Shown: one piece after another, positions 1 to 64,000 of the stretch | Layout of the letters: each line of letters starts with the position of its first letter | How positions within the stretch are numbered: the first letter of the stretch is position 1 | Assembly (NCBI GenBank): GCA_000814665.1 | Contig: JWIH01000016.1 | Coordinates: forward strand, 186,001 to 250,000 | Source of the DNA: Pseudoalteromonas flavipulchra NCIMB 2033 = ATCC BAA-314 | Lineage (GTDB): Bacteria; Pseudomonadota; Gammaproteobacteria; Enterobacterales; Alteromonadaceae | Direction: 5' to 3' | DNA length: 64,000 bases | Notes under the pieces: model-generated | What the model saw: only the letters and a program-made list of their open reading frames with translations | The model's database searches: none | What the model was told of the DNA's origin: nothing | Program-made: the position numbers and the translations under genes

Positions 1-104
1 TTTTTAGTGGACTGATCGATACCGTTTACACGACTAATTCGTGCCGTGATAAAGGCGACTTGGTCGAACACCACGATGTGCAACTCAACATGATTGAATT
101 ATAA
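1..104 (+). CDS. C-terminal end of a PRPP-synthetase-like protein (partial)
   Basis: Only the last 33 codons are in the window, read from base 3 to a TAA at 102-104. The tail contains the stretch LIDTVYTTNSCRD and ends in MIEL. This resembles the C-terminus of the ribose-phosphate pyrophosphokinase homologues often found beside nadV, where PRPP would feed the next enzyme. The stop lies 11 bases before the nadV ATG, so the two are probably co-transcribed. The family call rests on a short tail and on context, so it is tentative. Confidence 0.5.
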   Translation, partial: FSGLIDTVYTTNSCRDKGDLVEHHDVQLNMIEL

Positions 105-115
105 GGAATATAGCC

Positions 116-1711
116 ATGACAATTACCGCAGCAAGTATGCAAAAAGACGTGTATAAAGAATTTCACAGCCGCGCTTATCACCCTGAAGTGACAGAGGTTT
201 ATGCAAACTTTACCTCACGCAGCGGCAAATTAAGCAATGTTGCAAATAACGATAAAGTGGCTTTTGTGGGGCTGCAGTATTTTATCAAAAGTTACTTACA
301 AGAAGAGTGGCAAGACTTTTTCGCAGCAGACAAGCACACCGCTGTGGCAAATCATAGACGGATCATGACAGCAATGTTGGGCTATCCGGTGGACGTGGGT
401 TATCTCGAGGCGCTACACGACTTAGGTTATTTACCGCTGAGGATTAAAGCGCTGCCAGAAGGGACTTTAGTGCCGTATCAGGTGCCGCCCATCACTGTGG
501 TCAATACCAAGCCTGGATTTGAATGGCTAACCAATATGATTGAGACGGTATTAAGCTGCGAAAACTGGCCAATTCAAACGAGCACTACCACCTCAGTTGC
601 ATATTTAAAAGTGTTCCGAGAGTTTGCTCAAAAAACCGGCTTACCTCAGGAGTTCGTGCCGTTTCAGGGTCATGATTTTAGCTTTCGCGGTATGTTTGGT
701 AAGCACGCTGCGGCTATGAGTGGTTTTGGTCACCTCGCGTCAGGTCTTGTAGGGACGGATACTATCCCTGCGGTACTATTTGCTGAAAAGTACTATGGCG
801 CAGATGTCGACAAAGAGCTGGTTGGCTGCTCAGTAGATGCAACCGAGCACTCAGTAACCTGTTCTTGGATCCAAGAAGGTGAAATCGAGTTTTTCCAATA
901 TTTGATGCGTGAGCAGTCACCGACCGGGATCCTCAGTGTGGTCTCTGATACTTGGGATTTTTGGAAGCTAGTCACCGAGTATTTACCGGAATTAAAAGCA
1001 GAGATCATGGCGCGTGATGGCACTGTGGTGATCCGTCCAGACTCCGGAGATCCGGTGAAAATCCTGACTGGGTATTGTGTCTCACCAGTATCAGAATATA
1101 GCGAGTTGGTTGACTCTCAGCAGCAAGCGCAAGAAATGGCAATGACAGATGGCTTTGAAGCGTATCGTTGGCAGGGAAATTACTATTCAGTTGAACCACA
1201 CCCAACGCAGCTGCAGGAGTGTGAAGTAAAAGGACTGATTGAATGTCTCTGGGATACCTTTGGTGGCACTGTGACTGATAAAGGCTTTAAATTGCTAGAT
1301 GAGCATATTGGCGCAATATATGGCGATGCAATTACCCTTGAGCGTCAGCGTCAAATTCTACAGCGACTGATGGACAAAGGATTTGCGTCCAAAGTGGTGC
1401 TCGGCATTGGCTCATACAGTTACCAATATGTCACCCGCGATACCCATGGCTCTGCGGTAAAAGCAACTAGTGTGGTTAAAAACAACCAGCGTGTGGCAAT
1501 TTTTAAAGAGCCAAAAACCGACAGCAAAAAGCGCTCAGCAAAGGGACTGCTGAAAGTAGAACGCGTAAACGGTGAGTTGATCTGCAAGGACAATGTGACC
1601 GAGGAAGAAGAAAAGCAAGGCTTGTTAGAAGTGGTGTTTGAAGATGGAGAGTTACTAAAAGAAACCACTTTGGGTGAGATCAGAGCTTTGATCAGCGCGC
1701 AAATTAGTTAG
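116..1711 (+). CDS. nadV: Nicotinamide phosphoribosyltransferase
   Basis: This cytosolic enzyme of the NAMPT/NadV family makes nicotinamide mononucleotide from nicotinamide and PRPP, the first step of the one-step NAD salvage route. The 531-residue length is close to that of the family. Recognisable motifs are QGHDFSFRGMFG (about residues 187-198), GTDTIPAV with its PRPP/nicotinamide-site context, and VVIRPDSGDPV (about 305-315). The ATG at 116 follows an AAGGA ribosome-binding site at 103-107. The upstream partial gene appears to be a PRPP synthetase relative, so the pair would supply and use PRPP. A strong hairpin terminator follows at 1740-1770. Recognition is from conserved motifs and is confident. 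Confidence 0.93.
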   Translation: MTITAASMQKDVYKEFHSRAYHPEVTEVYANFTSRSGKLSNVANNDKVAFVGLQYFIKSYLQEEWQDFFAADKHTAVANHRRIMTAMLGYPVDVGYLEALHDLGYLPLRIKALPEGTLVPYQVPPITVVNTKPGFEWLTNMIETVLSCENWPIQTSTTTSVAYLKVFREFAQKTGLPQEFVPFQGHDFSFRGMFGKHAAAMSGFGHLASGLVGTDTIPAVLFAEKYYGADVDKELVGCSVDATEHSVTCSWIQEGEIEFFQYLMREQSPTGILSVVSDTWDFWKLVTEYLPELKAEIMARDGTVVIRPDSGDPVKILTGYCVSPVSEYSELVDSQQQAQEMAMTDGFEAYRWQGNYYSVEPHPTQLQECEVKGLIECLWDTFGGTVTDKGFKLLDEHIGAIYGDAITLERQRQILQRLMDKGFASKVVLGIGSYSYQYVTRDTHGSAVKATSVVKNNQRVAIFKEPKTDSKKRSAKGLLKVERVNGELICKDNVTEEEEKQGLLEVVFEDGELLKETTLGEIRALISAQIS

Positions 1712-1739
1712 ATTCCATTGTTGTTCTCATTGTCTTTTG

Positions 1740-1770
1740 GTCGCGATAGGTTCCAGCCATCGCGACTTTT
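1740..1770 (+). terminator. Intrinsic terminator after nadV
   Basis: A perfect 8-bp stem (GTCGCGAT / ATCGCGAC) with an 11-base loop is followed directly by TTTT. It lies 28 bases after the nadV stop and before the response-regulator gene. Confidence 0.8.
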
Positions 1771-1824
1771 GTGCTTCACAATTGTACATCTAATAATTAC
1801 AATCAGGACAAAAAGCGCCTCCCT

Positions 1825-2520
1825 ATGTCTGACCAATATACAGTTTTATATGTAGAAGATGACCCAAGCAGTGCTGAGATCTTACGTTTATATCTGGCAC
1901 AAGCGGATATGCAGGTTGTCCATTTCGATAACGCCCCAGATGCCCACCGAGCCCTACAAAACCTAACATTTCAACTCGCTATTTTAGATGTCATGCTACC
2001 CGGTGGTGATGGCCGTGAGCTACTAAAAGAAGCCGTTGCGCGCAACATTCCTACCATTATGGTGACCGCCAAAGTGTCTGAAACTGATCGTCTTGAGGGG
2101 TTTGAGCTTGGTGCGGACGATTATGTATGTAAGCCTTACAGCCCACGAGAAGTGATCTCACGAGCAAAGGCACTATGTAAACGTAGCTATCGTGGTCAGC
2201 AGAGTGCCGCTTTGTTGTTTGATGGCTTAAGTATCAATCTTGAGAGCAAATCCGTAACGGTAACACAGCAAACACCAGCGTTAACGGCTGTGGAGTTCGA
2301 GTTATTACTGACCATGGCCAAGCAGCCGAAACAAGTATTTAGCCGCGCGCAATTAATCGAACAAGTATGGGGAAGTGATGCGCCTATTACGGATCGGGCA
2401 GTCGATACTCACTTGGCTAACTTGCGTAAAAAACTTGGCGACAGTAAGGCTGAGCCCAAGTTTATCGCCACTCGTTACGGGCAAGGCTATCAATTTATCG
2501 CGCGTAAGGTGTCTTCATGA
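1825..2520 (+). CDS. OmpR/PhoB-family response regulator
   Basis: This two-component DNA-binding regulator has 231 residues from the chosen start. The receiver domain covers residues 5-115 and carries the acidic pair E11/D12-D13, phosphoacceptor D55 in LAILDVMLPG, T81 and K103. A winged-helix OmpR-type effector domain follows, with the motif ITDRAVDTHLANLRKKLG near the C-terminus. The frame opens at 1771, but the receiver fold starts properly at MSDQYTVLYVEDD, so I use the ATG at 1825. The last four bases overlap the next gene (ATGA), showing translational coupling with the histidine kinase. The signal and target genes cannot be read from the sequence. Confidence 0.9.
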   Translation: MSDQYTVLYVEDDPSSAEILRLYLAQADMQVVHFDNAPDAHRALQNLTFQLAILDVMLPGGDGRELLKEAVARNIPTIMVTAKVSETDRLEGFELGADDYVCKPYSPREVISRAKALCKRSYRGQQSAALLFDGLSINLESKSVTVTQQTPALTAVEFELLLTMAKQPKQVFSRAQLIEQVWGSDAPITDRAVDTHLANLRKKLGDSKAEPKFIATRYGQGYQFIARKVSS

Positions 2521-3896
2521 AGCTAAAAACCAAATTTACCTTACTCGTGGCGCTTTGTACTTTTGCGCTACTCGGAAGCTTTTATCAACTATCTAAAAAC
2601 TCAGCCGAGCGCACTTTTTTAGCATTTAATAAGCAAAGTGCGGTAACGTTTGGTCATTCATTGCTTGATGATGACTTAGTGGAAGAAGCATTGACTGGTA
2701 AAACCTTTGCGAGCCCAGAAGCGACCTTAACGTTTTTAGCATCAACCTTTCCTGAGCAGCTATTTATTTGGCGAGATGCTAACTCAACAGCGGATGTAAA
2801 GATCCTCAACCCCGATCTCACCATAGACTATGAGCAGGTCAAATCCGGTCATCAATTTTCTATCCATCACCCCGGTGTTGCGGCGTTTGTGGTGCAATTT
2901 AATGAGGCGCAATATGTGTTATCACCACAGGGGGAGTTGTTTTGGTTGCCTGAGGTATTGCTAGATAGGTCGTTTGAAAAGGAAGCGCTGCAGCAAGCTA
3001 TGTTGGATGATTTTATGCTTACTTTGGTCATCTTATCGATTATTGCTGCATTACTTGCTTGGTTGGGGTCGTGGTACTTTTTGTCGCCACTTAAACAGCT
3101 CAAACGTAGCTTTAAGGCGATAGAGTCGGGCGAGTTAGACACCCGCTTAGCGCTAAAACGCCATGATGAAGTGGGTGAAATCATCAATAGTTTCAATAAT
3201 CTTGCGGCTTGGCTACAAGGTTTGCATCAGCAATATAAACAAATGAACTCCGACTTATCTCACGAGCTTAGAACACCACTTAACGGCATTCGTTCGCGCT
3301 TGGAGGCGATGGAAGACGGTATAGTGCCGATGGATAAGGCTCAGTTAGCGGTGATAACCCAAGACCTTCACAACGTTAATCGTATTATCGACGACTTGTG
3401 TTTGTTGTCATTAACCGAGTCAAAGCAGCTGACGTTGTCATCAACACGAGTAAATCTCTCTGAGCTGTTAACATCGACCTTAGTGCGTTACCAAGCACAG
3501 GCCGAAGCGCGAGGCGTGAAATTGGACGCAGATATTCAAGAAGGTGTGAGCGTGACGCTTGATGCCGGAAGAGTCAGACAGATAGTGGTGAACTTATTAG
3601 ATAATGCTTTTAAATATGGCGCTGATGGTGGCGTTGTGACCTTAAAGCTCAGTTATCAAGATAATGAACTGGTGATTACGGTTGCTGACTGCGGCCAAGG
3701 TATGTCGCCTAATCAACTCGAGCAGGTGTTTGAGCGCTTTTATCGTGCGCAGGGGTCGCGCCACGATACATCCAGTTTGGGGCTCGGTTTACCAATTTGC
3801 CGTCAACTTGCCGAGTTGATGGGGGCGACATTGACCGCGACCAGTACTGAAAATCAAGGCGCAAGCTTTTCACTTCGGTTTTCTCGACTAACTTGA
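2517..3896 (+). CDS. Membrane sensor histidine kinase
   Basis: This inner-membrane kinase of 459 residues is the partner of the regulator just upstream, overlapping it by ATGA. A first membrane helix lies at about residues 7-25. A periplasmic sensor region of about 140 residues with no recognised fold follows, then a second helix at about 166-190 and a HAMP linker. The HisKA motif SDLSHELRTPLNG carries H249. The HATPase domain shows the N box (NLLDNAFKYG), G1 (ADCGQGM) and G2 (LGLGLPICRQL). It would phosphorylate the OmpR-type partner. The ligand is unknown. Confidence 0.9.
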   Translation: MKLKTKFTLLVALCTFALLGSFYQLSKNSAERTFLAFNKQSAVTFGHSLLDDDLVEEALTGKTFASPEATLTFLASTFPEQLFIWRDANSTADVKILNPDLTIDYEQVKSGHQFSIHHPGVAAFVVQFNEAQYVLSPQGELFWLPEVLLDRSFEKEALQQAMLDDFMLTLVILSIIAALLAWLGSWYFLSPLKQLKRSFKAIESGELDTRLALKRHDEVGEIINSFNNLAAWLQGLHQQYKQMNSDLSHELRTPLNGIRSRLEAMEDGIVPMDKAQLAVITQDLHNVNRIIDDLCLLSLTESKQLTLSSTRVNLSELLTSTLVRYQAQAEARGVKLDADIQEGVSVTLDAGRVRQIVVNLLDNAFKYGADGGVVTLKLSYQDNELVITVADCGQGMSPNQLEQVFERFYRAQGSRHDTSSLGLGLPICRQLAELMGATLTATSTENQGASFSLRFSRLT

Positions 3897-3962
3897 TAAT
3901 TGCTTGACAATTGCTCGGCATAGTTAGCTCAACAACGACATCAACAGTTTGAGAGCAAGATT

Positions 3963-4838
3963 ATGAGAGCAATTATTTTATCAGCATTGGCATGTACCAC
4001 CGTAGGTTGTGGGATCACCGCGTCTACCGCGCCACAATCGCTCACTTTACCGATGAAGTACACCGAGAAAGGTCATGCCTATGTGATGGCAACGCTTAAC
4101 CATACGATTACCCATCCTATGATTTTAGATAGTGCTGCGAATGTTGGTATTTTACCGGTTAATCTGAAAGCAGCACTTGCCTTGCCTGAAGACAAGCTAA
4201 GCAAAATGGACGTACAAGGCGCAAGTGGCAGCTCAGAGCTAGTATTGGCAACGATAGACCACACCAGCGTCGGCCACTTAGCAGCAGAGTCGCTTCCATA
4301 TGTATTTAAAGATATGACCCGCTTAGATGTGGAAGGCGTCTTGCCTGGAATTTTGGGGCATGGATACATGTCGCAATATTGTAATGTGTTTGATTTTAAA
4401 AATAATGAACTGAGTTTGTATCAAGGGGCTTGCCCAAGTAGCGTGACACAGGGCTTGGAGAGTGAAAGTTTTAAAATAGATAACAATTTTATCAAGCTGA
4501 CAGCAAGTTTTAATGGCGTAGAAGTAGACGCCGTGCTTGATACCGGCGCTCCAACCAATTACATCAACTCACACTTGGCCAATAAACTAACATTAACGCT
4601 GGGCGAAGAAGACATCAGCCGCGGGTTAAACGACCAAGCAACTAAAAAGGTGGCCATAGGATCACTGCGCTTTAGCTTAGGAGGCAAGGAAATCATCAAT
4701 ACCGAAAGTCACTTATCGGATATGCCAGTGTTTGAGGTGCTTGGATATAAAGACGAGCCGTTTATCCTACTTGGTTTAAGTAACTTTAATGATGATAAGC
4801 TAATTATCGACTACGCTGAGAACAAAATTTACTTTTGA
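3963..4838 (+). CDS. Fused two-lobe retropepsin-like aspartic protease homologue
   Basis: This 291-residue exported protein starts with a short hydrophobic segment (about residues 3-15). C11 or C16 could be a weak lipobox cysteine. It contains two aspartic-protease-like half-domains. The first has an Asp motif MILDSAAN (D56, DSA rather than DTG) and a GILG segment near residue 129. The second has the canonical AVLDTGAPTN (D193-T194-G195) and FILLGLSNF near the C-terminus, matching the hydrophobic-hydrophobic-Gly motif of the fold. Whether it is catalytically active is uncertain because the first triad is altered. It stands alone between the kinase gene and the AhpD-like gene. Confidence 0.7.
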   Translation: MRAIILSALACTTVGCGITASTAPQSLTLPMKYTEKGHAYVMATLNHTITHPMILDSAANVGILPVNLKAALALPEDKLSKMDVQGASGSSELVLATIDHTSVGHLAAESLPYVFKDMTRLDVEGVLPGILGHGYMSQYCNVFDFKNNELSLYQGACPSSVTQGLESESFKIDNNFIKLTASFNGVEVDAVLDTGAPTNYINSHLANKLTLTLGEEDISRGLNDQATKKVAIGSLRFSLGGKEIINTESHLSDMPVFEVLGYKDEPFILLGLSNFNDDKLIIDYAENKIYF

Positions 4839-4934
4839 TCCCAACGCCGCTGGCTTAACGCTCGACCAGTCAGTAGCTGAATAAATTTCATATTAATTTA
4901 GACAGTTATTGTGTTTACTATAGCGAATAGTTAT

Positions 4935-4950
4935 TTGAACGATCATTCAA
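4935..4950. promoter_or_regulatory. Palindromic operator-like site upstream of the AhpD-like gene
   Basis: TTGAACGATCATTCAA is an inverted repeat with one mismatched base pair, located about 80 bases before the AhpD-like start. Sites of this size and the ACGATC-type core are common TetR-family operators. No TetR gene is present nearby, so the regulator is unknown. Confidence 0.4.
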
Positions 4951-5026
4951 GTAAGGTTAGTCTAGCACCCAGTGAGTAGTTAACCTGAGATTATACCAAT
5001 CCAAAATGCACCAAGAGGAGCAACTG

Positions 5027-5566
5027 ATGACTGACTTTACAATCCATACCGTAGAATCTGCACCGCAAAAAGGTAAACCATTACTTGAGAAGTCCCAGCA
5101 AGCGTTTGGACGTATTCCGAACCTTCATGGTGTAATGGCGGAATCACCAGAGCATCTGCATGGCTATCAAGTGTTACATGAGGCTTTTTTAAATAGCTCG
5201 TTTAATAACGATGAAAAAACTGTGGTGTGGCAAGCGATTAATGTAGAACATGAATGTCACTACTGTGTGCCGGCTCATTCTGCCATCGCAAAATCAATGA
5301 AAGTAAGTGATGAATTGGTCAAAGCGCTGCGTGAGCAAGCACCACTTGGCGATGAGAAACTAGAAGTGCTGCGTGCCACAACACTTGAAATGCTGCGCGC
5401 GCGTGGCAAGTTGAGCGATGCACAAACGAAAGCGTTTTTTGCCGCAGGTTATACTAAACAAAATCTGCTGGAAATTATCTTAGCGCTAAGTCAAAAAGTG
5501 ATGAGTAACTACGTAAACCATATCGCGCATACTCCGCTGGATGATGCTTTTAAAGCGTTTAGCTAA
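5027..5566 (+). CDS. AhpD/carboxymuconolactone-decarboxylase-family protein
   Basis: This soluble protein of 179 residues has the AhpD-type redox motif CHYCVPAH, with C77, C80 and H84. Members of this family act as alkylhydroperoxidases or related thiol enzymes. The substrate here is not known. The frame opens at 5006, but a GAGGAG ribosome-binding site at 5013-5018 fits the ATG at 5027. A palindromic operator-like site lies upstream, so repressor control and induction by an electrophile or oxidant is plausible but inferred. No partner reductase gene is adjacent. Confidence 0.85.
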   Translation: MTDFTIHTVESAPQKGKPLLEKSQQAFGRIPNLHGVMAESPEHLHGYQVLHEAFLNSSFNNDEKTVVWQAINVEHECHYCVPAHSAIAKSMKVSDELVKALREQAPLGDEKLEVLRATTLEMLRARGKLSDAQTKAFFAAGYTKQNLLEIILALSQKVMSNYVNHIAHTPLDDAFKAFS

Positions 5567-5589
5567 TTAGTAGAGAGGCATTTATTTCG

Positions 5590-6012
5590 CTATAAGTGAG
5601 GCTGTTTTACATCCATAGGAATGACTGATGGACGTGTAAAAATATAGCTGAGTACGGCAGCCTCAGTTATCGCGACAGACCACACGACCCAAACAGGTGC
5701 GCCACTAAAGCTCAGTGCCAGTAAGCCAACACTCATGCCAACCGCCGCGCCAATCTTGCCTTTTATGGGGATCACCTGATGTTGTCGCCATGCAAGCAGA
5801 CTCGGGCCAAATTTGGGGTGGGTAAGCAGCCAGTTTTCTAACTTAGGAGAAGAGCGGGTAAAGCAAGCAAGGGCAAGAATAAAAAAGATGGTGGTAGGCA
5901 TAACAGGCAGTGCCATGCCGATAAAGCCGAGACCAACAAATACGATGCCAGCAACATGCAGCCAAAAACAACGATTGAATAGGGGGATTTTCTTACGCAT
6001 AGGCATCCTCAT
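5590..6012 (-). CDS. DUF454/YbaN-family inner-membrane protein
   Basis: This small integral membrane protein has up to 140 residues. It shows the family pattern GLGFIGMALPVMPTT in the first hydrophobic hairpin, followed by ALACFTRSSPKLENWLL and HPKFGPSLLAW. Two more hydrophobic segments follow at about residues 85-125. The function of the family is unknown. Three in-frame ATG codons lie close together. The GAGG before the third one makes 6000 a credible alternative start. It converges with the AhpD-like gene and ends 23 bases from it. Confidence 0.85.
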   Translation of the reverse strand: MRMPMRKKIPLFNRCFWLHVAGIVFVGLGFIGMALPVMPTTIFFILALACFTRSSPKLENWLLTHPKFGPSLLAWRQHQVIPIKGKIGAAVGMSVGLLALSFSGAPVWVVWSVAITEAAVLSYIFTRPSVIPMDVKQPHL

Positions 6013-6233
6013 ATTTCGGGAGTGCTGAACTGGCAGCGCATCACGGTGACCTGAGCCAACATTGTTAACCAGAAGCCAATTATTAAAAGCATATCACAGC
6101 GGCTGAAATTCGCGAATTTTCAACTAAGCTAAAGCAAAGAGATTATCAGTCGGACGTCAGTGTTTGAAATAGCGAATCTGATCTCAGGTTAAGTACAGGG
6201 AAGTGGTGCGACTGAAACGTTGAGGAGCAAAGT

Positions 6234-7481
6234 ATGCAAGTAAATTTAGAACGTCTAAAGTCTACCTTATTTGCGCTCGCGGAGTTCGGCTATAACCATG
6301 AGGATAAGGGAATTTATCGCCAAGGTTTTAGCAATGAGGATTTTGCAGCGCGTAAATGGCTGATGGAATGTGCACAAAGCGAAGGATTTGTGAGTCGTAT
6401 GGATGGCGCTGGCAATGTGATTATTGAAATGACCAGCCCGGATATTGCAGCAAAACCCGCGGTGATCATTGGCTCTCATCTCGATAGTGTACCAGCAGGT
6501 GGCATGTTTGATGGCACCCTAGGCGTCATTGCGGGGTTTGAGTGTATTCGTATTTTAAAAGAGCACAATGTGCAATTGGATAGGCCGATTTGGGTCATCG
6601 GTACCAGTGAAGAAGAAGGGCGTTTTGGTGGCATGATCGGGGCGCAAGCGCTCACTGGAAAATTAACACCTCACCAATTGCTCACAAGTCATGATGCGGA
6701 TGGCTGTATGCTTAGCGATGCCATGCGTGCGCAAGGGTTAGATCCCATGGATGCACTGAATGCGAGGCTAGAACCTGAGCAAATAAACAGTTTTTTTGAA
6801 TTACATATAGAGCAAGGACCTGTGCTTGATCAAAAAGGCATTCAAATTGGTGTGGTGGAAGGGATTTCAGGGGTATTTAAATGGATGGTTAAATTAATTG
6901 GGAAGGCCGACCACGCAGGCACAGCCCCCATGGAGATGCGTAGCGACGCCTTTATGGGACTGGCTGATTTTGCCTACCAGTTAGATCGCATTATTGCAGA
7001 GGACGGCACAGATACCACGAGGATCACCGTCGGTAAGGCAGAATTAAAGCCGGGTTTTGCACATACGATTGCTGGAGAGGTGGATTTCACCATCGTCGCG
7101 CGTGATATGGACGAAACGGTGATGGAGAACCTTGAAATTGCCTGTCGTAAAGCGCTTTCAGCTATCGCTCGAAAACACCATTTAATGTTTGAATACGAGC
7201 AGGTGAGTTGGCTGTCTCCAATGAAGTGCACACCTGAGATGGTGGAATTTATTAGTCAACAGGCAGAGGCCTTGTCACTGAATTATCAAATCATGCCAAG
7301 TGGTGCTGGTCACGATAGCCAGTTTTTTTCAGAAGTGTGCCCCACGGGGCTGATATTTATTCCATCACTCAACGGCGTTAGCCATGCGCCAGACGAATGG
7401 AGTCATTGGCATGATGTTGAAGCTGGGAGTAATTTACTGCTGCAATGTGTTCAAAAAAGAGCAATAAAAACAAAAGAATAA
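6234..7481 (+). CDS. M20-family hydantoinase/carbamoylase-type amidohydrolase
   Basis: This zinc-dependent hydrolase of 415 residues belongs to the allantoate amidohydrolase / N-carbamoyl-L-amino-acid hydrolase group. Metal-site motifs are GSHLDSVPAGGMFDG (H82, D84, D93), GTSEEEGRFGG (E127-E128 region), FELHIEQGP, and SHAPDEWS near the C-terminus. A dimerisation domain lies at about 210-325. The reaction is removal of a carbamoyl group from a ureido acid. The exact substrate cannot be told from the motifs. GAGGAG precedes the ATG. The next operon encodes a symporter and a transcarbamoylase-like enzyme, so a shared role in ureido-acid metabolism is possible. Confidence 0.85.
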   Translation: MQVNLERLKSTLFALAEFGYNHEDKGIYRQGFSNEDFAARKWLMECAQSEGFVSRMDGAGNVIIEMTSPDIAAKPAVIIGSHLDSVPAGGMFDGTLGVIAGFECIRILKEHNVQLDRPIWVIGTSEEEGRFGGMIGAQALTGKLTPHQLLTSHDADGCMLSDAMRAQGLDPMDALNARLEPEQINSFFELHIEQGPVLDQKGIQIGVVEGISGVFKWMVKLIGKADHAGTAPMEMRSDAFMGLADFAYQLDRIIAEDGTDTTRITVGKAELKPGFAHTIAGEVDFTIVARDMDETVMENLEIACRKALSAIARKHHLMFEYEQVSWLSPMKCTPEMVEFISQQAEALSLNYQIMPSGAGHDSQFFSEVCPTGLIFIPSLNGVSHAPDEWSHWHDVEAGSNLLLQCVQKRAIKTKE

Positions 7482-7617
7482 ATGTAAAGTGAAGATAAAG
7501 TTGGGTCGCGGCTTACTAGACAAATTTGATCCTTGGGCTAGTCTTTGTTACTACTAGAATAATGTGGATAGCAAAACTTGCGGCGAATTCAGGCTTGGAT
7601 AACCGCAGTTAGGGATT

Positions 7618-8055
7618 ATGAGGATGTGGATCGCCCGAGTAGTAACCTTGGTCTTACTTGCTGCGAGCTTTAATGGGCTTGCCGCCTCGCTGAGGGTGAG
7701 CGATGAGGTCGTGACTGCTGGGTTTATTACGCTACATATTGAGCGTACAGGTCCGCCTCTACAGCAATCAACACAGCTATCCATTCAACATCTTTCAGAA
7801 CCTTACTCCCTCTCTCTTTCGCTTCAGCCGACTCAACAAGCGGTAACCATTAGTGGCTTGGCTGATGGTGATTATCTCGCAACCTTAGGTAGTCCCTCTG
7901 CTAACTCGGCACAAACGTCAGTCTCATTTTCAGTCAAACATCATCAGTTAACGCTGGCGCTTGCACTGTTTGTATTGGGCTTTTGCTTATTTGTGCTGCT
8001 TGTAGGGATGATTGTGGTGGGTAATAAGCAAACGCACGATAAGGAAAGCGTATGA
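7618..8055 (+). CDS. Small exported or membrane-anchored protein of unknown function
   Basis: I do not recognise this 145-residue protein. It has an N-terminal signal-like helix (about residues 4-22, ending in GLAA) and a beta-rich middle of about 85 residues. A C-terminal membrane helix (about 112-136) is followed by a short charged cytoplasmic tail. The topology suggests a periplasmic domain anchored at the C-terminus. Its stop overlaps the symporter start by ATGA, so it is translationally coupled to the transporter and may be an accessory subunit. A second ATG two codons in (7624) could also serve as start. Confidence 0.65.
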   Translation: MRMWIARVVTLVLLAASFNGLAASLRVSDEVVTAGFITLHIERTGPPLQQSTQLSIQHLSEPYSLSLSLQPTQQAVTISGLADGDYLATLGSPSANSAQTSVSFSVKHHQLTLALALFVLGFCLFVLLVGMIVVGNKQTHDKESV

Positions 8056-9473
8056 TAAATGCTTCATTGGCGCTCGGTCTTGCCCTAGCGTTTGCTTTGT
8101 TATGGGTATTTTTTGGCTGGTGGATTGGCAGGCGCGTGCAGTCACATAATGAGTTTGCGCTGGCCGGTAGAAATGTCGGATTGGCCTTTGCTTGTGCCAC
8201 TGCGATGGCAACTTGGGTCACCAGTAACACCACTTTAGTTGCGCCACAGCTCACTTATCAGTTTGGCATTTGGGGCATGATAGGCTATGCCTGTGCCGCA
8301 TTCGGATTGTTGCTATTTGCGCCGCTAAGCCAACGCATCAAAACTTTACTGCCCCACGGCTACACCAGTGGCGACTTTATGCGGTTGCGGTTTGGGCGTT
8401 TCTCTTGGTGGGTCTTTTTGCTGATCTCTTTCGTGTATGCCATGAGCTGGCTCGTTAGCCTAGGCATGGCGGGTGGCATTTTGCTACACACCCTAAGTGG
8501 CTTAGATTATCACCTTGGTATGTCGATTATTCTGCTGATGTGTGTGGTCTACACGCTCTTTGGCGGTCTAAAAGCGGTGATCGCCACGGACTTTCTACAG
8601 GCCATTATTATCTTGGCAGGTGTCGTCGGAATTGCCATCGTCGTGGCGATGAATGTTGGGCTTGAACCAATTCACCAAAAGCTCAGTAACGACCATCCCA
8701 AGCTACTCGACCTGCTTTTTCCTGCCGCTGTGATGTTTTTGTTCAATAACATCTTTTTTGGTTTAGGAGAAATTTTTCACAGCAACGTATGGTGGTCAAG
8801 GGCGTTTGCATTTAAGGGTGGAGTGGGCAAAAAGGCGTATTTTATCGCAGGTCTGCTGTGGCTACCGATCCCCATCGTGACTGGATTTATTGCGCTGGCA
8901 GCGCCGAGTTTAGGCTTGTATCCCGCTAGCGCCGACATGGTGGGACCCTTGGTTGCAAGCCAAGTGCTCGGCTATACCGGCTCGATCATTCTGTTCATTG
9001 TGGTGTTCTCCGCGCTGGCATCGAGTTTGGACTCCTTGCTTGCCGCAACGTCAGATCTCATCAATCAAGATATTTACCTGCAATACATCAAACCAAAGGC
9101 GAGCGATAGCGAACGCTTAAAAAGTGCTAAGTGGATTATTGTCATCTTAGGTGTGGTGACTTGGCTCTTGTGTTTACCAAAAATCGCCACACTGGGCGCC
9201 TTGTTGAACTTCGCTGGCGCCTTTGTCGCCAGCACTATTTGGCCTATCGTATTTGGTTTGTACTTTGCGCGAATGACGGGAAATAGCGCTGGCTGGGCTA
9301 TGTTGCTTGGCTCGCTATCAGGTTTGATTGGGTATTTTTATATTGGTTTTTATGTCGCCGCATTAGTTTCTTCTGCGGTGTCGTTATTAATTTGTGTGAT
9401 TGCTTGGCGTTTTAGTCAGCAATCATTCCATTGGCAAGCGTTGGGCACGCAAAGCAAAGTGGAGGATGTATGA
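8052..9473 (+). CDS. Sodium:solute symporter (SSS family)
   Basis: This inner-membrane transporter of 473 residues has about 13 predicted helices. It follows the SSS pattern, with an early WWIGRRVQSHNEFALAGRN segment, ATWVTSNTTLVAPQ, GGLKAVIATDFLQA and a helix with SALASSLDSLLAATSDL, which is typical of the conserved Na2-site helix. It probably imports a small organic solute with Na+. Coupled overlaps on both sides tie it to the upstream membrane protein and the downstream 39-residue miniprotein. The amidohydrolase and transcarbamoylase neighbours hint at a ureido or amino-acid substrate, but this is inference. Confidence 0.9.
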   Translation: MINASLALGLALAFALLWVFFGWWIGRRVQSHNEFALAGRNVGLAFACATAMATWVTSNTTLVAPQLTYQFGIWGMIGYACAAFGLLLFAPLSQRIKTLLPHGYTSGDFMRLRFGRFSWWVFLLISFVYAMSWLVSLGMAGGILLHTLSGLDYHLGMSIILLMCVVYTLFGGLKAVIATDFLQAIIILAGVVGIAIVVAMNVGLEPIHQKLSNDHPKLLDLLFPAAVMFLFNNIFFGLGEIFHSNVWWSRAFAFKGGVGKKAYFIAGLLWLPIPIVTGFIALAAPSLGLYPASADMVGPLVASQVLGYTGSIILFIVVFSALASSLDSLLAATSDLINQDIYLQYIKPKASDSERLKSAKWIIVILGVVTWLLCLPKIATLGALLNFAGAFVASTIWPIVFGLYFARMTGNSAGWAMLLGSLSGLIGYFYIGFYVAALVSSAVSLLICVIAWRFSQQSFHWQALGTQSKVEDV

Positions 9474-9589
9474 TCTCATTGGGCGCATTTTCTAGTTTAA
9501 TTTGGCTGGCCATAGTGCTCAGTTGTTTATGTCCTGTTGTCCTTGTCGTTATGTTCCTTATTGATTTTAAAAAGAGGCAGTTATGGTAA
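9470..9589 (+). CDS. 39-residue single-helix miniprotein between symporter and transcarbamoylase
   Basis: A short frame starts at an ATGA overlap with the symporter stop and ends inside the first codons of the next gene, so it is coupled on both sides. The product has one long hydrophobic helix (about residues 5-31, from GAFSSLIWL to MFLIDF) followed by KKRQLW. The ribosome-binding site GGAGG at 9461-9465 fits. Its size and position resemble small transporter-associated membrane subunits. No family was recognised. Confidence 0.65.
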   Translation: MISLGAFSSLIWLAIVLSCLCPVVLVVMFLIDFKKRQLW

Positions 9590-10653
9590 GTGCGCAGCAA
9601 GTAGAGTTTAATCGAGCGCAGCCGGATGTTTACGGGGATGCACATCCCAAAGCATTACTCAGAGCAATACAAGAAGACGGTGACAGGCTGCATTGTTTGG
9701 AGAATAAGCACATTATCAGTGTCGACCATCTTGACCGAGACGTGCTGATCCAGTTGTTTCGCCTCGCCGCGAAATATGAAAGTAACCCTGCAAGGTTCAG
9801 CTCGCCGCTTAGTGGCAAAATTTTGATCAGTGCGTTTTATGAACCCAGCACCCGCACCCGTCTGTCGTTTGAAAGTGCATGGCACCGCTTAGGGGGCGAC
9901 ATTATGTCGATCACCGATCGCTCCTCAACGGGCATAGCGAAAGGGGAGTCGCTGCAGGATGTCGCCGAGATGTTCAATAATTATGGCGATTGTGTTGTCT
10001 TACGTGACACCTCAGTGGAGTCTATTGAAGAGATGATCCACAGTCTACGCATTCCAATTATCAACGCTGGTAATGGCATTGATGAGCACCCAACACAAGC
10101 AATGTCTGATCTATACACTATCTTCAAATGGCGGCCGTCGTTATTACTCCCTGACAGTGAAGCCTTTAGTCCTATAAAAATTGGCGTGATTGGCGTGCCG
10201 AGCCAAATGCGTACGGTGCGTAGCCTGTTGAAAATGTTTACGCATTTTCCGCGCATTGTGGACGAAATATTCCTGCTCTACGACGAGAGTGTCGAGGACG
10301 CAGTGTCAAGCGAGCAATTAGCCCAGCTAGAGGAGGCGGGGGTTAAGGTGTCTATCGGCCATGACTTGAACGCCGTTTTACCTGAGCTTGATGTGGTGTA
10401 TATCAACTCCATTGCATGGGTTGGTGAAAGCTTCGAAACCTATGGAAAGTCGTTTAAATTGAGCGCGGATTCCCCCTTTAAGCCCGATGCGATAGTGCTT
10501 CATCCTCTGGCTCGAGGTGAAGAGCTGTGCACCAGTTTAGATGCCACGCCACACAATTGGTATTTTAGTCAGGCACGTGGTGCCGTCTTTTTACGCCAAG
10601 CCTTATTGACCTGTATGGTGCAGCGCGCCAGTACTGTGATGGATGTGATTTAG
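9583..10653 (+). CDS. Aspartate-transcarbamoylase-like carbamoyltransferase with altered substrate site
   Basis: This 356-residue cytosolic enzyme belongs to the ATCase/OTCase superfamily. The carbamoyl-phosphate motif FYEPSTRTRLSFE (S89-T90-R91-T92-R93), an 80s-type loop with K120 in STGIAKGES, R141, HPTQ (169-172) and HPLAR (307-311) are all present. The C-terminal end resembles PyrB more than ArgF. R210 in QMRTVRS matches the PyrB R167 position. The segment that should hold the PyrB TRVQKER motif (R229 and Q231, which bind aspartate) reads INSIAWVGE instead. The substrate is therefore probably not plain aspartate, or it is bound differently. An N-terminal extension of about 35 residues is unusual. 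AsnB-like protein follows 9 bases later. Confidence 0.8.
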   Translation: MVSAQQVEFNRAQPDVYGDAHPKALLRAIQEDGDRLHCLENKHIISVDHLDRDVLIQLFRLAAKYESNPARFSSPLSGKILISAFYEPSTRTRLSFESAWHRLGGDIMSITDRSSTGIAKGESLQDVAEMFNNYGDCVVLRDTSVESIEEMIHSLRIPIINAGNGIDEHPTQAMSDLYTIFKWRPSLLLPDSEAFSPIKIGVIGVPSQMRTVRSLLKMFTHFPRIVDEIFLLYDESVEDAVSSEQLAQLEEAGVKVSIGHDLNAVLPELDVVYINSIAWVGESFETYGKSFKLSADSPFKPDAIVLHPLARGEELCTSLDATPHNWYFSQARGAVFLRQALLTCMVQRASTVMDVI

Positions 10654-10662
10654 GGAGATATT

Positions 10663-12678
10663 ATGTGCGGAATTGCTGGTATTTTTTCAACGCAAGCGCA
10701 AACACAAATAGATAATCAATTATTGGTAAACATGGCAGCCATTCAACATCATCGTGGTCCTGATGGTTTTGGCTATAAACAAATGGCTGGCGTGGGATTT
10801 AGTCACGCCAGACTGTCGATAATCGACCTCGACGAGCAACGAGGGCGACAGCCCTTTATTAGTTCTGATAAGCGCCTAATGTTGGCGCACAATGGCGAGT
10901 TTTACGATTACGCGCGGATCCGAGCTGAGCTAGTAGCAAAAGGGGCAAGGTTTCAAAGTAAGAGCGACTCAGAAATTGCCATGCACTTATATCAGCAGCT
11001 TGGCCTTGATGAGATGCTGACGCATTTGCGCGGTGAGTTTGCGTTTGCGTTGTATGATCAACAAACCGATACGTTGCACTTGGTGAGAGACCGCTTTGGT
11101 ATTAAACCTTTGTACTACACCCAAATAGAAGACGAAATTGTGTTTGGCTCAGAGCTGAAAGTGCTGTTTGCCAACCCTAAAGTTAAGCGCCGATTCTCAA
11201 GTGAAGGTCTATTTCATCAACTGATCCAAGTCATGGTACCCGGCAGCACGGCATTTGCGAATGTGCATCAAATCAAACCTGGACATGTTGTTAGCATCAC
11301 CAGAAGTGAACAAGGTTTTAGCATTGAAGATAGACCTTATTGGGATGTTAACTTTCCGACGGCGCAAGCGTATTTAAATAGCAAAGATGAAGCATACTAC
11401 ATTGATGGCGTGCGCAAACAGCTGCTAGAAGCGGTGCAGTTGAGACTCACCGCTGACGTCCCGGTAGGTTGTTACTTAAGTGGTGGCATAGACTCATGCG
11501 CCATTTTGGGCTTGTCTTCGGCCGCAGCACAAGCACCAATTAAGGCCTTTACCATAGGCTTTGATAGTGCAGAGTACGATGAAACGCCGATTGCACAACA
11601 GATGGCACAAGCCACCAAGGCCGATCATCATATTATGTCGTTAAGCGGTGACGAGCTATATGGCCATTTTGAGCGAACCTTATGGCATACCGAGCGAACT
11701 ATTTATAACACGCTTGGTGTTGCTAAGTATTTGATGAGTCAGCAAGTTAACGAGTCTAATTATAAAGTTGTGATGACCGGAGAGGGCTCCGATGAGCTTT
11801 TTGCTGGTTATCCCGCATTTAGAAAAGACCTGTTTTTATATGGCTTAGATGAACTTGATGACACCGAAAAAGCCCAGTGGCAAACCATGCTGGAAGACAG
11901 CAATAAGTTGTTTAAGGGGGCCATGCTCTCCCGTGAGCAATACGACAGTGCAGCATTAGACGAAGTCGTTGGCTTTACGCCGAGCTGTTTACAGCCTTGG
12001 CTGTCGTGCAGTCACTTTGCCCATCAACTCGTTGCCGCCGAACACAGAGAGCTACTCACGGGTTATGACGCAGGCAAAGCAATCGCTGAGACTTTAGATG
12101 ATGCCATGTTAGAGTCCCGCCATCCACTCGATAAAGCCCAGTATGTATGGATTAAAACCATGCTTGAGGGACAAATATTAACTTGGGGCGGTGATAGGGT
12201 CGACATGGCCAATTCGATGGAGGCAAGGCCTGCCTTTTTAGATCATCACCTTGCTGAGTTTGCCTTTACCATTCCCCCGCAATATCGCATTAAAGATCGT
12301 AAAGAAAAGTATGTGTTACGTGAAGCGATGAAAGGGCTGCTGCCAGAAGTGCTGTATGAACGAGAAAAGTTTGCTTTTATGGCACCGCCGGCGCACTCGG
12401 ATAAGAAAAAATGGGCGGCAATGCGCGTGCTGGCTGATAAATACTTGTCTAGACAAGCGGTAGAAGCCGCAGGTTTATTAGACTTTGAAGCGGTAAATGC
12501 GCTATTTGAGTTACATGAATCGCCAGACGCCGATGATTCACTCAAAGTGCAACTAGATGCCGTGATCAATCATTTACTTGGTGTGCAAATACTCCACAAA
12601 CAATTTATTGCCGCAGACTTACCTCAATATGCTGCCGCTGAAGCGGATCGCCTTGGTTGGAGGGCAGCCACAAACTAA
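10663..12678 (+). CDS. AsnB-type glutamine-dependent amidotransferase (asparagine synthase family)
   Basis: This 671-residue protein has an N-terminal class II glutaminase domain with nucleophile C2, R50 in ARLSIIDL and NGE at 77-79. The synthetase domain carries the pyrophosphate motif SGGIDS at 273-278 and EGSDELFAGYPAF. It is about 115 residues longer than E. coli AsnB, mainly through extra sequence in the C-terminal half, as in AsnB homologues of specialised metabolism. It forms an amide using glutamine and ATP. The acceptor could be aspartate or the product of the upstream transcarbamoylase. The coupled operon ends here, followed by a bidirectional terminator. Confidence 0.85.
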   Translation: MCGIAGIFSTQAQTQIDNQLLVNMAAIQHHRGPDGFGYKQMAGVGFSHARLSIIDLDEQRGRQPFISSDKRLMLAHNGEFYDYARIRAELVAKGARFQSKSDSEIAMHLYQQLGLDEMLTHLRGEFAFALYDQQTDTLHLVRDRFGIKPLYYTQIEDEIVFGSELKVLFANPKVKRRFSSEGLFHQLIQVMVPGSTAFANVHQIKPGHVVSITRSEQGFSIEDRPYWDVNFPTAQAYLNSKDEAYYIDGVRKQLLEAVQLRLTADVPVGCYLSGGIDSCAILGLSSAAAQAPIKAFTIGFDSAEYDETPIAQQMAQATKADHHIMSLSGDELYGHFERTLWHTERTIYNTLGVAKYLMSQQVNESNYKVVMTGEGSDELFAGYPAFRKDLFLYGLDELDDTEKAQWQTMLEDSNKLFKGAMLSREQYDSAALDEVVGFTPSCLQPWLSCSHFAHQLVAAEHRELLTGYDAGKAIAETLDDAMLESRHPLDKAQYVWIKTMLEGQILTWGGDRVDMANSMEARPAFLDHHLAEFAFTIPPQYRIKDRKEKYVLREAMKGLLPEVLYEREKFAFMAPPAHSDKKKWAAMRVLADKYLSRQAVEAAGLLDFEAVNALFELHESPDADDSLKVQLDAVINHLLGVQILHKQFIAADLPQYAAAEADRLGWRAATN

Positions 12679-12714
12679 CGTAGGCCTTATTGGTATTACA
12701 GAAAACAAGGAAAT

Positions 12715-12750
12715 AAAAAGGCGATGCGCCAACTTGTGCATCGCCTTTTT
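12715..12750. terminator. Bidirectional intrinsic terminator
   Basis: The arms AAAAAGGCGATGC and GCATCGCCTTTTT form a 13-bp inverted repeat around a 10-base loop. It separates the convergent asparagine-synthase-like and porin genes and can serve both strands. Confidence 0.85.
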
Positions 12751-12779
12751 CACTTAATACCTAAGATTAATCCCTTAGA

Positions 12780-14075
12780 TTAAAAGTAATAACCGAAGTT
12801 AATGTTGAAGCGACGCTCGCTTTCGTCACTATCGCCGGCGATTGAACCACCAATAAACGGCTGGTTTTTCGCGTGAACTAAATCAACATAGGTGAAGAAT
12901 GCACCCGCAGCGAGTGACACACCTGTGACATTCATCCAAGTGTCTTCGGTGTTATCGGATTTGTCGTAAATAATACCGAAGTCGTTATAAAATTGCAGAT
13001 CGGTAATTGGACCGAACTCAACTGGTAGGTTGTACGCTAAATTAAAGTTCGACATGGTGGCTTCTGCTGCGATGGAATCATAAAATGCATAAGCACCTAC
13101 CGCCATGCGGTTTACGTCATCAATATCGTACTGGTACTCACCGTGTTGTAGCTGTAAGTTCCAAGGGCCAATGTTACTATTTAAATGCAGTGCCCACGCG
13201 TTGTAATCACCTGCTCGGTCATTACCATCATGAAGGCCACCGGCAAGACCAGAGACGCCAATTTCAGTTGTGCCACCGTTGTGTTCAATATGATACGCGT
13301 AACGACCAACAAAGGTGTTGTATTCGCCGATTGGTTGCGTAGGGTCGTCATAAACACCATCGCCCGCTTTACGGAAACCTACCACGTCATAAGAGTAGCG
13401 ATCGCTGCGGTCATCCACGTAACCATCGACACCACCTAGCTCATCATTTTTGAAAAAGCCAAGATCAAGCTGCCAGTTGTCCGCCACTTTACGTTTAAAT
13501 ACCACCCCCATGTCGTGGTCGTCTTCAAGTCCAATGTAATAGGTGGTGTTAAAAAACCAGTTATGCGAATTGTAAGGAGAGTTGCCAAAAGGCACTTTAG
13601 TCATACCTACCTGAGCTTGCCAATGGTCGGCAAAGTCATAGTCGAGATAAGCGTATTTTACCGCAGTCATATAGTCGAAAAAGCGGATTTCGGCATTTAA
13701 GCCAAAGCCTCCGACATTGCCAGAGAAGTTCAATCTGAAAATATCGAAGTCAAAATCGCCGCCACGGTTCTTGTTGTCATCGTCATAAGACGTATGGCTG
13801 TAGTTTGTTCTGATCGCGCCGCCGACTTTGATGGCCGGTTTTGTTTCAGCTGCTGCAACTTGAGTTTTAGTTTCAGCTTTTGCTTCGGCTTTTTCAGCCT
13901 TAGCGATTTTTTCCTGTTGTGCTCGCGCCTGCTCTTTTTGTTCTAGCTGCGTGAGTTTCTTCTGAAGTTCAGCCAATTGGCGCTTTAACGCATCAATTTC
14001 TGAGTTTTCGGCAAGCACTGAATTAGAGCAAAGTGCTAGACCTAATCCGAGTGAGATGGTTGAAAGTTTTAACAT
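12780..14075 (-). CDS. Outer-membrane porin with N-terminal coiled coil
   Basis: This 431-residue protein has a signal peptide ending in VLAEN (about residue 22). A coiled coil of heptads rich in Q, L, K and E follows at about residues 25-60, then an Ala/Lys/Glu-rich linker to about residue 80. The rest, from IKVGGAIRTNYSH to the terminal FNINFGYYF, is an aromatic-terminated beta barrel. It resembles the phosphate-selective porin O/P or DcaP-type group, in which a periplasmic coiled coil trimerises above a 16-stranded barrel. Substrate unknown. A GGGA ribosome-binding site precedes the ATG. Confidence 0.8.
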   Translation of the reverse strand: MLKLSTISLGLGLALCSNSVLAENSEIDALKRQLAELQKKLTQLEQKEQARAQQEKIAKAEKAEAKAETKTQVAAAETKPAIKVGGAIRTNYSHTSYDDDNKNRGGDFDFDIFRLNFSGNVGGFGLNAEIRFFDYMTAVKYAYLDYDFADHWQAQVGMTKVPFGNSPYNSHNWFFNTTYYIGLEDDHDMGVVFKRKVADNWQLDLGFFKNDELGGVDGYVDDRSDRYSYDVVGFRKAGDGVYDDPTQPIGEYNTFVGRYAYHIEHNGGTTEIGVSGLAGGLHDGNDRAGDYNAWALHLNSNIGPWNLQLQHGEYQYDIDDVNRMAVGAYAFYDSIAAEATMSNFNLAYNLPVEFGPITDLQFYNDFGIIYDKSDNTEDTWMNVTGVSLAAGAFFTYVDLVHAKNQPFIGGSIAGDSDESERRFNINFGYYF

Positions 14076-14343
14076 AGTTGTCCCGTTGTTAAATGGTTGA
14101 GCGCAAAAACCTCTTACAAATTGTAGACCACCAAAGCTATCATTGCAGAAAGCAGATAAATTTTATGGCCCTTGATTGAATTATCCATAGTAACACTGTG
14201 GCCTATTTGACCTCAAAGTTACCCAACATTTAACCATACCTAAGATGAATATAAGGCGAACAAGTGATCACATTTGTATGTCATTCTTGCCCAATAGCCT
14301 ATCCCTCACTATATTTTTACTATCTGTGAAATGGTGTTTATTC

Positions 14344-16302
14344 ATGAATATATCGCAAAAATTAAAGCTGTCTTTCGCAACGGCAATCGCGCTTCCTTTG
14401 TTAATCATCGCGGGGCTTATTATCAGTCAAACTAGGCAGCAGGGGATAGAGACCTTCTCAGAGCTCAGTGATCGAGAGGCGCTACAGGTTGAGAATGGTA
14501 TCCAGATGTTTTTTGATGAAATTGCAAAAAACGTAGACTATTTAGCAACCCATGCTCAGGTCTTGAGTGCGCAGCAAGACGTGAAAACTTATATGGATTC
14601 AACCAGCACCACTCGACTTAATTCGAAAGCTGGAAGTAAAACAGAGCAAGCAGCATATTCGTTATTTGAGCACTTTGGTAACACGCACCCCGGCATTGCC
14701 TATATCTACATGGGAAATCAGCAAGGTGGTTATATTCAATGGCCTCTAGGTGAAGTGAATGCAAACTACGACCCTAGGCAGCGTCCTTGGTATCAAACGG
14801 GACAATCAGGAAATGGCGAGACGATCCGCACCAGCGCCTATTATTGGGCGCCGGATGATATGGTGATTGTGTCGACGGTAAAAGCGATAACTGCCAATGG
14901 TCAAACCGTGGGTGTCCAAGGTATGGATGTGTCACTACAAGGGTTGACCAAAATCATCCGCAATATCAAATTGGGCGAGACCGGCTATTTAATGCTAGTG
15001 GAAGACACCGGAAATGTGCTGGTCGATGCCAAGTTCTCCGAACATAGATTTAAAAAGTTGGCAGACATTGCGAACGGCCGCTATCGCGAATTGGCTCAAA
15101 ATAAAGATGGGCTATTTGAGCTCGAAATTAACGGGCAAGACTATTTTGCCAACATCTATACAGCACCCAAATTAGGCTGGAAGTTTATTGGTTTAGTTGA
15201 AAAAGGTGAGGTAATGGCAGCAGCCAATGCGATGACGCTGACGATATTGATTTTAAGTGCCGTCCTGATCACCGTGTTCCTGTTACTGGCAAGTTATATT
15301 TCTAAATTGATTTCAGCACCCATTGTAGAAGTGAGTGATGGCTTAACTGAAATTTCACAAGGCGGTGGTGATTTAACGCAGCGTTTAGACATTAAAGCTC
15401 AGGATGAAACAGGCAAACTGGCGACGAGCTTTAATTTGTTTTTAAATCTCATTGCTGAGTTGGTGACGCAAATCAACGAGTGTGCGCAGCAAGTTAATGA
15501 AACCTCACGACAAACCGCTTCGCAGTCTGATCAGCTCACCGGCGCTACCAGTCAACAACAGCAAGCGCTTGAAATGGCTGCCACCGCAATTAATGAGATG
15601 GCGGCAACCGCAAACGAAGTGGCGGCAAGCTGCGCCAATGCCGCTGAGCTAGCCGGACAAACTCAGCAAGCATCTGAGCTGGGCCAAAGGGTGATCACAG
15701 AGTCTGTCGAGAGCGTCACAACATTATCTGAAGTGATCAACAAGGCAACCGCAGATATCATGCAGCTTGACACCGAAAGCGAAAATATCATGTCGATACT
15801 CAGCGTGATCCGAGGCATAGCGGAGCAAACTAACCTTTTAGCGTTAAATGCGGCAATTGAGGCGGCACGGGCAGGTGAACATGGCCGTGGTTTTGCTGTT
15901 GTGGCCGATGAAGTACGCGCGTTGTCGCAGCGTACTTCTGAATCGACGGAAGAAATTGCCTCTCAGCTTGATAAGCTTAGAAAAATGACAGAAATGGTGT
16001 CGGGAGAAATGAAGCGCAGCCTAACGCGTACGGAGCAAACGGTTGAACTGACAAACTCAGCGCAACAACAATTTAGTGAAATTACCCAAGCGATTGTCAA
16101 TATTAGCGACCTTAACACGCAAATCGCCACCGCAGCTGAAGAGCAGCAACATGTTGCTGAAGACATTAATCGCAACGTGGTGGAAATTAAAAATGCTGCG
16201 GATAGCGTGAGTGATATTGCTGTGAATACCAATCAAAATGGCGTGAGATTACATTCATTGTCGAGCACGCTCACAGAGCTGGTGGGCAAATTTAAAGTAT
16301 AG
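14344..16302 (+). CDS. Methyl-accepting chemotaxis protein with dCache sensor
   Basis: This inner-membrane chemoreceptor has 652 residues from the chosen start. A first helix lies at about residues 10-30, then a periplasmic double-Cache domain with the typical [11 protein letters not shown] motif, a second helix near 300-320, HAMP, and a long signalling coiled coil. The hairpin tip [21 protein letters not shown] and [18 protein letters not shown] are hallmark sequences. The dCache motif suggests an amino acid or other small amine/acid ligand. The frame opens at 14245, but [11 protein letters not shown] at 14344 directly precedes the first helix and is preferred. A hairpin follows at 16331-16353. 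Confidence 0.93.
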
Positions 16303-16330
16303 CTTTAGCTCAATCCTCAAGTTCCATAAA

Positions 16331-16353
16331 CCGTGAGAGCAAGACTCTCACGG
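16331..16353 (+). terminator. Hairpin after the chemoreceptor gene
   Basis: A perfect 9-bp stem (CCGTGAGAG / CTCTCACGG) with a 5-base loop lies 28 bases after the stop. It lacks a clear T tract, so termination would be weak or assisted by other factors. Confidence 0.5.
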
Positions 16354-16463
16354 TGCTACCGCATTGGTATAATTGAATAACTTTCAAATTGGATGGATAA
16401 CAGTTTACTCGTAGTATTTAAGTGGTAAGGTAGGCATATCATTGAGTTGACGTAGGAATCACC

Positions 16464-17315
16464 ATGGAATTATCACCTTCAGTTTCAATCGAGCGCACCG
16501 AGTCCGGACTTGAGTATATTTGGGTCGACAGTGCATTTTGCCAAGCGAAGATCTTTTTACAGGGCGCGCAACTTACCGAGTTTACACCAGCAGGAAAAGG
16601 TAATTTAATTTGGGTTTCTGAGGCGGAAGATTACCTTGAAGGCAAACCGGTACGCGGTGGTATTCCAATCTGTTGGCCTTGGTTTGGCGTACATAGCAAA
16701 GCGGATTGGCCAATTCATGGGGTTGCTCGCAAGCTACTTTGGCGCGCGCACAGCGTTGAAGAAAAAAGCGATGAAATTACCGTTAAACTCACACTACCAA
16801 TGACCTTAGTTGAAGCGCAATACTGGCCACACACATCACAATTAGAGGTCGAGTTTGTGTTATCAGACAAGCTTGAGGTGCGACTGACCAATATCAATAC
16901 TGGTGATGCGCCATTTACGTTAACGCAAGCCTTACATACGTATTTCCCAACGCCAGAAGTCAGTAATACCACGGTAGACGGGCTACAAGGCGCGAAATAT
17001 ATCGAGTTTGATGAAGGTCCATTTGAGCAAACCGAAGTGGTTGGCTTTGCCCGCGAAACCGATATGGTATACACCCAAGCAAGCCCAGTACAAACCATCA
17101 ATACACCTGCGGGCATTATTGAAGTAAAACGTGAAAACTCAACTTCTTGTGTGCTTTGGAACCCATGGATTGAAAAGTCACAGCGTTTAAGCAACTTTAA
17201 TGATGATGAATACCACAAGATGTTGTGCTTAGAAGCTTGTAACGTAATGGACGATGCCGTGCAACTTGCACCAGGTGAAAGCCATACCCTAAGTACAATC
17301 ATCCATTGGTTATAA
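16464..17315 (+). CDS. D-hexose-6-phosphate mutarotase (YeaD family)
   Basis: This 283-residue aldose-1-epimerase-like protein interconverts the anomers of glucose-6-phosphate or related hexose phosphates in the cytosol. It shows RGGIPICWPWFG, HGVARKLLW and the LTQALHTYF segment characteristic of YeaD relatives. The ATG follows TAGGAA at an appropriate distance. No sugar operon surrounds it; it is flanked by a chemoreceptor and a two-component pair, so it is likely a stand-alone housekeeping gene. Confidence 0.88.
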   Translation: MELSPSVSIERTESGLEYIWVDSAFCQAKIFLQGAQLTEFTPAGKGNLIWVSEAEDYLEGKPVRGGIPICWPWFGVHSKADWPIHGVARKLLWRAHSVEEKSDEITVKLTLPMTLVEAQYWPHTSQLEVEFVLSDKLEVRLTNINTGDAPFTLTQALHTYFPTPEVSNTTVDGLQGAKYIEFDEGPFEQTEVVGFARETDMVYTQASPVQTINTPAGIIEVKRENSTSCVLWNPWIEKSQRLSNFNDDEYHKMLCLEACNVMDDAVQLAPGESHTLSTIIHWL

Positions 17316-17325
17316 TTTTATATTC

Positions 17326-17346
17326 GCGGAGCACACTATGCTCCGC
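17326..17346 (+). terminator. Hairpin between the mutarotase and response-regulator genes
   Basis: The arms GCGGAGCA and TGCTCCGC form a perfect 8-bp stem with a 5-base loop 10 bases after the mutarotase stop. No T tract follows, so it may only partly separate the two transcription units. Confidence 0.45.
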
Positions 17347-17376
17347 TGAAACCCGATAACAATAAAAATTCTCCCT

Positions 17377-18726
17377 ATGGAAAAGCCCACAATACTGGTT
17401 ATTGATGATAACGCCGAAGTACGCCTCAGCGCCGTATTCTTTTTAGAAGATCAAGGTTTCAATGTAATTGAGGCGGCAACCTTAGAGCTTGCAAAGTCTC
17501 TGCTCACCGCTAAGCAAGTGTCATTAGCCTTGCTCGATATGAACTTCTCCCGAGATACCACTTCCGGCAATGAAGGGCTGGACTTTTTGCGCTGGCTACG
17601 TGACTCCAATCTTAATGTGCCTGTGATCTGTATTACCGGTTGGGGAAATGTCGCGTTAGCGGTGTCTGCAATGCAGCTTGGTGCGAGCGACTTTATCGAA
17701 AAGCCATGGGACAATCAGCAGCTGCTACAAGCCGTGCAGCAACAACTCAAAATATCATTAAAGCAAGCGAATAGCGTAGCAAAACACAGCGAGCGCGGCG
17801 CGTTTCAATGGCGCTCTCAGGCGATGCAATCTTTATATAAGCAGCTTGCTAAAGTAGCAAAAACCGACGCTCGGGTGCTGCTTACTGGGCCAAGTGGCGC
17901 GGGGAAAAGTCATTTAGCTCAGTGGTTACACCAACAATCTAATCGTTCAGCAGGACCTTGGGTTGAAGTGAATATGGGCGCGGTGCCAGAGTCCTTGTTC
18001 GAAAGTGAGATGTTTGGTCACAGCAAAGGGGCGTTTACAGATGCAAAGCAGCATCGTGTTGGTCGTTTTGCAATGGCAAGGCAGGGCACATTATTTTTGG
18101 ATGAAGTTGCGACTATTCCACTTCCTCTACAAGCAAAACTACTGCGGGTGCTGGAAAATGGCAGTTATGAAGTTGTGGGTAGCAGTCAGACGCAACAAGC
18201 GGATTGCCGACTTATTTGCGCAACCAACACCAATCTTGACGCTTTAGTGAAAGCCGGTGAGTTCCGAGAAGACTTGTTATATCGCATCAATACGATTGTG
18301 ATTGAAGTGCCAAGGCTTGCCGAGCGGTTTGGCGATATCGTACCTTTGGCTGAGTATTTTGTCGCTAAATTCTGTGCGCAGTATGGTGAGCCAATTCGTG
18401 AACTTAGCTCAGCGGTTAAAGCTGCGTTGATTGAACACGCTTGGCCCGGCAATGTGCGTGAGTTAAGTCACGTCATGGAGCGTGCCGTGTTAATGGCGGA
18501 GGACTTGCAGATTGAGCTTAGTGATTGCCAACTACGCTTTACCGCCGCACCGAAAGTGACCAGTGATATGCCAAGCAAGACTTTGCAACAAGTGGAGCAA
18601 GAAATGGTGGAGCAGGCGATGCAACGGGCCCAAGGTAATGTCGCAGAAGCCGCTAAAATACTTGGACTCACGGCCTCTTCTCTTTATCGGCGTTTGGAAA
18701 AATATGGTCTTAAAACATCTGGCTAG
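17377..18726 (+). CDS. Sigma-54-dependent NtrC-family response regulator
   Basis: This 449-residue activator has a receiver domain at residues 1-120 (D10/D11, phosphoacceptor D54 in ALLDMNF, K109). A sigma-54 AAA+ domain covers about 145-375, with Walker A GPSGAGKS at 171-178 and the sigma-54 loop GAFTDA at 218-223. A Fis-type helix-turn-helix ends the protein (AEAAKILGLTASSLYRRLEKYG). The kinase gene overlaps its end. Regulators of this type are often linked to MacAB-like ABC efflux operons. One such operon lies at 28.09 kb with a sigma-54 promoter, so that is the likely target. Confidence 0.92.
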   Translation: MEKPTILVIDDNAEVRLSAVFFLEDQGFNVIEAATLELAKSLLTAKQVSLALLDMNFSRDTTSGNEGLDFLRWLRDSNLNVPVICITGWGNVALAVSAMQLGASDFIEKPWDNQQLLQAVQQQLKISLKQANSVAKHSERGAFQWRSQAMQSLYKQLAKVAKTDARVLLTGPSGAGKSHLAQWLHQQSNRSAGPWVEVNMGAVPESLFESEMFGHSKGAFTDAKQHRVGRFAMARQGTLFLDEVATIPLPLQAKLLRVLENGSYEVVGSSQTQQADCRLICATNTNLDALVKAGEFREDLLYRINTIVIEVPRLAERFGDIVPLAEYFVAKFCAQYGEPIRELSSAVKAALIEHAWPGNVRELSHVMERAVLMAEDLQIELSDCQLRFTAAPKVTSDMPSKTLQQVEQEMVEQAMQRAQGNVAEAAKILGLTASSLYRRLEKYGLKTSG

Positions 18727-19975
18727 TGCCGAGTGGCGGCTTGGGGCCTACTGTACGCTGTTAACCATTAGCTGTACGGTTTTACTGACTTTACTGCTTC
18801 TGCAATTACAGCTTGAGGTAACGTGGGTAGCTGCCGTATCGGTGAGTGTATTGGGGTTATTGGGTGGGTTACAAAAAATACTGTTGTCTCACCTTAAACG
18901 TATTGCCATGCGTGCTAATTGGCAGCTAGAAGCGATTGCACAAAGTGACTTTACGCAAACCATTAAGCCACATTATACGGCGGGCGTGGTGGCTGAATTT
19001 GAACAGCGCTTGCTGGCCTTAAGTGCACAGCTGCACAGTCAAAAGCGCCGCTATCATAGTCAGCAGTTTATCATTTATCAGCTAATAGACAGCCTTAATA
19101 CGCCAATTATGATGTTTGACGAAAAACTCAAACTTGCCTATGCCAATGGTGCATTTGAGTCGCTTTATCATCGCCCTTGGTTAGAGTGTAAGGGAATAAG
19201 CGCGGCTCAGTTTGGGCTGGTGCAACAAGATAATCACTGGCATTTTGCAGATACAGCGCAGCAATCTCGGTGGCAACTACAAAGTAGTGAATTCTTTCAA
19301 GAGGGTAAGCAGTTTTCTTTACTTGTCGCACTCGATATTACTAAGGCATTACGTAAAAAGGAGCTGGCTGCTTGGCAACACCTAATCCGAGTAATAAGTC
19401 ATGAGATCCACAACAGTTTGACGCCCGTAAGCTCCCTAGCGCAAACCTTATTAGCAAGAGCTAAGGACGAAAAAGAGCAGCATGCGCTAAGCGTAATAGG
19501 TCAGCGTTGCCAGCATTTACAACAATTTGTGAGCCAATACGCCAAAGTTACGCAAACCCCAAGGCTAGATCGGGAGTCAGTCTCCATCATGCTGTTACTG
19601 TCTTCTGTTGCTGCGTTATTTGAGGATACCGACATCCAAGTAAATTGCACTGTGAATACGCTCAATCTCGATAAAGCCTTAATTGAGCAAGTGTTGATTA
19701 ACTTAGTTAAAAATGCCATTGAGGCCAGTGGTGAAAATGCCAAGTTGACGCTACATGCTTATTATCAGCAGCAACAAGCGGTGATTGATGTGCAAGACAA
19801 TGGCCCAGGCTTTGCCAACCTAGATAACATGCTTATTCCTTTCTATTCCACCAAAGAAGGTGGGCAGGGAATAGGTTTAACCTTTAGCCGCACCATTGTA
19901 GAGTTACACGATGGACAACTGAGTTGTCACAACACAGACTCGGGAGGATTGATAAAAATCACTTTACCTTGTTGA
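18704..19975 (+). CDS. Membrane PAS sensor histidine kinase, partner of the NtrC-type regulator
   Basis: This 423-residue kinase overlaps the regulator gene by 23 bases. Two adjacent N-terminal helices (about residues 13-35 and 38-62) leave almost no periplasmic part, so it probably senses from within the membrane or cytosol. A PAS-like domain covers about 122-215. The phosphorylated histidine is H233 in VISHEIHNSLTP, and the ATP lid carries DNGPGF and GGQGIGLTFSR. The architecture is NtrY-like. The frame extends upstream to 18563, but ATG 18704 with GGA upstream places the start correctly before the first helix. Confidence 0.88.
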   Translation: MVLKHLASAEWRLGAYCTLLTISCTVLLTLLLLQLQLEVTWVAAVSVSVLGLLGGLQKILLSHLKRIAMRANWQLEAIAQSDFTQTIKPHYTAGVVAEFEQRLLALSAQLHSQKRRYHSQQFIIYQLIDSLNTPIMMFDEKLKLAYANGAFESLYHRPWLECKGISAAQFGLVQQDNHWHFADTAQQSRWQLQSSEFFQEGKQFSLLVALDITKALRKKELAAWQHLIRVISHEIHNSLTPVSSLAQTLLARAKDEKEQHALSVIGQRCQHLQQFVSQYAKVTQTPRLDRESVSIMLLLSSVAALFEDTDIQVNCTVNTLNLDKALIEQVLINLVKNAIEASGENAKLTLHAYYQQQQAVIDVQDNGPGFANLDNMLIPFYSTKEGGQGIGLTFSRTIVELHDGQLSCHNTDSGGLIKITLPC

Positions 19976-19999
19976 TAATAATTATCATTAGCATATAAT
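19972..19999 (+). promoter_or_regulatory. Perfect 7-1-7 Fur box over a sigma-70-like promoter
   Basis: TGATAATAATTATCA at 19973-19987 is a perfect 7-1-7 palindrome of the Fur consensus. It overlaps a -35-like TTGATA (19972-19977). A TATAAT -10 lies at 19994-19999 with a 16-bp spacer. The ATG of the 78-residue membrane protein follows 34 bases after the -10. Iron-Fur repression of that gene is the direct prediction. The box also overlaps the stop codon of the kinase gene. Confidence 0.85.
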
Positions 20000-20033
20000 T
20001 GAAGTTCCTTCAAAACCTTGGCAAGGAGCTACC

Positions 20034-20270
20034 ATGTTAGTCACTTATCTGTTGGCCAGCGGCTTTATCTTTATGGCGTATAGCTACTCCAAATCATTCA
20101 AACCACATGCACATACCAAGGCAAAACTGGCGGTGTTATTGAGCGCGGGTTTAATCGCCGCGGCGAAGTGGCAGGCGGGGTTGAGTTCAACCGTGGTATT
20201 TTTTGTGTTTGCAGTATCTCTTGCGGTACTTAGCTTGTTTATCACCCTTGCACAGCCACAAAAGCACTGA
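20034..20270 (+). CDS. Small integral membrane protein with a Fur-controlled promoter
   Basis: This 78-residue protein has three hydrophobic segments (about residues 2-18, 31-48 and 50-72) joined by a KSFKPHAHTKAK loop with two histidines. AAGGAG precedes the ATG. A perfect Fur box overlaps its promoter, so a role in iron homeostasis is likely by context. I did not recognise a family with certainty. Small membrane proteins of unknown function next to iron-uptake genes are known, but no transporter is adjacent here. Confidence 0.75.
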   Translation: MLVTYLLASGFIFMAYSYSKSFKPHAHTKAKLAVLLSAGLIAAAKWQAGLSSTVVFFVFAVSLAVLSLFITLAQPQKH

Positions 20271-20422
20271 AAAATTACGCGCATTTAGAGCGGCTAACAT
20301 GTTGCTTGCCTCAAAATAGACGTTTTAAGGTGTAACGTGCGCAAGAAATTGTTACTAAAAAGCACACTTTTTCTTTACATCTCTTGTTAAGCTAGCGCCA
20401 CCGGATTTATTTAGGAAAGGTA

Positions 20423-23236
20423 ATGCGAGCGCTACTGATAATTTTTGTTGCTTTTACGAGCTTTGGTTTACAGGCTAAGTGGCAAACCATTAAAACTGAA
20501 AACTTCAATGTGCATTATCCTCAGGCGCTTCAGCAATGGGCGTATTCTGCAGCAAATGAGCTGGAGGTGGTGCGAGATAAGGTGCTGGCACAACAAGGTA
20601 GAGCCTTGAGTGAACGTGCTGATGTGATTATTTACGACCCAGAAAATACGGCCAATGGCTTTGCATTACCCAGCACAGATAAACCAATGATGGCACTGCA
20701 AGCGACGCCGCCTCAAGCTGATTCCGTCATCGCAAATAACACCAGTTGGCAGCAGTTGCTCATTTTGCACGAATATATTCATCTCGTTCATCTATCACAG
20801 CCTAGCCGTAATCAATGGCGACAACATCTCAGAGATTGGCACGATATTACCGACTTGCTCGATGCGGTATTACCGCGTTGGGTCAGCGAAGGCTATGCGA
20901 CCTTGCTGGAGTCTAGATTAACGGGACGAGGACGTTTATACGATAATTACAGTGAGAGCATTGTGCGCTATTACGCGCAGCAAGGCGCATTACCGACCTA
21001 TAGCGCTTTAGATAATGGCGACAAGTCTTACCTTTCCAACTCCATGGCATACTTAGTAGGCGTACGTTTTCTAGCATGGCTTGAGGATAATTATGGCGCA
21101 CAGACGTTAGATGCCGTGTGGACAAGAGTGCAGGCGGTGGAATCACGCAGTTTTGAAACCGCATTTAGTGGTGCTTTTGGAGCGCCAGCCAGCCAGTTAT
21201 ATCGTCGCTTTATTGTTGAATATAGCTATCAGGCTATGCAGCAAGAGCTGGCCTTGGTTCCGACACAGAGTGAGCTTTGGCAGCGGTTCGCATATGCTGC
21301 TCGAGATATTGCATTCTCTCCAGATGGCAGTCAGTTTTTGGTGGTAGAGCAAAATCGTAAACGCCAAGTCACACTCAATATCTACGAAAACAAAGAAAAT
21401 GTAGAAGCCATTGAGCAATTTAATAAGCGCAACGAAGCGATATTAAATGCCGATCCTAAAGATATTGTGGATATCGCACCCGAAGTCTTTCCAAAAAAGC
21501 GACTTGCGCAGCTTGATGCTCACAATTTTGCTGGTATCTATTACCCCCAGTGGCTGAATGACAGCCATATTTATTTCGTTGCAAAAACGCCAGCTGCAGA
21601 CGATACCTTTATCAATGATTTGTTTGTCTGGAAAGTTGGTACTGGAAAGCCTAAGCAACTAACCGAAGGAGCGGGTATTCGTCGCTTTAGTATTGTTGAT
21701 GCGAATACCATTATTGCGGAGGTGTCTCGTTTGGGTTACTCACAGTTAGTGACCATAGAGCTGGACTCAGGCAAGCAAACGCCGATCACCACAAGTAAGC
21801 TTGGGGATGTCCATGACTTTCCTGTGCTCTCTAATAAAAAGACGATATTGGCCTATGTGCATGTTACTCCTAACAAGCGCTGGCAACTTGTTGTTAAAGA
21901 TCTTAGCCACGATACAACCGAAATTGTTTATTTACCCAAGTCACATCAATACCTTTCGGGGTTAACTTGGTCTCATGATGATGACAAGTTGTACTTTATT
22001 TCCGGAGTCGCAGGCCACTTAGCGGTGATGCGTTATGATGCGGCGAGTAAAATACTTGAAACCTTACCTGTGAGTGCTAAACCGCTTGAGCAAATTATTA
22101 CCCATTCACAGCAGTTACTGGTGAGCTATGCGACCCCTGAGGGGGTCAAGGTTAACAAAATAGTGTCTCCGGCTTGGCGCACCGTAAGCGTGTTGGAGCA
22201 AGTGGATGAGGCTGAGCTAAAAGAGCTGCATCCTCATCAATTACCTGCGGCTAAGATAGATCAAACCGCGCTGCCCAGTTCTGATTATTCTGTGTTCGAA
22301 CAGTCTCATTCTGTCGCCTTATCAGGCGCATTAAATAGCGCCTCTTTTGATAGTTTGGGCGTGGCATTAAAAGGGCAGGATGTGCTGCGCCAACTTGCTT
22401 GGCAGCTTGGAGTCGAGAAAAGTATCAATAATGGCGCGTTGATGGGTGCATTCGCCCAATTCGAATATCGTCATGAAAACTGGAAAACGACGTTTGATGC
22501 TGGATATCAAGAGCTAGAAGCGGATAAGCAGTCTCGCTCGCTACAAGCAAATACCTCGAATGAAAGCAGCTTTAAGCAATTTGCCTTGTCATCTAGCTAT
22601 CGCTTTGGTGAAGCATTGAATTACCTCGCTCCCGAATTGGGGGTTATTCGTGTGCAACATGGTGAAAAAGCATGGAGCGGCGGGCGTTACGGCTTTAACG
22701 GTCGTGCAATGTGGGATACACAGCAGCATGGTGTAGCACTGCAAGTCTCTGCAGCTCAGTGGCTAGGTGAATTAGATGGTTTTGATTATCAGCTGAGTTT
22801 GTTCGCTAAAGCATGGCAAATTCCATTCTATGCATCGGTCGATAGCCGCTACAGCAGCGAATTGCCTTTATCTTTGGGTGGTGGACCACTTACCAGCACT
22901 AGTATTAGTAACAGTTTACACGCTGTCAGCGAACCTATGTTGCCGCATCTATTTGCAACGGGAAGCCGCTATTTAGGCTATGAATTTGCAACGTCATGGC
23001 AGCAGGGCAAACCTAAGTTATTTTATAAGCAGCATCAGTTAGATGGAGAAGTTATTGGGCAAAATTACGGTATTAAGATGCGCTTACCTTTGTCTCGAGT
23101 GATATTAGACAAGGCCGCTGATTTTGCTCCTGCAGGATTAACCGATTTACAGTTTAATGCTGGAGTGGGTCGCATTGAGGGGCGTAACATGGCTAATGAA
23201 AACCGTGTCTGGTTTAGTGTTTGGTATGAGTTGTAG
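20423..23236 (+). CDS. Large exported HExxH metallopeptidase-like protein with propeller and barrel-like parts
   Basis: This 937-residue protein has a signal peptide (residues 1-18, cut after LQA). The peptidase-like region has HEYIH at 116-120 and a third-ligand-type motif WVSEGYAT with E156, as in gluzincins. Residues about 290-590 contain WD40/TolB-like repeats (for example DIAFSPDGSQFLVVEQN and GLTWSHDDDKLYFISG). The last 300 residues alternate hydrophobic and polar residues and end in WFSVWYEL, typical of outer-membrane beta barrels. It may be a surface peptidase tethered by its own barrel. AGGAAAGG precedes the ATG. The substrate is unknown. Confidence 0.75.
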   Translation: MRALLIIFVAFTSFGLQAKWQTIKTENFNVHYPQALQQWAYSAANELEVVRDKVLAQQGRALSERADVIIYDPENTANGFALPSTDKPMMALQATPPQADSVIANNTSWQQLLILHEYIHLVHLSQPSRNQWRQHLRDWHDITDLLDAVLPRWVSEGYATLLESRLTGRGRLYDNYSESIVRYYAQQGALPTYSALDNGDKSYLSNSMAYLVGVRFLAWLEDNYGAQTLDAVWTRVQAVESRSFETAFSGAFGAPASQLYRRFIVEYSYQAMQQELALVPTQSELWQRFAYAARDIAFSPDGSQFLVVEQNRKRQVTLNIYENKENVEAIEQFNKRNEAILNADPKDIVDIAPEVFPKKRLAQLDAHNFAGIYYPQWLNDSHIYFVAKTPAADDTFINDLFVWKVGTGKPKQLTEGAGIRRFSIVDANTIIAEVSRLGYSQLVTIELDSGKQTPITTSKLGDVHDFPVLSNKKTILAYVHVTPNKRWQLVVKDLSHDTTEIVYLPKSHQYLSGLTWSHDDDKLYFISGVAGHLAVMRYDAASKILETLPVSAKPLEQIITHSQQLLVSYATPEGVKVNKIVSPAWRTVSVLEQVDEAELKELHPHQLPAAKIDQTALPSSDYSVFEQSHSVALSGALNSASFDSLGVALKGQDVLRQLAWQLGVEKSINNGALMGAFAQFEYRHENWKTTFDAGYQELEADKQSRSLQANTSNESSFKQFALSSSYRFGEALNYLAPELGVIRVQHGEKAWSGGRYGFNGRAMWDTQQHGVALQVSAAQWLGELDGFDYQLSLFAKAWQIPFYASVDSRYSSELPLSLGGGPLTSTSISNSLHAVSEPMLPHLFATGSRYLGYEFATSWQQGKPKLFYKQHQLDGEVIGQNYGIKMRLPLSRVILDKAADFAPAGLTDLQFNAGVGRIEGRNMANENRVWFSVWYEL

Positions 23237-23264
23237 ATAATCGCTGAAGATTGCTGTCAAATAA

Positions 23265-23282
23265 GCGGGGGCGAGCCCCCGC
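23265..23282. terminator. GC-rich hairpin between convergent genes
   Basis: The arms GCGGGGG and CCCCCGC pair perfectly around a 4-base loop. It lies 28 bases after the metallopeptidase-like gene and 32 bases from the end of the convergent serine-protease gene, flanked by A/T-rich sequence on both sides. Confidence 0.7.
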
Positions 23283-23314
23283 AAATCATTTAGTTTGTTT
23301 ATTCGAAGTTTAGG

Positions 23315-25117
23315 CTAGTTGTGATCTGCTACGATTTGCAAACCTGAGTATGCATTATATCCGCGGATCATCACCCAATAACGCCCTGCGCCTTCATTGA
23401 GAGTACAAGACTCCGTATTACCAGAGCGATAAGGACGACAAGTCCAATTACTGGTTGTGGGTTCTGCACCTTTTAGTACATACATATCAGCATCACCAGT
23501 GCCACCGCTAGTGTTAAATGTCACTGTATTTGCGCCAGCTGGCGCATCGTAATAGAAGAAAGTTTCACTGCCGCTAGCACCAGCAAGCCCCGTTTTTGCA
23601 ACTCCCTTGATAAGCTTTTGCTCTTCACCTGGCAGCGTTACGGCAACTTGTTGTGTTGTTGACGCGGTGTCGCCATTACTATCTGTCACGGTGAGTTCTA
23701 CGGTATAGCTGCCAGAGTTTGTGAAGCTATGTGAAGTTTGCGCGCCTGAAGCGGATGCGCCGTCACCAAACTGCCAACTATGCTGTGTAATAGAACCGTT
23801 TGGTGAGCTAGAGCCTGAGCCATCGAAGCTGCAGCTTAGGTCATTACAGCTGTAAGTAAATAACGCAACAGGCAATGGATCGGTAGTGCCGTTATCACCA
23901 ACAGGAATTTGGCCACCAAAGTGAGTAGAAACCTGAGGCCAAATTAAGCTAATTTTAGCACCTTTATTGGTACAGCCACCTAAGTGGTGTAGCGCAACAA
24001 CATTATTGGTTGAGGCTGCAAGTACTGGTGAACCTGATGAGCCACCAATAGTGTCGCAGTAATAGCCTATATCTGTACCAGTACCTCGGCCATTCGCCGT
24101 TGCTTGGTTAACAGAGCATAGTCCATTGGTGTCTTGATCAGACTCAATCGACAGCTCTTTAGGGTTACCTGAACCATGTTGAGGTATGTAAATACGCTCG
24201 CCCTGCGATGGATTTCGCACATCTAAGCCAAAGTAACCAAACGGCTGAGCCTTAGCGAAATCATTGACGGTAAACAACGTATAATCTAGCGTATAATCTG
24301 TTTTAAGGAAGTCTTTACCTGTGATCTTAACCACAGTCTCGCGCTGACTGCCGTTACAGCTCGTACTTTGATAATTAAACCATACCTCAGTATTTGCCAG
24401 CTCTGATGCGGATCCCACACAGTGATTATTGGTAAACATGCGGTTATCTGCACCAACACGCCAACCCGTACATAAACGACTGCCGTTCATAAGCAGTCTG
24501 GCGACTGGACGTGAACGCTCGAACTCTACCGGATGCGATTGAGCCCAGCACTGTACGTCTTTACGTTCCATTGCACCACAAGTTGACATGGGCGTCACAT
24601 CGGTCAGGCCCTCAACAGTTGCTTGCCCTTCAGTACCATGATAGTAAAAATCGACTTCGGGTGTTTTGCCTGCATTATCTTGGCCTGGAGTATATTCAAT
24701 GATGACTTTATCAGCAGAGACTGACATAGCAGAAAACTGTTTAACGCCGTCATCGCCGAGGTTTGGATCAATTGTTGCTGCGCTGAGGCTTCCTTGGGTG
24801 TATTCATAGCGCTCGCCACTATCCTCCGAGCGAACAACGAGTTTACCGCCGTTTGCAAGGGTGAGGTTTTTAAAGTGTAGTTTGATGTAGCTTGCATCTG
24901 GGTGTGAAACTGTTTGCACAATAGTTTGTGTAGACGTTGAAGTGCTTGTAGCACTGTTTTGAGTAATAAGTGGAAGGTTTAGATCGTACTTTTTACCAAT
25001 CATTGCTTTGTTAGCTTTGCTGGTATATTCCATCATCTGAGTTTCCGTTAGTGGCGCTTGTGCCATCGCGATACCTGATGCTAAACCTAATGCTGTGACA
25101 AGAATGTGTCGTTTCAT
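23315..25117 (-). CDS. Secreted trypsin-like serine protease with PKD and PPC domains
   Basis: This 600-residue exported protease has a signal peptide (residues 1-19, ending in AMAQ) and a propeptide-like region to about residue 180. The catalytic domain has H232 in TNNHCVG, D278 in TLDYTLF and S361 in GGSSGSPV, with several cysteines as in lysyl-endopeptidase-like enzymes. One PKD domain covers about 432-510 (WQFGDGASASG). A C-terminal PPC domain covers about 525-600 and ends the protein. Such tails aid secretion or substrate binding and are often cleaved off. The frame opens at 25246, but ATG 25117 has GGA upstream and begins the signal peptide. It probably degrades extracellular protein. 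Confidence 0.88.
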   Translation of the reverse strand: MKRHILVTALGLASGIAMAQAPLTETQMMEYTSKANKAMIGKKYDLNLPLITQNSATSTSTSTQTIVQTVSHPDASYIKLHFKNLTLANGGKLVVRSEDSGERYEYTQGSLSAATIDPNLGDDGVKQFSAMSVSADKVIIEYTPGQDNAGKTPEVDFYYHGTEGQATVEGLTDVTPMSTCGAMERKDVQCWAQSHPVEFERSRPVARLLMNGSRLCTGWRVGADNRMFTNNHCVGSASELANTEVWFNYQSTSCNGSQRETVVKITGKDFLKTDYTLDYTLFTVNDFAKAQPFGYFGLDVRNPSQGERIYIPQHGSGNPKELSIESDQDTNGLCSVNQATANGRGTGTDIGYYCDTIGGSSGSPVLAASTNNVVALHHLGGCTNKGAKISLIWPQVSTHFGGQIPVGDNGTTDPLPVALFTYSCNDLSCSFDGSGSSSPNGSITQHSWQFGDGASASGAQTSHSFTNSGSYTVELTVTDSNGDTASTTQQVAVTLPGEEQKLIKGVAKTGLAGASGSETFFYYDAPAGANTVTFNTSGGTGDADMYVLKGAEPTTSNWTCRPYRSGNTESCTLNEGAGRYWVMIRGYNAYSGLQIVADHN

Positions 25118-25340
25118 TGTTATTCCTTTTGAGTGTGTGGTTATCCAACTTGAGATAAAAAGTTGGGCGTCGTTCAATACCGAACCAAGCCTTGGGTGCA
25201 CTGTAGAGCACGACCAGTTGGTGGTATGTTTTTTGAACATCCACACACCAAAATAGAAACAATAATGTTGTTTGTAAAGTTTTATATATATCTTTTTAAC
25301 ATAAATTTCACTTAATTCATGCCATTCCTTGTTTTATGAC

Positions 25341-26518
25341 TTATTTTATATCCTCATTAAGAACCAATAAATGGTTCAACATGTTTTGCTTGGCGATGTA
25401 TAGGTCCTTTTTATACTGCTCTCTGGACTTATTGACAGCTTGCTCAAAATATTCAGATGCGATTTGGTATCTTTGCTCTAAATAAGCAATTTTTCCAAGC
25501 TCGACATAAACTTCCGGCAAGTAATGATAATTCAGCAATAAAGGCTCAATAAGTTTTTTGGCTTTTTTATAGCGTTGTTGTTCAATGTAGCTGGAAGCTA
25601 ACGAGAGGGTATCGAAAGGGGATGCAGGGCTTCGATCAAGCTCCGCCTGAATCATATTCTTGAGTACGGTTTGATCTTTGGGAACATAGTTAAGGTAATT
25701 CAATAACAAGTTGGTGCTGGTGAGATGATTGTTGAAGGCATAATCATAGATTTGCTTCGCACTATTTATATCACCAACATGCTTATGTACAGCGCGGCAG
25801 TATTGATAGCTTCAGCGTCTCTTGGGGCGTATTTGAGCGCAGCAGACAATAAAGAGTAACTTAGGTCATAATCAGCTTCCAGCAGAGTAGAAACGGCTAA
25901 GTTAGTATAAAACTTTGCGACTAAATCTTCATACTGCGCGTTTCCAGAAAACACACTATCTTGATCTGGGAAGTAGTCAACGACAGTACCTTTAATCAAA
26001 GTTTGTTGTCCATTCTCATCACCTTCTGTCGCCCTATTTGCGAATAACTTGGTTTTAAAATGGCTTGAGGTGATGATAAACTCTTGGTGCTTCCGAAACA
26101 TTGGATAGCTGTCAACTTTAGCATAACTTGTTTTGATCCCTAATACATTGGCGTACGCTTGTGTTAATACGGCAAGAGAAATGCAATTGCCAGCTCTTTT
26201 GAGCGTTGCTTCAGTCGCGGTAAGCGTTTCTCCATCGTAAGAAAAGTTATCCAATTTTGCGTCTAGGAATCTTCCTAATACTTGGTCATCTCTCATGTTG
26301 GCATCTGCATATTTGCCAAAAAAGGAGATTGCAGCTTGCTATTCGGATTCAGGTAAAGCGAAAATTTCAGCTTCAGTTTGCACTGGTTTCGGCGTAAAAA
26401 GAGAGTGATTGAATAGAGAAGTTACGTCTACCTTCTGTTTCATGTCAGCTGTAGTGGTGTGAGTGGAATTGCATCCGCTCAAGCCAATGCTAGTAAGTAT
26501 CATGAGTAGCCACTTCAT
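25341..26518 (-). pseudogene. Decayed lipoprotein gene with transglutaminase-like and TPR regions
   Basis: The gene starts at ATG 26518 with a lipoprotein signal (LSGC, C16), preceded by AAGGAA. Codon 60 is an in-frame TAG at 26341-26339, after which the same frame continues as QAAISFFGKYADANMRDD. The following region has ATLKRAGNCISLAVLTQAYA, resembling the Cys motif of transglutaminase-like domains. A TPR-like region follows. Near 25793 the frame shifts: the read-through frame ends at ISMLVI, while the other frame continues as HKHVGDINSAKQIYDYAF into a second TPR block ending at 25341. Two independent lesions make an inactive gene more likely than one sequencing error. Confidence 0.75.
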
Positions 26519-26729
26519 AGTAATTCCTTGTATTTATTTATATACACCTGTATTCCAGCCTTGCCACCTATTCAAAGTTGGATGTTAGGCGTCCAGTTGT
26601 ATTTTAAAACTTAGCTCTTAAAATGCGCGCCTTCAAAAATAAAACCTTAAAAATCATAAATTTACAATGTGTTTTTAAAGGTTTTACAGCACTTTAACTT
26701 TGCAACAATTTAGACATTTGGAGTTGGCA

Positions 26730-27344
26730 TTGAGCGAATATTTACCGATCGTTTCTTCCTTCGTTTTGGTTTTAAGCTTTGTTCCTTTGATTAGGAAGAT
26801 CCGTAAAAATCGCAGTGTGTCAGGTGTATCACTGTTAATGATGAGTTTTGGTGTTGCACAAAGCTCTTACTTTATTACCTACAACGTTTTCTTTGAACGT
26901 TTTTTTATGGTGCTGCCTTTTGTTGTTACAGGCTCTTTGAGCGCACTTATTTTATATTATTTTATTCGGTACAACGCAAGCTCGAAACAGCGTAATCAAT
27001 TAGCACTCTTGCTTGCTTTGTCGACGTTGCCATTTGGACTTTTATTGGCAAAGGACATCGAAGCAGCGGCGTTGTTAAACGCGTTAACTTACTTAGGGCT
27101 AGTGATGAGCTCAATTCGAGTTATGCCACAAACCTATAAAACGATAAAAAGCGGTGATGTCTCTAACTTAAGCGCTAGGTATTTCTCACTGCAGTTTTTA
27201 GCTGGAGGAATTGGATTGGCTGCTGAACTGAGCTTAGGTCATGTTAGTGTTGCTCACGTGTTGATGTTTGTGATGATTTTACTGACTAATGCCGCACAAT
27301 TAGGTTGTATTCAGTACTATCGCTCTAAACCTGCTTTAGCTTAG
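26730..27344 (+). CDS. PQ-loop repeat membrane protein
   Basis: This inner-membrane protein has about 204 residues and seven predicted helices. It has two PQ-loop-type repeats: the first near the N-terminus (SFVPLIRKIRKNRSVSGVSLLMMSFG), the second with VMPQTYKTIKSGDVSNLSARYF. The MtN3/SWEET/SemiSWEET families share this plan and usually move sugars or amino acids. The substrate here is unknown. No ATG fits the start. The frame opens with TTG at 26700, and a TTG at 26730 preceded by TTGGAG with a 6-base gap is preferred. A hairpin follows at 27364. Confidence 0.75.
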   Translation: MSEYLPIVSSFVLVLSFVPLIRKIRKNRSVSGVSLLMMSFGVAQSSYFITYNVFFERFFMVLPFVVTGSLSALILYYFIRYNASSKQRNQLALLLALSTLPFGLLLAKDIEAAALLNALTYLGLVMSSIRVMPQTYKTIKSGDVSNLSARYFSLQFLAGGIGLAAELSLGHVSVAHVLMFVMILLTNAAQLGCIQYYRSKPALA

Positions 27345-27363
27345 TGATATAACCAGACAAAAC

Positions 27364-27388
27364 AAGGGCTAGCAAATTGCTAGCCCTT
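27364..27388. terminator. Terminator hairpin after the PQ-loop gene
   Basis: The arms AAGGGCTAGCA and TGCTAGCCCTT form a perfect 11-bp stem with a 3-base loop, 19 bases after the stop. The following AACGTTTT gives a modest T tract. Confidence 0.7.
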
Positions 27389-27432
27389 AACGTTTTCGCT
27401 CATTTCACTCGCGTAATACAAAAGCTTTTGAG

Positions 27433-27897
27433 TTACGCTTCTAGCGCTTTTGTGATCATACGGTCGATATACGCTATATGTGCCTGATCGGCACCCCAAG
27501 CTGTACTCTTATCCAAAATACTCTGCAGCTGGAATAGTGCAGCGGCTTTTGCCAAATTGTCGTATTTGCTCGTTTTACTCAAGCGAGAAACGTACTCTAT
27601 TTGCTTGCAGGCTTTGGCTCAGTGTCGTTGCATTCTTATCAGCAACGAAAATAGCGGCGGTCAGGTTGTTCATCACTTCGTTTAGGCTGTATTCATTACC
27701 ATAGTACGCAGAGTCGTTGATACGTTGTAATACATTCGCGTGTAGTATTTGGTCTATTACAGACTTTTGAATGCCAAGTACCATCATATGGACCCGGTTT
27801 GGAAGATATCACCTTGGTCAACGCCTAGAGGGGCGATGTGAGCTGCTGCGAGGTCCATTACAGAGCCTGCTATGATACCTTGTGTTTTTGACTTGTC
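27433..27897 (-). pseudogene. Remnant of a zinc-dependent metalloprotease gene (DUF4953/DUF5117-like C-terminus)
   Basis: The minus strand holds protein fragments in three frames. The first reads TQGIIAGSVMDLAAAHIAPL followed by GVDQGDIFQTG. The next frame gives GPYD, a motif that follows the SVMD region in this protease family. A third frame continues with SVIDQILHANVLQRINDSAY and NEVMNNLTAAIF. A further shift near 27604 gives the terminal block from SKTSKYDNLAKAAALFQLQS to ITKALEA and a TAA at 27435-27433. The region between GPYD and the helical C-terminus is missing, as is the whole N-terminal catalytic part. It is therefore a deletion remnant. Family identity is from memory of the conserved blocks. 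Confidence 0.6.
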
Positions 27898-27949
27898 GCG
27901 TACTTATTTAGGGCCCCACAAAAGATAAATTGCATCTACTGCCGTTACT

Positions 27950-27982
27950 CTCCGATCCCGGAGTGAATGCTCCGATTTCGGA
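27950..27982 (+). promoter_or_regulatory. Twin palindromic upstream activator sites
   Basis: TCCGATCCCGGA (27951-27962) and TCCGATTTCGGA (27971-27982) are two near-identical palindromes with centres exactly 20 bp apart, that is two helical turns. They lie about 70-95 bp upstream of the sigma-54-type promoter, the usual place for an NtrC-family activator to bind as a pair of dimers. The regulator at 17377-18726 is the obvious candidate. Confidence 0.7.
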
Positions 27983-28045
27983 ATATCATCTGACTTTCGC
28001 AGTTACAATTTTTTTAACTTATTGAAATTTAAAGTTATTGAGTTT

Positions 28046-28061
28046 TGGCATAAATCTCGCT
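28046..28061 (+). promoter_or_regulatory. Sigma-54 (-24/-12) promoter of the ABC export operon
   Basis: TGGCATAAATCTCGCT has the -24 element TGGCAT and a -12 element TCGCT, with the GG and GC doublets at exactly the sigma-54 spacing. One base of the -12 TTGCT consensus differs. It lies 29 bases before the adaptor gene start, downstream of two palindromic activator sites. Confidence 0.7.
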
Positions 28062-28089
28062 CTTAGCGCTTAGTCAGTTAGGAGGGGAA

Positions 28090-29331
28090 ATGGATCTAGT
28101 CAAACCAGTGAAGCCAAAAAAAACCACACACTATATCGTTGTTGCCTGTTTAATGGCGGCGATATTTGTTTATTTGCTGTGGCAACAATGGGCGCCTCAT
28201 TCTAGTGTGATGCGCGCTGAAATACTGGTAGCGGAGGTGAAACAAGGTCCGTTTACCTTATCAGTAGATAGCTTTGGGGAATTACGTAGTGCTGAGCAGT
28301 TTTTATTAAACGCGCAAAGCGCGGCTATCGTTAAAACTATCCACCATAAAGCGGGCGCAATTGTGCACAAAGGTGAAGTGATCGCCGAGCTTGTGAGCCC
28401 AGACTTGGCGTTACAGGTTCAACAAGCCAAACAAGCTTTGCGTCAGTCGTGGGCAATAAAAGAGCAGCTGTTACTGACTCAACAAAGGGAGCTGTTAAAC
28501 GAACAAACACAGCTGATGCAAAAACAAGGCGCGCTAAAAACCTTAGTATTGCGTCACCGCGCGGAGCAAGACCTTGCACAACAAGGTATTATTTCCGCGC
28601 TGAACTTTGCCCAAACTGAAACCAGTTTGAGTGCCTTACAACATGAAATTACCATGCTAGAACAGCAAGCTAAACAGCTTCAAGCACTGCATGGTTCGGC
28701 GCTTACACTTGCCAACGAAGAAATTAACATTCGCGAGCAAGAACTCAATAACTTGCTGGAAAAACAACAACAACTGGAGATTAAAGCCAGCACTTCAGGG
28801 ATCATTGAGCGCATGCCTCTGGCGCTTGGGCAACGAGTCAATGTTGGTGACGAGTTAGCATTAATTGGCTCTAACCAGTCGTTGGTGGCGGTATTGTCTG
28901 TGCCACAATCTCAAGTGCGCTGGGTTGAAACTGGACAAGACGTGATGGTGAACATGCAGGCCAATAAAGTAAAAGGCGAAGTGATCCGAGTTGACCCGGT
29001 GGTGACAAACAATAGCGTGGAAGTAGAGGTGAGTTTACCTAATGCCTTACCGAAGCAGGCGCGAGCGCAGCTGAGTATCTCTGCCAGCATCGCCATTAAG
29101 CATCTTGCCAATGCCACCTATGTGCAGCGCCCCGCCAATGCCAAAGAAAATCAAACGCAGACCTTATTTGCCCTGACTAGTGATGATAGCGCAAAGCCAG
29201 TAGAAATCACCTTTGGTGCTTCAACTGGGAAATATATTGTTATAGATTCTGGCGTTGAAGCTGGGAGACGATTAATCATTTCTGATCTAGCCTATCTTGC
29301 CAGTCTAGATGAGACAATCTTATTAAAGTAG
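28090..29331 (+). CDS. HlyD/MacA-like periplasmic adaptor of an ABC exporter
   Basis: This 413-residue membrane-fusion protein has one N-terminal helix (about residues 16-36). A barrel-sandwich hybrid follows (GAIVHKGEVIAELVSPDLALQ), then a long coiled-coil hairpin (about 110-215, rich in Q, L and E). The second lipoyl half (IEMPLALGQRVNVGDELALIG-like) and a beta-barrel domain follow. It would link the ABC permeases downstream to an outer-membrane channel, for export of a peptide, toxin or drug. GGAGGGG precedes the ATG. It is the first gene of a four-gene operon with a sigma-54 promoter. Confidence 0.88.
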   Translation: MDLVKPVKPKKTTHYIVVACLMAAIFVYLLWQQWAPHSSVMRAEILVAEVKQGPFTLSVDSFGELRSAEQFLLNAQSAAIVKTIHHKAGAIVHKGEVIAELVSPDLALQVQQAKQALRQSWAIKEQLLLTQQRELLNEQTQLMQKQGALKTLVLRHRAEQDLAQQGIISALNFAQTETSLSALQHEITMLEQQAKQLQALHGSALTLANEEINIREQELNNLLEKQQQLEIKASTSGIIERMPLALGQRVNVGDELALIGSNQSLVAVLSVPQSQVRWVETGQDVMVNMQANKVKGEVIRVDPVVTNNSVEVEVSLPNALPKQARAQLSISASIAIKHLANATYVQRPANAKENQTQTLFALTSDDSAKPVEITFGASTGKYIVIDSGVEAGRRLIISDLAYLASLDETILLK

Positions 29332-29341
29332 GAATATCAAA

Positions 29342-30046
29342 ATGATAGTGCTTAAAAATATCAATAAAGTGTTCGAAACCGAAGAGCTGCAAACACACGC
29401 ACTGAGAAATATTTCACTGGAAATAGCAAAAGGCGATTTTATTTCGATCTCTGGCCCCTCTGGTTGTGGTAAATCTACTTTGTTATCCATCATTGGTTTA
29501 ATTGACCAAGCAACAAGTGGCAGTTATACGATTGGTGCTCATGATGTAACAACCCTGACGCTTGATCAGGCCGCTGAGCTTCGCAATGAGCATATTGGGT
29601 TTGTCTTTCAGGCCTTTAATCTCATTGATGAAATTTCGGTATTCGATAACGTCGCTTTACCCCTAAAGTATCGTCCTGAGAAGTTGAGTAAGGCTGAAGT
29701 AAAGCTACGAGTCGAGTATTGTTTACAAAAGGTTGGATTGTCTCATCGTGTTCAACACAAGCCAAATCAGTTATCAGGCGGGCAGCAGCAGCGTGTCGCG
29801 ATTGCTCGTGCTTTGGTGACTGAGCCAAGCATTCTACTGGTGGACGAACCGACGGGTAACTTAGATTCGAAAAGTGGCGATCAGGTGATGCAATTAATCG
29901 CTGAATTGCATCAACAAGGAACCACAGTTTGTATGGTGACACACGATCCACGTTATGCCGATATGGCTCCAAGGCAGGTGAAATTGTTTGATGGTGAGCT
30001 GTTAGGCACCGTCGCTTCTGCTCAATCTGTTAGTCAACGAGCATAG
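29342..30046 (+). CDS. ABC transporter ATP-binding protein (MacB/LolD type)
   Basis: This 234-residue cytosolic ATPase has Walker [10 protein letters not shown] (about residues 39-47), the Q loop in [10 protein letters not shown], signature LSGGQQQR, Walker [13 protein letters not shown] and the switch His in [10 protein letters not shown]. The family energises mechanotransmission-type FtsX-like permeases, which push substrate across the outer membrane through the adaptor. The gene sits 10 bases after the adaptor and 10 bases before the first permease. Confidence 0.95.
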
Positions 30047-30056
30047 AGAGGGCACC

Positions 30057-32441
30057 ATGCAAGTGTTCAACTTAGGCCGTGCAAATATTTACCATGTTAG
30101 TGTGGTGACTACGCTGAGCTGCGTATTCGTTGTGATGCTGGTCGCAATGGGGATGTTACATAGCCTGTATTTCTCACCTCTACCATACCCGGATTCAGAA
30201 CGTATTGTTAAACTTGAATACCCGATGTTTGATGAAAATGGCAACGAGAGCAGCGAAGCCTTTAACTATCCATCATTGATGTATTTATACGAGCATAAAC
30301 CTGCCGCAATGGAGCAACTGGCGATGGTGCATTATGCGGAGCAATTGCTTACTTCGGATGCTGATGCGCCTCAAGTTGAATCGGCTTATGTCTCGCCCGA
30401 GTGGTTTAGTATTTTTGATATGTCGCTTGCGATGGGGCGGGTTATTACTGAACCTGTCGATGAGAGCAGCCCTGTCGCTGTGCTGAGCTATCAAGCTTGG
30501 CAAAGTCACTTCAATGGTGACCCTGATATTTTAAATAAAACGCTGCGTCTGGATGAGCGGGAGTTTACGATTGTCGGTGTCGCAGCAGAGCAATTTTATG
30601 AGCCCAACTTAAAAAAGCTCACGCACAACACTGCGGTATGGCTACCTTGGCAATACAACCTAACCTCAGAGGAAGCTAAACCTTACTGGTGGAACCGTTA
30701 TGCGCTTAACTTGATGGTGGGTAAACTAGCTACAGGGGTGGAGCATGAACAAGTCAGCCTCTCGCTTTCCAACGAAATGAACACACTTTGGCGCAGCAAA
30801 GTGAGCGACAGTGAGTATTTTGCGAAGTGGCATATTGGCATTCGTGCGATGCCTTTGAAATCAATTATGCTCGGTAAGTCTCCCTTATTGTTATTTGGAA
30901 TGTTTGTGGTATCGCTTGGCTTACTCGGTATAGCACTCTTAAATATCAGTAACTTATACCTTGCTAGACTCAGCCAGATCCAGCGCAGGCTGGCAATTCA
31001 AGCGGTGGTGGGAGCAAAAATAAGCGATATTGCGCTGATGCAGTGGTTACCGTTGCTAGCACTTTGCTCAGTATCACTCGTGGTTGCAATTGGCGCGTCT
31101 TATGTTATTTGCCTGTGGCTACAGACAGAACTCGTGGGACTGTTGCCGCAAGCGCAGCTGATTTCGTTAACCTGGCAAAGTGTGCTCGCATTAGCACTGG
31201 TCGCTTTATTGACGAGCTGGCTATTGTTGTTAGCTGGAATGTCAGCAATTCGCTTTCGTCACTTAACGCACATGCTAAAACAAAGTGGCAAGGGCACTGC
31301 TGTTGTTGTGAGTGCGCGAGTGCAACGGATCATGGCGGTGAGTCAGTTAAGTATTTCTATTATCTTGACCTTCTTCTGCTTCAATGTCGGTGTTGCTGCC
31401 ATATCTCATCTCAACAATGCTTATGCGGTAGATCTCACGAATAAATACGAAGTCACGTTTTATGCCCCTGATACTATGCCGAGAGACGAATATCAAGAAG
31501 TCATGCGTCAAGCCAGTGAAGCCCTAGGGAATACCGCAGAAGTAATCGCGGTGAGTCGAAGCCGTTCACCCATCGGGCAAGGTGTTGGCACTTGGTCATT
31601 GCAAGAAGTCGAGACGCTTGAACGCGTGCATCCGGTTGGCCGAGTTGTGGATAGTGGTTATCTTGAGTTTTTTTCTTTGCCGTTACTACAAGGTCAGTTT
31701 TTCGATAGTGAAGCGGTGCGCCGCGGTGAGCAGCAGTTAATTATCAATAAAACCTTTGCTGAGCAGCTAGGTGGAGAGGAAAAGGCGCTAGGCAAGCGCC
31801 TTAGCTTTAACATTGCCGACGAAGACGCGGCATTTGAAATTATTGGTGTCGTTGCTGATTTAGCCGTGCCAGGCGAACCCGCACTGCCCCATGTGTATCG
31901 AGCAGTACAAGGAAGTAATACGGCGTTAATTAAGACTAAGCAGCCGGTTACTAAATCCCATTTTGCAGCGCTGCTTACGCAAGTTCATCCAGCATTGAAA
32001 ATCTTTAGTTTTAAATCACTTACTGCGCAGCGTGAGCAATACTTGTTGACCGATACCTTGGTTACCTATGGAGCACTATTTATCTTTGCGTTGGCGTTGT
32101 TGCTCGTGATTATTGGCCTGTTTGGTGTCTTTCGTTATAGCCAATCACTCAAAGCTTCTTATTACGGCACGAAAATGGTGCTGGGTGCCAAACACAGCGA
32201 TCTCACTCGAGAGGATCTTACTACCCACTTTAAGCACATAGGTATTGCGTTAATGATCTCCCTGACAGGGGGTTTATTATTGTCGCCATACTTTCAGCAA
32301 ACATTTAATGTGGCAGAGTTTTCGATTGCGGCTGTGGGGATAGTGTTGGTGTCGAGTTCGTGTTTGTACTTTTCACTACAGCAAATACTGCGCAGGCCAC
32401 TCAACGCATTAATCAACCCATCTGAATTAGTGAAGGGATAA
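30057..32441 (+). CDS. Double-FtsX ABC permease, first copy
   Basis: This 794-residue permease has an N-terminal helix (about 12-35), a MacB-type periplasmic core with LPYPDSERIVKLEYP and VVGVAAEQFYEP segments, and three helices at about 275-395. A second half repeats this plan: helix near 425-445, a second periplasmic domain and three C-terminal helices. It should form a heterodimer with the next protein. Short loops with VVGAKISDIALMQW and VLGAKHSDLTRED are the FtsX coupling motifs. It ends 2 bases before the next gene. Confidence 0.88.
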   Translation: MQVFNLGRANIYHVSVVTTLSCVFVVMLVAMGMLHSLYFSPLPYPDSERIVKLEYPMFDENGNESSEAFNYPSLMYLYEHKPAAMEQLAMVHYAEQLLTSDADAPQVESAYVSPEWFSIFDMSLAMGRVITEPVDESSPVAVLSYQAWQSHFNGDPDILNKTLRLDEREFTIVGVAAEQFYEPNLKKLTHNTAVWLPWQYNLTSEEAKPYWWNRYALNLMVGKLATGVEHEQVSLSLSNEMNTLWRSKVSDSEYFAKWHIGIRAMPLKSIMLGKSPLLLFGMFVVSLGLLGIALLNISNLYLARLSQIQRRLAIQAVVGAKISDIALMQWLPLLALCSVSLVVAIGASYVICLWLQTELVGLLPQAQLISLTWQSVLALALVALLTSWLLLLAGMSAIRFRHLTHMLKQSGKGTAVVVSARVQRIMAVSQLSISIILTFFCFNVGVAAISHLNNAYAVDLTNKYEVTFYAPDTMPRDEYQEVMRQASEALGNTAEVIAVSRSRSPIGQGVGTWSLQEVETLERVHPVGRVVDSGYLEFFSLPLLQGQFFDSEAVRRGEQQLIINKTFAEQLGGEEKALGKRLSFNIADEDAAFEIIGVVADLAVPGEPALPHVYRAVQGSNTALIKTKQPVTKSHFAALLTQVHPALKIFSFKSLTAQREQYLLTDTLVTYGALFIFALALLLVIIGLFGVFRYSQSLKASYYGTKMVLGAKHSDLTREDLTTHFKHIGIALMISLTGGLLLSPYFQQTFNVAEFSIAAVGIVLVSSSCLYFSLQQILRRPLNALINPSELVKG

Positions 32442-32443
32442 GC

Positions 32444-34813
32444 ATGACATTATGGCATAAGCTATTGAGGCGAATGAGGTATAGGCTAAATCTAATGTTA
32501 GTTGTGTTATTGAGCGGCGCTTTCGCCGCTATGATAATGAGTATTGGCTTATCATGGCAAGCTTATCAGCCGCTACCTTACCCGCAAAGTGATAAACTCG
32601 TTTGGCTGCAAGGGGATATGTTAGATGAACATGACAAGGCGATCATGGAAAATGCTATCTCCACGCCTGTTGCGTGGCAGCTTGCTCAAGACAAGCAATT
32701 GTTTGATAAAGCCTCCGCAGTCTTGTATAGCCACAGCTTACTACGTGGTTCAGTGGTTGAGCCGAGGATTGAGACAACTTACGTCAGTGATGATTTCTTT
32801 TCGCTCTTTAATATTGCTTTAAAAGAAGGGAGGTGGTTTTCCCAAAGTAATGAGCTTGGTACAGCACCTAACGAAGTCGTTGTGACAGAGTGCTTTGTGC
32901 AGCAATATTTTCCTGATGAAAATATTATAGAACAGAGCATTCAACTTGATGATCGTCGTTATATCGTGGTGGGAGTGGTCGCGTGCGATGAGTCTGAACC
33001 GCAGTTATATCAATCTAACCGGATGAGTGAGGTATTCTTACCATTTGCGCAGATGATGGGTGAACGTATTACGGGTATGGATCACTTGGCGGTAAGAAGC
33101 GACTTATTTCTTGCGGGTCGCATAAAACAAGAAAATGCGCAGCTGCAATTAATGCTTTTGCAAGCGCAGTTTCAAGCTGCATTTGAGCAAGCTCAATTAG
33201 AACAAGGGATATCTGGTCGTGCGACGCTCAGATTTTCGTTGTCACCACTTGCTGATAAATTAAAAGGGCAGCTAAGAACAACGACGCAATGGTTAGCATT
33301 TGCAGGCGTTGGGCTGCTTGTCATCACCTTAGTGAATGCATTTTCACTCTACTTGCTAGACTTTAAAGCCAAACAAAACCAGCTGGCATTGGCGATTGTA
33401 CTCGGTGCTAAGCGCGGCAATCTGCAACTCGAACAGTGGCGTTATATTGCCTTGATTTTTTTGTTTGCGTCATTGCTTGCTATAGGGATAGCGAATGCTG
33501 GCATTTGGCTAATGCTGTTTTGGTCGAAGGAAACCCTAGCCCATGCTGTTTGGCTAACGCTGCCTTGGTGGAGCTGCTTGTTGGTGGTTGTCTTTGCTCA
33601 ACTCTGCGCATTGGTGTTTGTAAAACTGGCAATGTCTCAGGTGTCATTTAAGGATATTCGTAGTCAACTAAGTGGCTCAGGAAAGGGACAGGTCAAACAA
33701 TTACCTAAGGCAATGAGCCAAGCCTTACTCGGATTGCAAATTGGTGTGGGTATAGTCACAATGAGCTTTGCATTTTGGCTATTGAGTTACTTTGGCGGGC
33801 AGCTAAATACCTCAAGTGGTTTTAACTCAAATAACCTTTATTTTGTTGAGTTACAGCAAAGTAACTACGACCGCAGCTCAGATGCTATTCAAGCAAGATA
33901 TAATCAAGCGATCATAAACCTGTCGGCGCTTAGACAGCTCCCAAGTGTCGAGAGTGCTGCTCTGGCTGGCGTATTACCCCACGAGTTTGTATTTCTGGAG
34001 CCGCTAAGCTTAGTTGATGATGGCAGCGACTCAGTCGTTGCTTATTTACAGCTCAGCGGGCCAAATTACTTTAGCACCTCAGGCCTAAGATTTATTGCTG
34101 GTGGCGGATTCTCTGAGGATGACCTAGCTATCAATAGCTCGGGGAAAAAAGTGGTGCTCAATCAGCTTTTAGCACAGCGCCTTGGCGTAACAGCAGCAGA
34201 TATCGGCATGACTATCTACGACAGAAATCAGCGCCCTATTACCCTTGTGGGTATTGTCGAAAATACCTTTAGTCATACCTCCCAAGCACAAGCCTTGGCT
34301 TATCTACCTTTTAATTTTATTAGTGGAAATATTCTGGTGCGAGCCAAAGCGGGAGAGGAATTAGACTTGCATACGGTTACTGCCTTGTACAAACAACAAA
34401 ACCCAAGCCAATCTATTTTAAAGCTCGTCGATATTAAATTACGTATGCAGCAACTCAACAAAACAGCCAAGCTGAGCTTTTTAGCTGGGCTGATGATCGC
34501 ACTGATGATGTTGATACAGGTAATTGCTGGTATGTATGGTTTGCTCGGCTACCTCGCTATATTAAATGCGCCAGTCTTTAATATTAAGCGTTTAGTCGGT
34601 GCTAAGGTACGCGATGTTCTTATTGAGCAGTGTTGGAGTCGGGCTTCTCTCGTGTTAGTCGCGGTGGTTATTGCTGTTTTCTTGTCTTTAGTTGTAGCGA
34701 GTATGTTTGGCATCTTGAGTCCGCTGCTTGGGATCTATCTGTTGTTCTCTATCGTATTGGTAGGCTGTATCGTTCTAGTGCTTGAGCTTCATCATGTCAC
34801 TAAGCAGATTTAG
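32444..34813 (+). CDS. Double-FtsX ABC permease, second copy
   Basis: This 789-residue permease is a paralogue of the preceding one with the same two-half plan and the similar opening QPLPYPQSDKLVWLQGD. FtsX-type coupling loops read VLGAKRGNLQLEQW and LVGAKVRDVLIEQC. An AGGGATAAGC site precedes the ATG. Two different permeases with one ATPase and one adaptor suggest a heterodimeric exporter. The substrate is not readable. No outer-membrane channel gene is in the operon, so a TolC-like protein from elsewhere is assumed. Confidence 0.88.
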   Translation: MTLWHKLLRRMRYRLNLMLVVLLSGAFAAMIMSIGLSWQAYQPLPYPQSDKLVWLQGDMLDEHDKAIMENAISTPVAWQLAQDKQLFDKASAVLYSHSLLRGSVVEPRIETTYVSDDFFSLFNIALKEGRWFSQSNELGTAPNEVVVTECFVQQYFPDENIIEQSIQLDDRRYIVVGVVACDESEPQLYQSNRMSEVFLPFAQMMGERITGMDHLAVRSDLFLAGRIKQENAQLQLMLLQAQFQAAFEQAQLEQGISGRATLRFSLSPLADKLKGQLRTTTQWLAFAGVGLLVITLVNAFSLYLLDFKAKQNQLALAIVLGAKRGNLQLEQWRYIALIFLFASLLAIGIANAGIWLMLFWSKETLAHAVWLTLPWWSCLLVVVFAQLCALVFVKLAMSQVSFKDIRSQLSGSGKGQVKQLPKAMSQALLGLQIGVGIVTMSFAFWLLSYFGGQLNTSSGFNSNNLYFVELQQSNYDRSSDAIQARYNQAIINLSALRQLPSVESAALAGVLPHEFVFLEPLSLVDDGSDSVVAYLQLSGPNYFSTSGLRFIAGGGFSEDDLAINSSGKKVVLNQLLAQRLGVTAADIGMTIYDRNQRPITLVGIVENTFSHTSQAQALAYLPFNFISGNILVRAKAGEELDLHTVTALYKQQNPSQSILKLVDIKLRMQQLNKTAKLSFLAGLMIALMMLIQVIAGMYGLLGYLAILNAPVFNIKRLVGAKVRDVLIEQCWSRASLVLVAVVIAVFLSLVVASMFGILSPLLGIYLLFSIVLVGCIVLVLELHHVTKQI

Positions 34814-35056
34814 GGTGATAAATGTGACAAAAAGCCGAAAAAATTGTTATATAACTCACAAAAATCGCACTTAGAAAGATCTTTATAAATCAAAGGTTTT
34901 GATGCTTAATTGTTTGAAATTACTTTATAATTTCCGCTGTTTTTAGATAGTTATAAAAAGTTGTTCTAAAGGTGTAACAGATTCTTACAAATGTCACATC
35001 CGAGAACGCGCTAAACTTGGTACTATACGGTCAGGAAATTATCAATAGGTACTGTC
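34814..35056 (+). other. Intergenic region upstream of the RND efflux genes
   Basis: This 243-base A/T-rich gap presumably holds the promoter of the RND pair. A TACTAT-like -10 occurs around 35020-35030, but no convincing -35 partner or operator stands out. No terminator hairpin was seen after the permease gene. Confidence 0.4.
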
Positions 35057-36223
35057 ATGCAAGCTAAAACTTTAAAATGGATTCTACCCTTTACCGTGCT
35101 TATAGTCGGTGTTGTCGGATTTATGTTCGTCAATGCCGTTGCTAAGAGTGAACCTGAGAAGCAAGAAGTCGATTCTCGTCCTGTTGTTGAAGTTGAAACT
35201 CTCGCTGCGCAAGATCACCAAGTTGTGATCCAAAGCTATGGCGAAGTAAAACCGCTAGAAAGTACACAACTTTCTATTCAAGTATCGGGCGAAGTTGAAT
35301 ACTGGCACCCTAACTTTGTTGAAGGCGGTGTGGTACAAAAAGGCGAAGTGTTACTGCGTATTGAGCAAGATAACTACGAAGCCGCGTTACTACATGCAGA
35401 AGCAGAACTTGCCAGAGCCGAGGCGCAGCTTATCGAAGAGCAAGCACAAGCTGATGTAGCTGCTGATGAAGCAAGAAGATTTCCAAATAAAAAGCATACC
35501 GACCTATTTTTACGTAAACCGCAGGTCATGAGCGCCAAAGCCTCAGTAAAATCGGCAAAAGCTGCACTGCAGCGTGCAAAGCGAGACCTAGAAAACTGCG
35601 AAGTTATCGCGCCTTATAACGCACTAGTGGTGAAGAAAGACGTTGGTCTTGGTCAGTTCGTTTCTATGGGTAGCTCAGTTGGTACGGTCAATAACATCGA
35701 AACTGCGGAAGTGATTATTCCTATCGCGGGTTTTGATTCTGTGTTTTTACCTGAGCGAGTGTCAGGCCTTGCTGCTACGGTTTATCAACGTGGTGTGAGT
35801 GCTTTCACTCGTGAAGCGGTAATTGATAGAGATTTAGGTACTGTTGACCAACAAACGCGTATGAACAACTTGGTGGTGCGTATTAACGACCCGTACGGTC
35901 TTACAACGCGCCAGCCAGCGATAAAATACGGTACGTATGTACAAGTTAGCTTTGCGGGTAAAACGTTAAAACAAATCTACCGTCTACCTCAGGATATCGT
36001 GAATAATCAGTCGGTTTGGTTGCTTAATCAAGATAACCAGCTTGAGCCACGTAAAGTGCAAGTTATCCGCGAAGAGGGTGAGTTCTTCCTAATTGGTGAT
36101 GGCATCACAAGTCGCGATAAAGTGGTCATGACACCACCTGAATATCCACAAAAAGGCATGGAAGTTAAAGTTGCTGGCACGGACTCCTCATCAAAGCCAA
36201 GTAGTCAGCCGGAAAAGCTGTAA
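35057..36223 (+). CDS. RND efflux periplasmic adaptor
   Basis: This 388-residue membrane-fusion protein has an N-terminal hydrophobic anchor (about residues 8-28). The lipoyl half-motif HPNFVEGGVVQKGEVLLRIE follows, then a coiled-coil hairpin (about 100-180, rich in A and E/K), the second lipoyl half (APYNALVVKKDVGLGQFVS) and a beta barrel with membrane-proximal domain. It would connect the following RND pump to an outer-membrane channel. The pump starts 15 bases downstream, so the two form an operon. Confidence 0.9.
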   Translation: MQAKTLKWILPFTVLIVGVVGFMFVNAVAKSEPEKQEVDSRPVVEVETLAAQDHQVVIQSYGEVKPLESTQLSIQVSGEVEYWHPNFVEGGVVQKGEVLLRIEQDNYEAALLHAEAELARAEAQLIEEQAQADVAADEARRFPNKKHTDLFLRKPQVMSAKASVKSAKAALQRAKRDLENCEVIAPYNALVVKKDVGLGQFVSMGSSVGTVNNIETAEVIIPIAGFDSVFLPERVSGLAATVYQRGVSAFTREAVIDRDLGTVDQQTRMNNLVVRINDPYGLTTRQPAIKYGTYVQVSFAGKTLKQIYRLPQDIVNNQSVWLLNQDNQLEPRKVQVIREEGEFFLIGDGITSRDKVVMTPPEYPQKGMEVKVAGTDSSSKPSSQPEKL

Positions 36224-36238
36224 CAGCAAGGAGCGACC

Positions 36239-39200
36239 ATGAGTGATATAGAAAAAGCATCGCAGCGCGGTATTATCGCTTATTTTGCGAATAATACGGT
36301 AGCGGCAAACTTGTTGATGGTCTTCATACTGATAATGGGTTTTATCAGTTATATGACTATCCAAAGGCAAATGTTTCCAAACTTTGAGATCAATTATGTG
36401 ACGGTGTCAGCCGTGTATCCTGGCGCGTCTCCTCAAGAAATTGAAGAGGGGATCTTGATCAAAATTGAAGAAGCATTAAAAGACGTTACAGAAATCAAAA
36501 AAGGGGTTTACCGTGCCGCTAGAGGCAGCGGTAGTGCGCAACTTGAAATCTATAAAGATGAAGACCTAACGGAAGTAGAAGATAAAATTCGCTCGCGCGT
36601 GAATAGTATCGCGACCTTCCCAGCGTCCATGGAGCCTGTGCAGGTCCAGCTTATAGAATTTCGTCAAGACGTGGTGAACATCGCGCTGGCTGGTAATCTA
36701 CCGTTGAATGCACTTAAGCCAATTGCCAAAGAAATCGAGGATGAATTACTAGAAATTTCAACGATTTCACTGGTTGACCGTTCAACCCCTGATTACGAGA
36801 TTGGCATTGAAGTTGATCCAGATGCTCTGCGCCGTTACAACCTAACGATTAGTGATGTAAGTAGCGCAATTAGACGTTACTCAACCAATATTTCAGCAGG
36901 TCAAATCAGAACAGAGTCTGGCATTATTGCAGTGCGTGTTGAAAATCAAATGTACCGTGGTAATGAGTTTAGAAACATTCCTGTTAAGGTCGGTGATAAC
37001 GGCGCTAAAATTTATCTTCAAGATATCGCAGAAATTAAAGATGGCCTGACTGAAGGTGAATATTACTTCCGTTTGAATGGTGAAAATGCGGTATTCCTGT
37101 CGGTTAAAGCGACCAAAGACCAAAATATGATCCCAATCGCGAAAGCGGTACATAAATATATCGAAGAGAAAAACGCTAAATTACCTGCAGGCTTAAGATT
37201 AGAACCAATCGTTGATATGACGTACTACCTGAACGCTCGACTCGAGATGATGAAGAGCAATATGTTACAGGGGGCGTTACTTGTCGCAATCATGCTGACT
37301 ATTTTCCTACGCTTCAAATTAGCGCTATGGGTAATGATTGGTTTGCCGGTGTGTTTCCTCGGTGCGTTCCTATTTATGCCAGCACTTGGGATCAGTATTA
37401 ATATTGTATCGCTGTTCGCCTTTATCATGGTACTTGGGATCGTGGTGGATGACGCCATCGTCATAGGGGAGTCCGCCTACTCCGAAATTGAACGCAAAGG
37501 TCACAGCGTTAAGAATGTGGTAATTGGCGCTAAGCGTGTTGCAACGCCAGCAACCTTCGGTGTATTGACAACTATTGCTGTGTTTGCACCTATGTTGTTC
37601 TCATCTGGTCCTGAAAGTGCATTCTTTAAGTCAATCTCGGGCGTTATTATTCTGTGCTTGGTGTTCAGCTTGATTGAATCCAAATGGATTTTACCAGCGC
37701 ACATTGCTCACACTAAGATTAAACCACTACGTCCAAACAGTCGTCGTGCTGCATTTAACAAGAAGTTCTTCGCATTTGTAAACGGACCATACAGACGCTT
37801 TATTCAGCGCTGTGTTGACTGGCGCTGGACTGTATTATTAACTTTTGTGGCGATGCTGGTATTTAGCTTTAGCTTAGTGACTTCGAATTTAGTGCGCTTT
37901 ATTCCGTTCCCTAAGGTGCCTGAAGATTATCCAAAGATCGAAATTACCATGAACGACAACGTATCAGACGAGCAGACCATTACAGCGATGCAGTCTATTG
38001 AGTTAATGGTACGCAATGTCGATAAAGAGATTGCTCAAGAGTTCGGTCAAGGCATGATTAAGGATGTATATTCTTGGAACCAAAGCCGCACTAAGGGCTC
38101 GGTGTTATCGACATTAGTTGATGAAGAGCAAAGACCATTTACGGCTTTTGAACTTGCACGTCGTTGGCGCGAGGCAATGCCAGAGATCACCGCAGTGAAA
38201 TCAATCATTGTGTATGACAGTGTTGGCGATCAAAGTGGTGGTGAGGGTGAATTTGGTTATCGCTTGCTAGGTTCTGATATCGAGACCCTCAATGCGGCGG
38301 GCAGACAGCTTATTTCTATGTTGCAGCAGCAACCCGGGTTATTTGATATCAGCTCGAGTATTGACCCTGCAAGTAAAGAAATGCAGATCGCGCTTAAGCC
38401 AGTGGCTTATGAGCTTGGCTTGCAACTTGCTGATGTTGCGATTCAGGTTGGTAATAGTTTTTACGGTGGCGAAGCACAGCGTGTTATTCGTGATGGCGAA
38501 GAGATCAAAGTGATGGTGCGTTATCCTGAACTAGATCGTAAAGCTTTGGCTTCACTTAAGCGTACTATCATCACAACGCCAAAAGGCAAAGAAGTGATGC
38601 TAGGCGATGTCGTAGAGTTTACCGAGAAGCCGGGTATCAATTATATTCGTCGTGAAGATGGCTTTAGAACGGTATATGTATACGGTAGCATCGATGAAGA
38701 GCTGATTGAGCCAGATGCCGTGGTTAAGAATATCGAAGAAAATATCTTACCAGAGCTACTAAAACAGTTCCCAGGCGTAAAAACTAAGCTAGGTGGCAGT
38801 GTGGAAGAGCGCCAAGCACAAACCAGTGAGCAGATCTTATTCTTTGCCGCAGGTATGTTGATGGTTTATATCCTATTGGCTGTGCCGCTGAAGAGCTATG
38901 CGCAACCGCTTATCGTGATGTCGGTTATTCCGTTTAGCTTAGTTGGCGCGCTATGGGGTCACTTAGTGTTTGGCTTAGATATGAGTACTATGTCTATGTT
39001 TGGACTAGTAGCCGCCGCTGGGGTTGTGATCAACGATTCCTTGGTAATGACGGACTATATCAACCAAGCACGTGCCGAGGGTGTTAAGCTTAAAGAGGCG
39101 GTTATTGAAGCGGGTTGTGCACGCTTCAGGGCAATCACGCTAACCTCTATCACGACGTTTGCCGGTGTCATGCCAATCATCTTTGAAACGAGTCTACAAG

Positions 39201-39391
39201 CAAGGTTTGTTATTCCGATGGCGGTATCACTTGGCTTTGCAGTGCTATTCGCAACGCTTATCACGCTGGTGTTAGTGCCGGCCTTATACATCATCTTAAC
39301 GGATGTGCAGGGTGCGGGTTCACGCTTAAAAGCGAAGATCAGACGCAAGCCTAAATCTGACGATAACCAACTAGAGAAAGCAGAAGCTTAG
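36239..39391 (+). CDS. RND-family efflux pump (inner-membrane permease)
   Basis: This 1050-residue proton-driven pump has the RND layout: helix 1 at about residues 20-40, then a large periplasmic porter domain, and six helices around 340-510 including GIVVDDAIVIGE, which carries the proton-relay DD pair. The second half repeats it with a helix near 545, a porter/docking domain, and a C-terminal helix block (GVVINDSLVMTDYIN). It belongs to the broad AcrB/HAE1-like group. The particular substrate cannot be inferred. AAGGAGC precedes the ATG. Confidence 0.93.
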   Translation: MSDIEKASQRGIIAYFANNTVAANLLMVFILIMGFISYMTIQRQMFPNFEINYVTVSAVYPGASPQEIEEGILIKIEEALKDVTEIKKGVYRAARGSGSAQLEIYKDEDLTEVEDKIRSRVNSIATFPASMEPVQVQLIEFRQDVVNIALAGNLPLNALKPIAKEIEDELLEISTISLVDRSTPDYEIGIEVDPDALRRYNLTISDVSSAIRRYSTNISAGQIRTESGIIAVRVENQMYRGNEFRNIPVKVGDNGAKIYLQDIAEIKDGLTEGEYYFRLNGENAVFLSVKATKDQNMIPIAKAVHKYIEEKNAKLPAGLRLEPIVDMTYYLNARLEMMKSNMLQGALLVAIMLTIFLRFKLALWVMIGLPVCFLGAFLFMPALGISINIVSLFAFIMVLGIVVDDAIVIGESAYSEIERKGHSVKNVVIGAKRVATPATFGVLTTIAVFAPMLFSSGPESAFFKSISGVIILCLVFSLIESKWILPAHIAHTKIKPLRPNSRRAAFNKKFFAFVNGPYRRFIQRCVDWRWTVLLTFVAMLVFSFSLVTSNLVRFIPFPKVPEDYPKIEITMNDNVSDEQTITAMQSIELMVRNVDKEIAQEFGQGMIKDVYSWNQSRTKGSVLSTLVDEEQRPFTAFELARRWREAMPEITAVKSIIVYDSVGDQSGGEGEFGYRLLGSDIETLNAAGRQLISMLQQQPGLFDISSSIDPASKEMQIALKPVAYELGLQLADVAIQVGNSFYGGEAQRVIRDGEEIKVMVRYPELDRKALASLKRTIITTPKGKEVMLGDVVEFTEKPGINYIRREDGFRTVYVYGSIDEELIEPDAVVKNIEENILPELLKQFPGVKTKLGGSVEERQAQTSEQILFFAAGMLMVYILLAVPLKSYAQPLIVMSVIPFSLVGALWGHLVFGLDMSTMSMFGLVAAAGVVINDSLVMTDYINQARAEGVKLKEAVIEAGCARFRAITLTSITTFAGVMPIIFETSLQARFVIPMAVSLGFAVLFATLITLVLVPALYIILTDVQGAGSRLKAKIRRKPKSDDNQLEKAEA

Positions 39392-39417
39392 AAACTCTCG
39401 TTTACACTCAATAATAT

Positions 39418-39447
39418 AAAGGCCGCGCAGTGATGCTCGGCCTTTTT
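39418..39447 (+). terminator. Intrinsic terminator after the RND pump
   Basis: AAAGGCCG and CGGCCTTT form an 8-bp stem around a 12-base loop, followed by more Ts. It lies 26 bases after the stop codon. Confidence 0.8.
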
Positions 39448-39521
39448 CTTTGCGCGCTGGTATGGCTCTTGAATCATGATACACTGGCGAAAAATAACGA
39501 ATTTAGGATGACCACTTGGTG

Positions 39522-41579
39522 ATGGAAAAAACTCAACCGCTAGCCAAAAAGCAGCCGAAATCCTTACTGCACCATAATCATGAGCGTATCGACAACTACT
39601 ACTGGATGCGTGATGACGAGCGTAAAAATGCTGATGTGTTGGCACACCTCAAAGCAGAGAATGATTACTGTGAAGCGCAAATGGCGCCTCATCAAGCGCT
39701 GCAAACCCAGCTGTTTGAAGAAATGAAAGGTCGTATCGTAAAAGACGATAGCTCAGTGCCCGCCAAAGATGGCAACTATTGGTATGTGAGTGAAGTGAGT
39801 GGTGATGAGGAGTATGCTAAGTATTATCGCGCATCACAAGAAGATTTGTCGGATAAAAAACTGCTGTTAGACATTAATCATTTAGCCGCTGGCAACGAGT
39901 TTTATGACATCGGTGATATTACTGTAAGCCCAGACGAGCAACTGCTTGCCTATAGTGAAGATACCGACGGGCGTCGAATTTATACCATCAAGTTTCTTGA
40001 TTTAAACACCAATACATTACTGCAAGATGTGCTGCATAACACGGAAGGTCAGGTAATTTGGGCAAACGACAATAAAACCGTATTTTATGTCAAAAAAGAC
40101 GAGCAAACGTTGCTCGGCTTCCAAGTGTATCGTCATGTGTTGGGAACGCCACAAAGTGATGATATTTTGGTGTTTGAAGAGCAAGATCGCCAATTTTATA
40201 TGGGATTGGGTAAAAGTCGTGACGAAAGCGCTATTTATATCTATCTTGCTGCGACGGAAACGAGCGATCAGTTAATACTGGATGCAAACGATCCTTGCGG
40301 TGAGTTTAGCACCCTTATTCCAAGAGAAATTGGCCATGAATATGGTCTTGAAAAAATGGGAGAGTTCTTTTACATCCTGAGTAATAAGAATGCTAAAAAC
40401 TTCCGTTTAATGCGTGCAACAGCAGCAACCGTTGGTGATGTCGAGCAATGGGAAGAGTTGGTTGCCCATCGCGACCATATACTATTAGAAGGCTTGGAGC
40501 TGTTCAATAGTCACTTTGTGCTGACTGAGCGTGAACAAGGGCAGATCCGTTTTGTTGTCCACGATTATCAAGGGCAGAGCTATCACCTTGGATTTGATGA
40601 TGCTTGTTATTTTGCCACGGTTGGAAATAACCCTGAGCCAAGTTCAAGTAATATTCGTATCCACTATTCGAGCATGACAACTCCAAGCTCAGTATACGAT
40701 TGTGACTTAACCACAGGTAAGAAAACGCTTAAAAAGCAGCAGCAAGTGTTAGGTGATTTTAAACCAGAATATTATCACTCTGAACGTTTGCACATAACCG
40801 CCAGAGATGGCGTTAAAGTCCCTGTATCTTTGGTCTATCGCAAAGATAAGTTTAATCAAGACGGTAGCAATCCACTATTGCAGTATGGCTATGGCTCTTA
40901 TGGTATTACTATCGACCCTAACTTCTCTAGTCAAATTCTAAGCTTGTTAGATAGAGGATTTGTATACGCGATTGCGCATATTCGAGGTTCTGAGATGCTT
41001 GGTCGTGAATGGTATGAGCAAGGCAAAAAAGCGCATAAGCAAAATACCTTCAACGACTTTATTGATGTTACCAAGGCCTTGGTTGAGCAGGGCTACGGCC
41101 ATAAAGACAAAGTGTTTGCATCAGGCGGAAGTGCAGGCGGCCTGTTAATGGGTGCAATTGCAAACCAAGCTCCAGAGCTGTATTTAGGGTTAGGCTTCCA
41201 TGTGCCTTTCTTGGATGTGTTAACTACCATGTTGGATGAGTCAATCCCATTGACCACCAATGAGTATGATGAATGGGGTAATCCGAATAATGAAGCGGAC
41301 TACCAGAATATTTTAGCGTATTCACCGTATGACAATATTGAAGCCAAAGCCTACCCAAATATTCTAGTCACCACAGGTCTGCACGACTCGCAAGTGCAGT
41401 ATTGGGAGCCAATGAAGTGGGTTGCTAAGCTTAGAGAATATAAAACGGATGATAACGTACTGGTCTTTAAAACCGACTTGGAAGCGGGTCACGGTGGTGC
41501 CTCAGGCCGATTTAAAAGCTTACATGAAAGAGCGCTAGAAATGGCATTCTTTATCAGCTTATTGAATGGTAGGTCGTAG
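39522..41579 (+). CDS. ptrB: Oligopeptidase B (S9A prolyl oligopeptidase family)
   Basis: This 685-residue cytosolic serine peptidase cuts short peptides after basic residues. The N-terminal two-thirds form the propeller, and the C-terminal alpha/beta hydrolase domain has the nucleophile motif ASGGSAGGLLMG (about residue 537) and the terminal His motif EAGHGGASGRFK. The segment PLTTNEYDEWGNPN is typical of oligopeptidase B. Three possible starts occur in a row (TTG 39516, GTG 39519, ATG 39522). The AGGA site at 39505 favours the first by spacing, but ATG is the usual choice. The last two residues (RS) and the stop lie within the first unit of a downstream repeat array. Confidence 0.9.
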   Translation: MEKTQPLAKKQPKSLLHHNHERIDNYYWMRDDERKNADVLAHLKAENDYCEAQMAPHQALQTQLFEEMKGRIVKDDSSVPAKDGNYWYVSEVSGDEEYAKYYRASQEDLSDKKLLLDINHLAAGNEFYDIGDITVSPDEQLLAYSEDTDGRRIYTIKFLDLNTNTLLQDVLHNTEGQVIWANDNKTVFYVKKDEQTLLGFQVYRHVLGTPQSDDILVFEEQDRQFYMGLGKSRDESAIYIYLAATETSDQLILDANDPCGEFSTLIPREIGHEYGLEKMGEFFYILSNKNAKNFRLMRATAATVGDVEQWEELVAHRDHILLEGLELFNSHFVLTEREQGQIRFVVHDYQGQSYHLGFDDACYFATVGNNPEPSSSNIRIHYSSMTTPSSVYDCDLTTGKKTLKKQQQVLGDFKPEYYHSERLHITARDGVKVPVSLVYRKDKFNQDGSNPLLQYGYGSYGITIDPNFSSQILSLLDRGFVYAIAHIRGSEMLGREWYEQGKKAHKQNTFNDFIDVTKALVEQGYGHKDKVFASGGSAGGLLMGAIANQAPELYLGLGFHVPFLDVLTTMLDESIPLTTNEYDEWGNPNNEADYQNILAYSPYDNIEAKAYPNILVTTGLHDSQVQYWEPMKWVAKLREYKTDDNVLVFKTDLEAGHGGASGRFKSLHERALEMAFFISLLNGRS

Positions 41580-42072
41580 CTTTAGCTCGACTCGTATACC
41601 CTAGCCTTAGCCCGACAACAGCGAGATAAAAGGATCGCGAGGTGAACTCGTTCCTACAAGAGAAAAGCCTAGGTAGGAGCTGGCTCGCTTGTAGGTCGTA
41701 GCTTTAGCTCGACTTGTACATCTTGGCGTTAGCTCGACAAAAAAGAGATAAAAGCTCGCGAGGTGAACTCGCTCCTGCCAGAGAAGAACCAAGGTAGGAG
41801 CTGCCTCTGCTTGTAGGACGTAGCTTTAGCTCGACAACAACAGAATAAAAGCTCGCTAGGTGAACTCGCTCCTACCAGAGGAAAACCTTGGTAGGAGCTG
41901 GCTCGCTTGTAGGTCGTAGCTTTAGCTCGACTCGTACACCCTAGCCTTAGTCCGACAACAGCGAGATAAAAGCTCGAGAGGTGAACTCGCTCCTACCAGA
42001 GGAAAATCTAAGTAGGAGCTGGCTCGCTTGTAGGTCGCAGCTTTAGCTCGACTTGTATACTCTAGCCTTAAT
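41569..42072. repeat. REP-like tandem repeat array between ptrB and dps
   Basis: Five copies start with GTAGGTCGTAGCTTTAGCTC or a near variant at 41569, 41691, 41813, 41909 and 42030. The spacings are 122, 122, 96 and 121 bp. The third copy lacks about 26 bp, and the fifth stops after 43 bp, next to the dps stop. Each full copy has a hairpin formed by CTCCTACCA and TGGTAGGAG, or variants, separated by 8-14 bases. The array fills the whole gap between the convergent genes. It looks like a bacterial REP/BIME-type element and may protect mRNA ends or bind gyrase, but that is inferred. Confidence 0.8.
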
Positions 42073-42073
42073 C

Positions 42074-42547
42074 TTAGTTTAAATACGCTTTAAGCATCCA
42101 CACCAGCTTTTCTTGCTCTTTGATGTAGTCGCTCATTAGCGCTGCTGTCCCTTCATCTTCGGCTTCGCCCGCTTGCGCTAAAATTTCACGCTGCATAGAA
42201 ATAAGCGTTGTATAGCCATCAAGCAAGGTTTCTAGTGCTTGTGTGCCATTGCTGATCCCTTTTGCTTCTTGAATTTTACTGGTTTCTAAATAATCAGAAA
42301 ACGCATGCAATGGATTGCCTTCAATCGTCAAAATACGCTCTGCGATTTCGTCTACCTTCTCAAGTAATAGCGTATAAATTTCTTCAAATTTTAGGTGTAG
42401 TTCAAAAAACTCACGACCTTTGATGTTCCAGTGAAAACCACGGGCATTCATATATTGAATTTGGTAGCTACTTAGTAGCGTATTAAGTGACGTTACTAGT
42501 GCTTGGCTCTTAGCTTTGTCTAAACCGATAGAATTAATGTTTGTCAT
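42074..42547 (-). CDS. dps: Dps-family ferritin-like protein
   Basis: This 157-residue cytosolic protein forms 12-subunit shells that store iron and shield DNA from peroxide. The ferroxidase ligand pattern is visible in GFHWNIKGREFFELHLKFEEIY and DEIAERI. AAGGAGC precedes the ATG. The stop codon abuts the repeat array. No OxyR or Fur site was evident in its upstream region, though that region is A/T rich and shared with a divergent gene. Confidence 0.9.
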   Translation of the reverse strand: MTNINSIGLDKAKSQALVTSLNTLLSSYQIQYMNARGFHWNIKGREFFELHLKFEEIYTLLLEKVDEIAERILTIEGNPLHAFSDYLETSKIQEAKGISNGTQALETLLDGYTTLISMQREILAQAGEAEDEGTAALMSDYIKEQEKLVWMLKAYLN

Positions 42548-42950
42548 GCGATGCTCCTTGTTGATTCACAGTCAGTATGGCGCAACCTTAGGTGATTGCC
42601 CAATGATTAAAATCAAAGTGTTTAATCGGAAAAATCAATTAATAAAATAAAAACATATCAAATATTAATACAATATGACGTTGGGATGAGCGTGGTAAAA
42701 AACAAGATGAAACCCCAAAAAGCGCTCAAAAATAACAAAGTGACATGAATACTTGGCGGGAATAAAGCTTGCCAACTTTTCCCAAAATCTTACCAGAGCG
42801 CGTGGTTTTTGATCTAAGACAAGTGTTTAATCTCGTTCGTATTTTGGCGGTTTTAAACTTGATTTAGGTCAAAATATCGCCGCATCATAAGCGCATAATC
42901 ATTTCATCAAGACACAAAAAACGCGGTGTCTACTACTTGAGGAAATGAGT
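42548..42950. other. Divergent regulatory region between dps and a small membrane protein
   Basis: This 400-base gap holds promoters for both flanking genes. The part near 42640-42680 is A/T rich. The right-hand side contains an FNR-type box with a matching -10. No small coding frame with a ribosome-binding site was found in the rest. Confidence 0.5.
42859..42899 (+). promoter_or_regulatory. FNR/CRP-type box at a class II promoter position
   Basis: TTGATTTAGGTCAA at 42859-42872 matches the FNR consensus TTGAT-N4-ATCAA with one mismatch. A CATAAT -10 element lies at 42894-42899. If transcription starts near 42907, the box is centred at about -41.5, the classical class II activation position. 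FNR/EtrA or another CRP-family protein would activate the gene at 42951. Confidence 0.65.
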
Positions 42951-43160
42951 ATGAAAGGCAAAACAAAATCAGAACATAAAATGGAACTCGTCGTCGTTGT
43001 TATCGCTTTAGTGGCTTTTGTTGTTGGGCTCGTAGGTCACTTAGCTGGCGCAAGCATCGCAAACTCAGATACCTTTGGCTATATTGCAGCGCCAGTACCG
43101 TTATTAGTTGGCTTGATCGCAGTGATTGCTTACAAAGTAGCTGCAAGCGCAGAGCACTAA
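42951..43160 (+). CDS. Small membrane protein under an FNR-type promoter
   Basis: This 69-residue protein has a charged N-terminus (MKGKTKSEHKMEL), a helix at about residues 11-32, a Gly/Ala-rich link and a second helix at about 43-63. I recognise no family. Two ATG codons occur in frame. GAGGA at 42939-42943 has a 7-base gap to the ATG at 42951, which is better than that at 42945. The FNR-type box upstream suggests induction in low oxygen. The stop overlaps the convergent esterase gene by four bases. Confidence 0.75.
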   Translation: MKGKTKSEHKMELVVVVIALVAFVVGLVGHLAGASIANSDTFGYIAAPVPLLVGLIAVIAYKVAASAEH

Positions 43161-43798
43161 GGCCTCTCTAACAGCTCGCAGATATAGTCCATTACCGCAC
43201 GGGAATATATTAAGCTGGTATGGCTGAGATGAAATACTTTGTGCTCGGCCATGCCACTGAGCTTGGTTTCTTCTAACAGCACAGTGCCATCCGACTGGCT
43301 ACCTTTTTGTAGCAGTGGCATTAGTCCAATGGGTAAGTCACCGGCAATACTGTAAAGCTTGGCGTCGAAAGGCCAATCTTGATTGTTAGATAATAAAAAC
43401 TCCACACTGTTTTTTAACAGTAGCTCCAGTCCTTTGTCGTGCATATGCTTGGCAATGGCACTGCCTTTATGTGGTGTCCCCAAGGTCACCACTTTTTTTA
43501 CTTGCTTGCTCGCGGCAGAACCTCGTTCTAAATATGCTCTTGCAACTAAGCCTCCCATGGAGTGGCAAACGAGGGCGGCGGGGCGATCGCCAACGAAAGT
43601 ATCAATAGCGGCGCAGATCTCATCAATATCTGGCGTTAACGTGTTATAGCTTAAATTGAGAATACGGTAGCCCGATTTACCTAAGCGAGCGCTAAGCGGC
43701 CGCATCACAAAGCCAGACATATACAAGCCATGCAGCACCACAATACTCTCGATGTTGGCGCTCGCGGTAATATTGAGTGGAATAGGAGAGTGGTTCAT
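43157..43798 (-). CDS. Alpha/beta-hydrolase esterase or lipase-like protein
   Basis: This 213-residue protein has the oxyanion segment VVLHGLYMSG, a nucleophile elbow VCHSMGGLVAR (Ser in the centre), TLGTPHKGS, and a C-terminal HLSHTSLIY that probably carries the catalytic His. It has no signal peptide. The pattern resembles the short PGAP1/lipase-like hydrolases of proteobacteria. The substrate is unknown. AAAGGGG precedes the ATG. Confidence 0.8.
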   Translation of the reverse strand: MNHSPIPLNITASANIESIVVLHGLYMSGFVMRPLSARLGKSGYRILNLSYNTLTPDIDEICAAIDTFVGDRPAALVCHSMGGLVARAYLERGSAASKQVKKVVTLGTPHKGSAIAKHMHDKGLELLLKNSVEFLLSNNQDWPFDAKLYSIAGDLPIGLMPLLQKGSQSDGTVLLEETKLSGMAEHKVFHLSHTSLIYSRAVMDYICELLERP

Positions 43799-43918
43799 GC
43801 CGCCCCTTTAAACTTGAATACTTCTAAGCCTTGCGCGAGTGTACCACCCCCACTTGAATACTTGATGTATAAATCAATTCAAATTGAAAAATTATTATCC
43901 TAGATCCTGTGATCTTGG

Positions 43919-45079
43919 CTAATCAAATTGCCACTCTTGCTTGTAATCGTACCTAAAGCCAATGGAGATGGAGTCCATATCGACTTGGTTGTCGAAGGAC
44001 TTGTTCAAATACTCCAAGTGCACTCTGAGCGGCGGTGTTGGTAGCCACTCAAGTGTAACATTGTAGCCATCGAAGCTTTGATTAAGCGGATCATGACTGC
44101 CGTAACCGTCATCAAAATCAAAATATCCGGTTTTGAGTTTATAGTGTTTTGCGAGTTGATAGGCCAACGAAAGATCAAAGGTGTGGCCTTGTCGAGAATC
44201 AAGAGCGCCCACGCGTTGATAGTCTTTGTCCTGATACGCCATGGCAGCGTAAAAGCGGGAGGTAAATTGATAAGCCAGCGCACCAGACCAAAGTTGGTTT
44301 TCGCCAATATGCTGCTCGTTATCGTATACATCGTTTTGTTGATAAGTAATCGCTGCGTGTAAACCTGCGTTATCGTAACTTAACCCAGTGTTGAATAAAT
44401 CCGTTTGGTTATCGCCCTTGTCACCATTAAATTGGCCTGCGGCGATAAACGTCATTGGCCCCAATTCATAGCGATAAGTAACTAAATTATCAACGAAAAA
44501 AATGCTCTCTGGATCGTAAGCAAATGGGCTGCTGGCGTGATTAAAAATATCAACGTATTCGGCAATAAACAGATACTGTGCAGGCCTTTGTTTTCCAATG
44601 CCAAACCGACCGTACGGTGTACCTAGCGCAGTATAAGCACGGCGTGACTTGCCAAAATTTCCTTCATTGGCGAGGTCGATGCCCCATTCACCATGAAGTT
44701 CGGCCTGCCAGCCCGGCATAAATTCATGAGTCACTTTAATCCCTGCGTGGGATAAGGCGTCACGAACATCCCAGTTACTTGCGTCATCTTGATTGATTAC
44801 GCCAAATGTCGGGCGTATTGTGGCATAGGTTTGGAGCGTGGTTGAGGGCTCGGTAGGTGGTTTGACGGGGTCATTTTGTGGTGTTGATTTTGCCACAGGA
44901 GCTGCGGCCTTTGGTTCGCTATTTTGCGTCATAAACCGAGCTTTAAGCTCAGCTAATTGCCGCTCAAGATTTTCAATGTCGGCCATGGTAACAGGTCGAT
45001 CGGCTGCTAAAGCTACTGAAGAAGTCAGTAAACAGGCTAGGCCAATCAGTGCGGTTGAGTTGCTCAAAGTAAAATTCAT
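43919..45079 (-). CDS. Outer-membrane porin-like protein
   Basis: This 386-residue protein has a signal peptide (residues 1-25, ending in VALAAD). A short coiled coil (MADIENLERQLAELKARF) and a Pro/Ala/Lys linker follow. The remaining 300 residues form beta strands, from TLQTYATIRPTFGVIN to IGFRYDYKQEWQFD. The plan is that of proteobacterial general porins with a coiled-coil N-terminus, like the protein at 12780-14075. The substrate is unknown. Confidence 0.75.
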   Translation of the reverse strand: MNFTLSNSTALIGLACLLTSSVALAADRPVTMADIENLERQLAELKARFMTQNSEPKAAAPVAKSTPQNDPVKPPTEPSTTLQTYATIRPTFGVINQDDASNWDVRDALSHAGIKVTHEFMPGWQAELHGEWGIDLANEGNFGKSRRAYTALGTPYGRFGIGKQRPAQYLFIAEYVDIFNHASSPFAYDPESIFFVDNLVTYRYELGPMTFIAAGQFNGDKGDNQTDLFNTGLSYDNAGLHAAITYQQNDVYDNEQHIGENQLWSGALAYQFTSRFYAAMAYQDKDYQRVGALDSRQGHTFDLSLAYQLAKHYKLKTGYFDFDDGYGSHDPLNQSFDGYNVTLEWLPTPPLRVHLEYLNKSFDNQVDMDSISIGFRYDYKQEWQFD

Positions 45080-45163
45080 GGTTTTTACATCGCTCAGTTG
45101 CCAATAATCGAATTATAGACAACACTTTTGATATTCGAGCACTTTTTATTCAGGCTGTTGAAT

Positions 45164-47047
45164 ATGAAGATCCGCACTAAGTTCTCTGTGACTTCTGCCA
45201 TAGTGATCTTATTGATCATCACCACGACGACGCTTTCTACTTACTGGTTTGTTAGCGATTCGGTAAAAACCAAAACCCATGCCTATGTAACGGATAGCAC
45301 GCAATTGCTTGCCGTGAGCATAGAGAATTGGCTGGCCGGTAAAGCAACGCAAATTAATATGATAAAAAGTCAGTTAGAGCAAAACTTTAGCGATGATAAC
45401 TTTCAACAAGCACTGAATACACCAGTGTTTAAAAAGGAGTTTCTGCTGGCTTTTGGTACTTTGGCTAATGAAGAAGGGCTCAGGTCGAACAACCCCGCTC
45501 GCAAAAATCCTCCAGGCGTAGATTTTAGAGAGCGAGCTTGGTATAAGCTTGGTAAAAATCAAAATAAAACCGTTTATACTAGTCCATATACTGATGCGGC
45601 GACAGGTGAGTTATTGCTGTCGGTGGTATCTCCCATTGTAGTGAACGGTAATTTTAAAGGGGTAATTGGGGGAGATTTAAGCCTAAAAACCATCGCCAAT
45701 AGTGTCAATCAGGTTAACTTTGATAACACGGGCTATGCCTTTTTGGTCGACAAGTCTGGTAATGTCATTTCTCATCAACAGGCCGAATTTAACGGCAAAA
45801 AACTGCAACAGGTATATCCAGCTTTACGCTTAGATAGCGTAGATAAGTTGCAAGAAGTGGATACCAAAGAAGGCAAAAGGTTGTTTTACTTACATTCGCT
45901 TGATAACACCTTTGGTACGGACTGGTATTTGGCGGTATTAATCGATAAATCAAAAGCCTACAAAACACTGACTGAAATTACAATAAACTCCCTGATCATT
46001 GCTATTTTAGCCGTGGCTATTGGAGTATTCTGCGTACGGACGTTAGCAATTCACTTACTCCAACCATTACGGGATTTGGAATCTGCAATCACCGGCATGG
46101 CAAGTGGAGGCGGTGACTTAACTCAGCGCTTAAAAATAGTGAACGAAGATGAGTGCGGTACGGTAGCGCGACAATTTAATTTGTTCTTGGGCTTTTTGCA
46201 TGGGTTAGTAAGTAACGTAAAAGAACGTGCAGACGATGTGGTGATAAGCAGTGATGCGGCCAAAGAGCTGTCGACGCATTCTTCACAGAAACTTGACCAG
46301 CAAGTTAGCCTAATTGAAAACCTCGCTACCGCGATGAATGAAATGAGTACTACCTCGACCGAAATCGCGGGTAACGCGCAGCAAGCCGCAAGCTCTATCA
46401 CCTCAGTAAATGAAAAGACTTCTGAAGGGCAAGAGATATTCTTTAAAGCGCGAAGCCAAATTAATGCATTGGCTGATGATATTACTGCATCGTACGAGTT
46501 AAGTACGCAACTTGCAGAATATAGCCAAAATATTGAGAATATTCTTTCGGTCATTAATGGTATTGCAGAACAAACCAATCTACTAGCACTTAATGCTGCA
46601 ATTGAAGCCGCACGTGCCGGAGAGCAGGGCCGAGGTTTTGCGGTTGTGGCCGATGAAGTGCGCTCTTTAGCATCAAAAACACAGGAATCCACCACTGAAA
46701 TTAAATCCATGATCGACCAGATCCAAGCCTCATCCATTCAAGTTCAGCAATCCATGGGAAGCAGCCGAGATAAAACCCAGCAATGTGTGTCACAAACCGA
46801 GCAAGCGACACATATGCTAGAAGAAATTTCAGAAGCAGTAAAAGAGCTTATGGATCGCAATATTCAAATCGCAACCGCCATAGAAGAGCAAAGTGTGGTG
46901 ATTGAAGAAATCAATAAAAATACAATACATATCAACGATATTAGCGTGGAGGTCGGCAGCTTTTCAGACAAACAATATAATGCCAGCGAAGAACTCGCGA
47001 AAAATGCCCATGAACAAGAGGCACTGCTGTCTAAGTTTACGTTGTGA
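45164..47047 (+). CDS. Methyl-accepting chemotaxis protein with dCache sensor
   Basis: This 627-residue chemoreceptor has helix 1 at about residues 8-30, a periplasmic dCache domain with [12 protein letters not shown] and [16 protein letters not shown], helix 2 near 285-305, HAMP and a signalling coiled coil. The tip [21 protein letters not shown] and [18 protein letters not shown] are intact. The frame extends 12 codons upstream, but [12 protein letters not shown] starts directly before the helix. It diverges from the porin gene by 84 bases. Confidence 0.92.
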
Positions 47048-47065
47048 GCTTGAAAATATAACGGG

Positions 47066-48028
47066 TCACAACACGTGACTGTTGTTATAGCGACAGCGCC
47101 ATTCTGTTGGCGAGCAGCCAGCATAACGCTTGAATGCAATGCGAAAGTTCACAACGGTACCAAAGCCACTCAGTTCAGATATCACATTGATGTTAAAAGT
47201 GGTTGTTTCGAGTAAGATTTGCGCCCGCTGCACTCGCAATTCTCGAAGCCACATCATGGGAGATTGGCCAACGTATTTATTGAAGTTTCTAGTCAGAGCT
47301 CGGCTTGTCATACATGCGTGCTCAGCTATTTCAGCGAGCGTAATCGGTTTATGATAGTTGTGTGAGAGCCATAATTGCACTCGCTGAATGTCATTTAAGA
47401 CATTATATACAGGTCGATATTGTTGAGGGTGCGAAAAACCGCGCTCAAGAGGCATTACAAAGCGCTCCGCAACTTTGTTCGCAAGAGTAGCACCAAAATC
47501 ACCTTTAATGATGTGTAGACACAGGCCTTGTCCGGCAGAAAGACCGGCCGATGTGATAACTTGTCCTTCGTCAACGTACAATACGTCACGCAATAAATCT
47601 ACCGCTGTATGGTGTTGCTCAAACTCTGAAAAAGCATCCCAATGTGAGGTGGCCCGTTTTCCATCTAATACACCTGATTTTGCTAAAAGTAGTGAGCCAT
47701 TACAGATAGAAGCGATGCGAGAACCTTGTTGATATGCGGCGCGAATTGCACGGAGAACATTTTCATCATCATAGGTGGTCGGCGTATATAAGCCTGGAAC
47801 AATTAATGTGTCTTTCGCGCCGATAGTTGATAAAGGCTGTACATTCCCAATGATAAAGCTATCGCTTTGAACTTGTCCTTGGCTACCTACAAATTGGATA
47901 TTATAGCTTGGTTGTTCACATTCTTTTGTTGCAACAAAAAACATTTGGTAAGCCACGGCTAAATCATATGGTACAAAGCCATCGACAACTAAAATATGAA
48001 GATTAATCAAAGTGGATTCACAACCCAT
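47066..48028 (-). CDS. AraC-family regulator with DJ-1/PfpI sensor domain
   Basis: This transcription factor of about 320 residues has an N-terminal DJ-1/PfpI-like domain (about residues 10-170), with the nucleophile-type Cys in RIASICNGSLLLAKSG. The C-terminal AraC double helix-turn-helix covers about 210-315 (TLAEIAEHACMTSRALTRNF and INVISELSGFGTVVNFRIAF). Relatives often govern catabolism of amines or amino acids. Its target is unknown, and the divergent diguanylate cyclase at 48284 is one candidate. GTG 48037 also opens the frame, but ATG 48028 is preferred. Confidence 0.88.
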   Translation of the reverse strand: MGCESTLINLHILVVDGFVPYDLAVAYQMFFVATKECEQPSYNIQFVGSQGQVQSDSFIIGNVQPLSTIGAKDTLIVPGLYTPTTYDDENVLRAIRAAYQQGSRIASICNGSLLLAKSGVLDGKRATSHWDAFSEFEQHHTAVDLLRDVLYVDEGQVITSAGLSAGQGLCLHIIKGDFGATLANKVAERFVMPLERGFSHPQQYRPVYNVLNDIQRVQLWLSHNYHKPITLAEIAEHACMTSRALTRNFNKYVGQSPMMWLRELRVQRAQILLETTTFNINVISELSGFGTVVNFRIAFKRYAGCSPTEWRCRYNNSHVL

Positions 48029-48283
48029 AACGACCACTTAACTTATGATGATATATTAATAGTTAGCACAATATTAATGGTAAAGGGAACTCTAGAACAT
48101 TGATATTGACTTTATTCGATGTTAATTAGTCCTTATTCGTTCCTACTTCATTCATTGTTTATTCTAAACTTTTAAATAAAAGGACTTATTGTTTTTATCA
48201 AAGTGAAGAACAATAGAGTGTAGACCTTTGGCCTACTATTTTGGTTGCAGCTTCAATTTCAATACTGCTGTGGTGATTAATCA

Positions 48284-49453
48284 ATGAAGCTAGAGGTAGG
48301 TGTCGTTATGTTTCATTTGGTGCATACGGTTGGGCTGACGCTATATTCTTTTTTATTGGTATTGTTACTTGCTACCAGAACCGTGCCCAGAACACCTTCC
48401 GGAGCTGGATTTTGGTCAAGCGCTATCTTGTTTGCAATTGCCTCACGAGTTTGTATTCTGCTAGGGGGGCTTGTTATTTCAACAGAGCTAAGTGGTAACC
48501 TATATCTCGTACTTAACCTGTTTGAAAAGCCAATCCTATTAGTTGGAGTATGCCAATTCTTTAAATTGGATTGTGTAAAAAGAAGAGTTATTCAATTATT
48601 TAGTTGTGTGCTTGGTACGCTGTTTATAATTTCAATCTTAAACTTATCTCCTTGGTACTTTAAGATCCTTTGTGCAATGGCTAATTTTTCTTTTTTATTT
48701 TATATATTTATACTTTTTTTTGGAAAGGAAAAACCATATTTTACCTGTGCGTATCGATTTATCTCCCTTGCAGCCCTCATCCTCTCGATACATTGGCTGG
48801 TTTCTTACCCAATAATCTATTATTTCCCAAACTGGGGAGTCTACGGTTTTATTCTAGGCACTATGGTGAACTTGGTGCTCTATTTAGCTTTATTGGCATC
48901 AGTACTTATTACTTTTCAACGCCGCTTGCTGAAGGCAGAAAAACATGCACTGAAACTTGCTTATCACGATGCACTAACTGGGCTTAAGAATAAGCGTTAC
49001 CTGACTAACTTTTTTAATCAAGCGAACACTTTTGCCAATCGCCCACATCAATTAACCGCGGTATTTTACATTGATTTGGATAACTTTAAGCCCATTAATG
49101 ATAGTAGTGGTCATAAGGTTGGTGATGAAGTGCTCAGATGCATAGCAACAAGGCTAATTGCCAGTACACGAAGTACCGACATATGCGCTCGAATTGGAGG
49201 TGATGAATTTATTGTAATCGCAACGCAACTAGACTCAAAAGAACAAGCGGAGATTATCGCTAGAAAGTTACTCATCAGTATCACGCAAGAAATTGAAGTT
49301 GAACATCAGGTGTATAAAGTTGGGGGGAGTATCGGTATTAGCTTTTTCCCCACTCAGGGGAATTGCATCGAATCATTAATTGAAAAGGCTGATAAAGCAA
49401 TGTATGCCGTTAAGTCTTCTGGCAAATGTGGCTATAAGTTATCTAACCCCTAG
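48284..49453 (+). CDS. Membrane diguanylate cyclase (GGDEF)
   Basis: This 389-residue protein has an N-terminal module of about seven hydrophobic segments (residues 1-215) with no recognised ligand site, and a C-terminal GGDEF domain (about 225-389). The active site reads RIGGDEF, and an RSTD inhibitory site stands five residues before it, so product feedback is likely. It synthesises cyclic di-GMP. An in-frame ATG at 48308 is an alternative start. The long upstream gap is shared with the AraC-type regulator. Confidence 0.88.
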   Translation: MKLEVGVVMFHLVHTVGLTLYSFLLVLLLATRTVPRTPSGAGFWSSAILFAIASRVCILLGGLVISTELSGNLYLVLNLFEKPILLVGVCQFFKLDCVKRRVIQLFSCVLGTLFIISILNLSPWYFKILCAMANFSFLFYIFILFFGKEKPYFTCAYRFISLAALILSIHWLVSYPIIYYFPNWGVYGFILGTMVNLVLYLALLASVLITFQRRLLKAEKHALKLAYHDALTGLKNKRYLTNFFNQANTFANRPHQLTAVFYIDLDNFKPINDSSGHKVGDEVLRCIATRLIASTRSTDICARIGGDEFIVIATQLDSKEQAEIIARKLLISITQEIEVEHQVYKVGGSIGISFFPTQGNCIESLIEKADKAMYAVKSSGKCGYKLSNP

Positions 49454-49580
49454 CAATTTTTGTATTGCCGCCAGTTGGTATTCGAACTCTTTTATTGTTT
49501 CCTGTAGCATAGAGAACCAATGTTTTGCTCAAAGTAAAAGAAATTTCCTCGTTGAATTAAATAGGCTAAGTTGAAAGGTG

Positions 49581-50444
49581 ATGAGATCTAACGGAAAAAA
49601 CTTTAAGAAGTATATTATTGTTCTGCTATCGATAAGTGCTATTTTCATCGTCCTGATTACGTTCATGCAGCCTGTGTTAATCAAAGCTATATGGGCTAAA
49701 TATAAGTCTACGGATCATTTTTTAACTCTTCAGATTGATAGACGTATCAGATACGAAGCTTCAGCAGAAAACAATGCATTTCGTGTAAGTAGAGTTTTGA
49801 GTGAGAGTCAGTATGCAGTAGAGCATGTGCTCAAGGCTAAATTTAAAAAGCCAATCTCGGTTTATGTGTGTGCTAGTCAAGACTCTTTCAATGAATATGT
49901 ATTTTTATCCAAAAATGTTGTTGGTGCAGTATATTGGGGTAAATTATTTTTATCGCCAAATGCATTTCATAGCAGTTCGATTGGGAGGTTACTTAATCAT
50001 GAGTTAACACACTACCTTTTTTACACCCACCTTGGGGATAAGGCCCATATTGAAAAAGTACCTTTATGGTTTAGAGAAGGGATCGCTGAGTTTGTTGCAA
50101 ATGGAGGGCAAGATTATACTAAAGGCAAAGAGATTTTCGAGCTAATGAATGAAAATGAGGTAAATACCTATTTGTCGGGAGAGTTGAATTATTGGTTTTT
50201 ATCACAGGATGCAAGTGATGCAGTAACAAAAAATGGGGTGGTTAACCGGGTGTCGTACAGGGTTGGTGGGTTATTTTTGCATTTCATCTATGACCTAAGC
50301 CCTAAACAATTTAACGAATTAATACAGTTATTATTAACAGGAATTGAGTTTAGTGATGCGCTTCAAAGTACTTATGAAAAAAGTACTCATTCTCTACTTA
50401 AAGAATTTTCTCATTACCTAACTCAGGAAAGCATGCATTATTAA
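49581..50444 (+). CDS. Membrane-anchored gluzincin-like peptidase
   Basis: This 287-residue protein has one N-terminal helix (about residues 12-30) and a predicted periplasmic domain. The zinc motif is HELTH (about 140-144), with a downstream EGIAEF (about 166-171) as third ligand, the pattern of MA-like gluzincins. A VYWGKLFLSPNAF segment precedes it. It is likely a zinc peptidase of unknown substrate. GTG at 49578 and ATG at 49581 both follow GAAAGG. The base composition is A/T rich compared with its neighbours, as is the upstream cyclase. Confidence 0.75.
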   Translation: MRSNGKNFKKYIIVLLSISAIFIVLITFMQPVLIKAIWAKYKSTDHFLTLQIDRRIRYEASAENNAFRVSRVLSESQYAVEHVLKAKFKKPISVYVCASQDSFNEYVFLSKNVVGAVYWGKLFLSPNAFHSSSIGRLLNHELTHYLFYTHLGDKAHIEKVPLWFREGIAEFVANGGQDYTKGKEIFELMNENEVNTYLSGELNYWFLSQDASDAVTKNGVVNRVSYRVGGLFLHFIYDLSPKQFNELIQLLLTGIEFSDALQSTYEKSTHSLLKEFSHYLTQESMHY

Positions 50445-50458
50445 ATGTGAAAAGAGGT

Positions 50459-50656
50459 TTACCTGATTAAATCAACCAGTACACAAACGCTATCTCTCAA
50501 GGATTCTCTTAGTATTTCTAGAACATTAGTGACTAAAGCCAACTCAAAGCACCAATAACCAATATAATAATCCGTGTATCCGAATTTGCATTCACAGTTG
50601 TGATTATCATGCCAGTCCGCCAAGCCTTCTAACTTGCTGTACCAGTTTGTTGCAAA
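50459..50656 (-). pseudogene. Remnant of a PoNi-type (DUF1911) immunity gene
   Basis: The minus strand reads NWYSKLEGLADWHDNHN, then FGYTDYYIGYWCFELALVT, ending LRDSVCVLVDLIR and a TAA at 50461-50459. The YYxGYWxFE pattern and terminal DLxR are the hallmark of the C-terminal half of PoNe-immunity (PoNi/DUF1911) proteins, which protect against DNase-type secreted toxins. Upstream the frame is closed by stops and no start is present, so only the C-terminus survives. No toxin gene is nearby. The assignment is by remembered family pattern. Confidence 0.55.
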
Positions 50657-51110
50657 TTATCACTTTATTTTTCAGTTGGTTGCGGTACCGTAAAATCGCT
50701 TAGGTGTAGCGATTGATCCCCTCACGACGATCACCGCATGGCTAGTGGGCTATGGCTCGTATAATCGCGAGTTGGAATTGGGTCTCTAAGTTAGCTTCGA
50801 ATAAAAACTTCCTAAGACAGATAAAACATTGTAGAGAACAAAAAATTGGAAACTATGTTTGGAGAGGGTGTGAAACAATAAGTGAAAATTGCTCTAATGG
50901 GTTCACCAAGCCATTAACCCAACCCTGTCAATTTATAGTAGAATAGCCAACTTAGTGATGAGGTACTGCTGCTGTATTAAAAGCGTTTAGTACCCTATGT
51001 TGTATCCTTAACCTATCTCTTGCTTCGTACGAACGACGTTATGGCGTGTGTGAGTTTGGCAAGGTATTCAACATATGAGCTTTTAAAGTTAATTAATACA
51101 GGTGGTTATA
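50657..51110. other. Non-coding gap before rbgA
   Basis: This stretch contains no convincing gene. A 64-codon frame at 50752-50946 lacks a ribosome-binding site and family resemblance. The segment 50690-50790 has balanced composition and may be another decayed coding fragment. The final 150 bases presumably carry the rbgA promoter. Confidence 0.4.
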
Positions 51111-52055
51111 ATGGCAATACAGTGGTTCCCAGGGCATATGAATAAAGCGCGCAATGAGATCAAAGAGATCATGCCGCAGATGGATGTCATTATTGAAGTG
51201 CTGGATGCTCGTATTCCATACAGTAGTGAAAACCCGATGGTAGGGCAGTTACGTGGTGACAAGCCGGTTATCAAAATCATGAACAAAGCGGACCTTGCCG
51301 ATCCTGAACTGACCAAGCAGTGGATGGAGTATTTTGAACGTGAGAGCGGTGTAAAAGCGCTGGCGTTTGGTCATGATAAGGCGAATGAAGTACAGCGTAT
51401 TAATGCGCTTTGTAAAAAGCTTGCACCTCATAAAGTGGGTCAAGATAAGCAGCTAAAAGCCATGATCATGGGTATTCCAAATGTGGGTAAATCGACACTT
51501 ATCAATACACTTGCTGGCAGAATTGTTGCAAAAACAGGTAACGAACCAGCGGTAACTAAAGCGCAACAGCGTATTAAGCTTGAAGACGGCATTATGCTTT
51601 ACGATACGCCGGGTATGTTGTGGCCAAAGGTTGAGAACGAAAACTCGGGCTATCGTTTGGCGGCAACGGGCGCTATTCGCGATACGGCTATCAATTATGA
51701 AGAAGTGGCGAGTTACACCGCTGAATATCTGCTGGGTGCATATCCAGAGCTTTTAAAAGCACGTTACAAGCTCGACGAATTACCGGACTGTGATTGGACA
51801 TTTATCGAGATGGCTGGCCGCAAGCGCGGTTGTGTAAAGGGCGGCAATCAAGTCGATACGCATAAGATGTCGGAGATTTTAATCAACGAACTGCGCGATG
51901 CTGTTATCGGGCAGATCACGATGGAAACGCCGGAAATGCGAGAGTCGGAAGAAGAAATGGTTGCTGAGCTAAGAGCACAAGCTGAGGCCAAAAAGGCTGC
52001 GCGTGAAGACGAAAAACGTCAACGCCGCGCAAGAGCGCGTAAGAATCGCCGCTAA
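51111..52055 (+). CDS. rbgA: Ribosome biogenesis GTPase (YlqF/RbgA family)
   Basis: This 314-residue circularly permuted GTPase acts in late maturation of the large ribosomal subunit. The permuted order is visible: G4 NKAD (about residue 62) comes before G1 GIPNVGKST (about 123-131) and G3 DTPGM. The N-terminal IQWFPGHMNKARNE is the family hallmark. A basic tail of RRARARKNRR ends the protein. The frame opens at GTG 51102, but AGGTGG then ATG 51111 is the better start. It overlaps the convergent cyclase gene by four bases. Confidence 0.92.
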   Translation: MAIQWFPGHMNKARNEIKEIMPQMDVIIEVLDARIPYSSENPMVGQLRGDKPVIKIMNKADLADPELTKQWMEYFERESGVKALAFGHDKANEVQRINALCKKLAPHKVGQDKQLKAMIMGIPNVGKSTLINTLAGRIVAKTGNEPAVTKAQQRIKLEDGIMLYDTPGMLWPKVENENSGYRLAATGAIRDTAINYEEVASYTAEYLLGAYPELLKARYKLDELPDCDWTFIEMAGRKRGCVKGGNQVDTHKMSEILINELRDAVIGQITMETPEMRESEEEMVAELRAQAEAKKAAREDEKRQRRARARKNRR

Positions 52056-53461
52056 GCGGCAAATTTGGTTTGATTCCGGCCTTGTTTGGCACGATAGAGC
52101 GCGGCATCGGCGCGCTTTATAAAACCATCTTCTGATTCATCAATATGGTATTGTGCAACGCCAATACTGACTGTCACTTTGACCTCACATTCCGCTTGCT
52201 CTAGAGCAACATGGATCTTCTCAGCAATCGCAATTCCCTGCTCTAACGTCGCTTTGGGTAGCAATACCATAAACTCTTCGCCTCCCCAGCGGCACAGCAA
52301 ACCGTTGTTTTCTATCTCGCGTTTACATACGTTCGAGAAGCATTGCAGCACTCTGTCGCCTACCACATGGCCATGCTGATCGTTCACTTGTTTAAAGTGG
52401 TCAATGTCCATCATCAACATCACTACTGGGGTTGATTGGGTACGCGCTTTCGCTAAATGGTGCTGAAGCTGTGGCTCAAAGGCTTGGCGATTAAAGGTAT
52501 CGGTGAGTTTGTCGTACTTCGCCATTTTTTCTAAGCGTTTCTGATAGTGATTAAACGTCAATTGCGCCACGGCCAATATTAATAGGGTGACGAGGCTCCC
52601 TACCCATAAATTGGTTGTGAGTATGTCGTTTATTCCACTGGATTTATCTATTGTTTGCTCAACAATTAAATACCAGCCTATAGAGTCCAAATAGCGCGAA
52701 TGGACAAACTCGGCATTGTCGTCGGTTTCCAACCGAAATTGATATTCGGATTGATTGAGCAGCGCCGTTGCTTGGGTTGGAAAACGATCATGAATATTGG
52801 TGCCAGATAGGGTCTGATCGTTAAAAAATAAGAGCCTGCCTTTGTGGTCAATAAAGTACAGTTTGCGTGCGTAGCTGGCTTCGTATTGTTCGATTAAATT
52901 GTGTAAATCAGCCAATAAGATACCAACCCCAACAACGCCAATTACATCGTTGTTTTGTTTTATTTTATGATTGACGTAAACAATGGCTTCATTGTTATCT
53001 CTTGGGTCTATATCAACATTGAGCGCATAGTCAGCATCGCTATGCAGGCTTTCTCGGTACCAATCGTTTTGTTTGGCGCGAATGTCTAACTGCTGGGTGT
53101 TACCATCAAAGTGGTAATAAGTGAGGCTCTTGTCGTCCACTAAAAAGCTCGTTTTTGCGTGATGTAATGCTCGAGTATCTTCTAAGTAGGTGAAAATAAG
53201 CGTAGGGTCTTGCTGTGAAGACGTTAGCCAACGTTTAATAAAGACGTTATTTGCCATTTGCTGAGAAACAATAATTGGAGCTTGAAGCCGTTTTTGTATG
53301 TCTAAATCAATCAGATGGCTGGTGAGTGGCAGAGCATCATCGCTCACTCCTTTATACAACGACTGTTTAGCATGCTCGATACTTATCCAGCTGGTGAAAA
53401 TAAATCCTACCAGCAGCAGCAGGCTTAACAACATGTTATAACGGTAGCGTCGAGCGTTCAT
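52052..53461 (-). CDS. Membrane diguanylate cyclase with periplasmic dCache sensor
   Basis: This 469-residue protein has helix 1 at about residues 9-27, a periplasmic dCache-like domain to about residue 280 with VYVNHKIKQNNDVIGVVGVG, helix 2 near 285-305, and a GGDEF domain with active site RWGGEEF. The inhibitory RxxD is replaced by ENNG-type sequence, so product feedback is probably lost. The open frame continues 71 codons upstream, but those codons run into the neighbouring small-RNA unit and lack a signal for initiation. ATG 53461 directly precedes helix 1. Confidence 0.88.
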   Translation of the reverse strand: MNARRYRYNMLLSLLLLVGFIFTSWISIEHAKQSLYKGVSDDALPLTSHLIDLDIQKRLQAPIIVSQQMANNVFIKRWLTSSQQDPTLIFTYLEDTRALHHAKTSFLVDDKSLTYYHFDGNTQQLDIRAKQNDWYRESLHSDADYALNVDIDPRDNNEAIVYVNHKIKQNNDVIGVVGVGILLADLHNLIEQYEASYARKLYFIDHKGRLLFFNDQTLSGTNIHDRFPTQATALLNQSEYQFRLETDDNAEFVHSRYLDSIGWYLIVEQTIDKSSGINDILTTNLWVGSLVTLLILAVAQLTFNHYQKRLEKMAKYDKLTDTFNRQAFEPQLQHHLAKARTQSTPVVMLMMDIDHFKQVNDQHGHVVGDRVLQCFSNVCKREIENNGLLCRWGGEEFMVLLPKATLEQGIAIAEKIHVALEQAECEVKVTVSIGVAQYHIDESEDGFIKRADAALYRAKQGRNQTKFAA

Positions 53462-53563
53462 ATTATTGTTATTTTTGGAAAAATAGAATGATACGGATTC
53501 TAGTAAAAGAAAACGATTACACGACATTACAGCTGAACAAACGCTGATAGAAAATGTAGGCAT

Positions 53564-53589
53564 AAAAAAAGCCCTGAGCAGGGCTTTTT
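53564..53589 (-). terminator. Intrinsic terminator of sRNA copy 1
   Basis: On the minus strand AAAAAGCCCTGCTCAGGGC followed by seven Ts forms a stem of GCCCTG/CAGGGC extended by A-T pairs. The same hairpin recurs at 54008 and 54402. Confidence 0.85.
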
Positions 53590-53727
53590 GATTCATATCT
53601 ACCGTCACCGATATGAGCAATGTAGCAAGTAAAAAGTGGTTGCCAGTGATACACATCAAGGGGCGTTGTAGCACATCACCGACAACACGATTCAGGGTCG
53701 AATCAGCAAGAGCATGTCCTCTTGTTG
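53564..53727 (-). ncRNA. Candidate Fur-regulated RyhB-like small RNA, copy 1
   Basis: The predicted transcript of about 164 nt starts near 53727, about 7 bases after a GATAAT -10, and ends in an intrinsic terminator. A 6-bp hairpin (CAAGAG / CTCTTG) opens it. The 3' half holds the core TTGCTACATTGCTCATATC, which is shared by all three copies. A TCATATC/GATATGA stem follows, and then the terminator. ACATTGCTCATAT resembles the pairing core of enterobacterial RyhB (ACATTGCTCACAT). RyhB-type RNAs repress iron-using proteins when iron is low. Length and start are inferred. Confidence 0.75.
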
Positions 53728-53785
53728 ATATTGATTATCAATTAGATTAGCCGTTAGGTCAATACCTTTTTGAAAATAATTCTCA
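53726..53785 (-). promoter_or_regulatory. Fur-controlled promoter of sRNA copy 1
   Basis: On the minus strand, -35 TTGACC (53762-53757), a 17-bp spacer and -10 GATAAT (53739-53734) form a sigma-70 promoter. Two 7-1-7 Fur boxes flank it: TGAGAATTATTTTCA (53785-53771) just upstream of the -35, and TGATAATCAATATCA (53740-53726) over the -10. Each has one departure from perfect symmetry. Confidence 0.8.
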
Positions 53786-53832
53786 TTAATATTTGTACAG
53801 CTGTTTTTCGGTAAGTGCTGAAAATAGATATA

Positions 53833-53994
53833 ATACCAGTTGTATTAAGTAAATGATCTATCTTGAAGCAGGGAAATAGCTTTAGTAGCAAGGCAAAAAT
53901 TTTGCTATTTAGTTGTTCTAAATGAGAAATTTTTAACGAAGCTAATATGCTATTTCACCCTTCAAATTGATTAGAGAATTAATTCAATTGGTAT
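53833..53994. mobile_element. MITE-like palindromic element between sRNA copies 1 and 2
   Basis: A 162-bp element begins ATACCAGTTGTATTAAG and ends in the related inverse TTAATTCAATTGGTAT. The imperfect inverted similarity extends about 45 bases inward on each side, to the GAAATAGC-type segment. It codes for nothing. It lies in a spacer that is otherwise the same as that between copies 2 and 3, so it looks like a later insertion, probably at a TA target. No matching transposase is in the window. Confidence 0.65.
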
Positions 53995-54007
53995 AAATTT
54001 TGGGCAT

Positions 54008-54033
54008 AAAAAAAGCCCTGAGCAGGGCTTTTT
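54008..54033 (-). terminator. Intrinsic terminator of sRNA copy 2
   Basis: This is the same GCCCTG/CAGGGC hairpin as in copies 1 and 3, followed on the minus strand by seven Ts. Confidence 0.85.
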
Positions 54034-54284
54034 ACGTTCATATCTACCGTCACCGATATGAGCAATGTAGCAAGTAAATTGTGAGAATAAACTTAGTCAG
54101 GTTTAGGGGCGACTGAATTAAGCTCATTCAAGCCATTAACGTTGGCCAGCCGTGTTTCAGGGTCGAGAAACAAACTAGAGTACTAATGCCAATCTCAAGG
54201 TAGCGAGTACATCAGGTAGATAGGGCTTTACAACTATCAACCTTACTAACTGAGTTGGCGAAACAACACGTTGCCGTCTTGTTG
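54008..54284 (-). ncRNA. Candidate Fur-regulated RyhB-like small RNA, copy 2
   Basis: The predicted transcript of about 277 nt is the longest copy. The 5' ATCAACAAGACG, a middle TCGACCCTGAAACACGGCTGG and the 3' core TTGCTACATTGCTCATATC with its stem and terminator are shared with the other copies. Extra sequence lies between the 5' end and the middle block. The conserved GAGCAATG complement lies at 54060-54067. Differences in the unshared parts may give copy-specific targets. Expression has to be shown by experiment. Confidence 0.75.
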
Positions 54285-54342
54285 ATAGTGATTATCAGTT
54301 AGATCTAACAATGAGTCAATACTTTTTTGAAAATAATTCTCA
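54283..54342 (-). promoter_or_regulatory. Fur-controlled promoter of sRNA copy 2
   Basis: On the minus strand, TTGACT (54319-54314), a 17-bp spacer and GATAAT (54296-54291) form the promoter. The Fur boxes are TGAGAATTATTTTCA (54342-54328) and TGATAATCACTATCA (54297-54283). The layout is identical to that of copy 1. Confidence 0.82.
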
Positions 54343-54401
54343 TTAATATTCTTGTGGCTGTTTTTCTAGGAAGTACCGAAGTAAAAATAAATTTTGGGCA
54401 T

Positions 54402-54427
54402 AAAAAAAGCCCTGAGCAGGGCTTTTT
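54402..54427 (-). terminator. Intrinsic terminator of sRNA copy 3
   Basis: This is the same GCCCTG/CAGGGC hairpin as in copies 1 and 2, followed on the minus strand by seven Ts. Confidence 0.85.
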
Positions 54428-54606
54428 GATTTCATATCTACCGTCACCGATATGAGCAATGTAGCAAGTAAAAAGTGGAGTTAGCGTCTAAATACGAGGA
54501 GCAATGCAAGTGCTTGCTAACGTCCTTGGTAGTTATGGATACCAGCCTTGTTTCGGGTCAAGAAACTATTGTGATAACAAGTTGAGCCGTCACTCTCGTC
54601 TTGTTG
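54402..54606 (-). ncRNA. Candidate Fur-regulated RyhB-like small RNA, copy 3
   Basis: The predicted transcript of about 205 nt shares the 5' start ATCAACAAGACG, the middle TTGACCCGAAACAAGGCTGG and the 3' core with copy 2. It also contains a second seed-like CTTGCATTGCTCCTCG (complement GAGCAATG at 54499-54506), upstream of the common core at 54454-54461. It would therefore carry two CATTGCTC segments, as E. coli RyhB carries a repeated CATTGCT. Its promoter has a perfect -35 TTGACA. Confidence 0.75.
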
Positions 54607-54665
54607 ATAGTGATTATCAATTAGATTTGCATGGCTGTCAACGCTCTTTTTGAAAATAATTCTTA
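54605..54665 (-). promoter_or_regulatory. Fur-controlled promoter of sRNA copy 3
   Basis: On the minus strand, TTGACA (54641-54636), a 17-bp spacer and GATAAT (54618-54613) form the promoter. The Fur boxes are TAAGAATTATTTTCA (54665-54651, slightly weaker than in the other copies) and TGATAATCACTATCA (54619-54605). Confidence 0.82.
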
Positions 54666-55098
54666 TTTAGATCTAAGTGGTTGGAATTACACCAAATTTA
54701 AATTTATTGAGTGTATTGTTTTATTAATGTGATGGTTTTTGGTGTGTTGTATGTCTTATTTCTGCTTATTCTAGGGGGCAAAGTATTATTCTATATTGAG
54801 CTTTGCAGGCTCACCGTTTCCAGAGCTTCAGAGAAAAGCTAGGTTAATTTATCATCCACATCTTAGATATTTTGATTAACGCAGCAGTCATACTTTCGCT
54901 TAACTCGTTATTTATTTCCACACTACTTTGGGTTTTGTGCATATTGCTCATGATTTTTATGCACAAAACGCGCTTTACTCAACTTAATCAACTTATTTCC
55001 GCAATCTATGGTTAATTGAGGGTTAACAATAAGCTCGTACTTGATAGCAGGTTGTAGTCGCTAGTCACAATACGTTTAAGACAAATGAGTACAGAGCA
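54666..55098 (+). other. Upstream region of the tripartite carboxylate transport operon
   Basis: This 430-base gap lies between the sRNA copy 3 promoter and the porin gene. It is A/T rich and has no coding frame with a start signal. It holds a perfect 12-bp inverted repeat at 54932-54969 and presumably the operon promoter downstream of it. Confidence 0.5.
54932..54969. promoter_or_regulatory. Long inverted repeat, candidate response-regulator operator
   Basis: GTTTTGTGCATA and TATGCACAAAAC are perfect 12-bp inverted arms separated by 14 bp. The centre lies about 150 bp before the first gene of the operon. The spacing is more like two regulator half-sites than a terminator, and there is no upstream gene on this strand to terminate. 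The CitB-type regulator at 61020 is the likely binder. Confidence 0.55.
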
Positions 55099-56343
55099 AT
55101 GAGAACAACAATAATGAAGCCAGTTGCAGCAATGTCATTAATTGCAGTAACTGCTTGCCCCGTTTTGGCACAACAAGATGAAGCACTAGCCAGCAAGGTT
55201 GCAAAGCTAGAAGCGAAATTAAAGGAATTACAGTCCAATAAATCACTAAACCTTGAGTTTGGTGGGCGTGTACAACTCGATTTTAACCATTTTAGTGGTG
55301 CATACAGCGCCGATAATGAGGGTAATGCCGCCAGCGACTTTTTTCCGCGTCGGATCCGCACCTATGTAGAGAGCGAGCAAGGCGATTGGGAGCATAAGTT
55401 GCTACTCGATTTTGCTGAAGGCGATGCCGAGATAGTCACAGTAAGAGTGCGTTATACCGGCTGGAACAACGGCCCGCGCTTTCAGTTTGGTAAATTAAGA
55501 GAAGATATCACCCTAAATGCGCTCACCAGCAGCAAACACATCAATACCATAGAGCGCAGCTCTATCGCTGATACGTTTTCTCCTTACTTTCGATGGGGCG
55601 TATCAGCTTATCAATATTTTAAAGATTCTGGTTTTCGCTATGCGTTAGGGGTATATAAAAACGACGCTTTTGGTGCATCTGGGCGTGACCAAGATGACCG
55701 TCTGGCACTTGCCTATTCGGGGCGTTTGACTTGGTCGCAACACACTCCCGGTAAAACCCTGCATTTAGGTGGTTGGGGTTCGTACCGTGATATGGGCGGT
55801 GCAACGCTGGGTAATCGCCTTGCTCGCGGTGAAGTACGCGAAGCCAAAGTGCGCCTCGTGGATTATGCTGCAGGCGGTGATGTAGTTGCCCTTGATAGCA
55901 TGTCACAAGCCGGGTTAGAGCTCGCTTATCAACACAACGCCTTTATGCTTGAGGCCGAATATGCCACACGCAACTTAGATACCCTCGACCCTACTTCTGC
56001 TTTAGATGGGGGAGATATTTCGGGTTATCACTTGTCTTTGAGCTATTTCTTGACCGGTGAACACAAACAATATTCCGCTGGCTCTGCGGTATTTAAGCAG
56101 CCTAAAGGGGTAAAAAATGCGTGGGAGTTGGTTGCGCGTATTTCCAGTATGGATGCTGAAAACGCCAACCAAGGCACGCAAGTCGACGCCTACACACTGG
56201 GCGGTACCTATTACCATTCCAGCAGCTTAAAGTTCATGGCTAACCTTGTCTATGCGGATGTTTCAGGAGCTGGAAGTACCGCGTTGGTTGGTGACGAAGA
56301 TTCAGGATTTGGCTTTGCTGCACGCTTGCAGTATCTATTTTAA
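55099..56343 (+). CDS. Porin of the OprO/OprP-like group, first gene of a TCT transport operon
   Basis: This 414-residue outer-membrane protein has a signal peptide (residues 1-24, ending in VLAQQD). A short coiled coil (ASKVAKLEAKLKELQSN) and a barrel from LNLEFGGRVQLDFNHFSG to the terminal FGFAARLQYLF follow. It resembles phosphate-selective porins by strand patterns such as RRIRTYVESEQGDWEHKLLLD. Its place, 12 bases before a TctC-type binding protein, suggests that it lets the same carboxylate into the periplasm. An in-frame ATG at 55114 is an alternative start. Confidence 0.82.
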   Translation: MRTTIMKPVAAMSLIAVTACPVLAQQDEALASKVAKLEAKLKELQSNKSLNLEFGGRVQLDFNHFSGAYSADNEGNAASDFFPRRIRTYVESEQGDWEHKLLLDFAEGDAEIVTVRVRYTGWNNGPRFQFGKLREDITLNALTSSKHINTIERSSIADTFSPYFRWGVSAYQYFKDSGFRYALGVYKNDAFGASGRDQDDRLALAYSGRLTWSQHTPGKTLHLGGWGSYRDMGGATLGNRLARGEVREAKVRLVDYAAGGDVVALDSMSQAGLELAYQHNAFMLEAEYATRNLDTLDPTSALDGGDISGYHLSLSYFLTGEHKQYSAGSAVFKQPKGVKNAWELVARISSMDAENANQGTQVDAYTLGGTYYHSSSLKFMANLVYADVSGAGSTALVGDEDSGFGFAARLQYLF

Positions 56344-56355
56344 CGGGAGCAGGTT

Positions 56356-57327
56356 ATGAAGTTTGCATTAAAGCATCTCAAGTTAGCAATGGCTGGCGTG
56401 GCGATGATGTCTACTCAGGTATTAGCGGATACCCACTTTTTAATTCCCGGTGGTCCAGGTGGTGGCTGGGATACCACGGCTCGAGCTGTGGGCGAAGCGT
56501 TAGTGAAATCAGGGCTTGAGTCCAATGCGTCGTTTCAGAATATGTCAGGCGGTGGTGGCGGCCGTGCTATTGCTTATTTGATTGAATCGGGCAGTAAAAA
56601 AGGCGATATGTTGATGGTTAATTCAACGCCAATCGTGCTGCGCGCATTGTCGGGTAAGATCCCCTATAGTTATCGTGATTTAACGCCCGTTGCCAGCGTA
56701 ATTGCCGATTATGGTGCATTCGTGGTGCGTGATGATTCGCCTTTTAAGAGCTGGAAGGAGGTGATTGCTCGTCTAGAAGTAAACCCGGGCTCTGTGACAG
56801 TTGCGGGTGGTTCTGCTCGCGGCAGTATGGATCATCTCGTTGCAGCACAAGCAGTAAAAGCGGCAGGCGTTGACGGTCGTAAGTTGCGTTACATTCCTTA
56901 CGATGCCGGTGGCAAAGCCAAGGCAGGTTTATTGTCTGGCGAGGTGAAGATGCTCTCGACCGGATTAAGTGAAGCGCTCGACATGGCAAAAAGTGGTCAG
57001 GCGCGCATTCTTGCTGTTACCGCGCCAGAGCCTATCGCGGACTATCCAGAGATCCCAACCCTGAAGTCTCTAGGCTATGACATGGAATTTGTTAACTGGC
57101 GTGGTTTTTTTGCGGCTCCGGATCTCCCCCAAGCAAAACTCGACGAATATACCGTGAGATTACAAAAGCTGGTGCAAAGCAAAGAGTGGGAAGCGGTGCG
57201 CGCACGCAATGGTTGGTTGAATCTATTCAAGCCACAGCACGAGTTTATTGAGGCGCTAGAGGCACAAGAAGCGCAGCTGAAAGTGGTGATGGAAGAATTG
57301 GGTTTCGTTAGACGCTGGTTAAATTAA
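56356..57327 (+). CDS. TctC-type periplasmic solute-binding protein
   Basis: This 323-residue binding protein of the tripartite tricarboxylate transporter family has a signal peptide (residues 1-24, ending in VLAD). Mature sequence starts FLIPGGPGGGWDTTAR, the family's first ligand loop. Further motifs are GGSARGSMDHL and VTAPEPIADYPEIPTLKSLG. It should deliver a carboxylate, perhaps citrate or a related acid, to the TctAB membrane part downstream. A GGAGC site precedes the ATG. Confidence 0.92.
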   Translation: MKFALKHLKLAMAGVAMMSTQVLADTHFLIPGGPGGGWDTTARAVGEALVKSGLESNASFQNMSGGGGGRAIAYLIESGSKKGDMLMVNSTPIVLRALSGKIPYSYRDLTPVASVIADYGAFVVRDDSPFKSWKEVIARLEVNPGSVTVAGGSARGSMDHLVAAQAVKAAGVDGRKLRYIPYDAGGKAKAGLLSGEVKMLSTGLSEALDMAKSGQARILAVTAPEPIADYPEIPTLKSLGYDMEFVNWRGFFAAPDLPQAKLDEYTVRLQKLVQSKEWEAVRARNGWLNLFKPQHEFIEALEAQEAQLKVVMEELGFVRRWLN

Positions 57328-57378
57328 ATAGGTGGCTGCAGTGAGGTTACTGCACCACCTAAAAGTGGGTAATTCACT

Positions 57379-57855
57379 ATGTTAAACCGAGAATTGTTAG
57401 GCCCAGTGCTGTTTTTAATTCTGTTTTCACTCTATGCGGTATCTGCTTGGCAAATCCCGATTATGCCTTTTGAAGAATACGAGGCGGTAAACTCAGCAAC
57501 TTTGCCTAAAGTATACGCGCTGATTGGCATTGTTGTTTGTCTTTTGTCGATTGCCGCAACACTGTTTAAAGGCGTCCCTGCGCTTGATAAACGTGAAGGA
57601 GCGGAGACTATCTCCAAGGCAACCATCGCCCAATGTGCAGCACTGATTGTATTGATGCTTATCTACAGCAGTGCGCTTGAGGAACTCGGGTTTATTGTCT
57701 CGACCATTTTGTTTTTAGGCTGTGGCTTTTTAATTATGGGTGAGCGACGTAAGCAAATTTTGTTATTGGCGTCGGTACCTGTGGTTATCGTATTTTGGGC
57801 CATTATGACGCAGCTACTTGGGATCTATCTGGTTCCAGGTGAGTTTTGGAGTTAA
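57379..57855 (+). CDS. TctB-type small membrane subunit
   Basis: This 158-residue protein has four predicted helices (about residues 5-25, 45-63, 80-100 and 115-150), the usual plan for the small TCT subunit. Its segments ELLGPVLFLILFSLYAV and ELGFIVSTILFLGCGFLIMGERR fit the family. It would pair with the large TctA subunit, which starts three bases later. The function of TctB itself is poorly known. Confidence 0.88.
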   Translation: MLNRELLGPVLFLILFSLYAVSAWQIPIMPFEEYEAVNSATLPKVYALIGIVVCLLSIAATLFKGVPALDKREGAETISKATIAQCAALIVLMLIYSSALEELGFIVSTILFLGCGFLIMGERRKQILLLASVPVVIVFWAIMTQLLGIYLVPGEFWS

Positions 57856-57858
57856 GCC

Positions 57859-59367
57859 ATGTTAGACGGTATTTTAGTTGGCCTGTCCACGGCCTTTATG
57901 TGGCAAAACTTACTGTACGTAATTGTTGGCTGCTTTGTCGGTACTTTTATCGGCATGTTGCCCGGCTTAGGGCCAATCACGGCGATTGCGTTGATGATCC
58001 CTATCACTTACAACATCGGTGCCGACTCCGGTATGATCTTAATGGCGGGCGTATATTACGGCGCAATTTTTGGTGGCTCGACTTCCTCTATTTTGATTAA
58101 CGCTCCCGGTGTAGCTGGTACTGTGGCATCGTCATTTGACGGCTATCCAATGGCAAAACAAGGACATGCAGGCAAGGCTTTGGCTATTGCCGCTTATGCT
58201 TCATTTACTGGCGGAACGATTGGTGCGTTGATGCTTATGATAGCCGCACCACTACTTGCAAAAGTGAGCTTAAGCTTTCAGTCTCCAGACTATGTGATGT
58301 TGATGTTTTTGGGCTTGACTGCGATTGCTGCTTTTTCTGCAAAAGGGCAATTTTTAAAAGCCATGATGATGACTGTATTTGGCTTGATGTTGTCGACGGT
58401 GGGAATAGACCCTTCATCTGGAACTGAGCGTTTTACCTTTGGTCAGGCGGACTTGCTAGACGGCGTAAGCTTTTTGTTGGTCGCAATGGCAACCTTTGCA
58501 TTGTCTGAGGCGTTGATCAACGTGATCCGTCCAGAAAAAGCTAATCAAGGTTCGAATGATGATGACACTCCCGTTATCGGCTCAACAAAATTATCTGGCG
58601 CTGAAGTGAAAGAAATGGCGCCAGTTGTGGGGCGCTCTTCAATTTTAGGATTTATCATTGGTGTATTGCCGGGGGCTGGCGCAACGATAGCGAGTTTTAT
58701 GGCTTATGCGACAGAGCGAAATTTGGCACCCAAAGCCATTCGTGAGCGTTTTGGGCGTGGTGAAATTCGCGGCTTAGCGGCACCTGAGTCGGCAAACAAT
58801 GCCGCTTGTACTGGGTCGTTTGTGCCCTTGTTAACGCTTGGGATCCCGGGGTCTGGTACCACAGCGATTATGTTAGGGGCGCTGATTGCTTATGGTATTC
58901 AGCCGGGTCCTACGTTAATGCAGGATAATCCTACGGTGTTTTGGTCGGTAATTGTAAGCATGTATTTTGGCAACATTGTGCTGCTGATTTTAAATTTGCC
59001 ACTGATCCCTTATTTTGCAAAGGCTTTGACTCTGCCACGCTCAGTTCTCACGGTGATGATTTTATTCTTTAGCTTGATTGGCGTGTATCTGGTGTCATTT
59101 AATACCTTCGATTTGTTTATGATGGTGGGTTTTGCCTTGGTGGCGGTGGTGCTGAGATTATTGAGTTTCCCGATGGCACCTTTGCTCCTTGGGTTTATTC
59201 TTGGCGATATGATCGAACGCAATTACCGCCGCGCCATGATGATTTCGGATGGCTCTATTAGCTTTATTTGGGAGCGGCCACTAACTTTAGGCATATTTGC
59301 ACTTGCCATGTTAGTGTTGTTGATCCCGTTAAAAGAGTACTTCCAGCAACGAAAAGTTGCGCAGTAA
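57859..59367 (+). CDS. TctA-type large permease subunit
   Basis: This 502-residue permease has about 11-12 helices. The conserved family motifs are GTFIGMLPGLGPITAIALMIP near the N-terminus, YGAIFGGSTSSILINAPG, and in the second half GVLPGAGATIASFMAYATE and TLGIPGSGTTAIMLGAL. It imports the substrate of the binding protein with an ion gradient. It is followed after 21 bases by a kinase gene, so the sensor is part of the operon. Confidence 0.95.
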   Translation: MLDGILVGLSTAFMWQNLLYVIVGCFVGTFIGMLPGLGPITAIALMIPITYNIGADSGMILMAGVYYGAIFGGSTSSILINAPGVAGTVASSFDGYPMAKQGHAGKALAIAAYASFTGGTIGALMLMIAAPLLAKVSLSFQSPDYVMLMFLGLTAIAAFSAKGQFLKAMMMTVFGLMLSTVGIDPSSGTERFTFGQADLLDGVSFLLVAMATFALSEALINVIRPEKANQGSNDDDTPVIGSTKLSGAEVKEMAPVVGRSSILGFIIGVLPGAGATIASFMAYATERNLAPKAIRERFGRGEIRGLAAPESANNAACTGSFVPLLTLGIPGSGTTAIMLGALIAYGIQPGPTLMQDNPTVFWSVIVSMYFGNIVLLILNLPLIPYFAKALTLPRSVLTVMILFFSLIGVYLVSFNTFDLFMMVGFALVAVVLRLLSFPMAPLLLGFILGDMIERNYRRAMMISDGSISFIWERPLTLGIFALAMLVLLIPLKEYFQQRKVAQ

Positions 59368-59388
59368 CCCAGCAGTGAGGAAATACGT

Positions 59389-61017
59389 GTGTCGCAATCA
59401 CAAAAATTAGCACGCAGACCAAAACGCTTAGAAACGCGACTGATCACTTGGGTTGTGGGCTTGTGTGTGATCCAAGCATGCTTATTTACCGCGTTGGTGT
59501 ATCAGGTTATTACGCAAAGCTTACACCAGGAAGTGGGAGAAAAAGCCTTGGCTTTGGCTAAGGCGGTGGCGGTTCGTGAAGATGTTATGACGGCACTCAT
59601 AACAGATAGGGATAGCTCACAGATCCAACGCCTCAATACTAATGTTGAGCTGCTGCGCCAGGCAACTGGCGCAGATTTTATCGTCATTGGTGACACCGAA
59701 ACGCGACGTATTGCCCACCCCGATGAGCAAAAAATTGGTCGCACTATGGTCGGAGGGGATAGCCAAGCCGCATTGTCTGGAGAGAGTTATATCTCAACGG
59801 CACAGGGCAGTTTAGGTGAGTCTATTCGCGGCAAAGTGCCGGTGTACTCTCCCGCTGGTGAGGTGATAGGTTTAGTCTCGGTAGGCTTTTTAGTGCAATC
59901 CGTTGAGTCGTTGGTGTTGCAGCGCAGCATTGCCGTTTTTGTTGGAGCTGCAGCGGTGTTACTGCTCAGTGTCATTGCCGCGATTTGGATTGGTCGACGT
60001 GTCCGCCAAGCCATTTTTGGCCTGCAACCAGATGAAATCGGGCGCTTATTTGCAGAGCAAGAGGCGATACTGAATACCGTACGCACGGGGATTATCGCGC
60101 TCGACCCCGATGGCCGTGTGCGCCGTTTGAATCAACGAGCGTGCGAAATTCTCGAAAAGCCTCGCGGCTTGAGTAAGCAAGGTTTGCACCTGAGCGATCT
60201 GTTACCAGAACATAGCGATTTCTTGTTGCATAACCCCAATCGCCCTTTGGTTGGTTTTGAGCTATTTGTTGCTGACAAGCGTTTGGTGTTGTCGCGGTTT
60301 GCGCTGCAAGTGCAAGGTCAACACGAAGGAATTTTACTGAGTATGCGGCCCTCCGATGAACTAGAGTACGTGTCTAAGCAGCTCACTAAAGTACAGGCTT
60401 TTGCAGAGCTATTGAGAGTGCAAACGCACGACTATTCAAACAAGTTAAATACCATTGGCGCGCTTATCCAAATGGCGCAATATGACAAAGCGATTGAGCT
60501 GATAGGCCAAGAAAGCCAAGGCTCACAAGCGCAAATTGAAAACCTCCTTACCTATATACAAGAGCCAGTGATCGCGGGCTTATTACTCGGTAAATACCAT
60601 AAAGCACGAGAGCATAATGTGGCACTCGAGGTGAGTTCCGACAGCGCGCTGTGTGCTATCCACCAAAAAGAGATGTTGGAACGAATAGTTTCAATATTAG
60701 GTAATCTCATCGATAATGCCATCGAAGCGGCGAGAACGACGGCACAGTTGCGGCCTGCCAAAGTGGTCGTAACAGTGGATGAAACGGTTCAGGATATTAT
60801 CTTTGATGTTGAAGATAGCGGCACTGGACTGATTGGTAACGTCGAAGAGGCGTTTACGCCGCAGTTTAGTACTAAGTCCGGCGACCAACATGGTGTTGGC
60901 TTATATCTCGTAAAAACAAATCTTGATTCCTGCCACGGAACCTTAGAGGTTGGGGAGTCTGAATTACTTGGTGCAAGGATCACGGTCTTTATTCCCAAGC
61001 AAGTAAAAGAGCAATAA
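59389..61017 (+). CDS. CitA/DcuS-family sensor histidine kinase
   Basis: This 542-residue kinase has helix 1 at about residues 18-40, a periplasmic PAS/Cache-like sensor (about 42-180) with ATGADFIVIGDTETRRIAHP and IRGKVPVYSPAGEVIGLVSVG, and helix 2 near 183-205. A cytoplasmic PAS domain follows. The phospho-acceptor motif RVQTHDYSNKLNTIGALIQM and the HATPase motifs NLIDNAIEAAR, VEDSGTGL and HGVGLYLVK end the protein. CitA and DcuS bind carboxylates, fitting the TCT operon. The start is GTG, after a GAGGA site. Confidence 0.92.
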   Translation: MSQSQKLARRPKRLETRLITWVVGLCVIQACLFTALVYQVITQSLHQEVGEKALALAKAVAVREDVMTALITDRDSSQIQRLNTNVELLRQATGADFIVIGDTETRRIAHPDEQKIGRTMVGGDSQAALSGESYISTAQGSLGESIRGKVPVYSPAGEVIGLVSVGFLVQSVESLVLQRSIAVFVGAAAVLLLSVIAAIWIGRRVRQAIFGLQPDEIGRLFAEQEAILNTVRTGIIALDPDGRVRRLNQRACEILEKPRGLSKQGLHLSDLLPEHSDFLLHNPNRPLVGFELFVADKRLVLSRFALQVQGQHEGILLSMRPSDELEYVSKQLTKVQAFAELLRVQTHDYSNKLNTIGALIQMAQYDKAIELIGQESQGSQAQIENLLTYIQEPVIAGLLLGKYHKAREHNVALEVSSDSALCAIHQKEMLERIVSILGNLIDNAIEAARTTAQLRPAKVVVTVDETVQDIIFDVEDSGTGLIGNVEEAFTPQFSTKSGDQHGVGLYLVKTNLDSCHGTLEVGESELLGARITVFIPKQVKEQ

Positions 61018-61019
61018 CA

Positions 61020-61724
61020 ATGACTTATTCTGTGGTGATCATCGAAGATGAAGTAGATGTGGCACAATTATTAGCGCAATACCTAGTGACACCGGCAACA
61101 CCAAGTAGCGCAAGGCAAGGGCAATATCGAGTGGTGGCCAGTAGCGACAATGTTTCTACTGCGACGGTACTGTTGAGTGCGATACAAGCCGACTTAATTT
61201 TATTGGATATTTATCTACCCGATGGTAACGGTCTTGAGTTTTTAAAGATGCTACGCGAGCAAGGCTGTAAAAGCGAAGTGATGCTGATCACCGCAGCAAA
61301 AGAAGTGGCGACGCTAGAAAAAGCGATCCGTCTGGGAGTCTGCGACTTTCTAGTTAAACCGCTGATCTTGGAACGGCTCGACCTCGCACTCGCCCGCTTT
61401 GAAGCACGTCAGCAGTGTTTAGATGGTGCCAATGAAGTGACGCAATCTATGGTCGACACCTTATTTGGTAGTGAACAGGCGAACGTACAAAGTACGGCTA
61501 GACTACCTAAAGGCGTTGACCCACTTACTTTGGAAAAAATTCGTACGGCATTTCAAAGCCAGCCCAAGCAGGTGTTTACAGCAACTCAAATGGGAGAATT
61601 GGTGGGGGTGAGTCGCTCAACCGCTCGGCGCTATTTAGAGTTTTTGGTTAGTATAGAAGAAGTAAAAGCCGACCAAAGCTACGGTAGCATTGGCCGACCA
61701 GAGAGAAGCTATTATTTAAATTAA
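61020..61724 (+). CDS. CitB/DcuR-family response regulator
   Basis: This 234-residue regulator has a receiver domain with E9-D10, phosphoacceptor D63 in LILLDIYLPDGNG and K at the end of VCDFLVKP. The C-terminal helix-turn-helix reads FTATQMGELVGVSRSTARRYLEFL. It forms a pair with the kinase two bases upstream and ends the TCT operon. It probably activates the porin-TctCBA genes, through the 12-bp inverted repeat at 54932-54969. The stop overlaps the convergent gene by four bases. Confidence 0.92.
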   Translation: MTYSVVIIEDEVDVAQLLAQYLVTPATPSSARQGQYRVVASSDNVSTATVLLSAIQADLILLDIYLPDGNGLEFLKMLREQGCKSEVMLITAAKEVATLEKAIRLGVCDFLVKPLILERLDLALARFEARQQCLDGANEVTQSMVDTLFGSEQANVQSTARLPKGVDPLTLEKIRTAFQSQPKQVFTATQMGELVGVSRSTARRYLEFLVSIEEVKADQSYGSIGRPERSYYLN

Positions 61725-63010
61725 GGGTGTGCCTGTAGTGACTGCCATGGGATCACCGGCGCATCATTGCTGCTAGGGCGAGTGAATTCGCTGAGATAAG
61801 GCGTGGGTCCCGTGAAGAAACCGGTGTTACGTAAGTAAAAACGGTTTTGCTCCTCACCACCTTGATAATCCAAACGCGACCCTTTTCTGGCGGTGGCGTC
61901 ATACGTGAATTTAGCTTGATTTAACTCAACCCAGTTACCTTGGGTGTCACGCAAAAACTGGCGGTTATAAAATGCCTTACGCTCAAACTGCCCAGCTTCG
62001 GGTAAAAAGTTTTCCAAAAAGCTATGCGGTCTTGCAACATAGGTGTTGGTTTCAGGGCGGCTAAAGGCTGCGATCAGCTTCCATTGACCGGTTTCCGGCG
62101 CATAAAAATAGCCACGATATTCAGTATGGCCTTCATAAGTTGTACTGGGCTCGATATTGACCAAAAAGCGATATGTCGTATCCGGTTGCCAGTTATAACG
62201 TAAATAGCTTTGCCCACCAGAACCTTCATTGCCAAATTCACCGACGTAAACGCCTTCGCCTTTAGCGAGTAATTTGATTTTAAGGTTGTCGGGAATTGTG
62301 CTCGGATCATCCGTTTGATATGGGCTCCAAACCGAAAATAGCACGCGGCGCTCGGTGGGGGAGTTTACCTGAATACCAAAGTACCCTTCGCCAAAACCAT
62401 TCGCCATAAAATACGAACCTTGTGGATCATAGCCAGATGGCACCGTTACTTCGTTGTAAAACCAGTTATAGTCCTTTTTGTCAGGTACGGTATAGGAAAG
62501 GTGTACTGAAGGGCCGCGACGACCCCAGTAAAAGTCTTCTTTGATATAGTTAGGCGCGGGGGTCATGGCCTCGCCATCGAGACTGAGCCCGGTAATGGCG
62601 GGGAAGGTACTGTTTCGCCCTTTGGCTAATGTGTCACCGGCTATTTGGACAGTTTGATAGCCAACTTGCGTCACGGCAAAGTCACCGACTTTAATCTTAG
62701 TGGGGCTTTGTCTATCGAAATTAAGCGTCACTTGTTTGTTGTTATGTGTTACCAGTAATGTGCTTGGTGCACTTGGTTTCTCAAGGTGTAAATAGAGGGT
62801 ATAGGTGCCAACGTTATTGGCATAAAAATAGTGATTAAATCTAAGCTGCTTATCTTGCCATGGGGCAATTCCTGCTTGAGTTATATATTGCCTGCTGGCG
62901 TCAATATCGTTGTTGACCCAAGCGTTGCCGTAACTGCTGATATAAGCCTCTTGTGCTGAGACAAATAGCGAGGCGCACAGCAGTATCGGTGTCATTATTG
63001 TATTCTTCAT
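61721..63010 (-). CDS. Exported DUF5077/DUF3472 protein
   Basis: This 429-residue protein has a signal peptide (residues 1-19, ending in FVSAQEA). An N-terminal DUF5077-type region (about 22-150) with AWVNNDIDASRQYITQAGI is followed by a DUF3472 region (about 160-360) with FYNEVTVPSGYDPQGSYFMA and FSVWSPYQTDDP. Beta-rich domains like these occur in proteins encoded near glycan-uptake receptors and may bind sugar. The frame opens at 63043, but AAGGAAC before ATG 63010 fixes the start. It lies 38 bases after a TonB-dependent receptor gene, so the two probably form an operon. Confidence 0.8.
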   Translation of the reverse strand: MKNTIMTPILLCASLFVSAQEAYISSYGNAWVNNDIDASRQYITQAGIAPWQDKQLRFNHYFYANNVGTYTLYLHLEKPSAPSTLLVTHNNKQVTLNFDRQSPTKIKVGDFAVTQVGYQTVQIAGDTLAKGRNSTFPAITGLSLDGEAMTPAPNYIKEDFYWGRRGPSVHLSYTVPDKKDYNWFYNEVTVPSGYDPQGSYFMANGFGEGYFGIQVNSPTERRVLFSVWSPYQTDDPSTIPDNLKIKLLAKGEGVYVGEFGNEGSGGQSYLRYNWQPDTTYRFLVNIEPSTTYEGHTEYRGYFYAPETGQWKLIAAFSRPETNTYVARPHSFLENFLPEAGQFERKAFYNRQFLRDTQGNWVELNQAKFTYDATARKGSRLDYQGGEEQNRFYLRNTGFFTGPTPYLSEFTRPSSNDAPVIPWQSLQAHP

Positions 63011-63048
63011 CTTAAGTTCCTTGAATGGGGCGCGTTGCCCCATGTTGA

Positions 63049-64000
63049 TTAGAAAGAAGTGTTAATGCCTAAACTGATACTGCGGCCGTAACGGCTCAAG
63101 TGGCTCACTTGCTCTTGGGTTTTAATGTATGACCATTGACGCTCATTGGTGAGGTTGGTCACGTTTAGGTCAATCCGTGTCTTTGCCGTAAGATTATAGC
63201 TGGCACTGAAATCAAACTGACCATAATCCGCAGCCCATTCTGGGCCGCCCCACGCATCTGGATACTTCAGGTAATCATCTCGCCAGTTGTAAGCGATACG
63301 CGCTTGGTAGTCATCCTTTTCATAATAGATAACCGCATTGTAAGAATGCTCAGACATTCCAGCGAATGGTAGCTCGTCTTTTTCGGGGTCGTCGTATTTA
63401 CTATCCGTAAATGTATAGTTGATTTGCATACCTAGGCCATCAAATGGTGCAGGTAGCAATTCCTCAAACGACTGTTGGTAAGCAATTTCGAAACCTTTTA
63501 TCTCTGCTCCCGCTTCAGAACGTGGCGATACTTGAGTAAATTCCGGACCGTCAACTTCAACGCCGTCTTTTATGAATTTACCCACTTTTATCGTACCGAC
63601 ACGCCCCTGAGCGATAACCGATTTAATGTCTTTGTAATAGGTTGCAAAGGTGAGTGCACCATAATCAGAGAAGTACCACTCTAGTCCCAAATCAAGTTGG
63701 TCTGCTCTAAGTGGCTTGATCCCAGGATTGGCAAGATTAAGCTCAAACTTACTGAAATTAATTGAGCTATATGGGGTTAGAAAATCGATGCTAGGTCTGG
63801 TGATAACTTTAGCCGCGCTGGTTCTAAATAACAGTGAGTCTGTTATTTCTAACTTAAAGTTCATGCTAGGCAGTACATCAGTGTAATCATCTTCTACGTA
63901 AGAATCGGAGTAATAATCGGCAATATCCCCTTCTATGCGATAGATAATGTCGCCATCTTCGTCTTCTTCTACGTTGTATACCAGACTTGGGTAATCAAAA
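63049..64000 (-). CDS. TonB-dependent outer-membrane receptor (C-terminal part)
   Basis: This is the C-terminal 317 residues or so of a receptor whose start lies beyond base 64000. The open frame runs unbroken from base 63999. Barrel strands include ITDSLLFRTSAAKVITRPS, ADQLDLGLEWYFSDYGALT, YNAVIYYEKDDYQARIAYNW and the ending RYGRSISLGINTSF with the terminal Phe needed for barrel assembly. The pattern matches the large TonB-dependent receptors for carbohydrates found in Alteromonadales. The substrate cannot be read. The DUF5077/DUF3472 gene follows on the same strand. Confidence 0.9.
   Translation of the reverse strand, partial: FDYPSLVYNVEEDEDGDIIYRIEGDIADYYSDSYVEDDYTDVLPSMNFKLEITDSLLFRTSAAKVITRPSIDFLTPYSSINFSKFELNLANPGIKPLRADQLDLGLEWYFSDYGALTFATYYKDIKSVIAQGRVGTIKVGKFIKDGVEVDGPEFTQVSPRSEAGAEIKGFEIAYQQSFEELLPAPFDGLGMQINYTFTDSKYDDPEKDELPFAGMSEHSYNAVIYYEKDDYQARIAYNWRDDYLKYPDAWGGPEWAADYGQFDFSASYNLTAKTRIDLNVTNLTNERQWSYIKTQEQVSHLSRYGRSISLGINTSF

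Follow-up and report, generated by a model that had tools for sequence, protein, structure and literature searches.

Tandem candidate small RNAs with Fur-like boxes form an apparently Pseudoalteromonas-specific family with a predicted iron-sparing role

The window (the whole 64-kb stretch of Pseudoalteromonas DNA that was analyzed) contains, at positions 53564–54665, three units arranged in tandem on the minus strand, each composed of a predicted promoter with two Fur-like boxes, a common core, and a terminator-like hairpin (table 1). The initial annotation of this DNA had described the locus in these terms, and we confirm both the three tandem units and, from our reading of the sequence, the same terminator-like hairpin at the end of each. 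The transcript lengths given in the table assume a start about 7 nt past the −10 element and are, therefore, predictions.

Table 1. Coordinates of predicted features of the three-unit array (positions in the window).
Feature	Position	Strand	Remarks
Unit 1 sRNA	54402..54606	-	~205 nt predicted; basis: promoter 54641-54613, core, terminator
Unit 1 Fur-like box over -10	54605..54619		1 mismatch
Unit 1 upstream Fur-like box	54651..54665		3 mismatches
Unit 1 second RyhB-like seed	54495..54513	-	GCACUUGCAUUGCUCCUCG; in unit 1 of the window's group, at the place of the CGCCCC loop of other units
Unit 1 invariant 40-nt core	54432..54471	-	UUACUUGC (predicted sdhC pairing), ACAUUGCUCAUAUC (RyhB-like), hairpin
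Unit 1 rho-independent terminator stem	54404..54427	-	From sequence; terminator scan lists it on the plus strand only
Unit 2 sRNA	54008..54284	-	~277 nt predicted, longest 5' domain; promoter 54319-54291
Unit 2 Fur-like box over -10	54283..54297		1 mismatch
Unit 2 upstream Fur-like box	54328..54342		2 mismatches
Unit 2 invariant core	54038..54077	-	From sequence identity
Unit 2 terminator stem	54010..54033	-	From sequence
Unit 3 sRNA	53564..53727	-	~164 nt predicted; promoter 53762-53734
Unit 3 Fur-like box over -10	53726..53740		1 mismatch
Unit 3 upstream Fur-like box	53771..53785		2 mismatches
Unit 3 invariant core	53593..53632	-	From sequence identity
Unit 3 terminator stem	53566..53589	-	From sequence

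The promoters of the three units combine TTGACA, TTGACT, and TTGACC with a 17-bp spacer and GATAAT (scores of 11, 10, and 10 of 12), which bears out the −35, spacer, and −10 originally annotated. Promoter-like sites as such do not exceed chance in the 64-kb stretch (5 found vs. 7.3 expected from shuffling), and the weight therefore rests on the repeated identical layout. Matches to TGATAATNATTATCA with three or fewer mismatches, on the other hand, number 18 in the window versus 4.19 expected, and six of them fall on the three array promoters, in agreement with the two Fur boxes per unit claimed for this locus. The box over the −10 has the same placement in all three units, and the other box of each unit starts 10, 9, and 9 positions, respectively, before the −35. 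Elsewhere in the window, at 19973–19993, a perfect TGATAATAATTATCA and two overlapping weaker matches lie at the end of a histidine-kinase-like ORF, 430 bp ahead of an ORF at 20423.

All three units carry an identical TTACTTGCTACATTGCTCATATCGGTGACGGTAGATATGA and end in GCCCTGCTCAGGGC followed by seven T. Within the core, the segment that matches sodB is GUGACGGUAG, which consists of the hairpin loop and the base that opens the 3' arm. A terminator scan listed none of the three stems on the minus strand and one of them (54404–54427) on the plus strand. The only Hfq-related feature visible in the units is the U-rich 3' end, and a search for an Hfq motif found none in the fetched DNA, which makes up a minor part of the genome. 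A GGDEF gene starts about 100 nt downstream of unit 3. An ORF with a GTG start at 53674 that would fuse unit 3 to this gene was rejected, because a terminator-like hairpin lies in between and the ATG of the gene lies past the hairpin.

The 83-base end of unit 3, used as a BLAST query, has matches in 107 of 108 Pseudoalteromonas genomes, and the exact core pattern, searched over 84,980 species genomes, returned 99 stretches, every one of them titled Pseudoalteromonas. Within the family, a covariance model built on the core and terminator matched 16 of 295 genomes, each of them a Pseudoalteromonas; within the order it matched five of 295, of which two were Pseudoalteromonas and three were marginal (L132–L134). 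The marginal matches were rejected, as on reading the DNA they proved to be terminators without the full core; L132 has a partial core likeness, TTACTTGCTGCATTGCT. Because the covariance searches used strict filters and scored 16 candidates per genome, distant relatives may have been missed. Judged from these searches, this candidate small RNA family looks peculiar to the genus Pseudoalteromonas. In one draft genome of about 180 contigs (G096) no unit was detected, although the sodB site described below is present.

Among 41 loci chosen by hand (the window and 40 fetched loci), arrays contain four units in 4 loci, three in 20, two in 9, and one in 8, with predicted unit lengths from 160 to 391 nt. 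The initial annotation had regarded a tandem triplet with different 5' and middle regions as unusual; a triplet as such is not exceptional, as the fetched arrays of the genus have one to four units and a RyhB triplet occurs in another family (see below). Our unit list comprises 101 of 102 units, one having been dropped because its core starts with CTACTTGC rather than TTACTTGC. Five of the single-unit loci (L083, L085, L087, L089, and L095) are divergent extra copies, which retain the core pattern and a GACC motif and have another 5' domain without CGCCCC; by eye, four of the five lie near an aldehyde-dehydrogenase-like protein, and L089 and L095 are without the full sodB seed. Gene names near the arrays were taken from the window proteins, namely a GGDEF protein and a ribosome-binding GTPase whose gene we take to be ylqF. 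For 15 main arrays the downstream gene listed is ylqF in 10, GGDEF in 4, and neither in 1 (L097), and ylqF lies behind a GGDEF gene in the window and in L062. In 8 of these 15 arrays the first large gene listed downstream is a convergent ylqF, without an intervening GGDEF gene.

One candidate target is sodB, for which we used 30 classic sodB genes, one per genome. Codons 5–7 are CTA CCG TCA in all 30 Pseudoalteromonas genomes; CTACCGTCA is present in 30 of the 30 genes and CTACCGTCAC in 29, the thirtieth keeping the last pair as G-U. The sodB CTACCGTCAC is the exact complement of the core segment GTGACGGTAG, which is made up of nine bases of the loop plus the base that opens the 3' arm. This full seed is found in 93 of 101 units, including all three in the window, and at least one unit has it in 39 of 41 loci; it is incomplete in the other 8 units, and two loci have no unit with a full seed. 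Of 79 conserved sodB codons with four to six synonyms, only five never vary, and three of these are codons 5, 6, and 7. Elsewhere in the family, 29 SOD loci outside Pseudoalteromonas, one of them of the other SOD type, all lack CTACCGTCA. The mean best helix between sodB and the core is −17.6 kcal/mol versus −7.0 kcal/mol for shuffled cores, and none of 150 shuffled-core decoys does as well by ungapped helix or by duplex energy; with sodB from other genera, the core is equaled by 51 of 150 decoys ungapped and by 29 of 150 in duplex energy. At synonymous sites sodB visibly bears what appears to be an imprint of coevolution with its putative regulator. A second SOD of the genus was rejected as a target, since 38 of 150 decoys match it as well by ungapped helix, and we treat it as a nontarget even though only 7 of 150 do so by duplex energy. 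An initial scan covered 368 gene starts; by ungapped helix it placed sodB 4th and sdhC 70th, and by duplex energy 68th and 18th, respectively.

The sdhC leader carries TGGGCAAGTAAC in all 30 Pseudoalteromonas genomes, directly ahead of a conserved GTG that we take as the sdhC start by likeness to known SdhC, and GRGCAA lies just upstream of it in 26 of the 30 leaders. The two elements are complementary to UUACUUGC and AUUGCUCAU of the core, at the opposite end from the sodB seed. Within Pseudoalteromonas alone, none of 150 decoys pairs with sdhC as well by duplex energy and 8 of 150 do so by longest ungapped helix. Several bases of the core take part in neither the sodB nor the sdhC pairing.

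A wider scan with a simple script covered 1,120 gene starts in the window and 60 genome pieces (~23% of the genome). Its strongest ungapped matches were a dicarboxylate symporter, endonuclease III, a catalase-peroxidase, an imelysin-family protein, and an ABC ATPase; the top four of the 1,120 include Nth (Fe-S), KatG (haem), and the imelysin-family protein, and a second catalase-peroxidase and a TtcA-like PP-loop protein (identified by eye) ranked 14th and 15th. The top match scored −21.4 and the top matches of 20 shuffled-core decoys ranged from −16.5 to −23.0. As the energies are only modestly beyond those of the decoys, we regard this list as a lead. Among orthologues, nth leaders have complements that change but are often present, with 2 of 150 decoys as good ungapped and 15 of 150 by duplex energy, and for katG the corresponding figures are 0 and 4 of 150; this comparison is biased because both genes were picked for their high rank in this genome. 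By far the strongest nth sites belong to four sequences from the window's group that are part of the set. Sites seen in nth and katG of this genome shift between clades and are not conserved in position across the genus, and both genes are leads only as candidate targets. An earlier scan of the genome for complements of a 17-mer revealed no clear targets and was superseded by the multiseed analysis, because contiguous near-perfect matching to a single seed was the wrong test. Separately from target prediction, we observed that several genomes (G042:C28, G049:C3, G065:C1, G105:C3, and others) carry extra copies of the last 64–87 nth codons at a distance of ~1–33 kb from the complete gene, as if elements insert at the 3' end of nth. 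In the window's genome, contigs C2 and C17 each carry a full nth, and the two are identical.

We consider it very likely that the units form a Pseudoalteromonas-specific paralogous family of Fur-repressed, trans-acting RNAs that runs an iron-sparing response. Such a function had been suggested for the array from knowledge of similar RNAs, and the conserved predicted pairing with sodB and sdhC supports it. Under iron-replete conditions, Fur-Fe(II) would block transcription by covering the −10 as well as the sequence ahead of the −35; when iron is scarce, the three units would be transcribed as separate structured RNAs ending at their own terminators. The invariant 3' core would then pair, probably with Hfq, with mRNAs of dispensable iron enzymes: through its 5' end (UUACUUGC and AUUGCUCAU) with the sdhC leader, next to the start codon, and through the hairpin loop (GUGACGGUAG) with sodB codons 5–8. 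This pairing would block translation and destabilize the mRNAs, and the position-specific 5' hairpin domains with their C-rich loops probably tune stability, Hfq binding, or the choice of extra targets. Transcription, Fur binding, Hfq use, and target repression are steps that we infer; what the DNA itself shows is how promoters and boxes are laid out, the terminators, the conservation and covariation, the complementarity, and the frozen sodB codons.

Among the known systems closest to this family is RyhB (RF00057) of enterics, Vibrio, and Shewanella. The window has no Rfam match at gathering, and neither RyhB nor PrrF (presumably RF00444) is among the 35 Rfam matches obtained at E values up to 10 for the region 53400–54950, so that neither covariance model matches the array. 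Weak matches to STnc420, MicC, and other models were rejected as being far below gathering scores with alignments largely on the terminator. With strict filters and an E value of 0.1, RF00057 has no match in the array's own genome; at the same E value it matches 77 of 148 genomes of the order (32 over cut-off), and its only match in another genus of the family has an E value of 0.092. The initial annotation had likened the core to that of RyhB, and this stands for a common 10-mer: the core shares 10 nt (ACATTGCTCA) of the RyhB GACATTGCTCACATTGC and then continues with TATC instead of the second CATTGC. The sodB seed is the hairpin loop and not ACATTGCTCA.

True descent from RyhB, with divergence past recognition by the Rfam model as in Shewanella, is a serious possibility to which we give somewhat less than even weight. 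RyhB resembles the array in its Fur-type promoter and boxes, ACATTGCTCA in the core, a terminator with a T run, sodB and sdhC as predicted targets, and tandem copies in some taxa, and the Shewanella RyhB likewise escaped both BLAST and the then-current Rfam model according to the part of that report available (PMC2964681). Tandem RyhB copies are found in other families of the order: one locus (L166, G452:C16) has three nearly identical copies 378 bp apart, which makes a triplet less unusual than had been claimed, and L167–L169 have two each. By eye, these copies lie near polA-like genes (upstream of one in L166), as do the Vibrio-like and Shewanella-like RyhB loci that we read, whereas the Pseudoalteromonas array adjoins ylqF. 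The copies of L166–L169, from a Shewanella-like family, are nearly identical from box to terminator, in contrast to the invariant core and divergent 5' domains of the array. Unlike RyhB, the array units fail the covariance model, are genus specific, and possess a large covarying 5' domain with C-rich loops; their near-invariant core of 40 nt includes an additional hairpin, and it is the loop of this hairpin that forms the predicted sodB seed. Given the failed model, the lack of polA synteny, and the different sodB seed, our best reading is that the family would work like RyhB but is not established as RyhB.

Similar arrangements are known elsewhere. The available part of the Shewanella report describes two tandem RyhB copies with a Fur box upstream in Shewanella amazonensis (PMC2964681), alike in tandem arrangement and Fur box and unlike in sequence family and locus. 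PrrF1 and PrrF2 of Pseudomonas aeruginosa, according to the part covered of a review of sibling sRNAs, are tandem, Fur-controlled, and iron-sparing, but are two copies rather than one to four and differ from our units in the long position-specific 5' domains of the latter; the review's table contains the PrrF1/PrrF2 tandem and, in that part, no iron-sparing triplet (PMC4211561). IsrR of Staphylococcus aureus, as far as the portion available describes it, is under Fur control, spares iron, and has C-rich regions; its predicted targets include sdhC, and katA mRNA is one of its targets (PMC11257911). It belongs to another phylum. We found no description of the Pseudoalteromonas array RNA in the literature searched, which covered main texts and few subscription journals, nor in the available parts of PMC12096840, PMC11882849, PMC5826389, and PMC8891985.

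RNA structure was analyzed in an alignment (A3) of 29 of the 101 units. It was drawn from 96 main-type units, reduced to 75 by length and 34 by redundancy, after which five units with divergent 5' domains, including window unit 1, were removed by hand; window units 2 and 3 were lost by length, and the window's own units are therefore outside the covariation count. The counted structure has 50 pairs and is one member's fold to which three small 5' hairpins were added by hand; the RNAalifold consensus contains the long 5' hairpin, the core hairpin, and the terminator, and the three small hairpins are absent from it. In this structure 89.5% of cells are paired, and 143 cells are changed on both sides versus 64.1 ± 7.0 in shuffles (none of 500 as high) and 49 or fewer in controls with the structure slid. 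Most of this signal comes from the long 5' hairpin, in which 16 of 18 pairs have changes on both sides. The 5' domain covaries as an RNA structure across the family. Because the core hairpin is invariant across the 29 aligned units, covariation neither supports nor opposes it. Of the C-rich loop motifs, GACCC is found in 84 and CGCCCC in 82 of the 96 main-type units. In RNAs of the IsrR type, C-rich loops pair with the ribosome-binding sites on mRNAs for iron proteins; when the loops of the array family were compared with gene starts, iron proteins were not evidently enriched, by eye, among the best matches.

In a sample of nine genomes of the window's group, 5' domains at the same array position are 93.7% identical between genomes (108 comparisons, minimum 79.4), versus a mean of 45.4% between positions within a genome (27 comparisons, maximum 53.5). 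The core (41 nt compared) is 100% identical both between these genomes and between paralogues, a figure partly conditioned by the filter for a TTACTTGC start. The different 5' regions noted at the outset are thus position-conserved domains that differ between paralogues, and from these identities and the covariation of the family's 5' domains we conclude that they are maintained and distinct. That the three units are pure dosage copies of one regulator, with 5' domains as neutral filler, is a reading suggested by the identical cores of paralogues and by the variation from one to four units per fetched array, but we think it unlikely in light of the same identity contrast and covariation; the conserved position-specific domains favor some splitting of target sets over pure dosage, as far as conservation can indicate. 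Repeated regulatory leaders or a mobile repeat, as the tandem repetition and the GGDEF gene close behind unit 3 might suggest, are very improbable given the terminator-like hairpin at every unit's end, the convergent ylqF as nearest gene with no GGDEF gene between in 8 of 15 main arrays, and the invariant core, covariation, and coevolution with sodB.

If the units are indeed trans-acting, iron-sparing RNAs, a large marine genus gains a likely iron-sparing RNA that is invisible to current RNA family models. The arrays also amount to a natural experiment, having one to four copies with a nearly fixed core, 5' domains that diverge by position, and an apparently coevolved sodB. Why bacteria maintain sibling small RNAs could be tested directly in them by deleting single units. 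The invariant core has three putative seeds, for sdhC at one end, for sodB in the hairpin loop, and a RyhB-like one in the middle. A possible, though rather doubtful, extension is a composite RNA with labor divided within the array, in which position-specific 5' domains add targets per copy to the three-seed core and the second seed of unit 1, GCACUUGCAUUGCUCC, may add control of respiratory complexes. In the window's species group GCACUUGCAUUGCUCC replaces the CGCCCC loop in unit 1, and GCACUUGCAUUGCUCCUCG is present in unit 1 of all nine genomes of that group tested; if the proposal is true, respiratory control would be exerted by unit 1 alone. The second seed (window 54495–54513) has 13-nt matches at the starts of nqrA (first of 1,120) and cytochrome oxidase subunit IV (third), located at L337:5124–6467 and L330:17266–17625, a strength that by itself is not beyond chance, as 5 of 20 shuffled seeds had a top match as strong. 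Finally, between the array and a porin gene, at 54932–54969, lies a 12-bp inverted repeat with 14-bp spacing, whose minus strand reads ATGAGCAAT, the complement of ATTGCTCAT in the core.
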